Part shown: in pieces, positions 1-64,000 of the stretch
How the letters are laid out: every line of letters starts with the position of its first letter
How positions within the stretch are numbered: position 1 is the first letter of the stretch
NCBI RefSeq assembly: GCF_027111335.1
Contig: NZ_CP114288.1
Location: 4,464,001-4,528,000, forward strand
DNA: 64,000 nucleotides
Direction: 5' to 3'
DNA from: Flavobacterium aquiphilum
GTDB taxonomy: Bacteria; Bacteroidota; Bacteroidia; Flavobacteriales; Flavobacteriaceae
Translations under genes and position numbers: made by a program
The notes under the pieces: model-generated
Seen by the model: only the letters and a program-made list of their open reading frames with translations
Databases searched by the model: none
What the model was told of the DNA's origin: nothing

Positions 1-573
1 AAAGCACGCTCATTAAGAGTAAAAGCTCTAGCAATAACAGCCGATGTAGCCGATATCAACTCGGTAAATATGGCCGTAGAAAAAGCCTTAACCGAATTCA
101 AAACAATTGACATTTTAATCAATAACGCCGGAATTGCAGCTTTCGGTAAATTCATGGAATTGGAACCAACCGCTTGGGAACGTATCATTCAGGTGAACCT
201 AATGGGAACGTATTATGTGACACGAGCCGTTTTGCCAAATATGATTGAAAGACAAACAGGTGACATTATCAATATTTCTTCAACAGCCGGATTAAATGGA
301 AATGCGTTAACTAGCGCTTACAGTGCCTCCAAATTTGCTGTTTTGGGACTAACGGATTCTTTGATGCAGGAAGTTCGCAAACACAATATTCGTGTGACGG
401 CCTTAACTCCAAGTACTGTTGCAACCGATATGGCAAAAGAGCTAAACCTTACCGATGGTAATCCAGAAAAAGTAATGCAATCTGAAGATATCGCCGAATT
501 AATCATTGCCCAACTAAAATTAAACCGACGCGTATTTATCAAGAACAGCAATGTTTGGTCAACTAATCCTTAA
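1..573 (+). CDS. SDR family oxidoreductase (FabG-like), 5'-truncated by window edge
   Basis: This is the C-terminal 190 residues of a short-chain dehydrogenase/reductase. The frame is open from base 1, so the ATG at base 70 is internal and not the start. The SDR landmarks are visible: NNAG, the catalytic Ser in INISS, and the catalytic Tyr/Lys pair in YSASK. The TGxxxGxG cofactor loop and roughly 45 residues lie outside the window. The family reduces carbonyls with NAD(P)H in the cytoplasm; close homologs are usually labelled 3-ketoacyl-ACP reductase, but the substrate cannot be read from sequence. A strong hairpin follows directly. Confidence 0.9.
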
Positions 574-580
574 AAAAACA

Positions 581-644
581 AAACCATTAAGAGATTAAGT
601 TTTATTAAGATTTTCCCTTAATTTCCTTAATCTCTTAATGGTTT
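581..644. terminator. bidirectional hairpin terminator
   Basis: Perfect 19-bp inverted repeat (581-599 and 626-644) around a 26-nt loop that is itself pyrimidine-rich. It lies between the convergent SDR gene and mtaB and has A/T runs on both sides, so it can end transcripts from both strands. Confidence 0.8.
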
Positions 645-703
645 AAAAAACATTTTAATTTTTTAATTGTTCCTGACTGAACTATGAATTTGCTCTTCGC
701 GTT

Positions 704-2029
704 TTAAACCCCAACATTTAAAAATTCCATTCTTACACTTCCGTCTTCATCAATTTTTGTCAAATTGATTTCGTGCAAAGTGTTTACCAATTCTGGATTC
801 CAAGGTGTTTTTACTTTTACATAATTCTCAGTAAATCCGTGAATATAACCCTCTTTATTTTCACCTTCAAAAAGAACGGTTCTTGTAGTTCCCAACTGAC
901 TTTCGTAAAAAGCACGACGTTTTTTAACCGACAAACCTCTTAGCATTTTGCTTCTTTTTGCTCGAACATTATTTGGAACAACAGCTCCCATTTCGACAGC
1001 TTCGGTATTGTCGCGTTCCGAATAAGTGAAAACATGTAAATACGAAATGTTCAATTCGTTTAAGAAATGATAGGTTTCAAGGAAATGTTCATCTGTTTCA
1101 CCAGGAAAACCAACAATCACATCGACACCAATGCAAGCATCAGGCATCACTTCCCGAATCTTATTCACTCGTTCTGTATATACTTCACGTAAATAACGGC
1201 GCTTCATTAATTTCAAAATGTCATTACTTCCCGACTGCAATGGAATATGGAAATGCGGCACAAAAGTTCTGCTTTTTGAAACAAAATCTATGATTTCGTT
1301 TTTCAATAAATTAGGTTCAATAGACGAAATACGCAATCTTTCAATTCTCTCAACTTCATCTAAGGCCTGAACCAATTCTAAGAAAGTATGTTCGTGTTTT
1401 TTATTTCCAAACTCCCCTTTTCCATAATCCCCAATATTAACTCCAGTCAAAACGATTTCTTTAATGTTTTGCTTCGAAATTTCGTAAGCGTTTTTCAACA
1501 CATTTTCCAATGCGTCGCTTCTGGAAATTCCACGGGCAAGCGGAATCGTACAATAGGTACATTTATAATCGCAGCCATCCTGCACTTTCAAGAAAGCACG
1601 GGTTCTGTCCCCAATCGAATAACTGCCAACATAAAAATCGGCTTCAGCTATCTCGCATGAATGCACTTCGCCAAAATCATTCTTCGATAAATCATTGATA
1701 TAGTCGCTGAGTTTGAATTTCTCGGTGGCTCCAAGAACGAGATCCACTCCGTCAACATTGACCAATTCTTCAGGTTTCAATTGCGCATAACAACCAACAG
1801 CAGCAACAAATGCTTTGTCGTTCAGTTTCATCGCCTTGCGAACTACTTGTTTGAATTGTTTATCGGCATTCTCTGTAACCGAGCAGGTATTGATTACATA
1901 CATATCGGCGACTTCCTCAAAATCGACACGATCAAATCCTTCATCTTCCAAATTGCGGGCAATGGTCGATGTTTCTGAAAAATTCAGTTTACACCCAAGC
2001 GTGTAAAAGGCAACTTTTTTTCTTTCCAT
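704..2029 (-). CDS. mtaB: tRNA (N6-threonylcarbamoyladenosine(37)-C2)-methylthiotransferase MtaB
   Basis: A 441-residue methylthiotransferase of the MiaB/RimO/MtaB radical-SAM family, which adds a methylthio group to t6A37 in ANN-decoding tRNAs. The N-terminal UPF0004 domain (about 3-105) carries the three cluster cysteines Cys13, Cys49 and Cys80. The radical-SAM core has the CxxxCxxC motif at Cys153, Cys157 and Cys160 (CDYKCTYC), and a TRAM-like C-terminus starts near 370. The opening TLGCKLNFSET is typical of the MtaB branch rather than MiaB (TxGCxMN) or RimO. Full length. A -7 promoter element lies 46 bp upstream. Confidence 0.93.
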   Translation of the reverse strand: MERKKVAFYTLGCKLNFSETSTIARNLEDEGFDRVDFEEVADMYVINTCSVTENADKQFKQVVRKAMKLNDKAFVAAVGCYAQLKPEELVNVDGVDLVLGATEKFKLSDYINDLSKNDFGEVHSCEIAEADFYVGSYSIGDRTRAFLKVQDGCDYKCTYCTIPLARGISRSDALENVLKNAYEISKQNIKEIVLTGVNIGDYGKGEFGNKKHEHTFLELVQALDEVERIERLRISSIEPNLLKNEIIDFVSKSRTFVPHFHIPLQSGSNDILKLMKRRYLREVYTERVNKIREVMPDACIGVDVIVGFPGETDEHFLETYHFLNELNISYLHVFTYSERDNTEAVEMGAVVPNNVRAKRSKMLRGLSVKKRRAFYESQLGTTRTVLFEGENKEGYIHGFTENYVKVKTPWNPELVNTLHEINLTKIDEDGSVRMEFLNVGV

Positions 2030-2074
2030 AATTACCTTAAATTAATGAAATCGTTGTCAAAAAATTTAAGTGCG

Positions 2075-2082
2075 CAAATTTA
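2075..2082 (-). promoter_or_regulatory. -7 promoter element of mtaB
   Basis: TAAATTTG on the minus strand matches the Bacteroidota TANNTTTG -7 box and leaves a leader of about 40 nt before the mtaB ATG. No clear -33 box. Confidence 0.5.
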
Positions 2083-2251
2083 CAAACAAAAATCTACACT
2101 GTAAAATTGATATTAATTTATATGAAGACAAAGACTTAATTTATTTTGACATGAAGATTTTTTTAACGATTTAAACCATATAAAATTGTTTACGGTTTAT
2201 GGCAAATTCAAAAAAAATAAAATGATGGCAAAAAAGCCCAATCATTCTCTT

Positions 2252-2322
2252 TAGCCCCGATCGCAGTGAAAATCCTTGTAAACTGGGGTTCAGTTTACAA
2301 GATTGCAACGGAGAGCGGGAAC
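2252..2322 (+). repeat. dispersed structured repeat, family A (copy 1)
   Basis: A 71-nt unit beginning TAGCCCCGAT and ending AGCGGGAAC. The outer CCCG/CGGG can pair. Inside is a stem of 10 bp (TTGTAAACTG with CAGTTTACAA) closed by a GGGG-containing loop and extended by AATC/GATT with one bulged C. A second copy lies at 53315-53384 on the other strand with the same frame but a different stem sequence. It sits in the 689-bp gap 2030-2718, which otherwise holds the mtaB promoter, a dyad at 2564-2603 and no credible ORF. Confidence 0.75.
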
Positions 2323-2563
2323 AATGCTTCCTAAAAAAGCCAAATGTTTCTGCTCCAAAAAAATAATTGAACGCTGTTTTAAAAAAACTTTATTTTTCGT
2401 GCCTAGGCTTTGTTTCTATTCATATAAATATTACTTTCACAACTCCAAAAACAACTTAAAACAGTACTATTTTTAGCTTTTAGCAAGCTAAAGCACTATT
2501 GTTCTGTGTCTAAATTTCGAAAATCAATTATTTCAAAAAAATTTTCTTTCAAACGAAATAATA

Positions 2564-2603
2564 AATGATTTTATCAGTTGTATAATGAACTGATAAAGTC
2601 ATT
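2564..2603. promoter_or_regulatory. long dyad symmetry upstream of a secreted-protein gene
   Basis: Two 16-nt arms (2564-2579 and 2588-2603) pair with one mismatch around an 8-nt loop. There is no T-tract typical of a terminator. It lies 115 bp upstream of the gene at 2719, so an operator or leader structure is possible. Confidence 0.35.
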
Positions 2604-2718
2604 GGAATTCTAATTCAGAAATGTCTCGATAATTTTCGAAAATCATTCTTTAACAACAATAAATGGGATTACCGAAAACCATAAAGAGTAGGTCAAATAA
2701 ATAATTAATAACAAAAAA

Positions 2719-3246
2719 ATGAAATCATTCTGCCTCCAAATCTCCCTACTATTCATCGCTTTTTTTGCTCAGGCCCAAACCCCGGCTCCAGCAACGATAG
2801 CAACCAAAAACCCTTTTCCTACAATAAGCACTCTGACAGCTTGGGCGAGTTACAATTCTCAGGAAAAATTCAATCTGGATATTAGAGCCCTAGGATTCAA
2901 ATTTGAAGAAAAATCAATTGAACCCGCTTCAACAGCTTACACTTACATCCGAAAAGTTTTGGTTGACAACGTAAATTATACTGACAGAATTGTTTACAGA
3001 ATCACAACTGACAATACGGCGAGTATTATTTCGTTAGTTACCGCTTCAACCGATTTGGTCTCTTTTTATACTCCACAATTGGCAGGCTATAAAACCGGAA
3101 AATGCGACAACGAAATGTCTAAAGACAAGAAAACTACTTGCACATGTTATGACAATGGTAAATTTGTAATCGACGTTTGCGACGAAAGGGTAAAACTAAC
3201 AATGGGTGACGGGAACAATTATTTTATTTCGGTTGCAAAAAAATAA
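2719..3246 (+). CDS. secreted hypothetical protein with four cysteines
   Basis: A 175-residue protein with a clear Sec signal peptide (about residues 1-19, hydrophobic core then AQAQ cleavage region), followed by a Pro/Ala/Thr-rich linker. No family recognised. The C-terminal third holds four cysteines clustered within about 30 residues (CDN...CTC...VCDE), which suggests disulfides in the periplasm or outside the cell. It stands alone, with a dyad upstream and a bidirectional terminator downstream. I do not assign a function. Confidence 0.75.
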   Translation: MKSFCLQISLLFIAFFAQAQTPAPATIATKNPFPTISTLTAWASYNSQEKFNLDIRALGFKFEEKSIEPASTAYTYIRKVLVDNVNYTDRIVYRITTDNTASIISLVTASTDLVSFYTPQLAGYKTGKCDNEMSKDKKTTCTCYDNGKFVIDVCDERVKLTMGDGNNYFISVAKK

Positions 3247-3311
3247 AAAACAAACATTCTTGAGATGCACGGTGTAGAGACCCACTGCAGTCCGTCTCTA
3301 CAGGATGTACG

Positions 3312-3340
3312 AAAAAACCGTCTATTTGACGGTTTTTTTT
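3312..3340. terminator. bidirectional terminator
   Basis: AAAAAACCGTC (3312-3322) and GACGGTTTTTTTT (3328-3340) form a 5-nt-loop hairpin with A and T tracts, placed between convergent genes. Confidence 0.85.
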
Positions 3341-3348
3341 ATGGTTTA

Positions 3349-4161
3349 TTAATTCAAAATAAAACGTCTAATTACTTCGGCAACACCGTGGTCATTATTC
3401 GAAGCTACTATTAAATCGGCTTTGTCTCTCAATTCTGGAGTTACATTGTCCACCCAAACACCCAGACCGGCATACTCAATCATTGTCAAATCATTTCCTG
3501 CGTTTCCGACAGCAATAATTTCACTTTGATCAATATCTAATTTCTTTGCTAATTTTTTCAAACTATACGCTTTGTCAATTCCTTGTTGGGCTACTTCAAG
3601 GAAAAAAGGTTTCGACATTGACACACTCAAATGAGGCATGGCCGCTTTCAAATCACTTTCTACTTTTTTTAGATAAGATGGCTCTTCTAACAAAATACAT
3701 TTCACTGCATTTGTTTGAACGGCTTCTTTAAAATTTGTTACCTTATTATGAGCCATACCAGTAATATTTTTTTCAATATCAATAAATTCCGAATCGGTTT
3801 CACTAACGATTTCCTCATTTACATAGGTAATGATATGTGTGTTGTTTTTTTGACTATAATCATACAATTCATGAATCTGCTCTTTGCTCAAAGTTTGTTC
3901 AAACAGCACTTTATCCTCTTTCAAATCGGTAATTACAGCGCCATTATAAGAAAGCATAAACGAATTATAAAAATCCATTTTCAGTTCTTTGGCATATTCA
4001 GTCATTGCCGAAGTTGGCCTTCCAGAAGCCAAAACTACCTTAACCCCTTTTTCCTGGGCTTTAAAAATCATTTCCTTATTCTCATCTGATATCGTATGAT
4101 CGTCAGTCAACAACGTATCATCCATATCCAAAACAATCATTTTGTATTCTACTTCTTTCAT
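3349..4161 (-). CDS. Cof-type HAD-superfamily phosphatase
   Basis: A 270-residue HAD hydrolase of the Cof/YidA (type IIB) group, which hydrolyses phosphorylated sugars or cofactors in the cytoplasm using an aspartyl-phosphate intermediate. HAD motif I is LDMDDTLL with nucleophile Asp12 and acid/base Asp14. The motif II region is VVLASGRP. The C-terminal motif IV is GNAGNDLTMI. The central cap of about 100 residues between motif II and the lysine region fits type C2. The substrate is unknown. Met8 is an alternative start. Confidence 0.88.
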   Translation of the reverse strand: MKEVEYKMIVLDMDDTLLTDDHTISDENKEMIFKAQEKGVKVVLASGRPTSAMTEYAKELKMDFYNSFMLSYNGAVITDLKEDKVLFEQTLSKEQIHELYDYSQKNNTHIITYVNEEIVSETDSEFIDIEKNITGMAHNKVTNFKEAVQTNAVKCILLEEPSYLKKVESDLKAAMPHLSVSMSKPFFLEVAQQGIDKAYSLKKLAKKLDIDQSEIIAVGNAGNDLTMIEYAGLGVWVDNVTPELRDKADLIVASNNDHGVAEVIRRFILN

Positions 4162-4177
4162 CTATTTTTTTCAATAA

Positions 4178-4210
4178 AAAAACCTTGATACTTTAAGCCT
4201 CAAGGTTTTT
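4178..4210 (-). terminator. terminator of the DUF2007 gene
   Basis: AAAAACCTTGA (4178-4188) pairs with TCAAGGTTTTT (4200-4210). Read on the minus strand, the hairpin ends in a U-tract downstream of the gene ending at 4236. Confidence 0.8.
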
Positions 4211-4235
4211 CAAAAATTAAAATCATTTAATTTAA

Positions 4236-4454
4236 TTAGATACTCAACCTAAATTCTTCAATAACCGGATTTGCTTTTGCAAAATCCTTTTCTTCAATAA
4301 ATACCTCAACAGCTGAATCTGAATTTGGAAAACCAGACATTCTAGCCGATTGGATATTATTTTTCACTAAAGTCTCTACACCGGCAGCTTCTATTTTTTC
4401 CTGCAAAGCCAATGCCAAAATTTCACTTCCTGAAAAAACTTTCATTAATCCCAT
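4236..4454 (-). CDS. DUF2007-family small protein
   Basis: A 72-residue cytoplasmic protein with the DUF2007 pattern: a short beta-alpha-beta fold starting MKVFSGSEILALALQEKIEAAG, then VKNNIQSARMSGF and a C-terminal acidic helix. The family is annotated as a putative signal-transducing protein, but no activity is established. Translation may begin at Met1 or at Met4 (MKVFSG), where family alignments usually begin. It has its own terminator and is separated by 107 bp from the helicase-like gene upstream. Confidence 0.8.
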   Translation of the reverse strand: MGLMKVFSGSEILALALQEKIEAAGVETLVKNNIQSARMSGFPNSDSAVEVFIEEKDFAKANPVIEEFRLSI

Positions 4455-4561
4455 GATACTTTTTATTTTAAATTATTGTTTATCTCCAATCATAAAACTA
4501 AAAAGCATGAAATTTTTCCGTTACTAATCCAGCTTCCTGTCTTCTGATTTATTTCAAAATT

Positions 4562-5290
4562 CTATTCTTCTTCCTCATCATCAATTTCTTCTTCCTCTTC
4601 AAAATCATCTATATCCTGATTTACTGATTCTTCTTCATCTAAATCTTCCTCATCTTCGTCATACTCGTCTTCATACTCTTCTTCAAAATCAAAAACATAA
4701 GGATCAACTAGCATTTTTTCAGCCAAGATTTCAATTCGTTCTGTCAATTGATCCGTAAAAATAATACGTTGTGTTTTGGTTATACTGTTTGAAATTCTCA
4801 TGATTCTTGGCTCATGACGCAATTTCAAAATCGAATCGGCATCATCAACAATAAACATTCGCAATCTATTCACATTAAATCCAGCCGTACTAAACATATC
4901 ATTTAATTTAGTTGGCGTCCCAATAAGGACATCAATCCCAGCCGAAATAAAATTTTTATCATAATCCATGTCACCCTTTTCGTGAACCCCATAAACCCTC
5001 AAATTGGTGAATTTTCCAAACTTTTCGAAAAGTTCCTCCATTTCAAGAATCTTGGTTTTGTCTTCCACAAATATTAAAGCACGGGGCGATTCCTCACCTT
5101 CGCAAACCAATTGCTGAATTACATTAATCACAATAGTTGTTGTTTTTCCAGAATTCTTTGGGGAAACGATAATTGCATCTGCTCCACTTTTTATGGTCGA
5201 AAAAGTTTCTTTTTGCATCTCATTAGCTTCCGTCAATCCGCAATCAATTAAGGCTTCCTGCAATACTTGGTTTATTTTTTTAAGCTTCAT
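4562..5290 (-). CDS. degenerate single-domain DEAD-box helicase-like protein with acidic tail
   Basis: A 242-residue protein that aligns with only the first RecA domain of DEAD-box RNA helicases. A Q-motif-like MQKE segment (25-28) is followed by a P-loop SPKNSGKT (43-50), GTPTKL (124-129, normally GTPGRL), and VDDAD where motif II should be DEAD (149-152 is DDAD). Motif III SAT is replaced by FTD. The second RecA domain is absent. From about residue 199 the chain is a very acidic Glu/Asp tail. ATP binding may survive, but strand separation is unlikely. It may act as an RNA- or ribosome-associated adaptor; that is inference. Confidence 0.75.
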   Translation of the reverse strand: MKLKKINQVLQEALIDCGLTEANEMQKETFSTIKSGADAIIVSPKNSGKTTTIVINVIQQLVCEGEESPRALIFVEDKTKILEMEELFEKFGKFTNLRVYGVHEKGDMDYDKNFISAGIDVLIGTPTKLNDMFSTAGFNVNRLRMFIVDDADSILKLRHEPRIMRISNSITKTQRIIFTDQLTERIEILAEKMLVDPYVFDFEEEYEDEYDEDEEDLDEEESVNQDIDDFEEEEEIDDEEEE

Positions 5291-5437
5291 TTATTTAATT
5301 TAAAAAAGAGAAAATTTGAAAAAATCTAAAAAATTAAAAAGAGGACACTTCTGATCTGTTCAAAATCATCTCTTTTTAACTTTGTATTCATATTTTAGAT
5401 TCTTTCCTTTTTTATATCCTTTTGATTCCTATTTATT

Positions 5438-6601
5438 TTATTTACTAGCAAAAGCTTTGACATCACTTTCAGAGATTTCATTTCCTCCAAGGATAATCAA
5501 ACGTTCCACTACATTTCGCAATTCTCTGATATTTCCTGTCCAATCGTATTCTTTCAATAAATTAATCGCTTCATCAGAAAAATGTTTAACCGCATTCCCC
5601 TGTTCACTTGCTATTTTGGAAGCAAAATGTTTAATCAATAAAGGAATATCTTCCCTTCTGTCATTTAAGGCAGGAACTTTTATCAAAATAACTGCCAAAC
5701 GATGGTATAAATCCTCTCTGAAACGACCAGCTTCAATTTCACTTTTTAAGTCTTTATTAGTCGCAGCAATCACACGAACGTCCACTTTTATATCATTATC
5801 TGCTCCAACTCTGGTAATGATTCCTTCTTGTAAAGCTCTCAAAACTTTGGCTTGCGCCGATAAACTCATATCCCCAATTTCATCAAGAAAAATGGTTCCT
5901 TTATTGGCCACTTCAAATTTTCCGGCACGGTCTTTCACCGCCGATGTAAAAGCGCCTTTTATATGACCAAACAACTCACTCTCTATCAATTCGCCAGGTA
6001 TGGCAGCACAATTCACTTCGACCATAGGAGCACTCGAACGATCGCTTTTGTCATGTAATTGATGCGCAACTAATTCTTTTCCGGTTCCATTTGGTCCGGT
6101 AATCAAAACTCTGGCATCGGTTGTAGCAACTTTATCAATCATGACTTTCACTAGGTTGATTGCTTCGCTATCTCCTACTATATCATATTTTTTACTGACT
6201 TTCTTTTTAAGGATTTTGTTCTCAACAGCCAGTTTTTTTCTGTCTAACGCGTTTCGAACCGTATTTAACAATCGGTTCAAATCTGGTGGTTTTGAAATAT
6301 AATCAAATGCTCCTAAACGCATCGTATTAATCGCCGTTTCCATATCTCCATGACCAGATATCATGACAATAGGAATTTCAGTATCTATTTTTTTTACGGC
6401 CTCCAACAATTCAACGCCATCCATTTTTGGCATCTTTATGTCACATAAGACCAAATCATAGTCGTTTTCTTTTATTTTTCCAAGACCTGCGACACCATCT
6501 TCGGCAACATCAACTTCATAAGATTCATTTTCTTCGCAAAGTATTTTGGCTAGCACTCTTCTGATAGCTTCTTCGTCTTCGATAATTAGAATTTTACTCA
6601 T
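5438..6601 (-). CDS. sigma-54-dependent NtrC-family response regulator lacking the HTH domain
   Basis: A 387-residue regulator. The receiver domain (1-120) has the acidic pocket Glu8/Asp9 and phospho-acceptor Asp54 (LCDIKMP). The AAA+ sigma-54 activation domain (about 140-370) has a Walker A GPNGTGKE, the sigma-54 contact loop as GAFTSA instead of GAFTGA, and Walker B IFLDEIGDM. The protein ends right after the R-finger/sensor II region (WTGNIRELRNVVERL), so the usual C-terminal Fis-type DNA-binding domain is missing. No histidine kinase is adjacent. It should act on RpoN polymerase either from solution or with a DNA-binding partner. Confidence 0.88.
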   Translation of the reverse strand: MSKILIIEDEEAIRRVLAKILCEENESYEVDVAEDGVAGLGKIKENDYDLVLCDIKMPKMDGVELLEAVKKIDTEIPIVMISGHGDMETAINTMRLGAFDYISKPPDLNRLLNTVRNALDRKKLAVENKILKKKVSKKYDIVGDSEAINLVKVMIDKVATTDARVLITGPNGTGKELVAHQLHDKSDRSSAPMVEVNCAAIPGELIESELFGHIKGAFTSAVKDRAGKFEVANKGTIFLDEIGDMSLSAQAKVLRALQEGIITRVGADNDIKVDVRVIAATNKDLKSEIEAGRFREDLYHRLAVILIKVPALNDRREDIPLLIKHFASKIASEQGNAVKHFSDEAINLLKEYDWTGNIRELRNVVERLIILGGNEISESDVKAFASK

Positions 6602-6618
6602 ATTTATATTTTAAGAGT

Positions 6619-6647
6619 CTGAGAATCTAAGTTACTAAGATTCTGAG
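6619..6647 (-). terminator. terminator of the ABC-2 permease gene
   Basis: CTGAGAATCT (6619-6628) and AGATTCTGAG (6638-6647) pair with one mismatch, downstream of the minus-strand permease gene. There is no strong U-tract on the minus side, so efficiency is uncertain. Confidence 0.45.
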
Positions 6648-6728
6648 TTTTTTTTAAGCTTTTGATAAACTAAGTTCATAAAATTCCGAGTGCTCATAAA
6701 AATTAGCAATTCAGCTCGTTAAAGACTT

Positions 6729-8045
6729 TTAATATTTCAACCACTTATATAATTCTTTCCAACTCGGTTTTTTTCCATACATCAAAATTCCAACACGGTA
6801 AATTTTGGCAGCAAACCAAACGACACCCAAAAACGTTGAAAATAACAAAGATACGGAAATTGCAATTTGCCACCATGGAACACCGAAAGGAATACGCATT
6901 AACATAACAATTGGAGAGGTCAAAGGTATCATCGAGAAAACCACAGCAATTGTCCCATGAGGATCATTGATAACCGTAAAAAAGCCTATGTAAACACTAA
7001 GCATCAATGGCATTATGATTGGCAAAAGAAATTGTTGCGAGTCGGTTTGATTATCAACCGCAGCTCCAATTGCAGCATAAAAAGAACTGTATAAAAAGTA
7101 ACCTCCAATAAAATAAACAATAAAACTAATCAGAATACCGGCGATTGGCAAATTCCATATTTCTTTAAGATACATTTGGGCTGTCCCTGAAAATTCTTGT
7201 TGTGCCACATGCATCATTTCAGGAGAAACTTTGGCGGTAGCCCCAATATTCACTCCAAAAAAGGCCGAAGCAGCAAACATCAATGACAAACCGATAAAAG
7301 TCCAAATCAAAAATTGCAACAAACCTGCCAGTGATGTTCCGATGATTTTCCCCATCATCAATTGGAAAGGTTTCACCGAAGAAATGATAATCTCTACAAT
7401 TCGATTGGTTTTTTCTTCGATTACGCTTCGCATTACCATATTCCCATAAATGATGATGAACATCATGATAAGGTAGCCAAAGGCGGCTCCTATGCCAATT
7501 TTTATTTCGTTAAGCCCTTTAATACTCTCTTCGCCAGAAGCCTTTGTTAAATTCAAAACCACATTGGCTTGGGCTTTTTTTATTGCCAAAGTATCCAAAT
7601 GCGCATGTTCCAAATTGTCTTTCGTCAATTTATCGGCAATAATTCTTTGCACTTTTTCGATAAAAACAATACTTGGACTATCATTTGAAACCAATTGTAT
7701 CTTAGTTTCCAAATCTTTATTGGCAGTTATTTTAGGAACATAAAGCAGGGCTTCATAATTTTCCTTTGTAATACTGTCTTTGAGAACCTGTAGATTAACC
7801 CTTGAATAATCAAGGTATTTATAATCACTGTTTTTATTGTTTAAAGCCATAAATTCATTGACAAACAAACCCGATTCGTCATGAATAGCTACAAGCTTAG
7901 TATCCGGTTTCATAGAACTCAAATACGCGACAAACCCGGCAATGGCGACAAACAACAACGGACTTAAAAAGGTCATGACAATAAATGACTTATTGCGAAC
8001 CTTGGCAACAAACTCTCTTTTTATGATTAATGAAATTATACTCAT
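6729..8045 (-). CDS. ABC-2 type transporter permease (NatB-like)
   Basis: A 438-residue inner-membrane permease. A first transmembrane segment near residues 20-43 is followed by a large extracytoplasmic domain (about 45-175), then about five hydrophobic segments to the C-terminus. This is the NatB/YhaP layout, in which the ATPase subunit is encoded next door; here it is the upstream gene, 40 bp away, and the two should be cotranscribed. NatAB relatives export sodium or drugs, but the substrate here is not known. Confidence 0.85.
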   Translation of the reverse strand: MSIISLIIKREFVAKVRNKSFIVMTFLSPLLFVAIAGFVAYLSSMKPDTKLVAIHDESGLFVNEFMALNNKNSDYKYLDYSRVNLQVLKDSITKENYEALLYVPKITANKDLETKIQLVSNDSPSIVFIEKVQRIIADKLTKDNLEHAHLDTLAIKKAQANVVLNLTKASGEESIKGLNEIKIGIGAAFGYLIMMFIIIYGNMVMRSVIEEKTNRIVEIIISSVKPFQLMMGKIIGTSLAGLLQFLIWTFIGLSLMFAASAFFGVNIGATAKVSPEMMHVAQQEFSGTAQMYLKEIWNLPIAGILISFIVYFIGGYFLYSSFYAAIGAAVDNQTDSQQFLLPIIMPLMLSVYIGFFTVINDPHGTIAVVFSMIPLTSPIVMLMRIPFGVPWWQIAISVSLLFSTFLGVVWFAAKIYRVGILMYGKKPSWKELYKWLKY

Positions 8046-8085
8046 TTTAAATTTTTCGATTTTAGACTTCAGATTTAGGATTTAC

Positions 8086-9012
8086 TTAAACCTGAGATGT
8101 CACTGTTTGGATAAAAATATCATTCACACTCGGGATTTTTTCGACAAAATGCATCACCTGACCGCGTTGTGACAAGACATGTAACAATTCGTTCGGAGTA
8201 GCATTTCCCAATTGAATTTCTAATTTTATTTCATCATTCAAGGATTTAAAATTGGCTTCACCCACCTTAAATTTTTGTGTTACATCATACATCAAACCTT
8301 CCACATTATCCGATAGGATTCCAACTTCGAAACGATTCGTCTTGTGTTTTCTTTTTACATCGATTAACTTTCCTTCAATCAATTTGTTTGATTTATGAAT
8401 AAGTGCAATGTCATCACACAACTCCTCCACGCTTTCCATTCTGTGGGTAGAAAAAATAATGGTGGCGCCCTCTTCTTTCAATGCCAAAATTTCATCTTTG
8501 ATGACATTCGCATTTACAGGGTCAAATCCGGAAAAAGGTTCGTCAAAAATCAACAATTTAGGTTTGTGCAAAACGCAAACTACAAATTGTATTTTCTGTG
8601 CCATTCCTTTAGACAACTCCTGTATTTTTTTGTTCCACCAGCCTTTGATATCCAGACGATCAAACCAATATTCCAATTGTTTTTTGGCCTCGGCTTTAGA
8701 CAGTCCTTTCATTTGTGCCAAATACAAACACTGCTCACCCACTTTCATACTGCTGTATAAGCCACGTTCTTCGGGAAGATATCCAATATATTGTACGTGT
8801 TTTGGCTGAAGCAGTTCGCCATCAAGAATGATTTTGCCGCTATCGGGCATCGTAATTTGATTGATAATTCGAATTAGTGAAGTTTTCCCTGCTCCATTTG
8901 GACCCAAAAGCCCGTAGATACTTCCTTTGGGAACAGTCAATGACACTTCGTTAAGCGCAACATAATCACCATATTGCTTAACTACTTTATTTACTTCAAG
9001 AATAGTACTCAT
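8086..9012 (-). CDS. ABC transporter ATP-binding protein (NatA-like)
   Basis: A 308-residue ABC ATPase. Walker A is GPNGAGKTS (about 37-45), the signature is LSKGMAQKIQ, and Walker B is LLIFDEPFSGFDP, followed by the switch His in STHRMES. A C-terminal DUF4162-type regulatory extension (about 225-308) follows the nucleotide-binding domain, as in NatA/YhaQ proteins. It pairs with the downstream permease as an ABC-2 exporter. A TACTTTTA sequence about 20 bp upstream of the ATG is one base off the -7 consensus. Confidence 0.88.
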   Translation of the reverse strand: MSTILEVNKVVKQYGDYVALNEVSLTVPKGSIYGLLGPNGAGKTSLIRIINQITMPDSGKIILDGELLQPKHVQYIGYLPEERGLYSSMKVGEQCLYLAQMKGLSKAEAKKQLEYWFDRLDIKGWWNKKIQELSKGMAQKIQFVVCVLHKPKLLIFDEPFSGFDPVNANVIKDEILALKEEGATIIFSTHRMESVEELCDDIALIHKSNKLIEGKLIDVKRKHKTNRFEVGILSDNVEGLMYDVTQKFKVGEANFKSLNDEIKLEIQLGNATPNELLHVLSQRGQVMHFVEKIPSVNDIFIQTVTSQV

Positions 9013-9078
9013 GCTATTTTTTTAATTGGCGTAAAAGTAAATAATTTCGAGCCTAAACTCTCTTAATTATCCATTAAA

Positions 9079-9110
9079 AAACCCATCCTAAACGAATAAA
9101 GGATGGGTTT
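9079..9110 (-). terminator. terminator after dnaJ
   Basis: AAACCCATCCT (9079-9089) pairs perfectly with AGGATGGGTTT (9100-9110), with A-tracts that become a U-tract on the minus strand. It separates grpE-dnaJ from the ABC exporter operon. Confidence 0.85.
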
Positions 9111-9131
9111 GTATTTTTTTATTTAAAAAAA

Positions 9132-10241
9132 TTAAGAAAACATGTCTTTAACTTTTTCAAAAAATGATTTTTCTGATTTTTCAGGATTTGGTGTAAAGTT
9201 GTCATCCGTCAATGCTTTTTCAAAAAACTGTTTTTGTTCTTTGTTCAACGTTTTTGGCGTCCAAACATTTACATGTACCAATAAATCCCCGCTTCCATAA
9301 CCGTTGATACTAGGAATACCTTTCCCTTTTAATCTTAAGATCTTACCAGATTGAATACCTTCTTCCAGTTTAATCCTTACTTTTCCGTTTACGGCATCAA
9401 TATCTTTTGAAATTCCAAGAACTGCTTCGGCAAAACTGATGTATAAATCGTAGTGCAGGTTTTCGCCTTCACGTTTTAGGAATTCGTGTTCTATTTCTTC
9501 AATAACTACAATCAAATCTCCCGGAACACTGTTGCCCGGAGCATCATTTCCTTTACTGGAAACTTTCAATTGCATACCATCCACAACACCTGCTGGAATT
9601 TTGATAGAAACGGTCTCGTCTTCCACAATCATTCCTTGAGAATCGGCATTGTTTGGTTTTTTGTCCAAAATTTGACCAGAACCTCCACAAGTAGGACAAG
9701 TCGAAGCCGATTGCATTCTACCCAAAATAGTATTGGTAACTCGCATCACCTGACCTTGACCATTACAAGTCGAACAAGTTTTGTAAGTTACGCCCGGAGC
9801 CTGAACTTTACGTTTTACTTTTACTTTTTTCTCAACACCATTGGCAATTTCTTCCAGATTCAATTTTACTTTAATACGCAAATTGCTTCCTTTTGCACGA
9901 CGAGGGCCACCGCCTCCACCGCCAAATCCACCGAATCCACCACCGAAGATATCTCCAAATTGACTGAAAATATCATCCATGTTCATTCCGCCATGACCTC
10001 CGCCAAATCCTCCGGAACCGTCAAATGCCTGATGTCCGTATTGATCATATTTTGCTTTTTTGGCAGGATCACTCAACACTTCATAAGCTTCGGCAGCCAA
10101 TTTAAAATTTTCTTCTGCCTCTTTGTCGCCAGGATTTTTGTCAGGATGGTATTTCAATGCACTTTTTCTGTATGCCTTTTTAATTTCGGCTGCATCTGCA
10201 CCTTTTGAAATGCCTAATATTTCGTAAAAATCTTTTTTCAT
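9132..10241 (-). CDS. dnaJ: molecular chaperone DnaJ (Hsp40) with reduced zinc domain
   Basis: A 369-residue Hsp40 that stimulates DnaK ATPase and delivers unfolded clients. The J domain (1-70) has HPD at 32-34, followed by a Gly/Phe-rich linker (about 75-115), a cysteine-rich region, and the two C-terminal client-binding domains. Canonical DnaJ has four CxxCxGxG motifs; here only CSTCNGQG and CPTCGGSG remain. Their spacing to each other matches canonical motifs 2 and 3 (zinc site II), so zinc site I is absent. It lies 129 bp downstream of grpE and is probably in the same operon; dnaK is not in the window. Confidence 0.95.
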   Translation of the reverse strand: MKKDFYEILGISKGADAAEIKKAYRKSALKYHPDKNPGDKEAEENFKLAAEAYEVLSDPAKKAKYDQYGHQAFDGSGGFGGGHGGMNMDDIFSQFGDIFGGGFGGFGGGGGGPRRAKGSNLRIKVKLNLEEIANGVEKKVKVKRKVQAPGVTYKTCSTCNGQGQVMRVTNTILGRMQSASTCPTCGGSGQILDKKPNNADSQGMIVEDETVSIKIPAGVVDGMQLKVSSKGNDAPGNSVPGDLIVVIEEIEHEFLKREGENLHYDLYISFAEAVLGISKDIDAVNGKVRIKLEEGIQSGKILRLKGKGIPSINGYGSGDLLVHVNVWTPKTLNKEQKQFFEKALTDDNFTPNPEKSEKSFFEKVKDMFS

Positions 10242-10291
10242 AATATTTTAAAGTAAATTCCAAGATTTTCAAATTGCAAATTCCAACTTAG

Positions 10292-10327
10292 AAAACTGAG
10301 CTTTTTCATTAAAAAGCCCTTAGTTTT
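10292..10327 (-). terminator. hairpin in the grpE-dnaJ spacer
   Basis: Nested pairing: AAAACTGAG with CTTAGTTTT (one mismatch) outside, and GCTTTTT with AAAAAGC inside. The U-tract is short, so it may be a partial terminator or mRNA-stability element that lowers dnaJ relative to grpE. Confidence 0.4.
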
Positions 10328-10370
10328 ATGAATTGAAATTTGTAATTTTTATTTTTAGGATTTTATTTTT

Positions 10371-10946
10371 TTAGTTACCAATTACCACTTTTGGAAAACG
10401 AATAATTTTATCGCCCAGTTTATATCCTTTTTCAAGAACATCCACAACTTTTCCTTTCATCTTCTCTGATGGAGCTGGAATTTGGGTAATTGCTTCAGCA
10501 AAATCAGCATTGAATGCATCTCCCGCTTTAACGTCAACTTGTTCTAAACCTTTAGCAACCAATGTTCCTTTTAGTTTTTCGTGAATCAATTCAACACCTT
10601 TAGCTAAAGATTCATCTTCTGATTTACTGATTTCAACTATAGCTCTGTCAAAATCGTCCAATATTGGCAACATGGCAAGCAATACTTCCTGATTGGCAGT
10701 TTTGAATAATTCTATTCTTTCCTTTGCAGTACGTCTTTTGTAATTTTCAAATTCAGCGAATAATCTCAAAAACTTATCTTTTTCTCTAGCCAAGTCTTGA
10801 GTTAATTGCTCTTCAACACTTAATTCTTCAATAATAAGTTGCTCTCCATTTGCATTATTCTCTAATGTCGCGTCATCTAATTCTTGATCGAATTCTGTAT
10901 TTTCTGTAGTCATATTACTTTTATTTTTAAAAATATTTTTAAACAT
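10371..10946 (-). CDS. grpE: nucleotide exchange factor GrpE
   Basis: A 191-residue GrpE, the ADP/ATP exchange factor of DnaK. An acidic, poorly conserved N-terminus (1-50) leads into the long dimerising helix (about 50-105, with FLRLFAEFENYKRR), the RIELFKTANQEVLLAMLPILDDFDRAI core, and the C-terminal beta wing ending VLEKGYKLGDKIIRFPKVVIGN, which is diagnostic. Met12 (MTTENTEFDQ) is an alternative start. It leads the grpE-dnaJ operon, with a matching promoter upstream. Confidence 0.95.
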   Translation of the reverse strand: MFKNIFKNKSNMTTENTEFDQELDDATLENNANGEQLIIEELSVEEQLTQDLAREKDKFLRLFAEFENYKRRTAKERIELFKTANQEVLLAMLPILDDFDRAIVEISKSEDESLAKGVELIHEKLKGTLVAKGLEQVDVKAGDAFNADFAEAITQIPAPSEKMKGKVVDVLEKGYKLGDKIIRFPKVVIGN

Positions 10947-10969
10947 AGTTTTATCCTTTATTTTGATTG

Positions 10970-11002
10970 CAAAAGTACTGCCAAAACTTATAAAATGTCA
11001 AA
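10970..11002 (-). promoter_or_regulatory. grpE promoter
   Basis: Minus strand: -33 TTTG (10999-11002), 21-bp spacer, -7 TACTTTTG (10970-10977), leaving a leader of about 16 nt. The spacer is inside the range reported for Flavobacterium promoters. No heat-shock CIRCE-type inverted repeat is visible. The rest of the gap 10947-11265 holds no ORF I trust, plus the terminator at 11212. Confidence 0.6.
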
Positions 11003-11211
11003 TTGTCATCTTTTTTTAAAAATAAAATTTTATCAAAACAATTAACTTTCTGTCAATCGAAAAAATTTAATATATTTTTAAGATTGAAATTCTATAGTTT
11101 TTTCTATTTTTGGAAACAGATTTTTATTCAATCCCCTAAGAATACAACTCTCAAATCATTGAAAATAAGGTTGTTTTCTATATAATTATTAATTCACTAT
11201 TGCCTTATATC

Positions 11212-11247
11212 AAAAAAAGCTTCGTTTAACAGTAAACGAAGCTTTTT
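11212..11247 (-). terminator. terminator of the hotdog-fold gene
   Basis: Long perfect stem: AAAAAAAGCTTCGTTTA (from 11212) pairs with TAAACGAAGCTTTTTTT (to 11249) around a 4-nt loop. It lies just past the minus-strand gene ending at 11266. Confidence 0.9.
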
Positions 11248-11265
11248 TTATTTCAAAAAGTCAGT

Positions 11266-11718
11266 TTATTTCAACCGAATGCTCCATTCAAAATCCATTT
11301 CGGAGACCTGTAGCCCTTCTTCATTAGTCCCTATAGATTTCATCCAAAAAGTTTGTCCTTCGCCATCGGCAATAGTCTTTTGAATTGCATCGTCAATCAA
11401 ATTGCCGTCTTGACAGACAAAAGTAATGCGACCTGTTGCCTTTTTAGAAAAATTTGACTTATTATTTGCCACCAACATCGATATTTTTTTTCCGCTTTTC
11501 GCTATTTTTCCCATCACCATAGCACCAGTTGTCAATTCAGCGGCCATTGCCTGTACAGCAAAATACATTGAATTGAAAGGATTCTGATTGATCCAACGGT
11601 GCTTTACCGTTACCACACATTTTTCTTTATCAATAGATTTCACTCTTACCCCACATATAAAAGCCGAAGGTAATTTGAAAAATAGAAAACGGTTTAATTT
11701 GGACACTGATATCTCCAT
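11266..11718 (-). CDS. DUF4442 hotdog-fold (thioesterase-like) protein
   Basis: About 150 residues from Met at 11718 (MEISVSKLNRFLFFKLPSAF). A longer frame reaches 11790, but its extra 24 residues are not family-like. DUF4442 proteins adopt the hotdog thioesterase fold. Visible landmarks are the N-terminal LPSAFICGVRV strand, the central helix region WINQNPFNSMYFAVQAMAAELTTG, and the C-terminal QVSEMDFEWSIR strand. A CoA or ACP thioester substrate is likely by family but not shown. It is a single-gene unit. Confidence 0.8.
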   Translation of the reverse strand: MEISVSKLNRFLFFKLPSAFICGVRVKSIDKEKCVVTVKHRWINQNPFNSMYFAVQAMAAELTTGAMVMGKIAKSGKKISMLVANNKSNFSKKATGRITFVCQDGNLIDDAIQKTIADGEGQTFWMKSIGTNEEGLQVSEMDFEWSIRLK

Positions 11719-11962
11719 ACTTTTTTTTGCTAAAATACAAAAATTACTATGCGTACATACAAAGACAACAGATAACTTTCTTAAATTCAAAATTTTACTT
11801 TTATGTAAACAATATATTTAAACAGGTTTTTTCATTCAAATTGACCATTATTTGTTAATGAAATGTTAATATATACTACTATGCGATACAAGATACCCTC
11901 TTTTAAACATATATTTGCATAAGAAATTACTAGGTAAGTTACTTTTTCAATTTCTGTAATCA

Positions 11963-12020
11963 ATCATCACCCGAGGCGTAGCCGAACTGTTTGGAAGCGC
12001 AGCGGAAAAAATCAAAAAAC
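11963..12020 (+). repeat. leader repeat, copy 1
   Basis: A stretch of about 57 nt (CACCCGAGGCGTAGCCGAAC ... AGCGGAAAAAATCAAAAAAC) that recurs at 12544-12600 with only a few differences. Both copies end close to the start of the next gene, here 22 bp before the DUF4870 ATG. The gap 11719-12041 holds nothing else I can name. Confidence 0.7.
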
Positions 12021-12041
12021 GTAATTAAAAAAATCAAAACA

Positions 12042-12503
12042 ATGGAAACTTCAAACGAAAGAAACATAGCCGCTCTTACTCACTTGAGCACTCTTACCCA
12101 ATACTTTATTCCTTTTGGAAATTATATTTTCCCGATTATATTTTGGACATCAAAAAAAGACAAATCGGAATTTGTAAACCATAACGGCAAACAAGCGTTG
12201 AACTTTCAACTTAGTATTTTGATTTACTCGTTGGTCTTGGCCATTATTGCCATTCCAATATTTTTATACACAGTCTTAAAAAATATCTCTTTTAATGATT
12301 TTATAAACCACGTTGATGAAGAGATTATTTTTCAAAAATTTGACTTCAGTAATAGTATCGGGATTTTGACAGTTGCAGTTGTCGCACTATTCATAATAGC
12401 CTGTATCAAAGTAGCCGAATTCTTTTTGGTAATCTATGCATCAATAAAGGCATCAAATGGCGAAGAATACAATTATCCGTTTACGATTCCTTTTTTAAAA
12501 TAA
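12042..12503 (+). CDS. DUF4870 membrane protein
   Basis: A 153-residue protein from METSNERN (12042). A longer frame from 11991 would start inside the leader repeat and is rejected. DUF4870/Tic20-like proteins have an N-terminal LTHLSTLTQYFIPFGNYIFPIIFW hydrophobic stretch, a conserved NHNGKQALNFQLS motif and two more transmembrane segments (about 65-90 and 115-140), all visible here. Function is unknown. It sits 137 bp upstream of padR and shares its leader repeat, suggesting joint control with the PspC/GIN group. Confidence 0.85.
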   Translation: METSNERNIAALTHLSTLTQYFIPFGNYIFPIIFWTSKKDKSEFVNHNGKQALNFQLSILIYSLVLAIIAIPIFLYTVLKNISFNDFINHVDEEIIFQKFDFSNSIGILTVAVVALFIIACIKVAEFFLVIYASIKASNGEEYNYPFTIPFLK

Positions 12504-12543
12504 ACAGAAATTTTCAATCATCAATACAATCAATCAATCAATC

Positions 12544-12600
12544 ATCATCACCCGAGACGTAGCCGAACTGTTTGGAGCGTAGCGGAAAAAATCAAAAAAT
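12544..12600 (+). repeat. leader repeat, copy 2
   Basis: Near-identical to 11963-12020 (CGAGACGTAGCCGAACTG ...), preceded by a short CAAT tandem repeat, ending 40 bp before the padR ATG. Confidence 0.7.
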
Positions 12601-12639
12601 GAACAGTTTAATCAACAAATCAACTCAAATTGCAGCATT

Positions 12640-12969
12640 ATGAACATTGAAAACACTAAAGCCCAGATGCGTAAAGGTGTTCTTGAGTTTTGTATCTTAT
12701 CGGTTTTAAAAGAGAAAGACGCTTATACCTCAGAAATATTAGACACCTTGAAAAACGCTAAATTGTTGGTCGTAGAGGGTACCGTTTATCCGCTCTTGAC
12801 CCGTTTAAAAAACGATGGATTACTCAACTACCGTTGGGAAGAATCCACATCGGGACCGCCTAGAAAATACTATGGCCTAACCGAAATTGGACATACCTTC
12901 CTCAAAGAATTGGATGGCACGTGGACGGAACTGTCTGATGCCGTAAACTTAATAACCAACCAAAAATAA
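12640..12969 (+). CDS. PadR-family transcriptional regulator
   Basis: A 109-residue PadR-type winged-helix repressor, which usually controls a stress or efflux target encoded beside it. The N-terminal QMRKGVLEFCILSVLKEKDAYTSEI helix pair, the recognition region VVEGTVYPLLTRLKNDGLL and the wing GPPRKYYGLTEIG are classic. The protein is short, with no large C-terminal dimerisation domain. It begins a tight run: the PspC gene starts 5 bp after its stop, so it probably autoregulates that operon. Confidence 0.92.
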   Translation: MNIENTKAQMRKGVLEFCILSVLKEKDAYTSEILDTLKNAKLLVVEGTVYPLLTRLKNDGLLNYRWEESTSGPPRKYYGLTEIGHTFLKELDGTWTELSDAVNLITNQK

Positions 12970-12974
12970 AAGTC

Positions 12975-14699
12975 ATGAACAAAACTGTAAATATAAATTT
13001 AGGTGGAATGTTCTTCCATATTGATGAAGATGCATACCAAAAATTAACCCGATATTTTGACGCTATAAAACGTTCACTGTCAAAATCATCAGGACAAGAC
13101 GAAATTATCAAGGACATTGAAATGAGAGTTTCGGAATTATTGACTGAAAAACAAAAATCTGAAAAACACGTTGTAACCCTGAGAGAAGTAGACGAAGTTA
13201 TTGCCGTTATGGGACAACCTGAGGACTACATTATTGAAGAAGATGGTCCAACTACAACTAATAGAGATTTTTCAGCACCTAGAACTACCAAAAAATTATA
13301 CCGTGACAAAGAAAACGGAATGATTGGTGGAGTTGCTACTGGTTTGGGACACTATTTTGGAATTGATCCTGTATGGTTAAAAATTCTGTTCCTTGTATTT
13401 GTTATTGCCGGTTTCGGAAGTGGAGTTTTAGTATATATCATCCTTTGGATTGTAACACCTGAAGCAGTTACAACTTCAGAAAAATTAGAAATGACCGGAG
13501 AACCGGTAACCATTTCAAACATCGAAAAAAAAGTTCGCGAAGAATTTGACAATGTTTCAGGCAAATTAAAAAATGTTGACTACGACAAATTTGGTAATCA
13601 GGTAAAAACCGGAGCCGGAAAAATAGGCAGCGGTTTAGGTGATTTCATCATGACAGTTTTTAAAGTTTTTGCAAAATTCTTGGGTGTACTCTTAATAATG
13701 GGAGGCTTGACCATACTGGTTTTACTCTTAATCGGAGTGTTCACATTAGGCACCAGTGTTTCTATGCATTATCCTTGGCAGAGTTTTGTCGAAGCCGGAA
13801 ACTTGACCGATTATCCTGTTTGGGCATTTGGACTATTAATGTTCCTTGCTGTTGGAATTCCGTTCTTTTTCCTGACTTTATTAGGATTTAAATTATTGGC
13901 TCCTAATATGAATTCGATTGGTAACATTGCAAAATACACTTTGTTAGCTGTTTGGTTAATCGCTGTTTCATTAGCTGCTTCAGTTGGAATAAATCAAATG
14001 ACAGCATTTGCGGTAAGCGGAAGAACAATTCAAAAAGAAACTATTGGGCTAAAAGCAACTGATACACTTTTGATCAAATTCAAACACAATGATTATTATG
14101 CCAAAGACATAAATGATCGAAATGAATTTATGATTACAAAAGATTCTTCGGACAACGATATTATTTATTCCAATAACGTTCATATCAAAATCCAAAAATC
14201 GGACGAAAAATATGCTTATCTTCAAATCGACAAAGAAGCCAAAGGAAAAAATTTAACAGAAGCCAAAAAAAGATCAGAAGCCATTCGTTACAACTATAAA
14301 ATTATCGGAAACCAATTAATTTTGGATAATTATTTACTTACGGATTTAAAAAACAAATTCCGTGATCAAGAAGTTGAAATCATCCTTTATTTACCAGAAG
14401 GAACCTTGTTTAGAACAGATTCCAGTGTTGAAGATTATGACTGGTCTGATGACGACTTTTTCAACCTACACTTTAGCTCAGACAAATACACTTACAAAGT
14501 GGAAGAATCTAAGGTAAAATGTTTGGATTGCCCAGCCGATGAAAACGATCACGACGATATAGAAGACAATGACAATGAAACCAATGTAACTATTACCAAA
14601 AATGGAGTTACGATTGAAAGTGATTCGGTTGTTAAAACCAAAAAGGAATTTAAAGAATTGAAAATAAACAAAGACGGAATAATCATCAAAACGGAATAG
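12975..14699 (+). CDS. PspC-domain transmembrane protein
   Basis: A 574-residue inner-membrane protein. An N-terminal cytoplasmic region (about 1-100) contains a helical segment with EIIKDIEMRVSELL. The PspC domain follows at about 105-165 (KKLYRDKENGMIGGVATGLGHYFGIDP, then a hydrophobic segment). Three further transmembrane stretches lie between 230 and 340. The C-terminal extracytoplasmic part (350-574) is acidic, ending in a Asp/Glu/Asn-rich tail. PspC proteins sense envelope stress. The gene follows padR by 5 bp and precedes a GIN-domain lipoprotein by 2 bp, so the three are one operon. Confidence 0.88.
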   Translation: MNKTVNINLGGMFFHIDEDAYQKLTRYFDAIKRSLSKSSGQDEIIKDIEMRVSELLTEKQKSEKHVVTLREVDEVIAVMGQPEDYIIEEDGPTTTNRDFSAPRTTKKLYRDKENGMIGGVATGLGHYFGIDPVWLKILFLVFVIAGFGSGVLVYIILWIVTPEAVTTSEKLEMTGEPVTISNIEKKVREEFDNVSGKLKNVDYDKFGNQVKTGAGKIGSGLGDFIMTVFKVFAKFLGVLLIMGGLTILVLLLIGVFTLGTSVSMHYPWQSFVEAGNLTDYPVWAFGLLMFLAVGIPFFFLTLLGFKLLAPNMNSIGNIAKYTLLAVWLIAVSLAASVGINQMTAFAVSGRTIQKETIGLKATDTLLIKFKHNDYYAKDINDRNEFMITKDSSDNDIIYSNNVHIKIQKSDEKYAYLQIDKEAKGKNLTEAKKRSEAIRYNYKIIGNQLILDNYLLTDLKNKFRDQEVEIILYLPEGTLFRTDSSVEDYDWSDDDFFNLHFSSDKYTYKVEESKVKCLDCPADENDHDDIEDNDNETNVTITKNGVTIESDSVVKTKKEFKELKINKDGIIIKTE

Positions 14700-14701
14700 C
14701 C

Positions 14702-15442
14702 ATGATAAAAGTCATCACAATAATCATGAATTTTATAGTCGTTACTTTGGTAGCCCTGCTTTTTGGGTCCTGTAATCAAATAGGAAACATCAATTCCATA
14801 ACCGGAAGCGGACACGTTACAACCGAAAAAAGAGAAGTTTCGGGAGATTTTAAAAGTGTAAGTGTAAGTAGTGCAATCGACCTTGTAGTTGAACAATCGG
14901 ACAAAACAGAGATCATTGTAGAAGCCGATGATAATTTGCAAAAAGAAATCATTACAAAAGTTGAAAATGGAGTATTGGTTATTACTTGCAAAAAAGGAAA
15001 CTTCATCAATGTTTCCTCAAAAAAAGTAACAGTAAAAATGCCTGTTATTGAAGGATTGGAAGCTTCTTCCGCATCAACAATTAACTCAGCAACAACTCTA
15101 AAAGGAACCAATCTATCTTTGGCATCATCTAGCGCTGCATCCATTCATGCCACGGTAGAATACGAAACGGTTGAACTAGATGGCAGTAGCGCAAGCAATC
15201 AAAACATAAAAGGAAAAGCATTGCAAATTGAAGCAACAACTTCCAGCGCAAGTGTTATCGATGCTACTGATCTATTAGCAAATGAAGTAGTTGCAAGTTC
15301 TTCCAGTGGTGGTTCGATTACAGTTCATCCAATCGTAAAATTAAAAGCAGAAGCTTCCAGCGGTGGAAACGTTGCTTATAACGGATCGCCAAAAACGGTT
15401 CAAAAAGAAGAAAGTTCTGGTGGAAGTATTCACCAAAATTAA
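14702..15442 (+). CDS. GIN-domain (DUF2807) lipoprotein
   Basis: A 246-residue protein with a lipoprotein signal (hydrophobic stretch, then LLFGSCN with lipid Cys near residue 24). The rest is a DUF2807/head-GIN domain, a right-handed beta-helix-like fold with many Ser/Ala repeats (SSASTINSATT, ASSSAASIHA, SSASNQ). These are likely surface or periplasmic adhesion-like or envelope proteins; no activity is established. Met10 (MNFIVV) is an alternative start that still retains the signal. It is the last gene of the padR-PspC-GIN run. Confidence 0.85.
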   Translation: MIKVITIIMNFIVVTLVALLFGSCNQIGNINSITGSGHVTTEKREVSGDFKSVSVSSAIDLVVEQSDKTEIIVEADDNLQKEIITKVENGVLVITCKKGNFINVSSKKVTVKMPVIEGLEASSASTINSATTLKGTNLSLASSSAASIHATVEYETVELDGSSASNQNIKGKALQIEATTSSASVIDATDLLANEVVASSSSGGSITVHPIVKLKAEASSGGNVAYNGSPKTVQKEESSGGSIHQN

Positions 15443-15452
15443 GTTTGCCAAC

Positions 15453-15634
15453 TTAAACCCAGAATCTGCATTAGAAATCTACTGCATCTGTATTTTTCTT
15501 CAAAACCAAGTACTTACTCCTATTTTTAAAATCAAAATACAAAAGTATTGCTCTTTTAAAAATCGTCCGTGAGTGCTTGCTTTTATTGAACAATTCAGCT
15601 TCGCTACGAAATCTAATGCGGATTCTGGGTTAAA
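15453..15634. repeat. MITE-like inverted-repeat element
   Basis: An element of about 180 bp bounded by imperfect terminal inverted repeats: AACCCAGAATCTGCATTAGA (15456-15475) and its near-complement (15612-15632), matching except for one internal position. The interior has no transposase and only stop-rich frames. No convincing target-site duplication. It starts 11 bp after the GIN gene stop. Confidence 0.6.
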
Positions 15635-15640
15635 ATTTTA

Positions 15641-15667
15641 AAAATCACCCACAAAATGGGTGATTTT
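15641..15667. terminator. hairpin terminator
   Basis: AAAATCACCCA (15641-15651) pairs with TGGGTGATTTT (15657-15667), followed by T residues. It immediately abuts the next gene's -7 box. Confidence 0.85.
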
Positions 15668-15669
15668 TT

Positions 15670-15677
15670 TATATTTG
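15670..15677 (+). promoter_or_regulatory. -7 element of the second GIN gene
   Basis: TATATTTG matches TANNTTTG; the ATG at 15701 lies 24 nt downstream. It begins 3 bp after the terminator stem and lies downstream of the in-frame ATG at 15656, which excludes that longer start. Confidence 0.6.
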
Positions 15678-15700
15678 CACCTCAACCCAAATACCATAAA

Positions 15701-16534
15701 ATGAAATATTCACACCTGTTTGTATTTTTACTTCTTACTACAACAATAGCTATCGGTCAAAATAAAGAACGAATAAAAGGTTCCAAAAACGTTGTTGAAA
15801 AAACAAAAGAAGTTGGAGAATTTAATTCCTTGGAAATTGAAGATAACCTGACTGTTTTCTTGGAAAAAGGAGAAAAAAATGAAGTAAAAATTGAAGCAGA
15901 CGACAATGTCCAAGACAATATTTCTTTTGACCTCAAAGGCAAATCACTCCGTATTTACACTTCAAAAGAAATTATTAACTTCAAAAAATTAGTTCTTAAA
16001 ATCAAATACACTAGTGAATTTAATTCAGTTGTGGCCAAAAATGCGACAACAGTAAACGCCCTTGAATCTGTAAAACTAGATAGTATTTCTTTTACTTCAT
16101 TAGATTTTTCAAGGTTGTATTTGAATGTCAATTCCAAGAATTTCAATTTGAAATCTGACGACAAAACAAAAGTTGAGTTGAATTTAAAATCCGAAAAAGC
16201 TAAAATTCATTTGGATAAAGAAGCCCAGATTAAAGCGTTAATTGCTTCAACTGACGCAACTTTAGATTTGTCTCAAAAAACCAAGGCAACAATAGAAGGA
16301 GATGCTATCAATGGTTTTATCAAACAAGACAACAATTCTCTTTTTACTGGAAATAATTTCACCATAAAAAATGCCGATGTTACAACAAAAGGAAGTGCAA
16401 TTTGTAACGTAATGGCCGAAACATCAATAATAATCGATGCTGATAACACATCAAAAATTTACTTACTTGGCAAACCTAAAATAGAAGTAAGAAAATTTCA
16501 AGGCGAAGCCCAATTAATCAAAAAGCCGAAGTAA
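15701..16534 (+). CDS. GIN-domain (DUF2807) secreted protein
   Basis: A 277-residue protein with a Sec signal peptide (MKYSHLFVFLLLTTTIAIGQ). The mature part repeats the DUF2807 theme: GEFNSLEIEDNLTVFLEKG, then a ladder of short beta strands rich in Ser/Thr/Asn/Lys. It is distantly related to the lipoprotein encoded at 14702, so the two GIN genes are probably an old duplication. Unlike that protein it has no lipobox. It has its own promoter and a bidirectional terminator. Confidence 0.82.
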   Translation: MKYSHLFVFLLLTTTIAIGQNKERIKGSKNVVEKTKEVGEFNSLEIEDNLTVFLEKGEKNEVKIEADDNVQDNISFDLKGKSLRIYTSKEIINFKKLVLKIKYTSEFNSVVAKNATTVNALESVKLDSISFTSLDFSRLYLNVNSKNFNLKSDDKTKVELNLKSEKAKIHLDKEAQIKALIASTDATLDLSQKTKATIEGDAINGFIKQDNNSLFTGNNFTIKNADVTTKGSAICNVMAETSIIIDADNTSKIYLLGKPKIEVRKFQGEAQLIKKPK

Positions 16535-16553
16535 AAACTAACCTTATATCCAT

Positions 16554-16584
16554 AAAAAAAAGTCCCTAAGCGGGACTTTTTTTT
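16554..16584. terminator. bidirectional terminator
   Basis: AAAAAAAGTCCC (16554-16565) and GGGACTTTTTTTT (16572-16584), between the convergent GIN gene and trxB. Confidence 0.88.
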
Positions 16585-16614
16585 ATTATCTAAAAGTAAT
16601 TTATAATCCTAAAA

Positions 16615-17589
16615 TTAGCTGATTACTTTTTCTTCCACTTCTGATTCTTTAGCAGCTAAGTAACGTTCAGCATCCAAAGCAGCCATACAACCTGTTCCCG
16701 CGGCCGTAATCGCCTGACGGTACACATGATCAGCAGCATCTCCGGCAACGAATACACCTTCAACATTCGTTTTAGATGTTCCGGGAACATTTATAATATA
16801 ACCGGTTTCGTCAAGAGTAAGATAATCTTTGAAAATATCAGTATTTGGTTTATGACCGATAGCAGAAAAGAAACCAGTAGCCGGTATCTCAAAAATTTCA
16901 CCAGTTGTTTTGTTTTTTGCTTTTACTCCACTCACTACTTGACCATCTCCTAAAATCTCAACGGTATCGTGGTTCATCAAAATAGAAATGTTTTCTGTTT
17001 TGCGAACACGGGCTTCCATGATTTTTGAAGCTCGGAATTTATCGCTACGAACCAACATGGTCACTTTAGAACATAATTTAGACAAATAATGCGCTTCTTC
17101 ACAAGCTGAATCTCCAGCTCCTACAATCACAACTTCCTGATTTCTGTAGAAGAATCCATCACAAACCGCACAAGCAGAAACTCCTCCACCCATTTTCAAA
17201 TAATGTTGTTCAGATTCCAATCCTAAATATTTAGCAGAAGCTCCTGTAGAAATAATTACAGTATCACAATGCAATTCAATTTTATCATTGATCCAAACTT
17301 TGTGAACATCACCTGAAAAATCAACTTTGGTAGCCCAACCATCACGTATATCAGCACCAAAACGTTGCGCTTGTTGTTGCAATTGTACCATCATTTCAGG
17401 ACCGGTAACTCCGTCAACATAACCTGGAAAGTTTTCCACTTCATTTGTAGTTGTCAATTGACCTCCCGGCTGCATTCCCTGGTACAATACTGGATTCATG
17501 TTAGCTCTGGCGGCATAAATTGCGGCTGTATAACCCGCTGGTCCTGAACCTATAATAAGACATTTAATTTTTTCTATTGTATCTGACAT
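16615..17589 (-). CDS. trxB: thioredoxin-disulfide reductase
   Basis: A 324-residue flavoprotein that passes electrons from NADPH through FAD to thioredoxin. The FAD-binding GSGPAGYTAAIYAARA (about 13-28), the redox-active CAVCDGFFY (CxxC, about 138-141), the NADPH-binding GAGDSACEEA and the C-terminal FAD motif GVFVAGDAAD are all present with normal spacing. Full length for the low-molecular-weight class. It is transcribed alone from a matching -7 box. Confidence 0.97.
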   Translation of the reverse strand: MSDTIEKIKCLIIGSGPAGYTAAIYAARANMNPVLYQGMQPGGQLTTTNEVENFPGYVDGVTGPEMMVQLQQQAQRFGADIRDGWATKVDFSGDVHKVWINDKIELHCDTVIISTGASAKYLGLESEQHYLKMGGGVSACAVCDGFFYRNQEVVIVGAGDSACEEAHYLSKLCSKVTMLVRSDKFRASKIMEARVRKTENISILMNHDTVEILGDGQVVSGVKAKNKTTGEIFEIPATGFFSAIGHKPNTDIFKDYLTLDETGYIINVPGTSKTNVEGVFVAGDAADHVYRQAITAAGTGCMAALDAERYLAAKESEVEEKVIS

Positions 17590-17609
17590 ATTTTTATTTT
17601 TTTGAAATA

Positions 17610-17617
17610 CAAATGTA
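17610..17617 (-). promoter_or_regulatory. -7 element of trxB
   Basis: TACATTTG on the minus strand, 21 nt before the ATG. Confidence 0.55.
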
Positions 17618-17698
17618 AACTTTATTACTAATAAGAGCTACCAAAATAAATCCAAAAAACTAATGCAGAAATAAATTTTAATTATTTTGCAAAAATGT

Positions 17699-17728
17699 TT
17701 TGAAAAGTAGAATTAAACATTATCTTTG
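17699..17728 (+). promoter_or_regulatory. tRNA-Pro promoter
   Basis: A full Bacteroidota promoter: -33 TTTG (17699-17702), 18-bp spacer and -7 TATCTTTG (17721-17728), ending 11 bp before the tRNA. This is the cleanest promoter in the window and supports the phylum assignment. Confidence 0.8.
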
Positions 17729-17739
17729 CACTCGCTTTT

Positions 17740-17814
17740 CGGGGTGTAGCGTAGCCCGGTTATCGCGCCTGCTTTGGGAGCAGGAGGCCGCAGGTTCGAA
17801 TCCTGCCACCCCGA
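17740..17814 (+). tRNA. tRNA-Pro (anticodon TGG)
   Basis: A 75-nt cloverleaf. The acceptor CGGGGTG pairs with CACCCCG. The anticodon stem CCTGC/GCAGG encloses TTTGGGA with anticodon TGG. The T arm is GCAGG-TTCGAAT-CCTGC. The discriminator is A, and the 3' CCA is not encoded (CAA follows), so it must be added after transcription. Confidence 0.97.
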
Positions 17815-17815
17815 C

Positions 17816-17847
17816 AAAAAGCCGAACAGCAATGTTCGGCTTTTTTT
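17816..17847 (+). terminator. terminator of tRNA-Pro
   Basis: AAAAAGCCGAACA (17816-17828) pairs with TGTTCGGCTTTTTTT (17833-17847), directly behind the tRNA. The rest of the gap to 17973 is featureless. Confidence 0.9.
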
Positions 17848-17972
17848 GTTTTATTTTCGAAAGTTATTCCAAGACAATCTGGGATTTCTTCAACAATTGT
17901 AATCATCAGAAAAATCCTTAATGATCAAAAAATATTGTTATATTTACCATTCACGATATTTTAGCTTTCATT

Positions 17973-20474
17973 ATGGAAATATTTCTTTTAGTTTGCTTAA
18001 TAGCACTACTTTTCTACACTCTAAACACAATAACAAACCGATTTGACAAAATTGAAGACAACATTCAAGCGTTAAATCGAAAAATAGAACTTCAAAAACC
18101 AATCGAAAAACCGATTGAGAAAACAATAGAAAAATTTGTCGAGAAACCCTTTGAGAAAATAACTCCTCCTATACCTATTAAAAAGGAAATAAAACCCGAA
18201 ATCACCTCTGTTCCGGTCGAAAAAACTATCGAAGAAAAAACAGAAAAAATAGATTTTGCGATGGAAACAAATCCAGGTCTAAAACCTATAGAACCGAAAC
18301 AGAAACAAGAGCCTGCACCAATTTTTGAAGTTGAAAAAACTTTTTGGGAAAAATTCAAAGAGAAAAATCCGGATTTAGAGAAATTTATTGGTGAAAACCT
18401 CATCAATAAAATTGGAATCCTGATTCTCGTTTTAGGAATTAGTTATTTTGTAAAATATGCTATCGACAAAGACTGGATAAACGAACCAGCCCGCGTGGGA
18501 ATTGGAATCTTATGTGGCGCTTTGGTTATGACAGTTGCTCATAAATTACGAAAAAACTATGCTGCTTTCAGTTCGGTATTTGTTGCCGGAGCCATTTCGA
18601 TATTCTATTTTACTATTGCAATCGCTTTCCATGACTATCATTTATTCAATCAAACTATTGCATTTGCAATAATGGTTATCATTACCGCTTTTAGTGCGGT
18701 TATTTCGCTATCTTATAACAGGGTAGAACTCGCTGTTCTTACCTTAATTGGAGGATTTGCAGTCCCTTTTATGATAAGCACAGGTGAAGGCAATTACGTA
18801 GTTTTGTTTACTTATATTACAATCCTGAACATAGGAATCTTAAGCTTGGCTTATTACAAAAAATGGAATTTGGTAAACCTGCTTTCTTATCTGTTTACAA
18901 TTGCACTCTATGGCGGATGGTTATTTAAAGACATCAATACTGACAAACCCCATTATTCAGGAGCTTTAGTCTTTGCTTTTGTCTTTTATTTCATTTTTGT
19001 TTTGATGAACATCATCAACAATGTCCGAACAAAAGGAGAATTCTCAAAAATGCAATTAACAATCCTGGCGAGCAACACCTTTTTATTTTATGGTGCCGGA
19101 ATGGCAATTTTAAATCATTACCATCCTGAATTCAAAGGATTATTCACAACAGTACTCGCATTGTTGAATTTAATTTACGCTTGGTTTTTGTACAAAAAAT
19201 TTGGATTGGACAAAAAAGCAGTGTATTTACTCATTGGCTTAACCCTAACATTTATCACACTTGCAATTCCGATTCAATTTAAGGGTAATTATATCACCCT
19301 ATTTTGGGCTGCCGAAGCGGTATTGCTATTATGGCTGTCTCAAAAATCACAAGTCACCGGCTACAAATTTGGTTCTATCATCGTTCATTTTTTAATGTTG
19401 GTCAGCCTTATTATGGATTGGATCAAATACTATATGGGAGATGCTGTTTTGAATATAGCTATCAATCCAATTTTTACCACTGGACTTTTTGCTATTGCTT
19501 CTTTGTTTTTAGTGAATCATTTGTTGAAAAAAGAGACAGAAGAAACCCCTATATTCGGTTTTGACTTCAATCCAGAACAATATGGCAAATATGCTTTTGA
19601 TTTAGCTATTGTCCTTTCCTATTTAACTGGTTTGTTCGAAGTAATTTACCAATCCAACAACCTCATACAGAATGCCTACTCAGCACTTTCGATTCAAGTA
19701 ATTTATCATTTATTCTTTTTTGCGGTGTTAAGTACTTTCATAAGTAAACAAAAAACTGAAGCTGCTTACAAAAAAGTTACAATTATAGCAATTATCAATA
19801 TTTTATTGTTCGCTTTTTGGTTCTCTGCTTTTGCATTCAAAGAACATCACGAAATTCTAAGATATGGAACCGGAAAACCAATAGCTTTTTATTTACATTA
19901 TATTTCACTGGCATTGACGGGTTATTTTGGATATCAATTGTATTTGTCAAATAAAGAAAAAATTATTTTCAGCTTTTTCAACAAGAAAAATATTGCGTGG
20001 ATTACTGCTTTTTTAATTGTTTACATCGCCAGTTCCGAAGTGATGCTTCACGGTTTGAAAATTCTTAACTCTCCCATTACGACAGAGGAAATACAATCAA
20101 ATCATTTGTATCACGATTTTAAAAATCAAGTTGCCTATATTAGAGAAATTATATCAGATGATAACATCCAATTGGCAAGGACGAAAATAATAAAAACCAG
20201 TTTTCCAATTCTTTGGGGCGTTTTGGCGTTTGTTTTTCTAATTTTCGGAATAAAAAAACAAATGAAAACTATTCGTGTTATCGCGTTATCTTTACTAGGA
20301 TTAACTATCGTAAAACTTTTCGTTTACGATATAAGTAACATTTCCGAAACCGGAAAAATAATATCTTTTATCCTTTTAGGAATTCTTATTTTGATTATCT
20401 CATTTGTCTACCAAAAAATTAAAGTCCTTGTCATAGATGAAAATAAACCGACTACTACAGATGAAATTCAATAA
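17973..20474 (+). CDS. DUF2339 polytopic membrane protein
   Basis: An 833-residue membrane protein. After one N-terminal hydrophobic segment (2-20) and a short coiled-coil-like stretch comes a Lys/Glu/Pro/Ile repeat (EKPIEKPIEKTIEK, about 42-65) and a charged linker to about residue 130. The remainder is a dense series of about 20 hydrophobic segments typical of DUF2339. The role of the family is unknown; an envelope function is usual. The next gene starts inside its 3' end (14-bp overlap) and encodes a DUF3999 protein, a recurring partner, so the two probably form a complex. Confidence 0.85.
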   Translation: MEIFLLVCLIALLFYTLNTITNRFDKIEDNIQALNRKIELQKPIEKPIEKTIEKFVEKPFEKITPPIPIKKEIKPEITSVPVEKTIEEKTEKIDFAMETNPGLKPIEPKQKQEPAPIFEVEKTFWEKFKEKNPDLEKFIGENLINKIGILILVLGISYFVKYAIDKDWINEPARVGIGILCGALVMTVAHKLRKNYAAFSSVFVAGAISIFYFTIAIAFHDYHLFNQTIAFAIMVIITAFSAVISLSYNRVELAVLTLIGGFAVPFMISTGEGNYVVLFTYITILNIGILSLAYYKKWNLVNLLSYLFTIALYGGWLFKDINTDKPHYSGALVFAFVFYFIFVLMNIINNVRTKGEFSKMQLTILASNTFLFYGAGMAILNHYHPEFKGLFTTVLALLNLIYAWFLYKKFGLDKKAVYLLIGLTLTFITLAIPIQFKGNYITLFWAAEAVLLLWLSQKSQVTGYKFGSIIVHFLMLVSLIMDWIKYYMGDAVLNIAINPIFTTGLFAIASLFLVNHLLKKETEETPIFGFDFNPEQYGKYAFDLAIVLSYLTGLFEVIYQSNNLIQNAYSALSIQVIYHLFFFAVLSTFISKQKTEAAYKKVTIIAIINILLFAFWFSAFAFKEHHEILRYGTGKPIAFYLHYISLALTGYFGYQLYLSNKEKIIFSFFNKKNIAWITAFLIVYIASSEVMLHGLKILNSPITTEEIQSNHLYHDFKNQVAYIREIISDDNIQLARTKIIKTSFPILWGVLAFVFLIFGIKKQMKTIRVIALSLLGLTIVKLFVYDISNISETGKIISFILLGILILIISFVYQKIKVLVIDENKPTTTDEIQ

Positions 20475-21684
20475 GTTTATAGTATTTCTTTTTGTTGCAA
20501 ATCTTTCATTTGCCCAAAACACCACTGCCAAAATTAAAACAGTGGCGCAAAACGGATTGTATAAAATTGTTCTGCCACCAGATATTCGTTCATTTTCAAA
20601 TGAGGAAATGAGTGATTTTAGAATTTTTGATTCAAAAGAAAAAGAAGTACCCTATTTTTTGATTCAAAACGCCAACGAAACAATCACTAACAATTTTGAC
20701 GAATATGAAATAATTTCCAAAACGACTGTACCAAAGAAAAACACATCTGTTATTATTAAAAATCCATCTAAACAAAATTACAGTCAGATTTCACTTTTTA
20801 TAGCCAATTCCAATGTCGTAAAACAATATTCTATCTCAGGAAGTGACGACCAAAAAGAATGGTTCGGGCTTTCTAATAACCAAGAACTTTATGATTTAAG
20901 TTCTAACACCGAAACGTATGTTGTAAAGACAATCTCGCTTCCGCTAAATTCCTATAAATTTTTAAAAATTGACTTCAACGACAAGAAAACATTACCAATA
21001 AATGTAGTGAAAGCGGGAAATTTCAAAAGTCATACTCAAAACAATTCTTTACTTCAGATTGTTCCAAAAGAATTTACTGTATCACAACTTCCTTCCAAAA
21101 AGGAAACAATGATTCGCATTTCTTTTGAATCTCCGCAGATCATCAATCAGCTTATTTTTGAAATTTCGAAACCCAATTTTTACACTCGAAACACGACGGT
21201 TTTCAAAAACGAAGTTCGAAAAATTAAGCATAAAACAAAAATCTATCCGGTTACTATCGCGAATTTTGAATTAAACTCGAAAACAAAAAACACTTTCAAT
21301 ATTCCAGAATTATTTGTGAAGGAGTTTTTCATAAAAATAGAAAATCAGGATAATCAGCCTTTGGTTATCACCGCTGTAAAATGCATGCAAGTTCCTCTCT
21401 CAATTGTTGCTGATTTGAACGCCAACGAACAATACACTATCAAAACAGGAAATCCAAACCTAAATCCTCCTGACTATGACCTTTCAAATTTCAAGAATAG
21501 CATTTCTGGCAATTTACCCGAAACCTCTATTTACGAAATAAAAAAAACAAACCTTCCCGTAAATGCAGGAACAAACAAATCCTTTTGGCAACAAGCCTGG
21601 TTCATGTGGATTTGTATACTATTTGGAGCTATTACCATTGGCTATTTCACAACAAGTTTAATGAAAGACATGAAAACTGAATAA
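20461..21684 (+). CDS. DUF3999-family secreted/membrane protein
   Basis: A 407-residue protein beginning MKFNKFIVFLFVANLSFAQ, a clean Sec signal. The start at 20461 is preferred over an ATG 24 nt upstream because it begins exactly at the signal peptide. The body is beta-rich, with carbohydrate-binding-like repeats, and a single C-terminal transmembrane helix (about 380-398, WFMWICILFGAITIGYF) anchors it. It overlaps the DUF2339 gene by 14 bp, indicating translational coupling. Function unknown. Confidence 0.8.
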   Translation: MKFNKFIVFLFVANLSFAQNTTAKIKTVAQNGLYKIVLPPDIRSFSNEEMSDFRIFDSKEKEVPYFLIQNANETITNNFDEYEIISKTTVPKKNTSVIIKNPSKQNYSQISLFIANSNVVKQYSISGSDDQKEWFGLSNNQELYDLSSNTETYVVKTISLPLNSYKFLKIDFNDKKTLPINVVKAGNFKSHTQNNSLLQIVPKEFTVSQLPSKKETMIRISFESPQIINQLIFEISKPNFYTRNTTVFKNEVRKIKHKTKIYPVTIANFELNSKTKNTFNIPELFVKEFFIKIENQDNQPLVITAVKCMQVPLSIVADLNANEQYTIKTGNPNLNPPDYDLSNFKNSISGNLPETSIYEIKKTNLPVNAGTNKSFWQQAWFMWICILFGAITIGYFTTSLMKDMKTE

Positions 21685-21812
21685 TTTTTAAAGTTTCTCT
21701 AAATTGACACTCTTACAACTATCAAAAAATGCCATTTCAATAAAAATTAATTAAAATTGGATCATAATTTTATTTTTAATCTAAAAAACAGAGTTCAATA
21801 TCGTTAAATTTC

Positions 21813-21820
21813 TATTTTTG
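21813..21820 (+). promoter_or_regulatory. -7 element of udk
   Basis: TATTTTTG, 26 bp before the udk ATG; no clear -33 box. Confidence 0.5.
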
Positions 21821-21846
21821 TATCACAAACTCAATATCTATATTTT

Positions 21847-22455
21847 ATGCTCATTATAGGAATCGCAGGCGGGACAGGATCAGGAAAAACAACCGTGGTA
21901 CATCAAATCATGAACGAATTGCCTGAAACCGAAGTTGGCATTATTGCTCAAGACTCTTATTACAAAGAAACACACGATTTGAGTTATGAAGACCGGTCAA
22001 AAATCAATTTTGACCATCCAAGAGCTATTGATTTCGAATTATTGGTAGCGCATCTCAAAGAATTAAAAGCAGGAAATACTATTAACCAGCCTGTTTATTC
22101 GTTTGTACAACACAACAGAACTGACGATATCATAGTCACACATCCCAGAAAAGTAATGATTGTAGAAGGGATTTTGATTCTGACCAATCCCGAATTGAGA
22201 AATCTTTTCGATATCAAAATATTTGTACATGCCGATTCGGATGAACGATTGATTCGTCGCATGAAAAGAGACATTGCCGAACGTGGAAGAGACATGTATG
22301 AAGTGTTAAATCGCTATCAAACAACGCTAAAACCAATGCATGAGCAATTTATTGAACCTTCAAAAGCTTTTGCAGACATTATAATTCCAAACGACAAATT
22401 TAATACTGTTGCCATTGATGTAGTTCGAGCCGTAATTAATCAGCGTATTTTATAA
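21847..22455 (+). CDS. udk: uridine kinase
   Basis: A 202-residue P-loop kinase that phosphorylates uridine and cytidine to UMP/CMP in pyrimidine salvage. Walker A is GIAGGTGSGKTT (5-16). Further landmarks are the QDSYYK nucleoside-binding motif, FDHPRAIDFELL, the PVYSF motif, and the lid region RLIRRMKRDIAERGRDM. Normal length. The division gene follows 102 bp later, and they may be cotranscribed. Confidence 0.94.
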   Translation: MLIIGIAGGTGSGKTTVVHQIMNELPETEVGIIAQDSYYKETHDLSYEDRSKINFDHPRAIDFELLVAHLKELKAGNTINQPVYSFVQHNRTDDIIVTHPRKVMIVEGILILTNPELRNLFDIKIFVHADSDERLIRRMKRDIAERGRDMYEVLNRYQTTLKPMHEQFIEPSKAFADIIIPNDKFNTVAIDVVRAVINQRIL

Positions 22456-22557
22456 TTTTATTGTAATTTTATCCTGTTCAAATCACAGTATTTTTATTGT
22501 TTTAGAACAAAATAAAAATTCACAAACAAAATCGATCTGCATTAAAAAATATTCCCG

Positions 22558-22884
22558 ATGAAAAATCCATTTAAAGAAAAACCTTGGTACAAAACCCTAA
22601 GCAACAAATACGTTTGGGTATCGCTATCTTTCTTGACTTGGATGATTTTTCTGGACAACTACTCTTATTTTGAACATCGTTTTTTAAACAAGCAAATCGA
22701 CGAACTTGAAGAAAATGCCAGCTATTACCAAAACGAAATAAAAAAGGATGAGGAAAAAATCAAGCAACTGAAAAATCCTTTACAAATTGAAAAATATGCC
22801 CGGGAAAAATACTTTATGAAAAAAGATAGTGAAGACATTTACATCATAGAGTTTAAAGGGGATACCATCAAAAAAGAAGAGTAA
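22558..22884 (+). CDS. septum formation initiator (DivIC/FtsB-like)
   Basis: A 108-residue bitopic protein. A short cytoplasmic N-terminus and one transmembrane helix (about 18-36) are followed by a coiled coil (about 40-75, QIDELEENASYYQNEIKKDEEKIKQLK) and the family motif NPLQIEKYAREKYFMKKDSEDIYII. These proteins join the divisome as a FtsB/FtsL-type complex. It lies 34 bp ahead of mutA, a neighbourhood that is positional rather than functional. Confidence 0.88.
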   Translation: MKNPFKEKPWYKTLSNKYVWVSLSFLTWMIFLDNYSYFEHRFLNKQIDELEENASYYQNEIKKDEEKIKQLKNPLQIEKYAREKYFMKKDSEDIYIIEFKGDTIKKEE

Positions 22885-22918
22885 TCCTTTCTCTTTTCAA
22901 ATCTAATTACAATTAAAA

Positions 22919-24283
22919 ATGGCCAAGAATTTATTCGAAGATTTCAGCCCGGTTTCCGCAAAACTTTGGAAACAAAAAATTCAATTTGAACTCAAAGGTG
23001 CCGATTATAATGAAACTTTAATTTGGAACTCTCCCGAAGATATTAAAGTAAAGCCGTTTTATGATAAAGAGGATTTATCCAAAAAACTTTCCGTTACCAC
23101 AAAAGCGTCACAATTCAGAATTTGCCAAAACATCTTTGTTTTTGATCTTGAAAAATCAATTACAAAAGCTTTGGATTCGATTAATCGTGGTGCCGAAAGC
23201 ATCCGTTTTAACATTCCTGAAAAAACAGTAGATATTGCAAAGTTGTTAGAAAAACTTCCTTTAGAAAAGATTACTGTTTATTTTCATTTCAATTTTATTT
23301 CAATCGATTTCGTTAAAAAAATTGACGCTATTGCAAAAGAAAAAAAAGCGACTATCTATTGTCTATTAGATCCGATAGGGCAATTAGCCAAAGAAGGAAA
23401 CTGGTACAATACTCCCGAAAAAAGCAACTTTGATACTTTAAATATACTTACCAAAGAAACCCAATCTCTTTCGCTTATCAGCATCAACAGTGGATTATAT
23501 CAAAATGCTGGTGCCTCGATGGTACAGCAAATCGCTTATAGCCTGGCTCATGCCAATGAATATTTCAATCGAATTTCTGATATAAACCAACCAATCGTTT
23601 TTCAGATATCGGTAGGAAGCAATTATTTTTTCGAAATCGCAAAACTGCGTGCTTTTCGAATCCTTTTCAAGACAATAGCTAAAGAATATAATCACAATTT
23701 AGATTGTCATTTTCTTGTTACCCCAACTAAGCGCAACAAAACCATCTACGATTATAATGTAAATATGCTGCGTACTACAACTGAATGCATGGGAGCTATT
23801 CTCGGCGGAGCAGATGCAATAGCCAATTTACCTTATGATGCCTTGTATCACAAAGACAACGAATTTGGAGACAGAATTGCCCGCAATCAATTGTTAGTTC
23901 TTAAAAATGAAAGTTACTTTGACAAAGTAGACAATCCTGCTGACGGCAGTTATTATATCGAAAGCTTGACTCAGCAATTAGCAGAAAAAGCATTACTTTT
24001 ATTCAAAAACATAGAAGCTAATGGAGGTTTTCTAAAACAACTGAATGAAGGTGTCATCAAAAGAAAAATACAAGAAAGTGCCGATGCTGAACAAAACCTG
24101 TTTGATTCCGGAAAAGAAACACTTTTGGGAACCAACAAATATCCCAATCCGAACGACAAAATGAAAGAAGATTTAGAATTATTTCCTTTTGTAAAAATAA
24201 AACCCAGAAAAACATTGATTACTCCAATAATCGAAAAAAGATTGGCAGAAAAAATGGAACAGGAACGACTTTCGAAAGAATAA
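22919..24283 (+). CDS. mutA: methylmalonyl-CoA mutase small subunit
   Basis: A 454-residue non-catalytic beta subunit of methylmalonyl-CoA mutase. It has the TIM-barrel half related to the large subunit (MLRTTTECMGAILGGADAIANLPYDALY, then NQLLVLKNESYFDKVDNPADGSYYIESLT) but no C-terminal cobalamin-binding domain and no DxHxxG motif. It forms a heterodimer with the product of the next gene, 135 bp downstream, in the succinyl-CoA to methylmalonyl-CoA to propionyl-CoA route. Confidence 0.93.
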   Translation: MAKNLFEDFSPVSAKLWKQKIQFELKGADYNETLIWNSPEDIKVKPFYDKEDLSKKLSVTTKASQFRICQNIFVFDLEKSITKALDSINRGAESIRFNIPEKTVDIAKLLEKLPLEKITVYFHFNFISIDFVKKIDAIAKEKKATIYCLLDPIGQLAKEGNWYNTPEKSNFDTLNILTKETQSLSLISINSGLYQNAGASMVQQIAYSLAHANEYFNRISDINQPIVFQISVGSNYFFEIAKLRAFRILFKTIAKEYNHNLDCHFLVTPTKRNKTIYDYNVNMLRTTTECMGAILGGADAIANLPYDALYHKDNEFGDRIARNQLLVLKNESYFDKVDNPADGSYYIESLTQQLAEKALLLFKNIEANGGFLKQLNEGVIKRKIQESADAEQNLFDSGKETLLGTNKYPNPNDKMKEDLELFPFVKIKPRKTLITPIIEKRLAEKMEQERLSKE

Positions 24284-24418
24284 TCGGTGACAGTTTAAAA
24301 TTAAACCTTAAATGGCCTTACAACCCTTAAATGCTGAAAATAAAAACAGGAGATGATTTAAAAGTATTAAGAGTTTATTTTAAAACAAAAAACTTACATA
24401 CCTTATATGGTTTAAAAA

Positions 24419-26545
24419 ATGAAAAGAAAAGATCTTCAACATATAACCCTCAAAGATAATTTTCAGGACGAAAACGGCAATCATCAAGCAGATAGCTATC
24501 TTACTGCCGAAGGAATTGAACTGCACAAAACATATACTGAAGACGACATTGAACCTCTTGAGCATCTTGATTTTGGAGCTGGTTTTGCGCCAAATTTAAG
24601 AGGACCTTACTCAACAATGTATGTTCAAAAACCATGGACAATACGTCAATATGCAGGTTTTTCAACAGCCGAAGACAGCAATGCTTTTTACATAAGAAAC
24701 CTTGCCGCAGGCCAAAAAGGACTTTCCATCGCTTTTGATTTGCCAACACACAGAGGTTACGACTCCGATCATGAAAGAGTTGTAGGTGATGTTGGAAAAG
24801 CTGGAGTCGCAATAGACTCAGTTGAAGATATGAAAGTTCTGTTTGACCAGATTCCGCTGAATGAAATGTCGGTTTCCATGACTATGAACGGTGCCGTTTT
24901 ACCAATCATGGCTTTTTATATTGTCGCCGCCGAAGAACAAGGCGTAAAACCTGAACAACTTTCAGGTACCATTCAAAATGACATCCTGAAAGAGTTTATG
25001 GTACGTAACACTTATATCTACCCTCCTGCTTCATCGATGAAAATCATAGCCGATATATTTGAATATACCAGCAAAAAGATGCCGAAATTCAACTCTATTT
25101 CTATTTCCGGCTATCATATGCAGGAAGCAGGTGCTACTGCCGATATTGAATTGGCATACACTTTGGCTGACGGTTTAGAATATATTCGGACTGGATTAGC
25201 AACCGGAATGAAAATTGATGATTTTGCACCCCGCCTCTCTTTTTTCTGGGCAATCGGAATGAACCATTTTATGGAAATTGCCAAAATGAGAGCAGGACGA
25301 ATGATTTGGGCCAAATTAATCAAACAATTCAGCCCAAAAGATGAAAAATCATTGGCACTAAGAACCCATTGCCAAACATCCGGCTGGAGTTTAACCGAGC
25401 AAGACCCTTTCAACAATGTAGCGCGTACCTGTATCGAGGCTGCAGCAGCAGTTTTTGGAGGAACACAATCTTTACACACCAATGCTTTAGACGAAGCGAT
25501 AGCCTTACCTACCGATTTTTCGGCACGAATTGCGAGAAATACCCAAATCTATTTACAGGAAGAAACCAAAATTACCAAAACAGTAGATCCATGGGCAGGC
25601 AGTTATTATGTCGAAAGCCTTACTAACGAAATTGTCGAAAAAGCTTGGAAACTAATAGAAGAAGTGGAAGAACTGGGCGGAATGACCAAAGCTATCGAAA
25701 CCGGAATTCCGAAAATTAGGATTGAAGAAGCCGCTGCACGTAAACAAGCACGGATTGACAGCGGACAAGATATTATTGTCGGTGTTAACAAATACCGTTT
25801 GGAAAAAGAAGATCCGTTGCAAATTTTGGATGTCGATAATCAAAAAGTTCGACAACAACAATTAGAAAAATTAAACAGAATAAAAGCATCACGGAATTCG
25901 AATGAAGTTAAGGCTTCATTACAAAAACTAAAGATTTGTGCCGAAACAAGAGAAGGAAATTTATTGGAATTCGCAGTTGAAGCAGCCAGAAATCGTTGCA
26001 CATTAGGAGAAATTAGCGATGCGTTAGAAACAGTTTTCGGGAGATACAAAGCACAAATTAAATCTTTTAGCGGAGTGTATAGCAAAGAAATGAAAGACGA
26101 CAAAAGCTTTGAAAAAGCAAAACAATTGGCAGATACCTTTGCCAAACAAGAAGGCCGTCGACCAAGAATCATGATTGCCAAAATGGGTCAGGATGGACAC
26201 GACCGTGGTGCCAAAGTTGTTGCCACAGGCTACGCTGATGTTGGTTTTGATGTTGATATAGGCCCATTGTTTCAAACTCCTGCAGAGGCAGCAAAACAAG
26301 CTGTAGAAAACGACGTGCACATTCTTGGAGTATCTTCACTTGCAGCCGGTCATAAAACTTTGGTTCCGCAAGTAATCGAAGAACTCAAAAAATACGGTAG
26401 AGAAGATATTATGGTTATTGTTGGCGGAGTTATTCCTCCTCAAGATTATCAATTTTTATTTGATGCCGGAGCGGTAGCCATTTTTGGTCCTGGCACAAAA
26501 ATAAGCGATGCTGCTATTCAGATTTTGGAAATTTTAATAGATTAA
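24419..26545 (+). CDS. mutB: methylmalonyl-CoA mutase large subunit
   Basis: A 708-residue catalytic subunit. The N-terminal TIM barrel has the substrate signature [28 protein letters not shown]. The C-terminal B12-binding domain (about 575-705) has the base-off motif GQDGHDRG with the cobalt-ligating His and the later GVSSLAAGH and GGVIPP motifs. It interconverts succinyl-CoA and methylmalonyl-CoA with adenosylcobalamin. It pairs with mutA upstream; no MeaB chaperone gene is adjacent in this window. Confidence 0.96.
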
Positions 26546-26598
26546 CCAAACATAATTTGAAAACTATATTTTAATTTCAGCATTCATTTTTTAAAACT

Positions 26599-26636
26599 AT
26601 CGGTACTTTAATAATTGTTGAAGTACCGATTTTTTA
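26599..26636 (+). terminator. terminator after mutAB
   Basis: ATCGGTACTT (26599-26608) pairs with AAGTACCGAT (26621-26630), followed by a T-tract. Confidence 0.85.
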
Positions 26637-27049
26637 TTGGTAAATAAAACAACAACAAACTGATTTACATATTATTATAACAAAATAAATCTATGAAAAT
26701 CTAGCTTTTTTCATCAATAAAATAAAAAACAAAACCCTTAATCTTCCAAAAGAGATTTTCTTTCTTAAATATTTTAAAACTAAAATCCTACTATTTTTAT
26801 AGTTAACCAAAAATTAGGTTGAACAACTTACTAATCAAAATTTATGACATTCTATCTGAATAAAACCTTCTCATAAATTAACAAATATTACACAAATCAT
26901 TAACATACTACAAATTACTATAAACCTACTTTTACCTGTAGTTATTTAAAATAAATAAAAACAAGAAGGGGAAGCAACAACAAAGAAACCTTAACATTTG
27001 TCCCAAAAACAGCATTTCAAAATAGTATATTAATTTAAAATGGGATATT
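26637..27049. other. AT-rich gap with no gene
   Basis: About 410 bp of very AT-rich sequence between the mutAB terminator and the next gene. I see no ORF, no hairpin repeat and no convincing TANNTTTG box close to the ATG. Confidence 0.6.
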
Positions 27050-27580
27050 ATGAAAACAGTTTTTATTATGGTATTAATTTTTGGAATTCATCTTAGCTCG
27101 TTTTCTCAAAGCGAAGGAAATGATGAAAAAACAATGAAGTCAGTAGAACTGCCTGAGATTGTTATTAAAAATGCAGGAAAAGATTTTTCATATTATTTGC
27201 CCGACAAAAATCCAGACCCAAGTGTTAAAAAACTCCAAAGTGATTTTATTGCCTACAATTTGGGCAAAGATTATGAAGGTTATGACAATTTTCTAGTAAT
27301 CTTAGAAGGAGAAAAAGGAATTTTGACTGCCACTTATGACTCAAATGGAAAACTTACCAGTGTTGTAGAAAAATACAATAATACTCAACTCCCCATTCCC
27401 GTAATCTATTCTGTTTATAAAGCTTATCCAGGTTGGCAAATTGTAAATGACAAATACTTATACTCACAAGAAAATGGTGATATTAAGAAAAAAGAATACA
27501 ATTTAAAACTCAAAAAGGAAAACGAAGTAATAAAATTAAAAGTTAATCCGAAAGGAGAAATTATTGCCAATGCTGATTAA
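27050..27580 (+). CDS. secreted hypothetical protein, PepSY-like
   Basis: A 176-residue protein with a Sec signal peptide (about 1-20, ending SSFSQS). The mature region has two similar halves, each with a helix followed by strands (VKKLQSDFIAYNLGKDYEGYDNFLVILEGEKGILTATYDSNGKLTSVVEKY and a later counterpart KAYPGWQIVNDKYLY), like PepSY/BLIP-like repeats found in periplasmic proteins. That assignment is tentative and no function follows from it. It is a single-gene unit with a strong terminator. Confidence 0.65.
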   Translation: MKTVFIMVLIFGIHLSSFSQSEGNDEKTMKSVELPEIVIKNAGKDFSYYLPDKNPDPSVKKLQSDFIAYNLGKDYEGYDNFLVILEGEKGILTATYDSNGKLTSVVEKYNNTQLPIPVIYSVYKAYPGWQIVNDKYLYSQENGDIKKKEYNLKLKKENEVIKLKVNPKGEIIANAD

Positions 27581-27584
27581 AACT

Positions 27585-27623
27585 TAAAGGTCGGTTTGAA
27601 ACTACTTTCCAAACCGACCTTTA
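27585..27623. terminator. bidirectional terminator
   Basis: TAAAGGTCGGTTT (27585-27597) pairs with AAACCGACCTTTA (27611-27623), between convergent genes. Confidence 0.85.
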
Positions 27624-27651
27624 ATTATTATAAAATCTTAGATAATACAAT

Positions 27652-28287
27652 CTAAATCACTCTCGCGGTACTATCCGCAACTATAAAGGAAGTATCATAA
27701 CCTCCAAATTTTTTCAGATAACTTCGCAATGAAGTCCCGTAAATGTCTTTAATAAAACGCTTCCCTTTATATCTGAAAAACTTTTTAACAGATCCCACAC
27801 CTGCAAGGTGAGCAGCAGCCAAAATACCAGATTCCGTAATACGGATTCCGTTCAAAATGGTTCCGTCATACCTTTCAATTACATCCCTTAACTCCCATTT
27901 GTTTTTGGCTAAGAGGGCAATAAAAGCTTTTTCCTGCATTCGGGGGCTGTTTAAAAACGCTTCGCTATTGTGAATCCCAATAGTTTTTAAAGTTTCTATA
28001 CCAAATTGGTATTTTCCTAAATAGCCGAGAGAATTAATTTTCCTGTATTTTCCTTGTGACTCTTTGAAGCCGATAGCTTCCTTATAACCAATAAAAAAGT
28101 TTCCGGTATATGGAATCTCAGATTTGGTATAATCGCTCACATTTAATGATGGTAGTAAGTAGGATGTATCATCAGTTTCGTTAATTAGAAACCATGGGGT
28201 AGATTCTAATTTGGAGGGTTTAAAACCTAAGCTTAAAAAAGCAACTACGACAATTAAACTTGTGTAATAATACCATTTTTTTATCAT
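27652..28287 (-). CDS. lysozyme/transglycosylase-like exported protein
   Basis: A 211-residue protein from Met at 28287 (MIKKWYYYTSLIVVVAFLSLGF), which starts exactly at the signal anchor. The segment GYKEAIGFKESQGKYRKINSLGYLGKYQFG resembles the catalytic Glu region of lytic transglycosylase or lysozyme-like folds (Glu in FKESQG), and GILAAAHLAGVGSVKKFF resembles the later substrate-cleft motif. A peptidoglycan-cleaving role is plausible but rests on pattern memory only. It is preceded by a 330-bp AT-rich stretch without a gene and then two repeat elements. Confidence 0.55.
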   Translation of the reverse strand: MIKKWYYYTSLIVVVAFLSLGFKPSKLESTPWFLINETDDTSYLLPSLNVSDYTKSEIPYTGNFFIGYKEAIGFKESQGKYRKINSLGYLGKYQFGIETLKTIGIHNSEAFLNSPRMQEKAFIALLAKNKWELRDVIERYDGTILNGIRITESGILAAAHLAGVGSVKKFFRYKGKRFIKDIYGTSLRSYLKKFGGYDTSFIVADSTARVI

Positions 28288-28620
28288 ATATGGGTTTTCT
28301 TCAAAACCTGTCACATTCTGAAATTTCTACATCGCAAAGATACGACTTTAAAAACAAAGCTGAAAATCAACACTTTAAACTTATCAACTTTTTGAATTTT
28401 CCTTCCCTTAAGTTACTAGTAGTGCGGGAGTTCAAGTTTGCAAAAAAAATTAAAATAATTGCAAAAACATAAAATTATCGGACCTTAAACATAAGTTTAT
28501 TCCTGTTTAAAAAAACCAAAAAAGTCTAAAAGAAATCAAAATAACAGTGAAATAATTACAAAATCAACATTTTACGATAACGATTGAATTGAAAATAATA
28601 GAATTTATTTACATACTTTT

Positions 28621-28772
28621 TTGGGCATGCCCTCGTTGCACAAGTTTTAAATTTACAGACATCATTTTCAAACAACGAGGTCGGGCTGTCCATTATATTC
28701 CCAATTAGAAAAACTATGGCTAAAAAAAGCCTTGTTTTTCTAATTGGGGATGCCATTTCCATCCCTCATGCA
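28621..28772 (+). repeat. dispersed two-hairpin repeat, family B (copy 1)
   Basis: Starts TTGGGCATGCC. Stem 1 is CCTCGTTG with CAACGAGG (28631-28638, 28673-28680). Then comes TCGGGCTGTCC. Stem 2 is TCCCAATTAGAAAAAC with its complement (28699-28714, 28734-28750). It ends ATCCCTCATGCA. Copy 2 at 35179-35294 has the same constant blocks with unrelated but still paired stems. Confidence 0.7.
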
Positions 28773-28793
28773 ATCATTCTTTCAGTAGAAGAT

Positions 28794-28957
28794 TTATACC
28801 ACTTATACATACAAAGTAGTCTAAAGATGCGAAGTTATTTTTCTTCAAGACAAGGATAAAAATCATTGCATAGCCTTAGCTACGAAATTATTTTTTGAAG
28901 AAGTATTGGAGAAAAAGAACGAGTAGATTGGGCTATTTTATATGTATAAATGGTATT
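28794..28957. repeat. inverted-repeat element (MITE-like)
   Basis: An element of about 165 bp whose ends pair: TATACCACTTATACATACAA at the left and TTTATATGTATAAATGGTAT at the right (imperfect, about 26 positions). A smaller internal pair, TTTCTTCAAGA / TTTTTTGAAGAA, is also present. No coding capacity. It lies 21 bp after the family B repeat. Confidence 0.55.
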
Positions 28958-28995
28958 ACAGGCTAAATCAAATTTGAAAAACAATTAGGATAAAA

Positions 28996-29035
28996 AAAAA
29001 CTTCAAAACTGCTATTACACAATTTTGAAGTTTTT
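28996..29035 (-). terminator. terminator of the mltG cluster
   Basis: AAAAACTTCAAAA (28996-29008) pairs with TTTTGAAGTTTTT (29023-29035), downstream of mltG on the minus strand. Confidence 0.85.
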
Positions 29036-29059
29036 AGATTATTAACGATCCATTGGATT

Positions 29060-30100
29060 CTAACGTTGAACCCCTTGACTATTAATCCAATCCGAATATT
29101 TTTTAGCATTCACATTATGTTCAGCCAAAGTTGCTGCGAATTCATGGTATCCAAAACGATCCACACTAGCGCAAAAATACACATAGTTGTTTTTCTCTGG
29201 ATTCAAAACTGCCTCTAAAGCAGTAATATCCGGCATCGCAATTGGCCCTGGAGGAAGTCCAGTATTTACATAAGTATTATAAGGAGACTTCATAATCAAA
29301 TCATTATAAAAAACCCTTTTAATGACTTGTTTAAAATCATTGGATTTCTTTTTCATTGCAAAAATCACTGTTGGATCAGCCTGCAACGGCATTCCTAGTC
29401 TTAGTCTATTCAAATAAACGCCCGCAATTCTAGGTCGCTCATCTTTCATAACCGACTCTTTATGAACAATCGAAGCCAAAATAGTCGCCTGAATCGGAGT
29501 TAAATTCTGTGCTGCTGCTTTTGCTGTACGCTCTTTGTTCCAGAATCTATTGTATTCTTTTATCATTTTATCGCGAAACTTCTCAGCCGAAGTATTCCAA
29601 TAAACTTCATAAGTATTAGGAATAAACATAGCAAGTATATTATCTTCGTTAAATCCGTTTTCTTTCAAAAAAATTGAATCCCTAAACGTATTCAATAAAG
29701 CCAAACTATCCGGCTCTAATTGAGAACCTACTCGTCCGGCCAAATCTTCCAATCGCTCCTGATTATTAAATGCCAAACTTACCGGATCGTTATGTCTCAT
29801 TGCTCTTACCAAATCATAACTGCTCATTCCTTTTTTGAACAAAAAACGTCCTGGCTTAACATTTTCGGGATAGCTAGCTTTATTGGCAACCAATTCAAAA
29901 CGGTCTAAATTCTTAACATAAGGAGCAATTATTTTCTTTACTTGCTCATAATCGGATCCTGTTGGCACATACACATATACTTCTTTTTCGTTAAATTTAG
30001 TGTTGCCACTAAAAACCTGATACATTAAAAATGAGCCGACAACGATTAGTATCGATATTAATGCAACAGCAACTAATGAGATTATTTTTTTTTGCTTCAA
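29060..30100 (-). CDS. mltG: endolytic transglycosylase MltG (YceG-like)
   Basis: A 346-residue inner-membrane protein that cleaves nascent glycan strands. One N-terminal transmembrane helix (about 7-28) is followed by a LysM-like subdomain (about 40-100) and the YceG catalytic domain. The catalytic Glu lies in ILASIVHKESVMKDERPRIAGVYLNRL, and the family motif LQADPTVIFA and the C-terminal SPYNTYVNTGLPPGPIAMPDITALEAVLNP are present. It is the last gene after dapF, the four-helix-bundle gene and a GNAT gene. Confidence 0.94.
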   Translation of the reverse strand: MKQKKIISLVAVALISILIVVGSFLMYQVFSGNTKFNEKEVYVYVPTGSDYEQVKKIIAPYVKNLDRFELVANKASYPENVKPGRFLFKKGMSSYDLVRAMRHNDPVSLAFNNQERLEDLAGRVGSQLEPDSLALLNTFRDSIFLKENGFNEDNILAMFIPNTYEVYWNTSAEKFRDKMIKEYNRFWNKERTAKAAAQNLTPIQATILASIVHKESVMKDERPRIAGVYLNRLRLGMPLQADPTVIFAMKKKSNDFKQVIKRVFYNDLIMKSPYNTYVNTGLPPGPIAMPDITALEAVLNPEKNNYVYFCASVDRFGYHEFAATLAEHNVNAKKYSDWINSQGVQR

Positions 30101-30115
30101 AATAAAAAATTTAAA

Positions 30116-30670
30116 TTATTGCAACAGTTCGCTGTCACCCGTTTGATTATTAATTAATTGAAAAATCGCCTCGTCTTTGTAAACTCCATTTATTAAAGTC
30201 CAATCTTTCTTTACGCCGATTTTTTGGAAACCAAATTTAGTAAAAAGAGCGATACTTGCTTTATTTTCGGTTCCAATATTTGCATATAATTGATGTAAAT
30301 TAAGATTAAAAAAGGAATATCGAATAAGCAAGTCCAATGCTTCCGAACCAATATTCTGATTCCTATTCTCTTCCCCTTGGATCACAATACCTATACCCGC
30401 TCTATTGTTTTTTGGATCAAAATCAAACAAATCGATTAGTCCCAAAGCAGGAAAATCTCTATCCTGACAAATTGCCAATCGTAATTGCTTGGCTTCATAA
30501 ATATCCTGATGGGCATTTTCCAAATATTGTTTCACCAAAAAACGGCTGTAAGGTGTATGAGTATTACTGACTTCCCAAATAAGCTGATCATTTTCTATGG
30601 CATAAATAAACTCCAGATCATTAGGTTCTAATGCTCGGAGGTAAATAGTATCGCCTTTAAGTGTTATCAT
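30116..30670 (-). CDS. GNAT-family N-acetyltransferase (RimJ/RimL-like)
   Basis: A 184-residue acetyl-CoA-dependent acyltransferase. The start YLRALEPNDLEFIYAIEND is typical of the RimJ/RimL-type GNAT group. The acetyl-CoA loop is degraded but recognisable around GEENRNQNIGSEALDLLIRYSF, followed by LHQLYANIGTENKASIALFTKFGFQKIG. The substrate, protein N-terminus or small amine, is unknown. It lies 15 bp upstream of mltG. Confidence 0.88.
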   Translation of the reverse strand: MITLKGDTIYLRALEPNDLEFIYAIENDQLIWEVSNTHTPYSRFLVKQYLENAHQDIYEAKQLRLAICQDRDFPALGLIDLFDFDPKNNRAGIGIVIQGEENRNQNIGSEALDLLIRYSFFNLNLHQLYANIGTENKASIALFTKFGFQKIGVKKDWTLINGVYKDEAIFQLINNQTGDSELLQ

Positions 30671-30691
30671 TTAAAACAATTATGAATTTGA

Positions 30692-30709
30692 AATTACGAA
30701 TTACGAATT
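30692..30709. repeat. AATTACG repeat at the 3' end of the four-helix-bundle gene
   Basis: AATTACGAATTACGAATT. On the minus strand it encodes the last residues (IRNS) and stop of the four-helix-bundle gene. An inverted, longer relative lies at 31063-31097. Confidence 0.65.
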
Positions 30710-31047
30710 GATTTCTGAATAGAACCAATTATTTTCAAAAGCTCTTCAATGTCAATCAATAAATCATCGGATTGCTTTATAGTAAGATAATCAGAATCCC
30801 TCAAAAGTCTAATCCAATACTTTGATTCTCTGGCTTCTTTATAAGCAATCGTTATTTTTGCAAAAAAATCAGCTTTTGATTGACCTCCGATAGCTTCTTC
30901 AATATTAGCTCCTACAGACGTTCCACTTCTTAACAATTGTTTAGACAAAACAAACTCATTTTTCTCTTGACTTAAAAACTTATAAACCCTAACAATCTTT
31001 AAAGCAAATTCATAACTTTTATTTTGAACCACATTGTCAGTCTTCAT
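30694..31047 (-). CDS. four-helix bundle protein (S23/23S rRNA intervening-sequence family)
   Basis: A 117-residue protein of the four-helix bundle family first seen in 23S rRNA intervening sequences, structurally related to the Avd accessory protein of diversity-generating retroelements. Landmarks are YEFALKIVRVYKFL, LLRSGTSVGANIEEAIGGQSKADFFAKITIAYKEARESKYWIRLL and a final DIEELLKIIGSI helix. Its function is unknown; oligomeric nucleic-acid binding is suggested for relatives. It sits between dapF and the GNAT gene, and repeats reach into both its C-terminus and the dapF stop. Confidence 0.9.
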   Translation of the reverse strand: MKTDNVVQNKSYEFALKIVRVYKFLSQEKNEFVLSKQLLRSGTSVGANIEEAIGGQSKADFFAKITIAYKEARESKYWIRLLRDSDYLTIKQSDDLLIDIEELLKIIGSIQKSIRNS

Positions 31048-31062
31048 AAATATTTATAGTTG

Positions 31063-31097
31063 TTAATTCGTAATTCACAATTTGTAATTCGTAATTA
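31063..31097. repeat. AATTCGTAATT repeat between dapF and the four-helix-bundle gene
   Basis: TTAATTCGTAATTCACAA followed by TTTGTAATTCGTAATTA: an internally repeated unit inverted relative to 30692-30709. It overlaps the dapF stop codon (31095-31097). Confidence 0.65.
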
Positions 31098-31877
31098 AAT
31101 AATAATCGTTCCTTTAAAAACAAATTCCGCAGGGCCTTTCAGAAAAACATTTGTAAAACCATTTTCATTTTTGTCAAAAGAAACTACCAATTTTCCTCCT
31201 TCTACATTAACATTAATTGTAGTAGCATCAGTTTGACCAGTAGCATTCATTGCAATAGCAACAGCTGTGGCTCCGGTACCGCAGGCCAATGTTTCATCTT
31301 CTACACCTCTCTCATAAGTACGAAGCCTAAAAGTGCTATCATCTATTTTTTTTACAAAATTAACATTGCTTCCAGCTGCACCATACAATTCACCATAACG
31401 AATAGCTGCACCTTCTTCTTTTATATTGTAATGTTCTAAATTTTCCACCATCTGAACATGATGAGGAGAACCAGTATTCAAGAATGAATGATCATTTTTA
31501 ATGGTTATCGTAGGAACATCAATCATTTGCAAAGAAACCAATCCATTATCTTCAAATGAGGCATGATGCAACCCATCTGTTGCAATAAATGTAGTTTTAT
31601 CATCAATCACGTGCATATCTTTGGCGAAAGCCACCAAACAACGTCCACCATTACCACACATTGAACTTTGATTTCCATCTGAGTTGTAATACACCATTTT
31701 GAAATCGGTATCCGAATCATTTTCTAGCAAAATCAGTCCATCTGCTCCTATTCCAAAACGTCTGTCACATAAACGGGCGACCAACTGAATATCCTCTTTT
31801 GGAAAAAAACCGGAACGATTGTCAATCATAACAAAATCGTTTCCAGCACCTTGGTATTTATAAAATTCTAATTGCAT
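31095..31877 (-). CDS. dapF: diaminopimelate epimerase
   Basis: A 260-residue epimerase converting L,L- to meso-diaminopimelate for lysine and peptidoglycan. Landmarks are FYKYQGAGNDFVMIDNR, the first catalytic Cys in SSMCGNGGRC, and the second in ETLACGTGATAVA. The frame extends to 31910, but a -7 box at 31900-31907 lies inside that extension, so translation must begin at 31889 or 31877; MQLEFYKYQG at 31877 best matches relatives. Full length. It is probably first in a dapF - four-helix bundle - GNAT - mltG transcript. Confidence 0.95.
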   Translation of the reverse strand: MQLEFYKYQGAGNDFVMIDNRSGFFPKEDIQLVARLCDRRFGIGADGLILLENDSDTDFKMVYYNSDGNQSSMCGNGGRCLVAFAKDMHVIDDKTTFIATDGLHHASFEDNGLVSLQMIDVPTITIKNDHSFLNTGSPHHVQMVENLEHYNIKEEGAAIRYGELYGAAGSNVNFVKKIDDSTFRLRTYERGVEDETLACGTGATAVAIAMNATGQTDATTINVNVEGGKLVVSFDKNENGFTNVFLKGPAEFVFKGTIII

Positions 31878-31899
31878 TTTTATTTCCATTTTAATCACA

Positions 31900-31907
31900 C
31901 AAAAGTA
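31900..31907 (-). promoter_or_regulatory. -7 element of dapF
   Basis: TACTTTTG on the minus strand. It decides the dapF start by lying upstream of 31889/31877 but inside the longest frame. Confidence 0.6.
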
Positions 31908-32017
31908 CAAACTATTAATGAATTGTTAATCATTGTTAAAGAGCGTTAATCCATATCCAACGAAAAAAAAAATCTGCTAAATTCGTATTCAGATAACTAA
32001 ATAAAGATGTTTTTATT

Positions 32018-33418
32018 ATGAAACAAATTTCAAAATTATTCTTGGTATCCTTGTTGAGTGGCGCCACAACACTTGGCGCATACAAATTATTATTTGACAA
32101 CAATGGTTATTTTTCTTCCAATAAAAATGGGATTACGACACTTGCTCCCGAATACTACGGAAAACAAACTAGTTTGGGTGCTGAAAATGTTGACTTTACA
32201 GTGGCTGCAGAGAAAACCATACATACTGTAGTACACGTAAAAAATGTGTCAGTCAGAACTGTCACAAATCCAATCTTGGAATATTTTTACGGATATGGAG
32301 GTCAACAGCAACAAGAACAAGTTGGAACCGGATCTGGGGTTATTATTTCTGAAGACGGTTATATTGTAACCAACAACCATGTAGTGAAAGATGCCAGTGA
32401 CATTGAAATCACCCTGAACAACAACAAAACGTACAAAGCAAAACTTATTGGAACCGATTCTAAAATGGACATTGCTTTGCTAAAAATTAATGCCGATGAA
32501 AAATTACCTTATTCTACCTTTGCCAATTCCGATTCGGTTAAAGTAGGTGAATGGGTATTGGCCGTAGGTAATCCGTACAACTTGACATCAACTGTTACGG
32601 CTGGTATCGTATCTGCCAAAGCCAGAAATCTTGATGCTAAAGGAATTCAGTCTTTCATCCAAACTGATGCAGCCGTAAACCCAGGCAACAGTGGAGGTGC
32701 CCTTGTAAATACTCGTGGTGAATTGATCGGAATCAACACCATGATTACATCAATGACAGGTTCCTACGTTGGTTATTCTTTTGCAATTCCTTCCAACAAT
32801 GCCCGAAAAATTATCGAAGACATCATGGAATTTGGAAATGTACAAAGAGGAATCCTCGGAGTTGGAATTAAGGAACTTAACGGCACCCTTTCCAAAGAAT
32901 TGGGAATCAAACAAACCCAGGGCGTTTACATCGATGAAGTTTCGAAAAATTCAGGTGCCGAAAGAGCCAAATTGCAAAAAGGTGATATTATTGTAAGAAT
33001 AGACAATAAGGAAATTGACAATTATGCCGATCTTTCTGGGTATGTAAACACCAAAAGACCAAATGACAAAGTACAAGTAACAATTATCCGTGACGGAAAA
33101 GACATGATTGTTCCAGTAATACTCAGTAAAAACGAAAACTTCAATACCGAATTCAAAGGAATCGAACTTGAAAATATTAATGCCGCAGACAAAAAGAAAT
33201 TCAAATTGGATTATGGTGTGAAAATCAAATCCATAAATAATGAAAACTTAGCTCAATATAGCGATGAGCTTGTTGGAAACATCATTTTGAGCATTGATAA
33301 TGTCAAAGCAACCAACATTGAAGCCGTTTCTAAAATTTTGAATAATAAAGATGAAAAACAAAGCATCCGTATCGAAATGATAAACAAAAACGGAGAGATA
33401 ATGAGAATCATTATCTAA
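32018..33418 (+). CDS. degP: HtrA/DegP-type serine protease with two PDZ domains
   Basis: A 466-residue periplasmic protease/chaperone. A signal or membrane anchor occupies about 1-25. The trypsin-like domain has the catalytic triad His in TNNHVV, Asp in SKMDIALL and Ser in NPGNSGGAL. PDZ1 (about 270-365, GILGVGIKEL...) and a divergent PDZ2 (about 375-460) follow. It degrades misfolded envelope proteins. Transcribed alone, with a strong terminator. Confidence 0.95.
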   Translation: MKQISKLFLVSLLSGATTLGAYKLLFDNNGYFSSNKNGITTLAPEYYGKQTSLGAENVDFTVAAEKTIHTVVHVKNVSVRTVTNPILEYFYGYGGQQQQEQVGTGSGVIISEDGYIVTNNHVVKDASDIEITLNNNKTYKAKLIGTDSKMDIALLKINADEKLPYSTFANSDSVKVGEWVLAVGNPYNLTSTVTAGIVSAKARNLDAKGIQSFIQTDAAVNPGNSGGALVNTRGELIGINTMITSMTGSYVGYSFAIPSNNARKIIEDIMEFGNVQRGILGVGIKELNGTLSKELGIKQTQGVYIDEVSKNSGAERAKLQKGDIIVRIDNKEIDNYADLSGYVNTKRPNDKVQVTIIRDGKDMIVPVILSKNENFNTEFKGIELENINAADKKKFKLDYGVKIKSINNENLAQYSDELVGNIILSIDNVKATNIEAVSKILNNKDEKQSIRIEMINKNGEIMRIII

Positions 33419-33438
33419 AAAGTTAAAACCATAAATTT

Positions 33439-33472
33439 AAAGCCGACTTGAAAATTCAAGTCGGCTTTTTTT
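33439..33472 (+). terminator. terminator of the degP gene
   Basis: AAAGCCGACTTGAA (33439-33452) pairs with TTCAAGTCGGCTTT (33455-33468) and a T-tract follows. Confidence 0.88.
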
Positions 33473-33518
33473 ATTTGAAAAAAGTTATAAAAAAAGTTAC
33501 GAAATCGATTGAAATAAA

Positions 33519-33526
33519 TACTTTTG
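33519..33526 (+). promoter_or_regulatory. -7 element of the GAPDH gene
   Basis: TACTTTTG, leaving a leader of about 40 nt before the ATG at 33575. Confidence 0.55.
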
Positions 33527-33574
33527 CACAAAATTAATAAAAAACCACATTAATTTAACACGCAACTTTTCAAA

Positions 33575-35023
33575 ATGAATAATGTAGATTTATACGAAAA
33601 AGAGGTTTCATTTCAAGCCGACAGAAGACGTTCAGGAGTAGAATTAATCAAAATCATTAGTGATTTATGGTACGACAAATCAATCGAACTCGTTTTATAC
33701 CGCAATCAATTAATCGATAGAAACGTAAGCGAAATTATCAACTTACATGACTATGCAGGCAAATTTGTAGGCAAACCCATTTCGGTTTCAGACTCAGTCG
33801 AAATAGCCAATGTTATTCTTACTTTGGATTTACCTCCAGCAAAATTAGATATTGGAAAATTAACTTACGAATACCGCCTGGAAGATGAAAAATATCCTGA
33901 TGCGAGACATTTTGTTCTAGACAAATTAAAGAAAGCAAAATTTTCCGAAGAAATCCAACCGAAAGATGTAATCCTTTATGGTTTTGGACGAATTGGAAGA
34001 TTATTAGCAAGAGAACTAATGTCCAAAACAGGAAAAGGAGAACAAATGCGTTTGAGAGCCATCGTTACCCGAGACAAAAACGATGCAACAAGTCTAGAGA
34101 AAAGAGCTTCTTTATTGCGTTACGATTCTATTCACGGCGATTTTCAAGGCTCAGTTGTTGCCGATACAGCAAACAATGCCTTAATTATTAATGGCACAAC
34201 CGTTCATATCATTACCGCAAACGCTCCCGAAGAAATTGATTATACACAATACGGAATCGATAATGCTTTGGTAATTGACAACACAGGTGCTTTCACAAAC
34301 AAAGAAGCCTTGAGCCGTCATTTAATTTCAAAAGGAGTAGACAAAGTATTACTTACTGCGCCAGGAAAAGGGATTCCAAATATCGTTCACGGTGTCAATC
34401 AAAATGAATACAACCCTGACGAGATTGACATTTTCTCAGCCGCTTCCTGCACCACCAACGCGATTACTCCTATCCTAAAAGCGATTGAAGATACCCTTGG
34501 AGTTGTAAAAGGACATTTGGAAACGATTCACGCTTACACCAATGACCAAAATCTGGTCGATAATATGCACAAAAAATACCGTCGTGGAAGAGCCGCAGCT
34601 CTAAACATGGTTATCACCGAAACCGGCGCCGGATCAGCAGTTGCCAAAGCTCTACCATCATTAGAAGGTAAATTAACCTCAAATGCCATTCGGGTTCCAG
34701 TTCCAAACGGATCATTGGTTGTTTTAAACCTTGAAGTTGGCAAAAAAACTTCCGTTGAAGCCATCAATGCAATCATGAAAAAATACGCGCTCCAAGGCGA
34801 ATTGGTAGAGCAAATTAAATATTCAATCAACAACGAATTGGTTTCATCTGATATCGTAGGAACTTCCGCTCCATCGATTTATGACAGTAATGCCACCATC
34901 GTTTCAAATGACGGAAAAAACATAGTGCTGTACATTTGGTACGACAACGAATACGGCTACAGCCATCAGGTTATTCGCCTTGCCAAATACATTGCCAAAG
35001 TAAGACGTTTTACATACTACTAG
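33575..35023 (+). CDS. glyceraldehyde-3-phosphate dehydrogenase with N-terminal extension
   Basis: A 482-residue protein. Residues 136 to the end are a complete GAPDH: Rossmann GFGRIGR starting at Gly136, catalytic Cys292 in SAASCTTNAITP, THAYTNDQ-like HAYTNDQNLVDN, and the C-terminal WYDNEYGYSHQV. The first 130 or so residues are an extra helical domain not found in standard 330-residue GapA. It may be the second, biosynthetic or NADP-linked GAPDH seen in Flavobacteriia; coenzyme choice is not certain from sequence. No other glycolytic gene is adjacent. Confidence 0.9.
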   Translation: MNNVDLYEKEVSFQADRRRSGVELIKIISDLWYDKSIELVLYRNQLIDRNVSEIINLHDYAGKFVGKPISVSDSVEIANVILTLDLPPAKLDIGKLTYEYRLEDEKYPDARHFVLDKLKKAKFSEEIQPKDVILYGFGRIGRLLARELMSKTGKGEQMRLRAIVTRDKNDATSLEKRASLLRYDSIHGDFQGSVVADTANNALIINGTTVHIITANAPEEIDYTQYGIDNALVIDNTGAFTNKEALSRHLISKGVDKVLLTAPGKGIPNIVHGVNQNEYNPDEIDIFSAASCTTNAITPILKAIEDTLGVVKGHLETIHAYTNDQNLVDNMHKKYRRGRAAALNMVITETGAGSAVAKALPSLEGKLTSNAIRVPVPNGSLVVLNLEVGKKTSVEAINAIMKKYALQGELVEQIKYSINNELVSSDIVGTSAPSIYDSNATIVSNDGKNIVLYIWYDNEYGYSHQVIRLAKYIAKVRRFTYY

Positions 35024-35107
35024 TATTCAGCTTACAGGCTGGGGAGTGCTTTTTTTAGTTTTTAATTTTAGTTGTTTTGTTATTAAATTGCCTCAGCCTG
35101 AAAACAC

Positions 35108-35144
35108 AAATCCGCTCCGTTATTGAAACGAGCGGATTTTTTTT
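35108..35144 (+). terminator. terminator of the GAPDH gene
   Basis: AAATCCGCTC (35108-35117) pairs with GAGCGGATTT (35130-35139), followed by T residues. Confidence 0.85.
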
Positions 35145-35178
35145 GGTTACAAATCAAATCCAAAATTCTAAAATTCAT

Positions 35179-35294
35179 TTGGGCGTGCCACCATCCCCAT
35201 AAAAGGGCTATCAACTTTGCGGGTACACGCCCTTTTATGAGGATGCTGTCAGGCTATCCGCTCCGCTTTGGCGGATTGCTTCTATCCTTCACGC
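35179..35294 (+). repeat. dispersed two-hairpin repeat, family B (copy 2)
   Basis: Starts TTGGGCGTGCC. Stem 1 is CATCCCCATAAAAGGG with CCCTTTTATGAGGATG (one mismatch). Then comes AGGCTATCC. Stem 2 is ATCCGC/GCGGAT. It ends TATCCTTCACGCAG. It fills most of the gap 35024-35386. Confidence 0.7.
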
Positions 35295-35386
35295 AGGATA
35301 CTGTAAACATCCAAGATTATTATAAAGATCAGGTAATACAATTAAACATCATTCTCCTCTATTATCTTTCATCTATTATCTTGCTT

Positions 35387-35845
35387 CTAAATAGGTAAAA
35401 CAGTCGTACTCTTTACTTCGGAAATAATAAAAAAACTGTTGATCAAAGACACTTCAGGCAAAATCGAGAGTTTCATTTGGTGAAAATGATGGTAACTTTC
35501 CATATCCGGCAATACAATTTTGAGCAAATAATCAAAATTTCCAGAAACGAAATTACACTCTACCACTTCGGGCAAATTCAATATAGCCTGATTAAAACTA
35601 TCCGAAATATCAAATGTCTGTTTCACCAAAGTCACCTGACAATAAACCGTCAGGTTCATACCTAATTTTTTTCGGTTCAAAACAGAAACATACCGCTCAA
35701 TAATTCCCTCTTTTTCAAGCCGTTTTACCCTATCATGAACTGGCGTTAACGAAAGATTTATTCGATTTGAAATGTCTTTTAATGTCAAATGCGCATCGTT
35801 CTGCAGAAGCCGCAATATTTTTCTGTCGTTTTCATCTAAAATCAT
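35387..35845 (-). CDS. Lrp/AsnC-family transcriptional regulator
   Basis: A 152-residue regulator. The N-terminal HTH is DENDRKILRLLQNDAHLTLKDISNRINLSLTPVHDRVKRLEKEGII. The C-terminal RAM/AsnC_trans_reg ligand domain ends SLINSFFIISEVKSTTVLP. Lrp-type proteins bind amino acids and control their metabolism. It is divergent from ald across 212 bp, so it probably controls ald and itself, as AldR does elsewhere. Confidence 0.93.
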   Translation of the reverse strand: MILDENDRKILRLLQNDAHLTLKDISNRINLSLTPVHDRVKRLEKEGIIERYVSVLNRKKLGMNLTVYCQVTLVKQTFDISDSFNQAILNLPEVVECNFVSGNFDYLLKIVLPDMESYHHFHQMKLSILPEVSLINSFFIISEVKSTTVLPI

Positions 35846-36012
35846 AACAAAAATTTAATTAAATTAGTTAAATTGTAACAAAATAATCAGATTAATTTTC
35901 TTTTTAGAAATATAAAAAGGCATGCATACCAAATTATTTTCTACTAAAATAACAATTAAAAATAAAATTTTCTTATTTATTTTTCAAGTGAATAAAAATT
36001 TTCTTTATCTAG

Positions 36013-36020
36013 TACATTTG
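36013..36020 (+). promoter_or_regulatory. -7 element of ald
   Basis: TACATTTG, 37 bp before the ald ATG. The AT-rich divergent gap upstream (35846-36012) is where an Lrp-type protein would be expected to bind, but no exact site is assigned. Confidence 0.55.
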
Positions 36021-36057
36021 TATTGAAATATTGATTTAATCACTAAAAAGAACTGTT

Positions 36058-37182
36058 ATGATAATCGGTGTACCAAAAGAAATTAAAAATAACGAAAACC
36101 GTGTTGCTTTAACTCCGGCAGGTGTTGCTGAGATGAAAAATAACGGTCATAGTGTTTATGTTCAAGCAACTGCTGGTGAAGGAAGCGGATTTTCAGATGA
36201 AGAATATGTCGCTGCCGGTGCAGTAATTCTGCCAACTATCGAAGAAGTTTACAGCATTGCTGAAATGATCATTAAAGTAAAAGAGCCTATCGCTTCTGAA
36301 TATCCTCTTATCAAAAAAGACCAATTACTTTTCACATACTTCCATTTTGCTTCATCAGAACCATTAACTCACGCCATGATTGAGCGTCAAGCTATTTGTT
36401 TGGCATACGAAACGGTAGAAAAAACAGATCGTAGTTTACCACTATTGGTTCCAATGTCTGAAGTTGCTGGGCGTATGTCAATTCAAGAAGGTGCTAAATA
36501 TTTGGAAAAACCATTAAAAGGAAGAGGAATTCTTCTTGGTGGTGTTCCTGGTGTACCACCTGCAAAAGTATTAGTTCTTGGTGGTGGAATCGTAGGAACT
36601 CAAGCTGCAAAAATGGCTGCAGGTTTGGGAGCTCAAGTAACTATAATGGATGTAAGTTTACCTCGTTTGAGACAATTGGATGATATCATGCCAGCCAATG
36701 TAACAACTCTAATGTCTAACGACTATAATATCAAAAAAGCAATCACAGAAGCTGATTTGGTAGTAGGAGCTGTATTAATCCCAGGAGCAAAAGCACCACA
36801 TTTGATTAAACGTGACATGTTAAAATCTATGCGTCCGGGAACTGTTCTTGTAGACGTAGCTGTAGATCAAGGAGGATGTATTGAAACTTGTACTCCAACA
36901 ACTCACGAAAACCCAACTTTCATCATTGACGATATCGTACATTACTGCGTGGCCAACATGCCAGGTGCAGTCCCATATACTTCAACATTGGCTCTTACCA
37001 ATGCCACTTTACCTTACGCTCTGCAATTGGCAAACAAAGGATGGCAAAAAGCATGTGCAGAAAACGAAGAATTAAAAAAAGGATTAAACATTGCCAACGG
37101 AAAAATCCTTTACAAAGGAGTAGCCGAAGCTTGGAACCTTCCTTTTAATGAAGAGTTAGTATTAGAAAACGCTGTTTGCTAA
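36058..37182 (+). CDS. ald: alanine dehydrogenase
   Basis: A 374-residue NAD-dependent enzyme interconverting L-alanine with pyruvate and ammonia. The N-terminal MIIGVPKEIKNNENRVALTPAGV is diagnostic. The substrate His lies in FTYFHFAS, the NAD-binding glycine motif is LVLGGGIVGTQAAKMAAGLGA, and the catalytic Asp region is IIDDIVHYCVANMPGAVPYTSTLALTNATLPY. Full length. It faces an lrp-type gene and has its own terminator. Confidence 0.97.
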   Translation: MIIGVPKEIKNNENRVALTPAGVAEMKNNGHSVYVQATAGEGSGFSDEEYVAAGAVILPTIEEVYSIAEMIIKVKEPIASEYPLIKKDQLLFTYFHFASSEPLTHAMIERQAICLAYETVEKTDRSLPLLVPMSEVAGRMSIQEGAKYLEKPLKGRGILLGGVPGVPPAKVLVLGGGIVGTQAAKMAAGLGAQVTIMDVSLPRLRQLDDIMPANVTTLMSNDYNIKKAITEADLVVGAVLIPGAKAPHLIKRDMLKSMRPGTVLVDVAVDQGGCIETCTPTTHENPTFIIDDIVHYCVANMPGAVPYTSTLALTNATLPYALQLANKGWQKACAENEELKKGLNIANGKILYKGVAEAWNLPFNEELVLENAVC

Positions 37183-37210
37183 TATTAGATAAGTGCTTAC
37201 TACACACTAG

Positions 37211-37244
37211 AAAAACCCGGTTGTCGCTCAACAACACGGGTTTT
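37211..37244 (+). terminator. terminator of ald
   Basis: AAAAACCCGGTTGT (37211-37224) pairs with ACAACACGGGTTTT (37231-37244), with one mismatch. Confidence 0.8.
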
Positions 37245-37297
37245 CTGTTTTTATGAAAGTATCCAAAATAGCTTTCCTTTATTTATAGAAAACAAAA

Positions 37298-37325
37298 AAA
37301 TCCGTCTCAATTAGAGGACGGATTT
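37298..37325 (-). terminator. terminator of the amino-acid permease
   Basis: AAATCCGTC (37298-37306) pairs with GACGGATTT (37317-37325). A-tracts upstream give a U-tract on the minus strand. Confidence 0.8.
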
Positions 37326-37352
37326 CTTTTTTTATCTATAATAATTTCAATC

Positions 37353-38762
37353 CTACTCTTCTGGCTTGGTCAAGTAATATACCGGAATACCGGTCAACAT
37401 AATCAATACTCCCCATCCACAAGTTGAAACTTTAGTCAGTAACAAACCTATACAAATAGCAACTGCTATAACTATATATACTAATGGTAAAAATGGATAC
37501 CCAAAAGCCTTGTACGGTCTTTCTGCATCTGGCATTTTCTTTCTCAAAATAAAAATTCCATAAATAGTAAGTATGTAAAAAATCAATACAATGATAATTA
37601 CATAATCCAACAAATCTCCATACTTACCAGTCAAGCACAAAATTGAAGCCCAGAAAGACTGTACCCACAAAGCCCATGCCGGCACACTCGCATCGTTAAG
37701 AACGGCAGCTTTCTTGAAGAACAAACCGTCTTTGGCCATCGTATAATACACTCTCGCCCCAGCCATAATCAATCCGTTGTTACAGGCAAAAGTCGAAATC
37801 ATAATCATCAAGGCAATAATGATGGTTCCCATATCTCCAAAAGTATATTGGGAAGCAACCACAGCTACCCTATCCGATTTTGCCGTTGCTATTTCCTGCA
37901 TCGGAATTACAGCCAAATACATCAAATTGGCCAAGATATAGATAATCGTCACAATAAAGGTCCCCAGAAACAAACTCAGTCCAACATTGCGTTTTGGGTT
38001 TTTAATTTCTCCCGCGATAAAGGTCACTCCAACCCAAGCATCACTTGAAAATAAAGAACCAACCATTGCAGCCGAAATTCCGGTTAATAAAGCGGTTCCA
38101 CCTATCGAAGACCAAGTCCCGGTTTTTACATCAAAAGCTCTTGCTCCCCAGGCACCAGACCAATTGGCATTCCAAATATCCGACTTGGCGGCCAATATAA
38201 ACCCAAAAACAATCAATCCGAAAAGGGATAAAATTTTAATTATCGTCAAAATCGTTTGAAGAATTTTACTGTTCTTTACCCCTCGGCTATTGATATAAGT
38301 CAATAAAATGATAGTAACTATAGACACAATTTGGGCAGCATTTAATTTAAAATCACCCAACTCATACAAAACATTTTCATCACTAAAAGGCGGATATAAA
38401 TAAGCAGCAAATTTGGAAAAACCAACACCAACCGCTGCAATAGTCCCAGTTTGAATTACGGCAAAAAAGCTCCAGCCATATAAAAATGCCACTAATTTAT
38501 TATAAGCCTCTTTGAGATAAACATATTGCCCTCCTGCATTGGGAAACATGGCACTTAGTTCCCCATAACTTACTGCTGCGATCATCGTAATCAATCCTGA
38601 AATCAGCCATATTAACACTAACCACCCTGCTGACCCTACTTGTCTGGCAATATCGGCACTCACAATAAATATCCCCGATCCTATCATTGATCCCACAACA
38701 AGCATGGTTCCGTCTAATAATCCGAGTTCTCTTTTAAATTCAACTGGTTTGTTTTCTTCCAT
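37353..38762 (-). CDS. APC-superfamily amino acid permease
   Basis: A 469-residue, 12-helix permease. The first helix has the APC signature LLDGTMLVVGSMIGSGIFIVSADIARQVGSAGWLV. The motif ISGLITMIAAVSYGELSAMFPNAGGQYVYLKEAY is typical of the LAT/SteT-like exchanger branch. The substrate is unknown; proximity to lrp-ald on the other side may be coincidental. It is a single-gene unit on the minus strand. Confidence 0.9.
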   Translation of the reverse strand: MEENKPVEFKRELGLLDGTMLVVGSMIGSGIFIVSADIARQVGSAGWLVLIWLISGLITMIAAVSYGELSAMFPNAGGQYVYLKEAYNKLVAFLYGWSFFAVIQTGTIAAVGVGFSKFAAYLYPPFSDENVLYELGDFKLNAAQIVSIVTIILLTYINSRGVKNSKILQTILTIIKILSLFGLIVFGFILAAKSDIWNANWSGAWGARAFDVKTGTWSSIGGTALLTGISAAMVGSLFSSDAWVGVTFIAGEIKNPKRNVGLSLFLGTFIVTIIYILANLMYLAVIPMQEIATAKSDRVAVVASQYTFGDMGTIIIALMIMISTFACNNGLIMAGARVYYTMAKDGLFFKKAAVLNDASVPAWALWVQSFWASILCLTGKYGDLLDYVIIIVLIFYILTIYGIFILRKKMPDAERPYKAFGYPFLPLVYIVIAVAICIGLLLTKVSTCGWGVLIMLTGIPVYYLTKPEE

Positions 38763-39335
38763 TATTATTGGTTTATTTTTTGGTTGGCTAAAGATATACT
38801 TTTTTTATAAACTGACTAATATTAAGAAAAAGATGAAGCCCAAAAATCAATGAGAATCGAACTAATAAATAGCTCATTATTTTTAACAATACAATTAGGA
38901 TTTAAATTAACAAAGCTTTGAAAACCATACATAAAAACACACAACCAATTAAAAACAAGTGTTTTAAACATAAAATATTAAAATTATTTCTTAAATTTAT
39001 AGCTCTTTTTTTAAAAAAAGCAAACCAAAATACCAACCGAACCAAAACAAACTACCCCAAAGTTTGACATCCTCACAGATGATGCATTGACACTATCAGA
39101 AGTCAGAAATAAAACTCCCCAAATCAAGCATAATTAAAATTATATTCTATTGTTACAGTTCTTTAATTCACTATTAAAAAACTGTTTTACAAAAGAATAA
39201 AATCATATTCCTTGTAATGAAATACAATACGTTTCCATGCACTAATGCTCTATAAAAGGTACACTCCAAAATAAAAATCTTCATTAAAAGGATGAGTAAC
39301 AAAAACCATTTATAAACATCAAAAAAAATTATGAC
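38763..39335. other. 573-bp divergent intergenic gap
   Basis: AT-rich region between divergent genes. A TATCTTTA (7 of 8 with TANNTTTG) near 38790 on the minus strand may serve the permease. I see no repeat, hairpin or credible ORF in the rest. Confidence 0.5.
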
Positions 39336-40520
39336 ATGGAAAACAAATCATCAAAAAGTGATTTCAAAGCAATCATGAATTCAAAAAAAAGAATTTATGT
39401 TACCTTGATTACAATTATGCTGTTTCTGGCTTTTTCAGGATGCGACAATTATGAGTCAACTACAGATTCAGGAATGAACACAAATCTTACCGGAAAAAAA
39501 TTCAAAACCAACGTTAATTACACCCAAGTAAATCTGGTTTCAGATGTGGCAGAATACAATCCTCAGTTCATTGACCCAAATCTTGTAAATGCATGGGGTA
39601 TTGCCTTTAATCCTGGCGGTGCAATTTGGATTTCTGCAGCCGAGACTAGTGTTTCTACTATTTACGACCAAACAGGAAAAACGCTTCGAGTTCCTGTCCA
39701 TATTCCGTTTGGAACCGGAGGAGGCAATCCAACAGGTCAGGTGTTCAACACAACCACCACATTTATCATTCCTTCTGCAGCAAGGGCAAGTCGCTTCATT
39801 TTTGTTACCGAAAATGGAACTGTAGCAGCATGGGCTACTGGAAATAATGCAGTAACGGTCGCAGACAGATCGGCACAAGGAGCAGTCTACAAAGGTCTGG
39901 AAATGGTAAACAATAATGGTAAATGGTTTCTTTATGCTACGGATTTTCACAATGGAAAAGTGGACATGTTTGACGAAAATTTTAATTTCGTTGGAAACGA
40001 CATGTTTGCTGATCCAACAATTCCGGCCGGCTTCGCACCATTTAACATCAAAGCAATAAATGGACAATTATTTGTAACCTATGCCAAACAAAAAGGACCT
40101 GAAAATAAAGACGATGAAGCTGGAGAAGGCAATGGATATGTGAATGTTTTTGACACCAATGGCCAACTAATAGAACGATTTGCATCACAAGGAACCCTCA
40201 ACTCTCCTTGGGGAATAGAACTCATGAAATATACCACTGGATTTGAAACAACTCCTGATTTTCCTCCATCACAAGTAACAATCCTCATCGGAAATTTTGG
40301 AGACGGACGCATCAATGCCTTTGACGGTAAAGGAAAATTAATTGGTCAATTCCAAAAAAATGGTTCTCCATTAGAAATTGAAGGATTGTGGCAAATTTCA
40401 TATCCTCCTCAAGAAGCCCCCGCTTATGAAGCATCTCGTAACCGACTCTATTTCACTGCCGGTCCTGATGACGAAGAGCACGGTTTGTTTGGATATATTG
40501 TAGCTTCTGACAAAAAATAA
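39336..40520 (+). CDS. TIGR03118-family lipoprotein
   Basis: A 394-residue protein with a lipoprotein signal (hydrophobic VTLITIMLFLAF, lipobox then GCDNYEST). Translation may instead begin at 39375 (MNSKKRIYV), which gives a more normal n-region. The mature part matches TIGR03118: NLVSDVAEYNPQFIDPNLVNAWGIAFNPGG, GTVAAWATG, YKGLEMVNN, and repeated beta-propeller-like segments ending RLYFTAGPDDEEHGLFGYI. Function of the family is unknown. Confidence 0.85.
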   Translation: MENKSSKSDFKAIMNSKKRIYVTLITIMLFLAFSGCDNYESTTDSGMNTNLTGKKFKTNVNYTQVNLVSDVAEYNPQFIDPNLVNAWGIAFNPGGAIWISAAETSVSTIYDQTGKTLRVPVHIPFGTGGGNPTGQVFNTTTTFIIPSAARASRFIFVTENGTVAAWATGNNAVTVADRSAQGAVYKGLEMVNNNGKWFLYATDFHNGKVDMFDENFNFVGNDMFADPTIPAGFAPFNIKAINGQLFVTYAKQKGPENKDDEAGEGNGYVNVFDTNGQLIERFASQGTLNSPWGIELMKYTTGFETTPDFPPSQVTILIGNFGDGRINAFDGKGKLIGQFQKNGSPLEIEGLWQISYPPQEAPAYEASRNRLYFTAGPDDEEHGLFGYIVASDKK

Positions 40521-40534
40521 ACTTTACAAAAACT

Positions 40535-40568
40535 AAAAAACTCTTAAGAAATCTTAAGAGTTTTTTTT
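40535..40568. terminator. bidirectional terminator
   Basis: AAAAAACTCTTAAG and CTTAAGAGTTTTTT (about 40535-40566) around a 4-nt loop, between convergent genes. Confidence 0.85.
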
Positions 40569-40583
40569 TATAGTATTTTAAAT

Positions 40584-42293
40584 TTATTTGACAACCCGAT
40601 TTACCTGTGCAAAATTTCTTTGGTAATAAGGCTCTTTGGTCGAAGAAATTATTACTCCTGAATGTGTCGAGGAATGAATAAACTTTATTTCATCTTCAGC
40701 AACTTCAATAACCATCCCAACGTGATTGATGTGGTGTCTACCATTAGTTCTAAAGAAAATCAAGTCGCCTTTTTGAACATCTTCATCATTAATTTTATCA
40801 CCAATAGAAGCCTGTTCAATCGATGATCTAGGCAATTTTATATCAAAAGACGCAAAAGTAGAATACATCAAACCAGAACAATCAAAGCCTGCTGTTGTTG
40901 TACCGCCACTTCTATATCTAGTCCCAATCATTTCTGTTGCTGATTGAATCAGTTTATCTATCAAATCTCTGCTGGGAATAGTTGAAGTTATAGTACTCGT
41001 ATCTTTTACTACGGCGCTTGCTACTTCTTTTATTACTCTTTCTTTATTTTCAACAACTTTGTCTTTGTTTATTTCTTCAAATTTATCATTAGGAACCTGA
41101 ATAGTTAATTTTGAACCAACTTTCAATTTTTGTTTAATGGAAGGGTTTTGCTTTTCTAATTCAGTTACGGTAATACCATATTTTCTGGCAATTCCGTATT
41201 TAGTTTCTTTAGTCAAAACTTCATGAATGATTTCAGAAGTATTAACTGGAGTTTCCGTTTTTGCCTCTTTCGCTTTAAACTCTTTTTCAGCAACCGCAGT
41301 AACAGATTCTTTTACAACCGATTTTTCATCTTCGGCGGCAACTTCTTTTTCAGGCATTTTTCCGTTGCTTGGAATAGCGAGCGTTTGCCCAACCCTTATT
41401 CCTTTTTTCCCTATTTTAGGATTAGCATTCTGCAATTCTTTTAATGTAACGCCATACATCTTCGCAATAACATACAAAGACTCTTTTGGTTTTACCTCAT
41501 GTGTCAAAGAAGTAACCGTTTCGCTTTTCTCATCGATTTCCTGTTCTTTTACTTTTGGCAAATTGGCAATCTCAGTTTTGGTTTCTTTTGTGGGAACAGA
41601 TTCTTTTACTACATTTTTTACTTCTTCAGCGACAACTTCCTTCTCAGGCATTTTTCCATTGCTTGGAATATCAATTGTCTGCCCAACTTTAATTCCTTTT
41701 TTCCCTATTTTTGGATTGGCTTCTTGTAATTCTTTTAACGAAACACCATACATCTTCGCAATAACATACAACGATTCTTTAGATTTTACTTCATGAGTTA
41801 AAGAAGTAACTGTTTCAACTTTTTCAGCAGTTTCTTGTCCAGTTGAATTTGACAAACTGGCAATTTCGGTTTTAGTCAGGCTAGATGGAATCGTAATTGT
41901 CTGACCCACTTTCAATCCTTCTGTTTCTAATTTAGGATTGGCTTTATAGAGTAATTCTGTAGTTGTTTTGAATTGTTTTGTAATTCCGTATAAGGTTTCT
42001 TTGGGTACGATCTGATGCTTGATTTCTGTGATTTTTTCAGTATCTGCAACCGCCAAATTATCACTCTTTTTTGATTCGGAATTTGGGATCAACAAAACCT
42101 GATTAAGGTGCAAAGTTTTTTTCGCTTTTGGGTTTAGCTTGTAAATTGAAGGAATTGAGACATTGTATTTTTGGGCAATACTGGAAATTGTTTCCCCTTT
42201 CACTATCGTGTGTTTGATGTTATTCTCCTGCGAAAAAACATTAATACTACATAAAAAAAGGACTATAACAATTTGCTTAAAATACTTCATCAT
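40584..42293 (-). CDS. exported LysM-NlpC/P60 peptidoglycan hydrolase
   Basis: A 569-residue protein with a Sec signal (about 1-21). Five LysM repeats start near residues 27, 91, 168, 266 and 358 (each HxV..KE.....A..Y......L...NP), followed by a C-terminal NlpC/P60 endopeptidase (about 440-569) with Cys in AGFDCSGLMY, His in HINHVGMVIE and a third polar residue in FIHSSTHSG. It should bind glycan and cut stem peptides. LysM 3 and 4 with their linkers are almost identical over about 75 residues, a recent 294-bp internal duplication. Met2 is an alternative start. Confidence 0.92.
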   Translation of the reverse strand: MMKYFKQIVIVLFLCSINVFSQENNIKHTIVKGETISSIAQKYNVSIPSIYKLNPKAKKTLHLNQVLLIPNSESKKSDNLAVADTEKITEIKHQIVPKETLYGITKQFKTTTELLYKANPKLETEGLKVGQTITIPSSLTKTEIASLSNSTGQETAEKVETVTSLTHEVKSKESLYVIAKMYGVSLKELQEANPKIGKKGIKVGQTIDIPSNGKMPEKEVVAEEVKNVVKESVPTKETKTEIANLPKVKEQEIDEKSETVTSLTHEVKPKESLYVIAKMYGVTLKELQNANPKIGKKGIRVGQTLAIPSNGKMPEKEVAAEDEKSVVKESVTAVAEKEFKAKEAKTETPVNTSEIIHEVLTKETKYGIARKYGITVTELEKQNPSIKQKLKVGSKLTIQVPNDKFEEINKDKVVENKERVIKEVASAVVKDTSTITSTIPSRDLIDKLIQSATEMIGTRYRSGGTTTAGFDCSGLMYSTFASFDIKLPRSSIEQASIGDKINDEDVQKGDLIFFRTNGRHHINHVGMVIEVAEDEIKFIHSSTHSGVIISSTKEPYYQRNFAQVNRVVK

Positions 42294-42391
42294 TTAATTT
42301 TTTTCCTCATTCTTTAAAATACATGCACTTTGAGGGAATTATTAAATTGCAGTATTTTCTGCCTCAAAAAAGCACTTTTTTCGAAGGATTA

Positions 42392-42399
42392 CAAATATA
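42392..42399 (-). promoter_or_regulatory. -7 element of the LysM-NlpC/P60 gene
   Basis: TATATTTG on the minus strand, with CAAA (TTTG in sense) starting 17 bp further upstream at 42416. Leader about 95 nt. Confidence 0.5.
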
Positions 42400-42509
42400 A
42401 GTGATTAAGTAGAAACAAAAATTAAAAACTTACTAAAATTCTTAAGAAAACTACAATTACCTGCATTTCGTCGATAATATTAACTTTTTATTAACTATTT
42501 TTAAGATTC

Positions 42510-43151
42510 TCACAAACTTTTTAAAATAGCGATATAATGAAATATCGTACCCAAAAGCACAAAGAAATGCCAAATTACATGAAAGTACTTTTTATAACTT
42601 TTCATATAAAAATAAACCCCGACAGAATAACTAATTCCTCCCGCAACTATCCATAAAAAAACTGACATAGGCATAACCTCCAGCAAAGGCTTTAATACAA
42701 AAACAATCATCCATCCCATAAGCACATACATCATAACCGAAACAAACCTAAAACGATCAACGTAAAAAACCTTAAAAAAAGTCCCAAACAAAACGATTAA
42801 CCACATTATCCCTAAAAAAACCAAAGCAGTTTTTTTATCCAAATAAGCAATCATCAAAGGTGAGTAAGTCCCGGCAATCAGATAGTAAATACAGATATGA
42901 TCTGCGATTTTGAGCACTTGTTTCTTTTTCTCCTTTTGTGCCAAATGGTACAAAGTCGAAAACGTATAAACCAACAACATTCCAATCCCAAATACAATAA
43001 CTGAGGTTACTGTAACAAAATTGTGCCCTTCATTTGCTTTTGCAATAAGAAAAGGTATTCCAATCAAACAAAAAAGTATCCCGAGGACATGTGAAATTCC
43101 GTTTGCCAATTCTTCTTTTCGGGTCTGGATTCTGGTTGACATCGTATTCAT
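42510..43151 (-). CDS. hemolysin III family (PAQR/YqfA-like) membrane protein
   Basis: A 213-residue seven-helix protein. The start RKEELANGISHVLGILFCLIGIPFLI, the STLYHLAQKEKKKQVLKIADHICIYYLIAGTYSP core (conserved Ser/His of the PAQR metal site) and the final HVIWHFFVLLGTIFHYIA (His pair) are diagnostic. Homologs are named hemolysin III but mostly affect membrane homeostasis. Met4 is an alternative start. No terminator seen. Confidence 0.9.
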   Translation of the reverse strand: MNTMSTRIQTRKEELANGISHVLGILFCLIGIPFLIAKANEGHNFVTVTSVIVFGIGMLLVYTFSTLYHLAQKEKKKQVLKIADHICIYYLIAGTYSPLMIAYLDKKTALVFLGIMWLIVLFGTFFKVFYVDRFRFVSVMMYVLMGWMIVFVLKPLLEVMPMSVFLWIVAGGISYSVGVYFYMKSYKKYFHVIWHFFVLLGTIFHYIAILKSL

Positions 43152-43294
43152 TTCTACACTTTTAATTTCATTAAAGATACGATTTCATCATTTAATTTCA
43201 AGCATACCGAAGCTTAAGCTTTTAACCGAAATTCCGCATAAGAAATGAATTCCCTGAAAATGTTTACTCATAGGAAACACAAAGATCGTGCAAA

Positions 43295-43390
43295 GAAAAA
43301 AACCTGTAAAAAGAACTTGCCCAGAAAGAAGCACTCCTACAAAAAATGAAAATCCAGATGGAAACCCTGCGGGAATTGATTAAAAAATAA
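43295..43390 (+). pseudogene. 3' remnant of the HTH gene found intact at 47026
   Basis: Aligns codon by codon with the last 30 or so codons of the gene at 47026-47388: ELAQKEALLQKMKIQMETLRELIKK against ELAQKEAIIQKMEIQMETLREMIKK, in two short blocks sharing most bases. A TAA at 43307-43309 interrupts it in frame, and the HTH part is absent. Homology continues about 65 bp past the stop (to about 43458, matching 47389-47455). The gap 43152-43638 otherwise contains the promoter and repeat listed below. Confidence 0.8.
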
Positions 43391-43416
43391 CCTAAGTTAA
43401 ATTGAGTTAAATCATT

Positions 43417-43424
43417 TATATTTG
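43417..43424 (+). promoter_or_regulatory. -7 element in the duplicated flank (copy 1)
   Basis: TATATTTG in the conserved sequence TATATTTGGGAAAACAAAAC, which recurs at 47414. It points toward the SDR gene. Confidence 0.5.
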
Positions 43425-43508
43425 GGAAAACAAAACTGACGACTATTGAGCAAAGCTAGCCAAATAAAGATAACTAAACTCAACAAATGAGTAAAAAACT
43501 GAGTATAA

Positions 43509-43523
43509 TACAAGTTAGCTGTG
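43509..43523. repeat. left inverted repeat of the SDR-AraC unit
   Basis: TACAAGTTAGCTGTG, complementary (with a 2-nt gap) to CACAGCTAACACTTGTA at 45763-45779. Together they bound a 2.27-kb unit with three genes. Confidence 0.6.
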
Positions 43524-43603
43524 ATTTTACCGAGTGAAATCAAAAGAACTCGACAGACAAAAACATTGAACCTCACAGACAAATTTTTCATTTAACATCA
43601 ACT

Positions 43604-43611
43604 TACCTTTG
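43604..43611 (+). promoter_or_regulatory. -7 element of the SDR gene
   Basis: TACCTTTG. It lies over the TTG at 43609 that would start the longest frame, which supports the ATG at 43639. Confidence 0.55.
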
Positions 43612-43638
43612 CTGTATAAATCATTAAAAATCAATAAA

Positions 43639-44385
43639 ATGAAAAAAACAGTAATTATCACAGGAGGAACAACAGGTATTGGAAAAGCAACTGCTCTACA
43701 TTTTGCAAAAAATGGTTACAATGTAGTAATAACCAGCAGAAATGCTGACAAAGAAGAAGCTGTACTTGCTGACTTTAAACAAAATGGAGCAGATGTTACA
43801 TTTATACCTTTAGACGTAACAAACGAACAACAAGTAAAATCAGTTATTGAAACGACCGTTAAAAAGTTTGGCAAATTGGATTCTATTGTAAACAATTCGG
43901 GGATTTCATTAGGAAATGCCATATTGGCTGAAACAGAATCTAATGACTTAAAACAAATGCTTGAAACCAATGTAATGGGCGTTTATTATGGAATGAAATA
44001 TGCAATTATTGAAATGCTGAAAACAGGTGGCGGAACAATTGTAAATTTAGCATCTATAGCAGGATTAAATGGCTTGTATGCAACCGCACAATACAATGCA
44101 TCAAAACACGCAGTTGTAGGTTTAACAAAAGGTGCGTCTATTGATTATGCACAACAAGGAATTCGTATTAATGCAGTTGCACCAGGAGCAATCAAAACAG
44201 ATATTTTGAAAAACGCTATTGCTTCGGGAACATATGATGTTTCAAGCATTGAAGCCATTCATCCGATGAATAGATTAGGCGAAGTTGAAGATATTGCAAA
44301 AGCAATTTACTTTTTAGCTTCTGACGAAAATACATTTATGACAGGAACTATTTTAAATATTGATGGCGGTTATAATGCACAATAA
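43639..44385 (+). CDS. SDR family oxidoreductase
   Basis: A 248-residue classical SDR from MKKTVIITGGTTGIG (43639). TGGTTGIG is the cofactor loop, NNSG replaces NNAG, the catalytic Ser lies in VNLASIAG, the YNASK pair is present, and the C-terminal GTILNIDGGY is typical. No substrate can be named. It heads an SDR / membrane protein / AraC run bounded by inverted repeats; SDR-AraC pairs of this sort often handle small toxic carbonyls, which is only a suggestion here. Confidence 0.9.
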   Translation: MKKTVIITGGTTGIGKATALHFAKNGYNVVITSRNADKEEAVLADFKQNGADVTFIPLDVTNEQQVKSVIETTVKKFGKLDSIVNNSGISLGNAILAETESNDLKQMLETNVMGVYYGMKYAIIEMLKTGGGTIVNLASIAGLNGLYATAQYNASKHAVVGLTKGASIDYAQQGIRINAVAPGAIKTDILKNAIASGTYDVSSIEAIHPMNRLGEVEDIAKAIYFLASDENTFMTGTILNIDGGYNAQ

Positions 44386-44469
44386 TCATTTTAAAATAAA
44401 TAGAATATTTTTACATAGATTTATCTTTAGACAGATAAATCTATGTTCCTTAATTTAAAAAATGAAATT

Positions 44470-44961
44470 ATGATAAAAGACACTTTTGATTGGTACAACG
44501 GAGAAATTTTTGAAGGCAGATTTATATTAGGTTTTGGACTGATTTTAATTATTTCGTCCTTACTATTCTATTTTTTTGGAAGTGGACCATCGGCAAAAGC
44601 ATTATTAATTCCCTTACTTGTGATAGGACTATTTTTTGCTGTAACAGGTATTACGATGGTTAATTCTAACAGTAAAAAAATGGCAAAAGTGGAACAGATT
44701 TTCCAAGAAGACAATAAAGCATTTGTAAAAACCGAAATAAAACGAGTGGAGGGCTTTCAATATTTATACCCTTTATCAATTGGTGTTAGTGCGGTTTGTT
44801 TTATCGTCGCTTTGAGCTTATTATATTTTTCTAAAAGCGTAAATTTACAGGCAATTGCAATGGCTCTAATAATCTTTGGAGCAGGCTTTGCCTTTATAGA
44901 TTATTTTTCAAAAGAAAGAGCCACTATTTATTATGAAAAACTAACACATTTCAAACACTAA
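44470..44961 (+). CDS. small integral membrane protein, unknown function
   Basis: A 163-residue protein from MIKDTFDWYNG (44470); an upstream in-frame ATG at 44443 adds nine residues and is less likely. Four hydrophobic segments appear at about 16-36, 42-64, 97-117 and 123-142, with a charged amphipathic stretch between the second and third (KKMAKVEQIFQEDNKAFVKTEIKRVEGF). No family recognised. Its stop is immediately followed by the AraC ATG (no gap), so the two are translationally coupled. Confidence 0.75.
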   Translation: MIKDTFDWYNGEIFEGRFILGFGLILIISSLLFYFFGSGPSAKALLIPLLVIGLFFAVTGITMVNSNSKKMAKVEQIFQEDNKAFVKTEIKRVEGFQYLYPLSIGVSAVCFIVALSLLYFSKSVNLQAIAMALIIFGAGFAFIDYFSKERATIYYEKLTHFKH

Positions 44962-45771
44962 ATGGTACAAGACAGAACGAAAATAAATATTCTTTTCTCT
45001 TGCTCAGGCGAACCAAAAAAGGATTTTGAGCCCTTTGTTCAAGACTTTGCTTTGTCATTTATCTTAACAGGAAAAATGACAATTAACAACGGAACAGAAA
45101 CTACCGAATACAATGCTGGCGAGATTGGTTTTATATCAAAAAATCAATTGGTAAAAACGCAAAAACTGCCCCAAGACAATAAACCATTTATGGGAATTAG
45201 TGTTTTTTTACCTAAAGAAACACTTTATAATTTCTCTAAAGAACATAACATTTTACCAAAAGGACAGTATACAGGCAAACCAAATTTTATATTTCCTCAC
45301 GACCCATTTTTAAAAGGTTTTTTTGACTCTATTGTCCCTTATTTTGAAAATCCAGATGCGTTAACCGAAAATTTGGCGACAATAAAAACCAACGAAATCA
45401 TAGAGCTTTTGATTAAAAAAACACAAATGCAAAATCTTCTATTCAATTTTCAAGATGATTTTAAAATTGATTTAGAAGCTTATATGAATAGAAATTTTAC
45501 GCACAATATTCCGTTAGAACAATTTGCAAAACTAACAGGAAGAAGTATTTCAACATTCAAAAGAGATTTTCAGGAAATATTTAAAGAAACACCAAGTAAG
45601 TGGCTTATCAAAAAGCGACTTGACCTGGCACATTTTTTAATTACTAAACAAAACAAAAAACCAGTAGAAGTTTACTATGACGTTGGCTTTATAAGTTTCG
45701 CTCATTTTTCTCGGACATTTAAAACAGAATTTAAAATAAACCCATCGGAAATAGAAAAAAACCACAGCTAA
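44962..45771 (+). CDS. AraC-family transcriptional regulator
   Basis: A 269-residue regulator. The N-terminal half (about 10-120) is a cupin-like sensor (GKMTINNGTETTEYNAGEIGFISKNQLVKT). The C-terminal 100 residues form the double HTH with ISTFKRDFQEIFKETPSKWLIKKRLDLA and VYYDVGFISFAHFSRTFKTEFKINPSEI. It probably controls the SDR and membrane genes immediately upstream. Its last codons and stop lie in the right inverted repeat (CACAGCTAACAC), so the unit boundary runs through the gene end. Confidence 0.92.
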   Translation: MVQDRTKINILFSCSGEPKKDFEPFVQDFALSFILTGKMTINNGTETTEYNAGEIGFISKNQLVKTQKLPQDNKPFMGISVFLPKETLYNFSKEHNILPKGQYTGKPNFIFPHDPFLKGFFDSIVPYFENPDALTENLATIKTNEIIELLIKKTQMQNLLFNFQDDFKIDLEAYMNRNFTHNIPLEQFAKLTGRSISTFKRDFQEIFKETPSKWLIKKRLDLAHFLITKQNKKPVEVYYDVGFISFAHFSRTFKTEFKINPSEIEKNHS

Positions 45772-45779
45772 CACTTGTA
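45763..45779. repeat. right inverted repeat of the SDR-AraC unit
   Basis: CACAGCTAACACTTGTA, partner of 43509-43523. It contains the AraC stop codon. Confidence 0.6.
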
Positions 45780-45832
45780 ACTGTTGCACAACTTCTAAAA
45801 AAGAAACGAAGTTTAAAAAAGCTGTAAAAAAC

Positions 45833-45868
45833 AACCTCGTTTTATGTATTTAGAGCGAGGTTTATTTT
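45833..45868 (+). terminator. hairpin, probable terminator of the SDR-AraC unit
   Basis: AACCTCG (45833-45839) pairs with CGAGGTT (45856-45862), followed by TTATTTTTG. Confidence 0.6.
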
Positions 45869-46122
45869 TGCTTCAAAATTGCTCTCTGGTGCTTGTCTGC
45901 GACGAGTACCTATTTAAATTAAAAAACAAATCGTAGCGTTTGCAACGCGGTTAATTAAAAACAGGAGTACCTTTAAACAAGTATACTCACTCCTCTGTCA
46001 AGACTACAACAGTATTCCATAAAATCTTTCTACTTACTCACATACATCACTTTTTACTTACACATTTAACAAAATACATGAAAATTGACAGAAAAAAACT
46101 ATTTAAAAAAGTAAGAATAGTT
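45869..46122. other. gene-free stretch with small palindromes
   Basis: No credible ORF. Contains GCGTT-TGC-AACGC and an AGGAGT...ACTCCT pair a little downstream, resembling REP-type remnants. No transposase nearby. Confidence 0.4.
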
Positions 46123-46130
46123 TATATTTG
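46123..46130 (+). promoter_or_regulatory. -7 element of the gene at 46173
   Basis: TATATTTG, 42 bp before the ATG. Confidence 0.5.
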
Positions 46131-46172
46131 GTTTGTAAACTATTATTACAATAACCATTAAACAACTATTTT

Positions 46173-46670
46173 ATGTCAAATTTGCTTAACAATCGCGTAA
46201 ACGCCACTGCTACGGCAGCACAGGTAACGGCAGTCAAAGCCGCTTTCCAAACTATTCTAACCAACCTTCCGTTTCTCGTAGGTTTAACCGCCGATGAGAG
46301 AAAATCATTAATCGCTGTTGATGTCGCCAACAAGGCGTTTACCGAAGACGCCATTAATGCGGCAGTAAACAACCCAACACTTGTTCCGTCTTATCTTTCG
46401 GTGGCAAATATGCAAAATGATTTAACGCTATTTACACAACTGGATGAAATCTCGGGCTTGGCAAACCAGCTTTGTGAGCGTATTGAAGACACCAAAATGC
46501 TGGCAGGCAGTGAGGCCTACATTGTAGCACTGTCACTCTACAAATCCTTTGGGGCGGCAGCCGATGCCGGAGTTCAGGGAGCAGACAGCATCGTCGATCA
46601 ACTCAAAAAACGTTTTGCCACTAGCGGCGGAAATGCCGTTACGGTACCGCCCGTACTACCTGCGGTGTAG
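46173..46670 (+). CDS. uncharacterised alpha-helical protein
   Basis: A 165-residue soluble protein with no signal peptide or membrane segment. It is predicted mostly helical, with Ala/Asn-rich opening (NNRVNATATAAQVTAVKAAFQTIL), a motif TNLPFLVGLTADERKSLI, a central LANQLCERIEDTKMLAGSEAYIVALSLYKSF and a Pro/Val tail. Similar proteins appear to be scattered in Bacteroidota, but I know no function. Visibly richer in G+C than its neighbours, which hints at transfer. It is closed off by its own terminator and lies next to the 22-bp repeat array and HTH gene. Confidence 0.75.
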   Translation: MSNLLNNRVNATATAAQVTAVKAAFQTILTNLPFLVGLTADERKSLIAVDVANKAFTEDAINAAVNNPTLVPSYLSVANMQNDLTLFTQLDEISGLANQLCERIEDTKMLAGSEAYIVALSLYKSFGAAADAGVQGADSIVDQLKKRFATSGGNAVTVPPVLPAV

Positions 46671-46697
46671 CAAAACAATTTGCTTAAAAATAACCGC

Positions 46698-46733
46698 AAT
46701 CGCCTCTTTTGAAATAAAAGAGGCGATTTTTTT
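46698..46733 (+). terminator. terminator of the gene at 46173
   Basis: AATCGCCTCTTTT (46698-46710) pairs with AAAAGAGGCGATT (46716-46728), followed by Ts. Confidence 0.88.
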
Positions 46734-46767
46734 GCCGTTCTTTTTTGTTATCCAAAAGCAATTGTAT

Positions 46768-46965
46768 GTAGTTCGAACCAACAACATAGGTAGTTTAAAC
46801 CTGCTTTATTGGTTCGACGAACCAATAGAACAACTAGTTTGTACCAATACTATATGGTATTAGAACCAATAAAGTATATAGTTTAAACCAATACTATATG
46901 TAGTTCGAACCAATAGTATATGTAGTTTGAACCAATAAACAATGTAGTTCCAACCAACACTATTA
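46768..46965. repeat. array of nine degenerate ~22-bp units (iteron/operator-like)
   Basis: Units begin near 46768, 46790, 46811, 46834, 46857, 46878, 46900, 46922 and 46944, with spacings of 21-23 bp. The consensus is GTAGTTYGAACCAAT followed by an AT-rich half; the core GTTCGAAC is palindromic. The period is about two helical turns, so bound proteins would line up on one DNA face. The array ends about 60 bp before the HTH gene at 47026, and TACTTTTT (one base off the -7 consensus) lies at 46977. The stretch encodes nothing: 22 bp does not preserve frame. Confidence 0.8.
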
Positions 46966-47025
46966 GTGTTTAGCACTACTTTTTTAGAAAAACAGTAGGT
47001 ATTCCTAACCTTAAAAACACAAAAA

Positions 47026-47388
47026 ATGATATCGACCAGCAACAAATACAAGAATGGAAAAGGGGAACATTACCCAGCGATTGGCAATTTTATCCATTAT
47101 TACATTATCCAGAATAAAATCAAGAAAGCCGATGTTGCCAGAGCACTAGGCATACTCCCAACGGGATTGAACGAATATTTCAAGAAAGAGTCCTTGCAGT
47201 TTGCCATTATATGGAAACTCAGTATGGCAATGAACTACAATTTTATTGCGCACTTGGGCGAATACCTACCCTATCGTTTTGAAACTATTCGCGAAAAAAC
47301 CCTGAAAGAAGAACTTGCCCAGAAAGAGGCGATCATACAAAAAATGGAAATCCAGATGGAAACCCTGCGAGAAATGATTAAAAAATAA
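47026..47388 (+). CDS. small HTH DNA-binding protein with C-terminal coiled coil
   Basis: A 120-residue protein. Residues about 17-75 look like a Cro/CI-type HTH (IGNFIHYYIIQNKIKKADVARALGILPTGLNEYFKKESLQFAIIWKLSMAMNYNF). From about 92 to 120 there is a charged coiled coil (LKEELAQKEAIIQKMEIQMETLREMIKK). It lies directly downstream of the nine-unit repeat array, its likely binding site. Its 3' end and downstream flank are duplicated at 43295-43458. No established family name or role is known to me. Confidence 0.8.
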   Translation: MISTSNKYKNGKGEHYPAIGNFIHYYIIQNKIKKADVARALGILPTGLNEYFKKESLQFAIIWKLSMAMNYNFIAHLGEYLPYRFETIREKTLKEELAQKEAIIQKMEIQMETLREMIKK

Positions 47389-47413
47389 CCTAAGTTGAAT
47401 GAGACAAATTAAT

Positions 47414-47421
47414 TATATTTG
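47414..47421 (+). promoter_or_regulatory. -7 element in the duplicated flank (copy 2)
   Basis: TATATTTG in the same conserved context as 43417, pointing to the TIR-TPR gene (leader about 105 nt). Confidence 0.5.
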
Positions 47422-47446
47422 GGAAAACAAAACTGACGTCTTTTAC

Positions 47447-47510
47447 ACAAAGCTATCCATATTGGGGTGGATGTATGTGAGGAAGTCACACATATAAACA
47501 AGTTATATGC
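47447..47510. repeat. left degenerate direct repeat flanking the TIR-TPR gene
   Basis: ACAAAGCT then ATCCATATTGGGGTGGAT (47455-47472), a hairpin TATGTGA...TCACACATA (47474-47494) and GTTATATGCGAGC. The same order of blocks recurs at 49043-49093. Confidence 0.5.
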
Positions 47511-47531
47511 GAGCTTAAGAAACTATAAACT

Positions 47532-48968
47532 ATGAAACCAAAGATTTTTATCGGATCATCTGTCGCCGGTTTGGGCGTTGCTTATTCGATTCAACAAAAT
47601 TTAACTCATGATGCCGATGTCACTGTCTGGGATCAAGGAGTGTTTGAACTTTCCAAAACAACAATTGAGTCATTACTCGAAATCTTGAATAAAAGTGACT
47701 TTGGAATTTTCGTATTTAATGAAGATGATATTGCCACAATTAAACAAGAAACAAAAAGTGTTGTTCGCGATAATGTTCTTTTCGAATTTGGTCTTTTCAT
47801 TGGAAAACTAACTCGCCAACGTGTTTTTTTCGTTATTCCGGCAAACTCGGAATTACACCTACCAACAGATCTACTTGGTGTCACTCCAGGCACATATGAT
47901 GCTAGACGCGAAGACAATAGCCTCCAAGCTGCAACTGGGCCGGTTTGTCATCAAATCCGAACACAAGTTCAAAAAGAAGGATTATTAAATACAAGCACTG
48001 AGACAGCTCAGGAGCCGGAAAAAACAGAAGGAACGAATAACTATGAAGATGATGTATGGTATTCCATTTTTGCTAAAGGTGACTATGAAAAAGCAATAAA
48101 AATATTAGAAAAACAACTTGCCACTGAAATAGACGAAGATGAAGTCATTCAAAAGAAAATATGGATTTCTTACTGCAAATTTAAATCTGATTCCATAGAC
48201 GGTAAAAAAGCGTTGGAGGAATTACTTGTAGAATTTCCCGAGAAATTGGTTGTTAGTCATGGTATCGCAAAATTCTATCTTTGGGACGATTACTACGACC
48301 ATGCAATTTCCATATTGGAGGCCGCAATTGTAAAATTTGGAGAAGATGAGTCACTTATTTTGACACTTGCCGATTGTTACAAAAAGACAGAAGGCGAAGA
48401 CAAAGTTATTGAATACCTATCTACAAAGAAACCTAGCGACAGTATCGATATAACACTTAATATTCTTTCAATATTGAGAGATAAAAAATCTTGGGAACAA
48501 GCTCGAAAAGTTGTGCATGCGTGTTATCAAAAACATCCAAATAATGAAAAAATAAAGTATGAGTACGCTAGAATTGCTCTGGATCTCAATCTTAATGATA
48601 TTGCGCTATTTTTCTTGAAGCCATTAACCCAAAGCTATGACAATGTAGAGTATTGGGGTTATTTAAGTAATTGCTATGTTCAATTAAATCTTTATGACTT
48701 GGGAATGATTGCTTGTAAAAGAGCTAATGAAATTGCTGGAGAACAACAAAGCTGGATTATTCTTAACATTGGAAATATACTTAAAAATAAAGGGTTCTAT
48801 ACAGAATCTATTGCGTATTTTGAAAAGGGACTGGGTATAGACAAATATTCGGAATACGGTCATGAAAGATTGTCGACAGCTATAAAATTAAAAGATGAAG
48901 AACAAGAAAAATCGTCGAAACTTATAATTGAAGGCAGGAAAGCGCTTAGAGATTTCGTTATCGAATGA
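47532..48968 (+). CDS. TIR-like (CAP12/PycTIR type)-TPR repeat protein, candidate defence effector
   Basis: A 478-residue soluble protein. Residues 1 to about 140 match the TIR-like nucleotide-binding domain of CAP12/PycTIR proteins: KIFIGSSVAGLGVAYSIQQNL at the start, DFGIFVFNEDD in the middle, and RDNVLFEFGLFIGKL with the presumed catalytic Glu85. Such domains in CBASS and Pycsar effectors cleave NAD+. From about 165 to 470 the chain is helical with TPR-like pairs (DYEKAIKILEKQLATEI, YYDHAISILEAAIVKF, FYTESIAYFEKGLGIDK), a likely sensor or scaffold. No cyclase gene is adjacent. Cassette-like repeats flank the gene. Confidence 0.8.
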   Translation: MKPKIFIGSSVAGLGVAYSIQQNLTHDADVTVWDQGVFELSKTTIESLLEILNKSDFGIFVFNEDDIATIKQETKSVVRDNVLFEFGLFIGKLTRQRVFFVIPANSELHLPTDLLGVTPGTYDARREDNSLQAATGPVCHQIRTQVQKEGLLNTSTETAQEPEKTEGTNNYEDDVWYSIFAKGDYEKAIKILEKQLATEIDEDEVIQKKIWISYCKFKSDSIDGKKALEELLVEFPEKLVVSHGIAKFYLWDDYYDHAISILEAAIVKFGEDESLILTLADCYKKTEGEDKVIEYLSTKKPSDSIDITLNILSILRDKKSWEQARKVVHACYQKHPNNEKIKYEYARIALDLNLNDIALFFLKPLTQSYDNVEYWGYLSNCYVQLNLYDLGMIACKRANEIAGEQQSWIILNIGNILKNKGFYTESIAYFEKGLGIDKYSEYGHERLSTAIKLKDEEQEKSSKLIIEGRKALRDFVIE

Positions 48969-49042
48969 TAAACCCGAACACCCATGACATGTCTCGGCAA
49001 CGATAGCGCAGAATTGCATTCTGTGCCCGCAAAGTATTGCAA

Positions 49043-49093
49043 ACAAAGCATAAAAATCAGACCATCCATATTGTGTGGATTTGCAATATATGC
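49043..49093. repeat. right degenerate direct repeat flanking the TIR-TPR gene
   Basis: ACAAAGCA, then ATCCATATTGTGTGGAT (49064-49080) and ATATATGC, matching 47447-47510 in the same orientation. A hairpin GCGCAGAA/TTCTGTGC lies just before it (about 49009-49025). Confidence 0.5.
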
Positions 49094-49219
49094 CCACGAT
49101 CATAAGCCATAAAGTTAACACAAAAGACTAAAAAAAAATCAATCTTTGAGGGCACGGTTGCGAATCGCAAGTCTTCGAAAGAGTTGAAAATGATCGAATT
49201 CACAAGGTTTTACGCGTAG

Positions 49220-49315
49220 TTTGTCATTCCGACAAAGGAGAAATCACATTAGTTGCTCACGTTATGTGATTTAGCTTCGCTGAACTTCGTTTCTCCCGCT
49301 GGTCGAAATGACAAA
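49220..49315. repeat. palindromic dispersed element
   Basis: TTTGTCATTCCGAC (49220-49233) pairs with GTCGAAATGACAAA (49302-49315, one mismatch), with an inner AAATCACA/TGTGATTT pair. I associate this GTCATTCCGAC motif with repeats common in Bacteroidota genomes. The gap 48969-49473 holds no gene. Confidence 0.55.
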
Positions 49316-49473
49316 TCTTTACGGATAATCCCCACTGTCGCTCGTTTGTCCATGTTCCCTTTAAACAAATATCCCCAGCAACTTAAATCATTAATTTCTG
49401 ACAGAAATTATATATTATTCCCACAAATAATAGTACTTTTAAGCTGCTAATTCGTATCTAAATAAATTGTCTC

Positions 49474-50826
49474 TTGAAAAAAATAATTTTTCTTTTACTT
49501 CTTACCCCATTATTTGTATTTACACAAAATATCAAAGGGATAGTTTTGGATAAAAAAAGTAACCTGCCCATTCAGGATGCCAATGTAACGCTCAACCAAA
49601 ACAGAGAGAGTACAACAAGTGATGAAAAAGGAAAATTCAATTTAACCTCTTCAAAAAAACTTCAGGAAAATGATTCTCTGTATGTATCACATATTGGATA
49701 TACACCAACAAAAATTAGTCTATTTGAATTAAAAAAGAATAATTATTTGGTTCTTCTTGATGAGAAAAAAGAATATTTAGACGGCGTAATAGTTACTTCT
49801 GAACATAAAAATTTAAAATCTAAATTGGCTTTTACAAAATTGCCTTCATTAAAACATCCTATTTCTTCGTTTGGTTCTGTTTTAAGAGACGATAAATTAT
49901 ATATAATTGGTGGTGATGGTTCCTTCAAAACAGATGCGTGGAAAAAATTACAATATGAAAATTCAAATCCTGATACTAAATTAGAAGACTACCTCAAAGA
50001 ACTTCAATTTCAGTTTTCCGGTCAATATTACAATGGCAATCTATTGATTTACGATTTAAAAACAAACCTATGGGAAACTTCAGAGATAAAATTCAGAAAA
50101 AGAGCCTATGATAATTTAATTTCTTACAACAATACCATTTATGTTTTAGGAGGCAAAAGGATTTCTGCCAACGGTAAATTTGAATATCTGGATGACAAAA
50201 TTGAAGTTTTTGACACGAATAAAAAAACGGTAACTATTGACAACACCAATCCGCATCAAGCTGTTAATTTTGCCTCTTTCGCCTATAACGGCTCCATAAT
50301 AGTAATGGGAGGTTCAGTAAAAATGAATGAAAAAAAAGCAAAAGAATACACTAACAAAGTACATTCTTTCGACACAAATACCGGTTATTGGTATGAATTA
50401 ACAAATATGCCAACATCTAAGGAAGTAAACGGAACTCTGATTAAAGACAAGATATTTCTAATTGGTGGTAACAATGGAAAGCCTTTATCATCCATAGAAA
50501 GCTTTGATTTGACTACCGAAACCTGGAAAACAGAAGGAGAATTATTTGACAATTTGGATTATCCTGCAATTGACCACAAAGAAAATTTAATATTTGTCTT
50601 TGAAAACGAAAAAATATATACAATCGACATCAATAATAGAGAAATGAAGGAATATCTAATCGATTTACCTTTGAAAGCATCAAAACTTCATTATTTTCAA
50701 GACAAATTGTATATAATAGGCGGTTTCAAAGAAAACTATTACTCCCAATATCCTTCATCAAGTTTTATCAGTATTGATATTAACGAATTTGAAAACACAA
50801 AACCCAATAGAATCAAACAGTTTTAA
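49474..50826 (+). CDS. secreted protein: carboxypeptidase-regulatory-like domain plus Kelch repeats
   Basis: A 450-residue protein. A Sec signal (KKIIFLLLLTPLFVFTQ) is followed by a CarboxypepD_reg-like domain (about 18-90, IKGIVLDKKSNLPIQDANVTLN...SHIGYTPTKI) and at least five Kelch repeats (LYIIGGDGS, IYVLGGKRI, IIVMGGSVK, IFLIGGNNG, LYIIGGFKE) that form a beta-propeller. The start codon is TTG at 49474: it begins the signal peptide exactly, and no in-frame ATG suits. Binding partner unknown. Confidence 0.85.
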   Translation: MKKIIFLLLLTPLFVFTQNIKGIVLDKKSNLPIQDANVTLNQNRESTTSDEKGKFNLTSSKKLQENDSLYVSHIGYTPTKISLFELKKNNYLVLLDEKKEYLDGVIVTSEHKNLKSKLAFTKLPSLKHPISSFGSVLRDDKLYIIGGDGSFKTDAWKKLQYENSNPDTKLEDYLKELQFQFSGQYYNGNLLIYDLKTNLWETSEIKFRKRAYDNLISYNNTIYVLGGKRISANGKFEYLDDKIEVFDTNKKTVTIDNTNPHQAVNFASFAYNGSIIVMGGSVKMNEKKAKEYTNKVHSFDTNTGYWYELTNMPTSKEVNGTLIKDKIFLIGGNNGKPLSSIESFDLTTETWKTEGELFDNLDYPAIDHKENLIFVFENEKIYTIDINNREMKEYLIDLPLKASKLHYFQDKLYIIGGFKENYYSQYPSSSFISIDINEFENTKPNRIKQF

Positions 50827-50876
50827 TCTCTTTTCAAAAACTCAGATTCTCCTTTATAAATCTGTATCAAACAAAA

Positions 50877-50901
50877 AACTCCCAAGTTTCCTTGAGAGTT
50901 T
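50877..50901 (-). terminator. terminator of the aconitase gene
   Basis: AAACTCCCAAG and CTTGAGAGTTT pair with one mismatch around TTTC; A-tract upstream gives U-tract on the minus strand. Confidence 0.65.
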
Positions 50902-50930
50902 CTACTATAAAGATTTTAAACATTTATGTA

Positions 50931-53192
50931 TTAAGCCTCAGCGGCAATTAGATTCAGTGCAGAACCTGCAACAAACCATCCAATTTGTCCCTCGTTGTAA
51001 GTATGATTAGCAAAGATTATATCTTTACTTCCATCTGCATGAACAAGCTCTAAACTTAATGGAACACCCGGAGCAAAATCAACCAAATCAAGGAAATTAA
51101 TTGTGTCATCTTCCTGAATTTTGTCATAATCCCCTTCGTTTGCAAATGTTAACGCCAACATACCTTGTTTCTTTAAATTGGTTTCGTGGATACGGGCGAA
51201 TGATTTAACCAACACGGCTTTTACACCCAAGAAACGGGGTTCCATCGCGGCATGTTCGCGGGAAGATCCTTCGCCATAGTTGTGGTCACCAACGACAATG
51301 GACGGAATTCCGGCCGCTTTGTAGGCACGCGCCACAGCGGGAACGGCTTCGTAAGCACCAGTCAATTGATTTTTAACAGAATTTGCGGTTTGGTTGAATG
51401 CATTAATTGCACCAATCAGCATATTATTTGAAATATTGTCCAAATGGCCGCGGAAACGCAACCATGGTCCCGCCATTGAAATATGGTCTGTGGTACATTT
51501 CCCAAAAGCCTTGATCAACAATTTGGCACCTGAAATGTTTTTACCGTCCCAAGCTTCGAAGGGAGCCAATAACTGCAAACGGTCTGAAGTGGGGCTTACA
51601 TTTACCTGAACATTTGACCCGTCTTCGGCCGGCGCCTGAAAACCGGCATCTTCAACATCAAAACCTCTTTTTGGCAATTCGTCACCAAACGGAGCGTTCA
51701 ATTTTACTTCTTCGCCATTATCGTTCAATAAAGTATCAGTAAGCGGATTGAAATCCAATCTCCCTGAAATAGCCAATGCAGCCACCATTTCGGGCGAAGT
51801 CACAAAGGCGTGAGTATTTGGGTTACCGTCAGCCCTTTTGGAGAAATTACGGTTGAATGAATGTACAATGGTGTTTTTCTCTTCTTTGTCGGCTCCAGCC
51901 CTGTCCCATTGCCCAATACAAGGACCACAAGCATTTGTAAATACTTTGGTTCCCATTTTTTCGAAAGTAGAAATAATCCCATCCCTTTCAATCGTGTAAC
52001 GAATTTGCTCCGACCCAGGATTAATCCCGAATTCAGCTTTTGGGGTGATTCCGTGTTCAACGGCTTGTTCAACAATCGAAGCGGCACGAGCCATATCTTC
52101 GTAAGAAGAATTAGTACAAGAACCAATCAATCCCCATTCTACTTTTATTGGCCAACCGTTAGCCGCTGCTTCTTCTTTCATTTTAGAAACAGGAGTTCCG
52201 CGATCCGGCGTAAAAGGCCCATTGATGTGCGGTTCCAGTTCCGATAGGTTGATTTCTATAAGTTGGTCAAAATATTGTTCCGGATTGGCATATACTTCGG
52301 GGTCGGCAGTCAGGTAAGAAGCCACTTTATCGGCAGCATCCACTACATCCTGACGATCTGTGGCCGCCAAATACCTGCGCATCGAATCATCATAACCAAA
52401 TGTAGATGTTGTAGCGCCAATTTCGGCACCCATATTACAGATTGTCCCTTTACCCGTGCAAGACATTGAAGTAGCGCCTTCGCCAAAATATTCCACTATA
52501 GCACCGGTTCCTCCTTTTACGGTAAGAATATCGGCGACTTTTAGGATAACGTCTTTTGGAGCCGTCCAGCCGGATAATTTTCCGGTCAATTTTACACCGA
52601 TTAATTTCGGAAATTTCAGTTCCCAAGACATTCCGGACATTACATCCACTGCGTCAGCTCCACCAACTCCGATGGCCAACATCCCCAATCCACCCGCATT
52701 TACGGTATGCGAATCGGTACCTATCATCATTCCTCCGGGAAAAGCATAATTTTCCAACACAATTTGGTGAATAATTCCTGATCCCGGCTTCCAGAAACCA
52801 ATTCCGTATTTATTTGAAACGGATGACAGAAAATCAAAAACTTCTTTAGACTGACTATTTGCCACGGCCAAATCTGTAGAAGCACCAACCTTGGCTTGAA
52901 TCAAGTGATCGCAGTGAACCGTTGTAGGCACTGCAACTTTTGATTTACCGGCATGCATGAATTGCAGCAATGCCATCTGAGCTGTTGCATCTTGACAAGC
53001 AACCCTGTCCGGAGCAAAATCAACATAATCAACACCTCTTCCATAGGCTTGCGTAGCAACTCCATCCCAAAGATGACTATATAAAATTTTCTCCGTTAAA
53101 GTAAGTGGGCGACCAACAATCTCACGTGCTTTATCCACACGAGTTGCCATAGTGCCGTACACCTTTTTAATCATTTCAATATCAAATGCCAT
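50931..53192 (-). CDS. acn: aconitate hydratase (Acn, mitochondrial-type)
   Basis: A 753-residue aconitase interconverting citrate and isocitrate with a [4Fe-4S] cluster. Cluster cysteines lie in [12 protein letters not shown] (one) and [11 protein letters not shown] (two). Further landmarks are the TVHCDHLI and [26 protein letters not shown] motifs and the C-terminal swivel domain ([22 protein letters not shown]). Length and order fit the mitochondrial-type branch, distinct from the AcnB just upstream. Separate intergenic hairpins suggest separate transcripts. Confidence 0.95.
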
Positions 53193-53314
53193 AAGATTTA
53201 ATTGTTTTTGTTATTTTTCCTTAAACAATACAAGTTACAAAAAAATCGAGCATCTATTAACCTGAATCCGATTATTATTTTGAAGCAGAAACATTTAGCA
53301 TTTTTGGAGACATG

Positions 53315-53384
53315 GTTCCCGCTGTCCGCAGTATCTTTTATGCCAAACCCCGGCATAAAAGGATACAAACTTCCATCGGGGCTA
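53315..53384 (-). repeat. dispersed structured repeat, family A (copy 2)
   Basis: Reverse complement of the family at 2252-2322: read on the minus strand it begins TAGCCCCGAT and ends CAGCGGGAAC. Its stem is CTTTTATGCC/GGCATAAAAG (plus GTATC/GATAC and a bulged C), different bases from copy 1 but fully paired. It lies in the acn-acnB spacer. Confidence 0.75.
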
Positions 53385-53425
53385 AAAAGGCAACATTTGG
53401 CCTTTTTGGAATCAAAGCAAAAAAA

Positions 53426-53449
53426 AAGCCCGAGTCAAAACTCGGGCTT
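53426..53449 (-). terminator. terminator of acnB
   Basis: AAGCCCGAGT (53426-53435) pairs with ACTCGGGCTT (53440-53449), with a preceding A-tract. Confidence 0.88.
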
Positions 53450-53476
53450 CTGAATTATGATTAACTAATCTTTCGA

Positions 53477-56248
53477 TTATTTAACTAACAATTTATGTGA
53501 TGGTGCAAACTTAGTCAAGTTGATACCGTCAACTGCAGCTGTATATTCTTCAATTGAAGGTGTTCTACCTAAAATAGTTGACAAAACAACAACAGGAGTT
53601 GAAGAAAGCAACGATTCTCCTTTTTTCTCAGCAGAATCCTCAACAACTCTTCCTTGGAAAAGACGTGTAGAAGTTGCCATTACAGTATCTCCTTTAGCCG
53701 CTTTTTCTTGGTTACCCATACAAAGGTTACAACCCGGACGCTCTAAATACAACATGTTTTCGTATTCAGTACGGGCAGCTCCCTTAGGCGCATCGTCATT
53801 AAATTCGAAACCAGAGTATTTTTGCAATACTTCCCAGTCGCCTTCAGCTTTAAGCTCATCAACGATATTATAAGTTGGCGGAGCTACAACAAGAGGAGCT
53901 TTGAACTCAACTTTACCTTGTTGCTCTTCAATGTTTTTAAGCATTTGAGCAAGGATTTTCATATCTCCTTTGTGAACCATACAAGAACCGATGAATCCTA
54001 GATCTACTTTTTTATCTCCACCATAGTAAGATAACGGTCTGATTGTATCGTGAGTGTATCGTTTAGAAACATCGGCATTATTTACGTCTGGGTCAGCAAT
54101 CATTGGCTCAGCAATCTGATCCAAATCAACTTCAACTTCAGCGTAATATTTAGCGTTTGCATCAGGAATCAAAGCAGGTTTCTCACCTGATTTAATCTCA
54201 GCAATTCTCTTATTTGCTTTATTAATCAATCCTTGAAGAACTTGATTATGGTTATCCATTCCTTTGTCAATCATGATTTGGATTCTGCCTTTTGCAATCT
54301 CCAATGATTCAATCAAAGTATCGTCTTCAGAAATACAGATAGAAGCTTTTGCTTTCATTTCTGCAGTCCAGTCAGTAAACGTAAAGGCTTGGTCAGCAGT
54401 AAGAGTTCCAATATGAACCTCAATGATTCTACCTTGGAATACGTTCTCTCCACCAAATTGCTTAAGCATTTGGGCTTGAGTAGCGTGAACCACATCACGG
54501 AAATCCATATAACTTTTCATGTCTCCCTTGAACGTCACTTTCACTGATTCAGGGATTGGCATTGAAGCTTCACCTGTAGCAAGTGCAAGAGCAACTGTTC
54601 CTGAGTCAGCACCAAAAGCAACACCTTTGGACATTCTTGTGTGAGAGTCACCACCAATAATGATAGCCCACTCATCAATTGTAATATCGTTAAGTACTTT
54701 GTGGATTACGTCAGTCATTGAGTGATAAACACCTTTCGGGTCACGTGCTGTGATCAAACCGAAGTTGTTCATGAACTTCATCAACTTTGGAATGTTTGCC
54801 TGCGCTTTTTTATCCCAAACCGAAGCAGTGTGACATCCTGATTGGTAAGCACCATCAACGATTGGAGAAATCACTGTGGCAGCCATAGATTCCAACTCCT
54901 GAGCAGTCATAAGACCAGTCGTATCTTGTGAACCTACAATATTTACCTCCACACGAACATCCGAACCTGCGTGCAACACTTTTCCAGGAGTTGTTCCAAC
55001 AGCGTTTCTGTTGAAAATTTTCTCAACTGCTGTTAAACCTTGTCCTTCATGAGAAATTTCTTTTGATGGAGCAAATACAGCAGGAGCTTCAACTCCTAAA
55101 GTTTTAGCAGCCAATGTTTGTAATTTTTTCCCAAATACAATAGCATAAGATCCTCCCGCTTTAATGAATTCCATTTTCTGAGGAGTGAATGCTTTAGCGA
55201 TATCAATTAATTCTTTATCGCCATTGTATAATTTTTTAGTTTTTGTATTGATTGTTAAAACAGTTCCCGTAGCTACAGAATATGCTTCTTCCAATATAGG
55301 TTCTCCACTTTCATTGCGAACAACATTTCCTGATGCATCTACTTTTTTAACCCAGTTTTTAAGGTCAAGACCAATACCTCCAGTTACATCAACTGTAGTA
55401 AGGAAAATTGGAGAAATACCATTTGTACCCCCAACGATTGGTGCAAAATTCACAAATGGAACATAAGGACTTGCTTGTTTTCCTGTCCAAAGTGCCACGT
55501 TATTTACACCTGACATTCTTGATGATCCAACACCCATAGTACCTTTTTCAGCAATTAACATCACACTTGCGTCTGGATGTTGTGCTTGAAGTGCTTTAAT
55601 TTCTTCTTGAGCTTGAGGAGTGATCATACATTTACCGTGAAGTTCACGGTCAGAACGTGAGTGCGCTTGATTTCCTGGAGAAAGTAAATCCGTAGAAATA
55701 TCCCCTTCACCTGCGATAAAAGTAACTACCTTAATTTCTTCTGCAACTTCCGGTAATTTAGTAAAGAATTCAGCCTTAGCATAACTTTCAAGAATGGCTG
55801 TAGCGATTGCATTACCACTATTGTAAGCTGCTTTCAAACGATCAGTATCAGCCTCATAAAGGAAAACCTGAGTTTTTAAAACTTCCGCAGCTTGCTTTGC
55901 AATATCTTCGTCATTTCCTAACGCCAAGTCAAGTAACACCTCAATAGAAGGTCCACCCTTCATGTGCGACAATAACTCAAAAGCAAAAGCTGGCGTTATT
56001 TCCTTAACCACTGACTCACCAAGGATAATCTCTTTTAAAAACTTCGCTTTCTCCCCAGCAGCACTTGTAGTTCCCGGCAAAGTGTTGTAAATAAAAAACT
56101 TAAGAGAATCTTCTCTATTAGCATTATCTAAATCTTTAATTTGCGCAATGATTTCGCTTAATAATTGAGCATCATCAATTGGCTTCGGATGAAGTCCCTG
56201 TATTTTTCTTTCTTCGATCTCCTTGATGTAATCGTTATAAATATTCAT
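53477..56248 (-). CDS. acnB: aconitate hydratase B / 2-methylisocitrate dehydratase
   Basis: A 923-residue AcnB: HEAT-like N-terminal domain (1-160) and a swivel domain now at the N-side (about 165-380), followed by the catalytic domains. Cluster cysteines lie in FIGSCMVHKGD and RPGCNLCMGNQ. Further motifs are GGDSHTRMSKGVAFGADSGTVALALATG and SGCHTASVWDKKAQ. AcnB can also dehydrate 2-methylisocitrate. The organism thus carries two aconitase types side by side (AcnB and Acn), with acnB upstream. Confidence 0.96.
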   Translation of the reverse strand: MNIYNDYIKEIEERKIQGLHPKPIDDAQLLSEIIAQIKDLDNANREDSLKFFIYNTLPGTTSAAGEKAKFLKEIILGESVVKEITPAFAFELLSHMKGGPSIEVLLDLALGNDEDIAKQAAEVLKTQVFLYEADTDRLKAAYNSGNAIATAILESYAKAEFFTKLPEVAEEIKVVTFIAGEGDISTDLLSPGNQAHSRSDRELHGKCMITPQAQEEIKALQAQHPDASVMLIAEKGTMGVGSSRMSGVNNVALWTGKQASPYVPFVNFAPIVGGTNGISPIFLTTVDVTGGIGLDLKNWVKKVDASGNVVRNESGEPILEEAYSVATGTVLTINTKTKKLYNGDKELIDIAKAFTPQKMEFIKAGGSYAIVFGKKLQTLAAKTLGVEAPAVFAPSKEISHEGQGLTAVEKIFNRNAVGTTPGKVLHAGSDVRVEVNIVGSQDTTGLMTAQELESMAATVISPIVDGAYQSGCHTASVWDKKAQANIPKLMKFMNNFGLITARDPKGVYHSMTDVIHKVLNDITIDEWAIIIGGDSHTRMSKGVAFGADSGTVALALATGEASMPIPESVKVTFKGDMKSYMDFRDVVHATQAQMLKQFGGENVFQGRIIEVHIGTLTADQAFTFTDWTAEMKAKASICISEDDTLIESLEIAKGRIQIMIDKGMDNHNQVLQGLINKANKRIAEIKSGEKPALIPDANAKYYAEVEVDLDQIAEPMIADPDVNNADVSKRYTHDTIRPLSYYGGDKKVDLGFIGSCMVHKGDMKILAQMLKNIEEQQGKVEFKAPLVVAPPTYNIVDELKAEGDWEVLQKYSGFEFNDDAPKGAARTEYENMLYLERPGCNLCMGNQEKAAKGDTVMATSTRLFQGRVVEDSAEKKGESLLSSTPVVVLSTILGRTPSIEEYTAAVDGINLTKFAPSHKLLVK

Positions 56249-56333
56249 AATTGAAGTCGGTTAATGGCCTATTTTATTGATTATTTCAATACAAAAAACC
56301 ATAATTATTAGTCTTTTTTATTTTTTTGTCCTG

Positions 56334-56341
56334 CAAATTTA
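56334..56341 (-). promoter_or_regulatory. -7 element of acnB
   Basis: TAAATTTG on the minus strand, 85 bp before the ATG. The rest of the 332-bp gap 56249-56580 holds only the MoxR-gene terminator. Confidence 0.45.
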
Positions 56342-56520
56342 ATAATTAAAGATGATTATTTTAAAAAATTTAATAGATGTCCCTTTTTCAAAAATTATTA
56401 TTGCAAAATAAACGATTTCAATACGTTTAAATAAGAAATAAGCACATTTCACCTGTCAAATTTGCAAATTCAGCAATAGGTAAATTGGATTTTAACAAAA
56501 ATAAAATCTATTGTTAAAAC

Positions 56521-56557
56521 AAAAAGTGCTACATCTTTATTTGAATGTAGCACTTTT
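56521..56557 (-). terminator. terminator of the MoxR gene
   Basis: AAAAAGTGCTACAT (56521-56534) pairs with ATGTAGCACTTTT (56545-56557). Confidence 0.88.
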
Positions 56558-56580
56558 CATCAATTTATTATTTTTTAGCC

Positions 56581-57534
56581 TTAAATCAGCTTATCAATTA
56601 TCATTTCCTCAGAAATCCCTTCGGCGTCAGCTTTGTAGTTTTTAATGATTCGGTGTCGTAATATTCCGGTTGCGACTGCTTTCACATCTTCTATATCAGG
56701 TGAAAATTTACCGTGAAAAGCAGCATGGGCTTTTGCTGCCAAAATTAAATTCTGCGAAGCCCTTGGCCCTGCACCCCAATCCAAATAGTTTTTCACAAAT
56801 CCATTAGAAAGCGCATTATCCGGACGCGTTTTACTTACCAGTGTCACAGCATATTCCACCACATTATCCGCAACAGGAATGCGACGAATCAAATGTTGGA
56901 AATCGATAATTTCTTGAGCTGTAAACAATGCATTTACCTTTGTGTCAGCATCTGCAGTTGTGCGTTTTACCACTTGAACTTCCTCCTCAAACGAAGGGTA
57001 TTCCAGTTTTATAGCAAACATAAATCGGTCTAATTGCGCTTCAGGCAAAGGGTAGGTTCCTTCTTGTTCTATAGGATTTTGAGTTGCCAACACAAAATAC
57101 GGCAAACTCAACTTATGATTCACTCCCGCAATAGTAACCGATCTTTCCTGCATCGCTTCCAATAAAGCCGACTGTGTTTTTGGCGGAGTCCTGTTTATCT
57201 CATCAGCCAAAATAATATTAGAAAACAATGGCCCTTTTATAAATTTAAATTGTCTGTTTTCATCTAATATTTCACTCCCTAATATATCCGATGGCATTAA
57301 ATCCGGCGTAAATTGAATTCTTTTAAAATCCAACCCCAACGCTTTGGCCAAAGTATTCACCAATAATGTTTTGGCCAATCCAGGAACCCCAACCAACAGC
57401 GCGTGACCTCCTGAAAAGATACAAAGCAAAATCTGATCAACGACTTCTTCCTGACCAACTATAATTTTGGCTATTTCTTTTTTTAATTCGTTACGTTTTT
57501 CAACTAAATTTTGTATCGCTGCTACATCCGACAT
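56581..57534 (-). CDS. MoxR-family AAA ATPase
   Basis: A 317-residue AAA+ ATPase from MSDVAAIQNLVEKRNEL (57534); the frame runs to 57579, but the upstream segment is not family-like. Walker A is GVPGLAKT, Walker B is IILADEINR, and the sensor/PPKTQSALLEAMQE loop is standard, followed by the QEGTYPLPEAQLDRFMF sensor 2 motif and a lid. MoxR proteins act with VWA or DUF58 partners as chaperones or metal-insertion systems; none is adjacent here. Confidence 0.92.
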   Translation of the reverse strand: MSDVAAIQNLVEKRNELKKEIAKIIVGQEEVVDQILLCIFSGGHALLVGVPGLAKTLLVNTLAKALGLDFKRIQFTPDLMPSDILGSEILDENRQFKFIKGPLFSNIILADEINRTPPKTQSALLEAMQERSVTIAGVNHKLSLPYFVLATQNPIEQEGTYPLPEAQLDRFMFAIKLEYPSFEEEVQVVKRTTADADTKVNALFTAQEIIDFQHLIRRIPVADNVVEYAVTLVSKTRPDNALSNGFVKNYLDWGAGPRASQNLILAAKAHAAFHGKFSPDIEDVKAVATGILRHRIIKNYKADAEGISEEMIIDKLI

Positions 57535-57557
57535 TTTATATTGTATTTTTTTTAAAT

Positions 57558-57600
57558 TAAAAAGAGTTAGTATTATCAAACATAAAACTAACTCTTTTTA
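57558..57600 (-). terminator. terminator of the parvulin gene
   Basis: TAAAAAGAGTTAGT (57558-57571) pairs with ACTAACTCTTTTTA (57587-57600). Confidence 0.85.
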
Positions 57601-57615
57601 TCTATTTAATGAAAA

Positions 57616-59025
57616 TTATTTTTTTAACCAATTATTGGTAAAAGGACAATCTCTATATTCGTCAACAATCTTAATATAAGTGTCTTTTATTTTTGTATCA
57701 AACCATTTACCAATCGCTTTGAATTGTTTATCCTTTAAAGCCAAATCTTTAATTTTAATATAATCCTTGGCATAATCAGCAGTATGGGAATCAATTCTAT
57801 TGGTAACTATCATTATTTTATAATCTTTTTTCCCTTGAACATTTTCCAAAAATGGCGTTGAAATTTCGTTGTCTTTCAAATTAGAAACCTGGCTATATAT
57901 GGAAGGATCCATATTAGTCAATTCAAATCGTGTGTCTTGTGTTTTAGGATTCACCAAAGTTCCACCATTGGCTCTTGTTTCTTTTTCGTCCGACATTGTT
58001 CTTGCCGCTTCCGCAAAAGTAATCTCTTTATCAAGAATCTTTTTTCTTATCAGTGTAATTTTATCATTAGCTTCTTGTAAAGACTCTTTACTAACTTCAG
58101 GAGAAATCAAGATATGTCTTAATTCAATTTCTTGACCTTTTATTTTTTCAACATAAATAATATGAAATCCGTAAATAGTTTCAAAAGGTTCAGAAATTTC
58201 ACCTTCAGCAAGACTAAAAGCCACATCTTTAAACTCTTTTACAAAAGGTGTTTTTCGGGTCATTTTATAATACCCACCATTTTTACTGGATCCTGGATCT
58301 TCAGAATACAATACCGCTTTGGTTGCAAAACTAGCTCCTTCAAGACATTCTTTCCTCCAAGCGTTCAATTTATCAATTACCTTTTTCTTGTCCGCTTCGG
58401 TAACCTTAGGTTTTACCACAATTTGGGCTACTTCTAATTCTGCACCAAAAACTGGCAAATCAGCAGCTGGTATTTTTTTAAAAAATTCGCGGACTTCTTC
58501 AGGAGTTATTTCAACTTTTTCAACAATTTTCTTTTGCATTTCGCTTGTAAGCTTTTGCTCTTTCAACACATCAAAGAAGTAAGTTCTAAATTCTTCTTCC
58601 GAATTTTTTTGATAGTATTTCACCAATTTATCCATACCCCCGATTTGCTCAAGCATATAGTTCAACCTTTCATCCATCATTCCTTTTACTTCAGAATCAC
58701 TAACTATAATACTATCCTGAACCGCCTGATGCGCGTATAATTTATCCTCCAACAATTTCCCTAAAATCTGACATCTCGTTATATCTTTTGTAGATCCTCC
58801 ATTTGCTGTAATTTCCAAAAAGCCTTTATCAATATCAGAATCCAAAATCATGTAATCCCCAACAGTTGCAACAACTCCATCAACCTTCAATTTTTTTCCG
58901 GAAGGTGCCACCTGTTTTGTATCAGCAACAGCATTATCTTTTATAATTTCCTGTGCATTTACAAAGGTTAAAGCAGAAAACAAAAGAAAAAAAGTTAACA
59001 CAACTCTATTAGTCATGGATTTCAT
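57616..59025 (-). CDS. SurA-like peptidyl-prolyl isomerase with two parvulin domains
   Basis: About 470 residues from MKSMTNRVV (59025); the frame reaches 59046. A Sec signal (ending NAQE) is followed by a SurA-N-like helical domain (about 45-165) and two PpiC/rotamase segments (about 180-280 with FGAELEVAQIVVKP, and 285-375 with ELRHILIS), then a C-terminal helix. It is likely a periplasmic chaperone/foldase for outer-membrane proteins. It lies 82 bp upstream of the MoxR gene, with a terminator between. Confidence 0.9.
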   Translation of the reverse strand: MKSMTNRVVLTFFLLFSALTFVNAQEIIKDNAVADTKQVAPSGKKLKVDGVVATVGDYMILDSDIDKGFLEITANGGSTKDITRCQILGKLLEDKLYAHQAVQDSIIVSDSEVKGMMDERLNYMLEQIGGMDKLVKYYQKNSEEEFRTYFFDVLKEQKLTSEMQKKIVEKVEITPEEVREFFKKIPAADLPVFGAELEVAQIVVKPKVTEADKKKVIDKLNAWRKECLEGASFATKAVLYSEDPGSSKNGGYYKMTRKTPFVKEFKDVAFSLAEGEISEPFETIYGFHIIYVEKIKGQEIELRHILISPEVSKESLQEANDKITLIRKKILDKEITFAEAARTMSDEKETRANGGTLVNPKTQDTRFELTNMDPSIYSQVSNLKDNEISTPFLENVQGKKDYKIMIVTNRIDSHTADYAKDYIKIKDLALKDKQFKAIGKWFDTKIKDTYIKIVDEYRDCPFTNNWLKK

Positions 59026-59046
59026 TTGTGCATTTTTTAAAGGCAT

Positions 59047-59783
59047 TTTTTATATTTTATATTAATATTATTTCAACCAAAGTTTCACAATAAAAGCAAT
59101 TTTATATCAAATAACATACTTTATAACGAAACAAGTTTATTTATATTTAAGTTTTAAAGAACTAAAACACATTAATTCTGCAAAATCCTTACATTTTACC
59201 AAACTTAAACCGAACAAAAATAACAATTCAAAGGCATTAAACAAGTTTCCTCGGTACTATTAACAAAAAATTATTAAGTTCCTTATAGCCTTTATTATTA
59301 TAATTCAAAATCCAAGAAACGGATCCTAATTTAAAAAAGTAAAAACTTAAAAAAAATATCTTTTTCAATAATTCACTTTTTTTCACTTCAATCTTTCACC
59401 TTGTTTTATTAATAAATTATCATTTATTTCTTTTTAAAATGTAAAAAATACATTTTTCACAAGATTATATTGCTTTTTGCATTTTTTGATAATTTTTAAA
59501 ACATAGTCAATATAATTATCATCCCTAAAAAGCTATTCCAAATCCGACAAATTAATTGTTCTTCAAAACAATTTATAAACACTATATCGTAATAGTAAAT
59601 ATTTGAAATTTAAAAAATATAAATCTTATTGTATTTTAAATACATTCGTCACGCTTAAAAGTTAATCTAATAGTTTACAAGTGATTACAAAACACAAAAA
59701 AGTACAAACAAAACAGATTTTCAAGAAGCAAAAATTATTAATTAAACCAAAAAACCAATTACCAAACTTAAATTAACCAAACC
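59047..59783. other. 737-bp AT-rich gap upstream of the amylase gene
   Basis: No ORF, hairpin or repeat that I can support. Several T-rich runs, but no clean TANNTTTG close to the amylase ATG. Long leaders are common ahead of regulated polysaccharide genes, but no operator is assigned. Confidence 0.5.
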
Positions 59784-61229
59784 ATGAAGAAACCAATTTT
59801 TAAAATTTATTTATTAACCGCTTTACTAGCTGGGCTTTATTCCTGCAATTCATCTGAGGATGAAATCAAAAATTCAAATACTTCATCGACAACCCCTTTC
59901 AAGGTTATTAATGTTACAACGCATGACGGACGTCCATTTAGCCTAGGAATTTCAAAAACATCACTCACGGGAAAATATGTTGACAATCCCGGCGGAGGGG
60001 TAATGATGCAAGCCTTTTACTGGGATGTACCTGCAGGAGGAAACTGGTGGGATACAATTGCATCAAAAATTACGGACTGGGGAAATGCCGGAATTGGATC
60101 GATATGGCTACCTCCCGCTTCCAAAGCCCAAAACGGGGCTTATTCCATGGGGTATGACCCTACCGACTATTTTGATTTTGGAGACTACAATCAAAATGGC
60201 TCTTTAGAAACTCGCTTTGGTTCCAAAACAGAATTAGTCAATTTAATCACAAAAGCCCATTCCGAAAACATTAAAGTGTTTGCCGACATTGTAATTAATC
60301 ATAACAGCGGAGGAGCTTCTGAAAGCAACCCTTTCACAGGAACAAATACTTGGACAGATTTCACTGGAGTTGCTTCAGGGAAATTTAAACGTAACTACAA
60401 TGATTTTTACAAAAACAGTTATGGTAATAATGATGAAGGTGCATTTGGCGGTTTTCCAGATTTGTGTCATGCCTCTCCAAATGTACAAGACTGGTTATGG
60501 CTCAGAGCTGATGGTGTTGGAAAATATTATAAAAACACAATGAAATTTGATGGATGGAGATTTGATTACGTAAAAGGTTTTGGACCATGGGTAGTAAATG
60601 CTTGGAATGCCAATGTTGGAGGATTCTCAGTTGGAGAATATTGGGATTCTAATGTAAATACTTTGGAATGGTGGGCGAATAATGCCAATAGTTCTGTTTT
60701 CGATTTTGCTTGCTATTATAAAATGAATGATGCTTTTGACGGAAATAATCTGGCTCTTTTAAATGACGATATGATGTGGAAAAGAAACCCTTTCAAAGCG
60801 GTAACTTTTGTAACAAACCATGACACTGATGAAATTTGGAACAAAATGCTGGCTTATGCCTACATATTAACCCACGAAGGTTATCCTACGATTTTCTATA
60901 GAGATTATGAAGAATGGCTAGATAAAAACAAATTAAACAACTTAATCTGGATCCATAACAACAAAGCTACGGGAACAACTTCTATTTTATATTCTGATAA
61001 TGATGAATATGTAGCAAGAAGAAATGGATATAACGGAAATCCAGGATTAGTTGTTTACATAAACAACTCTGATTATTGGCAGGAAAGATGGATCCAAACA
61101 AACTGGTCCAATACTCAAATTAAAGATTTTACAGGAAATTCAAATTGGTATCCAACAACTCAGGGAGATAAATGGGTAAAAATCCAATGTCCGCCAAAAG
61201 GATATTCAGTTTGGTCAATTAATCAATAA
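59784..61229 (+). CDS. alpha-amylase, lipoprotein (GH13)
   Basis: A 481-residue starch-degrading enzyme. The lipoprotein signal has lipobox GLYSC, and the mature start CNSSEDE has acidic residues after the Cys, as in the lipoprotein export signal for surface exposure in Bacteroidota. The GH13 barrel starts near 72 (GVMMQAFYWDVPAGGNWWDTI). The conserved motifs are FADIVINHNSGG (I), the nucleophile Asp in WRFDYVKGF (II), the acid/base Glu in VGEYWD (III) and VTNHDTDE (IV). It is transcribed alone; no susCD genes lie beside it. Confidence 0.93.
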   Translation: MKKPIFKIYLLTALLAGLYSCNSSEDEIKNSNTSSTTPFKVINVTTHDGRPFSLGISKTSLTGKYVDNPGGGVMMQAFYWDVPAGGNWWDTIASKITDWGNAGIGSIWLPPASKAQNGAYSMGYDPTDYFDFGDYNQNGSLETRFGSKTELVNLITKAHSENIKVFADIVINHNSGGASESNPFTGTNTWTDFTGVASGKFKRNYNDFYKNSYGNNDEGAFGGFPDLCHASPNVQDWLWLRADGVGKYYKNTMKFDGWRFDYVKGFGPWVVNAWNANVGGFSVGEYWDSNVNTLEWWANNANSSVFDFACYYKMNDAFDGNNLALLNDDMMWKRNPFKAVTFVTNHDTDEIWNKMLAYAYILTHEGYPTIFYRDYEEWLDKNKLNNLIWIHNNKATGTTSILYSDNDEYVARRNGYNGNPGLVVYINNSDYWQERWIQTNWSNTQIKDFTGNSNWYPTTQGDKWVKIQCPPKGYSVWSINQ

Positions 61230-61245
61230 GTTAAAAAAATTATTA

Positions 61246-61276
61246 TAAGGCTGTTTTCAAAACAGCCTTATTTTTT
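61246..61276 (+). terminator. terminator of the amylase gene
   Basis: TAAGGCTGTT (61246-61255) pairs with AACAGCCTTA (61261-61270), followed by TTTTTT. Confidence 0.85.
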
Positions 61277-61349
61277 ATTCAATAAAATTACGAAAACAAA
61301 CATCCAAATTAAGAAGTTAATATTTTTTTATAAAGCCGCAATTTAATAG

Positions 61350-61357
61350 TACTTTTG
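61350..61357 (+). promoter_or_regulatory. -7 element of prfC
   Basis: TACTTTTG, leaving a leader of about 13 nt before the ATG at 61377. Confidence 0.55.
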
Positions 61358-61376
61358 CAACCTATTTATACGAAAT

Positions 61377-62966
61377 ATGAGTTTTTTAAAAGAAATACAA
61401 CGAAGACGCACTTTTGGGATTATTTCACACCCCGATGCCGGAAAAACAACACTAACTGAAAAATTGCTTCTTTTTGGGGGTGCGATTCAAGAAGCTGGTG
61501 CTGTGAAAAGTAATAAAATAAAAAAAGGAGCAACGAGCGATTTCATGGAAATTGAACGTCAGAGAGGAATCTCGGTTTCCACTTCTGTTTTGGCCTTTAA
61601 TTATAAAGACAAAAAAATCAACATTCTTGATACACCTGGTCACAAAGATTTTGCCGAAGACACTTTTAGAACTCTGACAGCAGTTGACAGTGTAATTGTT
61701 GTAATTGACGTTGCAAAAGGGGTCGAAGAGCAAACCGAAAAACTGGTTGCGGTATGTAGAATGCGCAAAATTCCTATCATTGTTTTTATCAATAAATTAG
61801 ACCGAGAAGGAAAAGATGCTTTTGATTTAATGGACGAAGTTGAGCAAAAACTTGGCTTAACAGTAACTCCTCTAAGTTTCCCAATTGGTATGGGTTATGA
61901 CTTTCAAGGCATTTACAATCTTTGGGAACAAAATATAAATTTATTTAGTGGCGATAGTCGTAAAAACATTGAGGAAACAATCGCTTTCTCAGATGTTCAA
62001 AACCCAGAATTAGAGCAAATAATCGGTCAAAAACCAGCTGACCGTTTACGTGAGGAATTAGAATTGATCGATGAAGTTTATCCTAAATTTAATCAACAAG
62101 ATTATTTGGACGGAAAATTACAACCTGTCTTTTTTGGTTCTGCCTTAAACAACTTTGGAGTTCGTGAACTATTGGATTGTTTTATAGCTATTGCACCATC
62201 ACCAAGAGCCAAGGATTCTGAAACTCGATTAGTTGATCCGAAAGAAGAAAAAATGTCTGGATTTGTTTTTAAAATTCACGCCAATATGGATCCAAAACAT
62301 AGAGACAGATTGGCTTTCATAAAAATTGTTTCCGGTACTTTTGAAAGAAACAAACCTTACTTCCACGTACGTCAAAAGAAAAACTTGAAATTCTCAAGTC
62401 CAAATGCCTTTTTTGCCGAGAAGAAAGAAATAGTAGATATTTCTTATCCTGGCGATATAGTTGGATTACATGATACCGGGAATTTCAAAATTGGTGATAC
62501 TTTGACCGAAGGTGAAATAATGAGTTTCAAAGGTATTCCAAGTTTCTCTCCGGAACACTTTAGATACATCAACAATGCCGATCCAATGAAAGCCAAACAA
62601 CTTGACAAAGGAGTTGATCAATTGATGGATGAAGGGGTTGCTCAATTATTTACTTTGGAAATGAATAACAGAAAAGTAATCGGAACAGTTGGGGCATTAC
62701 AATATGAAGTTATCCAATACCGATTGGAGCACGAATATGGAGCAAAATGTACTTATGAAAACTTCCCTGTTCACAAAGCTTGTTGGGTAAAACCCGATGA
62801 TGCCAAAAATGAAGAGTTCAAAGAATTCAAGCGTATAAAGCAGAAGTTTTTGGCTAAGGACAAATACAACCAATTGGTTTTTCTAGCCGATTCTGATTTT
62901 ACAATCCAAATGACACAAAGCAAATACCCAAGTGTCAAATTATTTTTCACTTCTGAATTCGATTAA
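61377..62966 (+). CDS. prfC: peptide chain release factor 3
   Basis: A 529-residue translational GTPase that removes RF1/RF2 after termination. G1 is HPDAGKTT, the switch region is QRGISVSTSV, G3 is DTPGHKDF and G4 is NKLD. The N-terminal FLKEIQRRRTFGIISHPDAGKTTLTEKLLLFGGAIQEAGAVK is diagnostic of RF3 as opposed to EF-G. Domains II (about 300-385) and III (about 390-525) complete the normal length. Confidence 0.96.
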   Translation: MSFLKEIQRRRTFGIISHPDAGKTTLTEKLLLFGGAIQEAGAVKSNKIKKGATSDFMEIERQRGISVSTSVLAFNYKDKKINILDTPGHKDFAEDTFRTLTAVDSVIVVIDVAKGVEEQTEKLVAVCRMRKIPIIVFINKLDREGKDAFDLMDEVEQKLGLTVTPLSFPIGMGYDFQGIYNLWEQNINLFSGDSRKNIEETIAFSDVQNPELEQIIGQKPADRLREELELIDEVYPKFNQQDYLDGKLQPVFFGSALNNFGVRELLDCFIAIAPSPRAKDSETRLVDPKEEKMSGFVFKIHANMDPKHRDRLAFIKIVSGTFERNKPYFHVRQKKNLKFSSPNAFFAEKKEIVDISYPGDIVGLHDTGNFKIGDTLTEGEIMSFKGIPSFSPEHFRYINNADPMKAKQLDKGVDQLMDEGVAQLFTLEMNNRKVIGTVGALQYEVIQYRLEHEYGAKCTYENFPVHKACWVKPDDAKNEEFKEFKRIKQKFLAKDKYNQLVFLADSDFTIQMTQSKYPSVKLFFTSEFD

Positions 62967-62988
62967 CTCAATTATTAGAAAATACAAA

Positions 62989-63019
62989 AAAAACGCCAAC
63001 GTAAAGTTGGCGTTTTTTC
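62989..63019. terminator. bidirectional terminator
   Basis: AAAAAACGCCAAC (62989-63001) pairs with GTTGGCGTTTTTT (63007-63019), between convergent genes. Confidence 0.88.
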
Positions 63020-63049
63020 ATATATACAAATTAAATTTAACCTTAAATT

Positions 63050-63424
63050 CTAACAAGATTCAACATTTAAAGCCTTTTTCAAAAGGGTTTTCAACAGCAA
63101 ATGATTTGGTTCTCTACCAGAAGTTAAAATGCTTTTTTTGGTGAAAAATGTATCTTTTGATTTAGTACAATCGACATCTTCTTTTGTACCCATAAACCAT
63201 AAAATAAAATTCATACTTGAATTCAATTTTACGCTACTGGACGCATTAACTGGTGCTGTACCAACAGCATTATCATTTCTGTTTATTGAAATATCATTTA
63301 AACGACTTTCAACATCTGCCTTTTGGGCAAATGCAGATGAACCAGCAAAAAAAACAAACAGAACAGAAATCAAAAATTGAATTCTCTTATTACTCTTTGT
63401 TCTCAATTTTAAAACGTTATCCAT
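63050..63424 (-). CDS. small secreted hypothetical protein
   Basis: A 124-residue protein from MDNVLKLRTKSNKRIQ (63424); the longer frame to 63478 lacks any family support. Residues about 16-35 form a Sec signal (FLISVLFVFFAGSSAFAQ). The mature part is Asn/Ser-rich with no recognised domain, and has a Cys in DVDCTKSKD and a final Cys. No neighbour suggests a role. Confidence 0.65.
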   Translation of the reverse strand: MDNVLKLRTKSNKRIQFLISVLFVFFAGSSAFAQKADVESRLNDISINRNDNAVGTAPVNASSSVKLNSSMNFILWFMGTKEDVDCTKSKDTFFTKKSILTSGREPNHLLLKTLLKKALNVESC

Positions 63425-63611
63425 TATTCCTTCTATACTTTGGGGTTGTAAACAAGGCGCAAAACTACTGGAATACATTTTTGAGAAAAAAAATAGTCGT
63501 TGAACAATAAAAAAAATCGTTTAAATGCAACTCTTAGATCAAAGCGTTAGAAAAAAAACTAAATTCTACCGTAATGAGTTTAACTCAAATGCTCTTTTAA
63601 ATAATAAGAAC

Positions 63612-63645
63612 AAAAAAAAGACTACCCAAAAGGTAGTCTTTTTTT
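63612..63645 (-). terminator. terminator of the DUF3467 gene
   Basis: AAAAAAAGACTACC (about 63612-63625) pairs with GGTAGTCTTTTTT (63632-63645). Confidence 0.88.
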
Positions 63646-63656
63646 CTAATTTCAAA

Positions 63657-63968
63657 TTATGCTTGTCCTGTCGGACCAAAATTTAGTGGAATTGGGGGCT
63701 GTTCAACCTCTTTGATTTCACCATGTGTCATTTCAAAACGATGGATATTTTCACCAATTGCTTTGAGCAATCTTTTAGCATGCTGTGGAGTCAAAACAAT
63801 TCTTGATTTCACTTTTGCTTTTGGAACACCAGGCATAATACATACAAAATCCAATACAAATTCTGATGAAGAATGATTAATAATAGCTAAGTTAGAATAA
63901 ATCCCCTCTGCTATATTTTCATCTAACTCTATATTTATTTGTTCTTGTTGTTGTTTAGGATTGCTCAT
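63657..63968 (-). CDS. DUF3467 protein
   Basis: A 103-residue cytoplasmic protein from MSNPKQQQEQINIELDENIAEGIYSNLAIINHSSSEFVLDFV (63968); seven more residues upstream are optional. The full DUF3467 core, including FVCIMPGVPKAKVKSRIVLTPQHAKRLLKAI, is present. Its function is unknown. In related Flavobacterium genomes it lies just after rpoC on the same strand, so the rpoBC operon probably continues beyond the right edge of the window; this is from memory of gene order, not seen here. Confidence 0.88.
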   Translation of the reverse strand: MSNPKQQQEQINIELDENIAEGIYSNLAIINHSSSEFVLDFVCIMPGVPKAKVKSRIVLTPQHAKRLLKAIGENIHRFEMTHGEIKEVEQPPIPLNFGPTGQA

Positions 63969-64000
63969 AAAAAAATTATATTTTTTCAATATTCTCTCTC

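What the first reader, a model, noticed from the sequence alone, without database searches (positions are those of the whole stretch)
43295..47421. Duplicated HTH-gene 3' end with an outward promoter placed before two different cargo units
The last 30 codons of the HTH gene (47026) and about 65 bp of its 3' flank, including TATATTTGGGAAAACAAAAC, recur at 43295-43458 in degraded form. In both places the flank leads into an unrelated cargo: SDR/membrane/AraC in one, TIR-TPR in the other. The conserved flank carries a -7 box pointing at the cargo. This fits an acquisition site where an HTH gene supplies a portable promoter and is copied or displaced as new cargo enters.
Basis: partly seen in the sequence, partly recalled or inferred. 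Interest (0 to 1): 0.75.

Follow-up and report, generated by a model that had tools for sequence, protein, structure and literature searches.

The report
Integron-like cassette landing sites in Flavobacterium
The repeated DNA is a landing site of an integron-like gene-capture system: cassettes of genes, some resembling anti-virus defences, slot in behind a built-in promoter, in a bacterial group where such systems are hardly recorded.

Summary
The repeat is real (171 nt, about 87%, E 1.4e-52). The HTH gene's 3' flank is an attI-like site: a -7 promoter box, covarying hairpin arms, then a GTT at which the cargo begins. The same site starts at the stop codon of an IntI-like tyrosine recombinase gene (9 of 10 held-out loci), followed by arrays of gene cassettes separated by palindromic attC-like sites. 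Cassette ends are cassette-specific and self-complementary (289/308 positions in 44 cassettes; swapped pairs 2.9 of 7). The window holds two attI-like sites and two cassettes. Cassette 1 (43515-45772) recurs full-length in six of 397 other Flavobacterium genomes, its homology ending at the cassette end, behind attI-like sites in three and attC-like sites in three. The integrase lacks the IntI-specific insert, reads in the same direction as its cassettes, and seems to serve dispersed attI-like sites, some behind HTH modules. In this strain it is broken, and no typical attC is left in the window. Nine paper searches listed nothing on Flavobacterium integrons. Recombination and promoter activity are inferred, not shown.

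The parts
43295..43396 (+). remnant of the HTH gene 3' end (first, truncated platform)
   Evidence: repeat D3; 69% to residues 86-120, one stop; matches Flavobacterium sp. HJJ L022 5268-5490 at 89.7%
43402..43513 (+). attI-like site 1, with -7 box TATATTTG at 43417
   Evidence: model R2 hit 43402-43520, 33.6 bits, E 0.0031 in the window, E 0.24 in the whole genome
43514..43516 (+). GTT junction, start of cassette 1
43515..45772 (+). gene cassette 1: SDR (43639-44385), membrane protein (44443-44961), AraC-type regulator (44962-45771)
   Evidence: Pfam; ends complementary 14/14, unique in 64 kb; full-length in 6 other genomes
45758..45772 (+). R''-like end of cassette 1; overlaps the stop codon of the AraC-type gene
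45773..45813 (+). candidate short attC remnant (inverted AACTTC/GAAGTT), seen by eye; model R1 does not find it
   Evidence: sequence; R1 best hit in the window E 0.71, elsewhere
45883..45987 (.). dispersed repeat, 93% to L096 7511-7615
45989..47501 (+). second, complete platform (165-aa gene, 22-bp array, HTH gene, attI-like site)
   Evidence: homologous to L022 from 3961; conserved block
46173..46670 (+). 165-aa all-helical protein of unknown function, partner of the HTH gene
   Evidence: no Pfam or NCBIfam hit over cut-off; 464 homologues; AlphaFold model with helices only, pLDDT 78.5, pTM 0.52
46766..46963 (.). array of 22-bp repeats before the HTH gene
47026..47388 (+). 120-aa HTH protein
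   Evidence: HTH_3 E 0.0087, below cut-off; 119 homologues
47399..47501 (+). attI-like site 2, with -7 box TATATTTG at 47414
   Evidence: R2 hit 47399-47508, 92.5 bits, E 1.4e-13 (it is one of the 20 training sequences)
47502..48968 (+). cassette 2: GTT at 47502, TIR-TPR gene 47532-48968; its attC-type end is not recognisable
   Evidence: PF10137 E 1e-32 and TPR; PADLOC TIR effector/PycTIR; no matching end

Best explanation
The conserved HTH 3' flank is an attI-like recombination site of an integron-like system. A tyrosine recombinase encoded elsewhere in the chromosome is taken to join the GTT of attI to a cassette end (GTT...AAC, closed by an attC-like palindrome), so that the new cassette lies just downstream of a promoter inside attI. 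The window carries two such platforms between hlyIII and acnB: a truncated one with cassette 1 and a complete one with the TIR-TPR cassette. Shown from sequence: the sites, the exact ends of cassette 1, that cassette behind both attI-like and attC-like sites in different genomes, and the link to the integrase. Inferred: the recombination reaction, its catalysis by this integrase in trans, and promoter activity.
For: Same site after HTH and integrase genes. R2 starts at the integrase stop codon in 9 of 10 integrase loci not used for training and in 2 of 2 Chryseobacterium plasmid integrases fetched. attC-like sites fold as one long hairpin, 6 of 30 pairs with double changes, and form arrays behind the integrase. 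Cassette ends: 147/175 in 25 cassettes and 289/308 in 44 against 2.7 and 2.9 of 7 for swapped pairs, 0 of 10000 permutations each. Window cassette 1 ends match 14/14, unique in 64 kb. Same cassette full-length in 6 other of 398 genus genomes searched (own included), homology ending within 2 nt of AAC in all six. attC-like counts with against without integrase: median 23 against 1, 15 genomes each, p 0.0002.
Against: The integrase lacks the IntI insert and is under the integron-integrase cut-off. R1 finds no attC in the window: cassette 1 has at best a divergent attC and cassette 2 has lost its own. The own integrase is broken and R2 misses the site behind it (L170). R2 also misses L187, and no such site is visible behind the integrase of L132. 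4 of the 14 HTH-bearing genomes searched show no integrase-like hit of 90 bits. Of 15 genomes without an integrase hit at E 1e-60, 8 still carry attC-like candidates, up to 17, and one with it has none. Only 4 of 25 distant HTH relatives have the flank. Why attI-like sites are dispersed is unexplained. No activity was measured.
Confidence: 0.88

Rival explanations
1. The flank is a structured RNA leader with a promoter (attenuator or riboswitch-like) that controls cargo; cargo changes by ordinary homologous recombination between modules.
For: Hairpin arms covary in two mutually exclusive pairings, as in attenuators; an exact TAnnTTTG box precedes them in 16 of 30 sites.
Against: Homology of cassette 1 stops at AAC in all six other genomes, and the same cassette, starting at the same GTT, also sits behind attC-like sites in three. 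No Rfam family matches the flank.
Confidence: 0.06
2. Each cargo is a small transposon with terminal inverted repeats (GTTN7...N7AAC).
For: Inverted ends at each unit.
Against: The ends differ between units but match within a unit, unlike a transposon family; the units follow fixed structured sites; neither window cassette encodes a transposase.
Confidence: 0.03
3. The HTH module itself is the mobile unit and carries cargo behind it.
For: The platform occurs at several chromosomal sites with a similar left edge; hlyIII and acnB lie about 430 bp apart in G079 but about 7.8 kb apart here.
Against: Cassettes occur without it (integrase arrays; own-genome sites without HTH). It may still explain how some attI-like sites spread.
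Confidence: 0.1

Closest known systems
Sedentary chromosomal integrons (IntI/attI/attC)
   Same: Tyrosine recombinase next to attI; same-orientation cassettes; palindromic attC with complementary R''/R' ends; GTT junction; outward promoter-like box
   Different: Integrase lacks the IntI-specific domain and has an extra N-terminal region of about 75 residues; integrase and cassettes on the same strand; many dispersed attI-like sites; complementary ends reach about 15 nt with a fixed mismatch at position 11
CALIN (attC clusters lacking an integron integrase)
   Same: Cassettes without an adjacent integrase, as in the window
   Different: Here they start at an attI-like site with a promoter-like box
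XerA/XerC-type recombinases (NF040815)
   Same: Best NCBIfam match of the three integrases tested; 220.5, 203.1 and 212.7 bits against cut-off 220
   Different: Linked to attI/attC-like cassette arrays
CBASS/Pycsar TIR effectors (Cap12)
   Same: TIR domain of the window cargo (PF10137)
   Different: TPR repeats follow; no cyclase gene seen beside it; NCBIfam Cap12 cut-off not met (114.7 of 450)

Membership tests
Integron | Integrase with the IntI-specific additional domain | tested here: not met
   Alignment to 2a3v leaves out chain residues 182-242, where the query has only 19 residues; TIGR02249 211.7, 201.2 and 188.9 bits against 265
Integron | attI site adjacent to the integrase gene | tested here: met
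   (9 of 10 held-out loci); not seen in L132 and L187
Integron | attC sites: imperfect palindromes ending each cassette | tested here: met
   for the arrays; not found by R1 in the window
Integron | Cassette-specific complementary R''/R' ends | tested here: met
   window cassette 1; window cassette 2 not met
Integron | R box consensus GTTRRRY (recalled) | tested here: inconclusive
   The script required GTT; a purine follows in 44 of 44 starts; the other positions vary
Integron | Same cassette with exact ends in different places | tested here: met
   one cassette
Integron | Integrase catalyses attI x attC recombination | not testable with these tools
   needs a bench assay
Cap12 CBASS effector | Full-length Cap12 over cut-off and partner cyclase | tested here: not met
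   for the cut-off; neighbouring genes

The most novel reading that the evidence does not exclude
Bacteroidia carry a widespread, unrecognised integron class whose integrase works without the IntI domain and serves many dispersed attI-like landing sites in trans; some sites are fixed behind HTH/repeat-array modules that may control when captured cassettes, among them defence-like genes, are expressed.
Probability: 0.6. Interest if true: 0.93.

Novelty: new variant of a known kind. Interest (0 to 1): 0.87.

Why it matters
Integron integrases are recognised by the IntI domain (passages of PMC9668308 and PMC2426708), and passages of one survey report in Bacteroidetes only integrase-only elements at first and later one complete integron, in Salinibacter ruber (PMC9024848). 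Here 147 of 299 Flavobacterium genomes and 127 of 295 Bacteroidia genomes carry the integrase family at E <= 1e-60, and one genome has 102 attC-like candidates among 110 scored. If active, this is a large reservoir of mobile genes that methods relying on the IntI domain would miss, and it makes testable whether that domain is needed for cassette capture.

Tried and rejected
The own genome alone shows two copies of the flank, which would have suggested a local duplication. A multi-copy HTH mobile element was dropped as the main account once the same site was seen behind the integrase gene. IntI membership was tested and not met. R1 in the window gave nothing below E 0.71. No end for cassette 2 was found. 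blastn of the platform against 72,556 plasmid records gave no match. RNAalifold on the attI alignment gave only 8 pairs; counts on two structures that I named support two exclusive pairings about equally. The 165-aa protein model is all-helical with modest confidence; no fold search was run. A resistance gene beside a truncated integrase relative was looked at for cassette ends: 4 of 7 positions by eye, inconclusive; a pattern search found no significant match and R2 none. Exact promoter boxes are absent in 14 of 30 sites.
Full report
Observation. The repeat exists at the stated place. 43295-43402 matches 47293-47400 at 90% and 43403-43465 matches 47400-47462 at 83%. Searching the whole own genome with 178 nt finds the two window copies (E 1.1e-88 and 1.4e-52, 87%); the other 27 hits have E of 0.06 or more. 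Cargo 1 is an SDR, a membrane protein and an AraC-type regulator; cargo 2 is a TIR (PF10137, E 1e-32) with TPR repeats.

The module elsewhere. The HTH protein occurs in 38 of 398 Flavobacterium genomes at E <= 1e-6, the 165-aa partner in 45 of 398. Of 42 regions upstream of HTH genes, 32 contain a 20-22 bp tandem array (score >= 50), against 1 of 210 mononucleotide-shuffled regions. Downstream genes differ: a protein kinase in Flavobacterium sp. HJJ, Pycsar-like cyclase and membrane effector in F. aquariorum, others elsewhere. Of 18 cargo proteins that I chose, 7 match PADLOC defence models (5 of 8, 2 of 10); the three proteins of cassette 1 do not. At the window's site hlyIII and acnB are about 7.8 kb apart; in G079 they are about 430 bp apart. 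Of the three other genomes with an HlyIII hit (14 searched) only G079 showed this neighbourhood within 1.5 kb; the printed match list for G283 was cut at 20 rows.

The flank is an attI-like site. Aligned 3' flanks show a structured stretch that ends in GTT, with different sequence after it. By inspection this holds for 16 of the 17 loci with HTH identity of about 62% or more (window, L022, L085-L099; L085 is unclear, L086 shortened) and for 4 of the 25 more distant ones (L100, L101, L102, L105), so the tie to the HTH gene is limited to one clade. From the 30 sites collected I aligned 20. The hairpin arms covary: 87.7% of cells paired against 79.0% in shuffles and 15-62% when slid; an alternative pairing of the same arm is about equally supported (84.1%). 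Model R2 was built on these 20, five of them integrase flanks. Of six HTH flanks not used in training, R2 finds L022, L086, L089 and L097 but not L085 and L102 at E <= 0.05.

The integrase. Searching 14 HTH-bearing genomes with the integron-integrase family gave, in 10 of 14, matches of at least 90 bits that reach profile position 314 or 315 of 315; G031, G324, G353 and G385 gave none of that kind. The protein is about 347 residues. After its stop codon lies the same site as after the HTH gene: clear in L125-L129, looser in L130, L131, L133 and L134, not seen in L132. Of 10 integrase loci not used for training (L187-L196), 9 have an R2 hit starting at the stop codon; L187 has none. Two Chryseobacterium plasmid integrases have it too (E 9.5e-8 and 1.2e-5). 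The structure-database alignment shows that the IntI insert is missing. 147 of 299 genus genomes and 127 of 295 class genomes have the family at E <= 1e-60; more distant subfamilies may be included at that limit.

Cassettes and attC-like sites. Between cargo genes lie repeats of about 135 nt; nhmmer gave 35 hits, whole or partial, in the loci then held. Of 20 whole sites I aligned 16; they fold as one long hairpin of 30 pairs, 6 with changes on both sides. Behind the integrase they form arrays, for example 13 sites in L193 and 11 in L194. For each cassette the first bases after GTT were compared with the reverse complement of the last bases before AAC. In 25 cassettes, 147 of 175 positions agree; in 44 cassettes of integrase arrays, 289 of 308; swapped partners agree at 2.7 and 2.9 of 7; no permutation of 10000 reached the observed value in either set. 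A few loci are in both sets. Intervals without both ends recognised were left out in both, and intervals over 2.5 kb in the second. Position 11 mismatches in 43 of 44, and the start letter there is A in 44 of 44. Counts of attC-like candidates (E <= 1e-4, 110 scored per genome) were 49, 47, 102, 41, 75, 39, 23, 8, 7, 19, 43, 4, 3, 9, 0 in 15 genomes with the integrase and 0, 17, 1, 0, 16, 0, 2, 7, 7, 0, 0, 0, 5, 1, 0 in 15 without a hit at E 1e-60 (Mann-Whitney p 0.0002). The 30 genomes were picked by hand; some of the first group supplied training sites.

The window read with this key. Cassette 1 starts at GTT 43514 and ends at AAC 45772, where the complementary end overlaps the stop codon of the AraC-type gene: 14 of 14 positions plus the position-11 mismatch. 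No other 15-mer in 64 kb on either strand, apart from the start itself read on the other strand, reaches 12 of 14. In 398 genus genomes this stretch matches full-length in the own genome and six others (75-89%); three more match only partly. In G191, G202 and G117 the homology starts at GTT and the left neighbour is an attC-like site; in G415, G263 and G074 the left neighbour is an attI-like site and homology runs 6-68 nt into it. On the right it ends within 2 nt of AAC in all six, followed by attC-like hits (the R2 hit in G263 is weak, E 0.027, and the R1 hits in G263 and G074 score only 34 bits). In G191 the cassette lies among the attC-like sites of the integrase's own array. Cassette 2 starts at GTT 47502; its end is lost.

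How the duplication arose (inference). In Flavobacterium sp. HJJ (L022) the same site has one complete platform whose flank resembles the window's degraded copy (89.7% over 223 nt). The window has the HTH 3' end and attI-like site first, then cassette 1, then a complete platform that matches L022 from just after the hlyIII flank. A tandem platform duplication followed by loss of the first 165-aa gene, array and HTH 5' part fits.

Own genome. The integrase gene (about 2229608-2230632) is split into reading frames of 185 and 135 residues, and no other copy passes E 1e-60, so cassettes here may be frozen. R2 finds 23 sites at E <= 1, of which 21 at E <= 0.0121; both window sites are among the 23, the site behind the broken integrase is not (150 of 6312 candidates scored). 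R1 finds 17 (150 of 3555 scored). Of 11 attC-bearing loci away from the integrase (L171-L181), 8 have an R2 hit at E <= 0.05. A matching cassette start behind an attI-like stretch, without HTH or integrase gene, is clear in L176, L178 and L181 and weaker in L171; it was not found in the other seven. How attI-like sites became dispersed is open.

Literature. Nine searches were answered. Their listings (some cut at 12-20 titles) show no paper on Flavobacterium integrons; only open-licence papers are held. Passages seen: PMC9024848 (Bacteroidetes nearly without complete integrons), PMC9668308 (IntI-specific domain as a defining trait), PMC2426708 (genes selected by that domain; Bacteroidetes/Chlorobi listed), PMC8618304 (Bacteroidota listed among phyla with integrons), PMC8565304 (the integron passage shown was a reference entry).

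Noticed in passing
L218 (plasmid pHH1107) 3986-6007; L219: A shortened relative of the integrase (53.5% over query residues 133-347) lies directly upstream of tet(X3), same strand; 24 of 29 plasmid records with a match are Acinetobacter. Whether tet(X3) was once a cassette of such a system is inconclusive here.
   Followed up: partly
window 46766-46963; L094-L097 upstream of the HTH gene: The array before the HTH gene is of an AACCAATA type in the window's relatives; in L094-L097, whose HTH N-terminus has diverged, there is a CCCCTA-rich stretch in which no 20-22 bp array was detected. The protein may read its own array.
   Followed up: no
G000:C1:3153580-3178117 (L209, L210): Nine attI-like sites on one strand within 25 kb, several just before single genes, with only two attC-like hits.
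   Followed up: partly
L125-L129 upstream of the integrase: Repeated TATACGCCTT-like motif just before the start codon, a possible operator.
   Followed up: no
window 46080-46172: The 165-aa gene has its own TAnnTTTG-like box, kept in the 12 loci aligned.
   Followed up: no
window 48968-49080; L095 8410; L097 8470: REP-like palindromes (GATAGCGC...) lie where an attC-like end would be expected.
   Followed up: no
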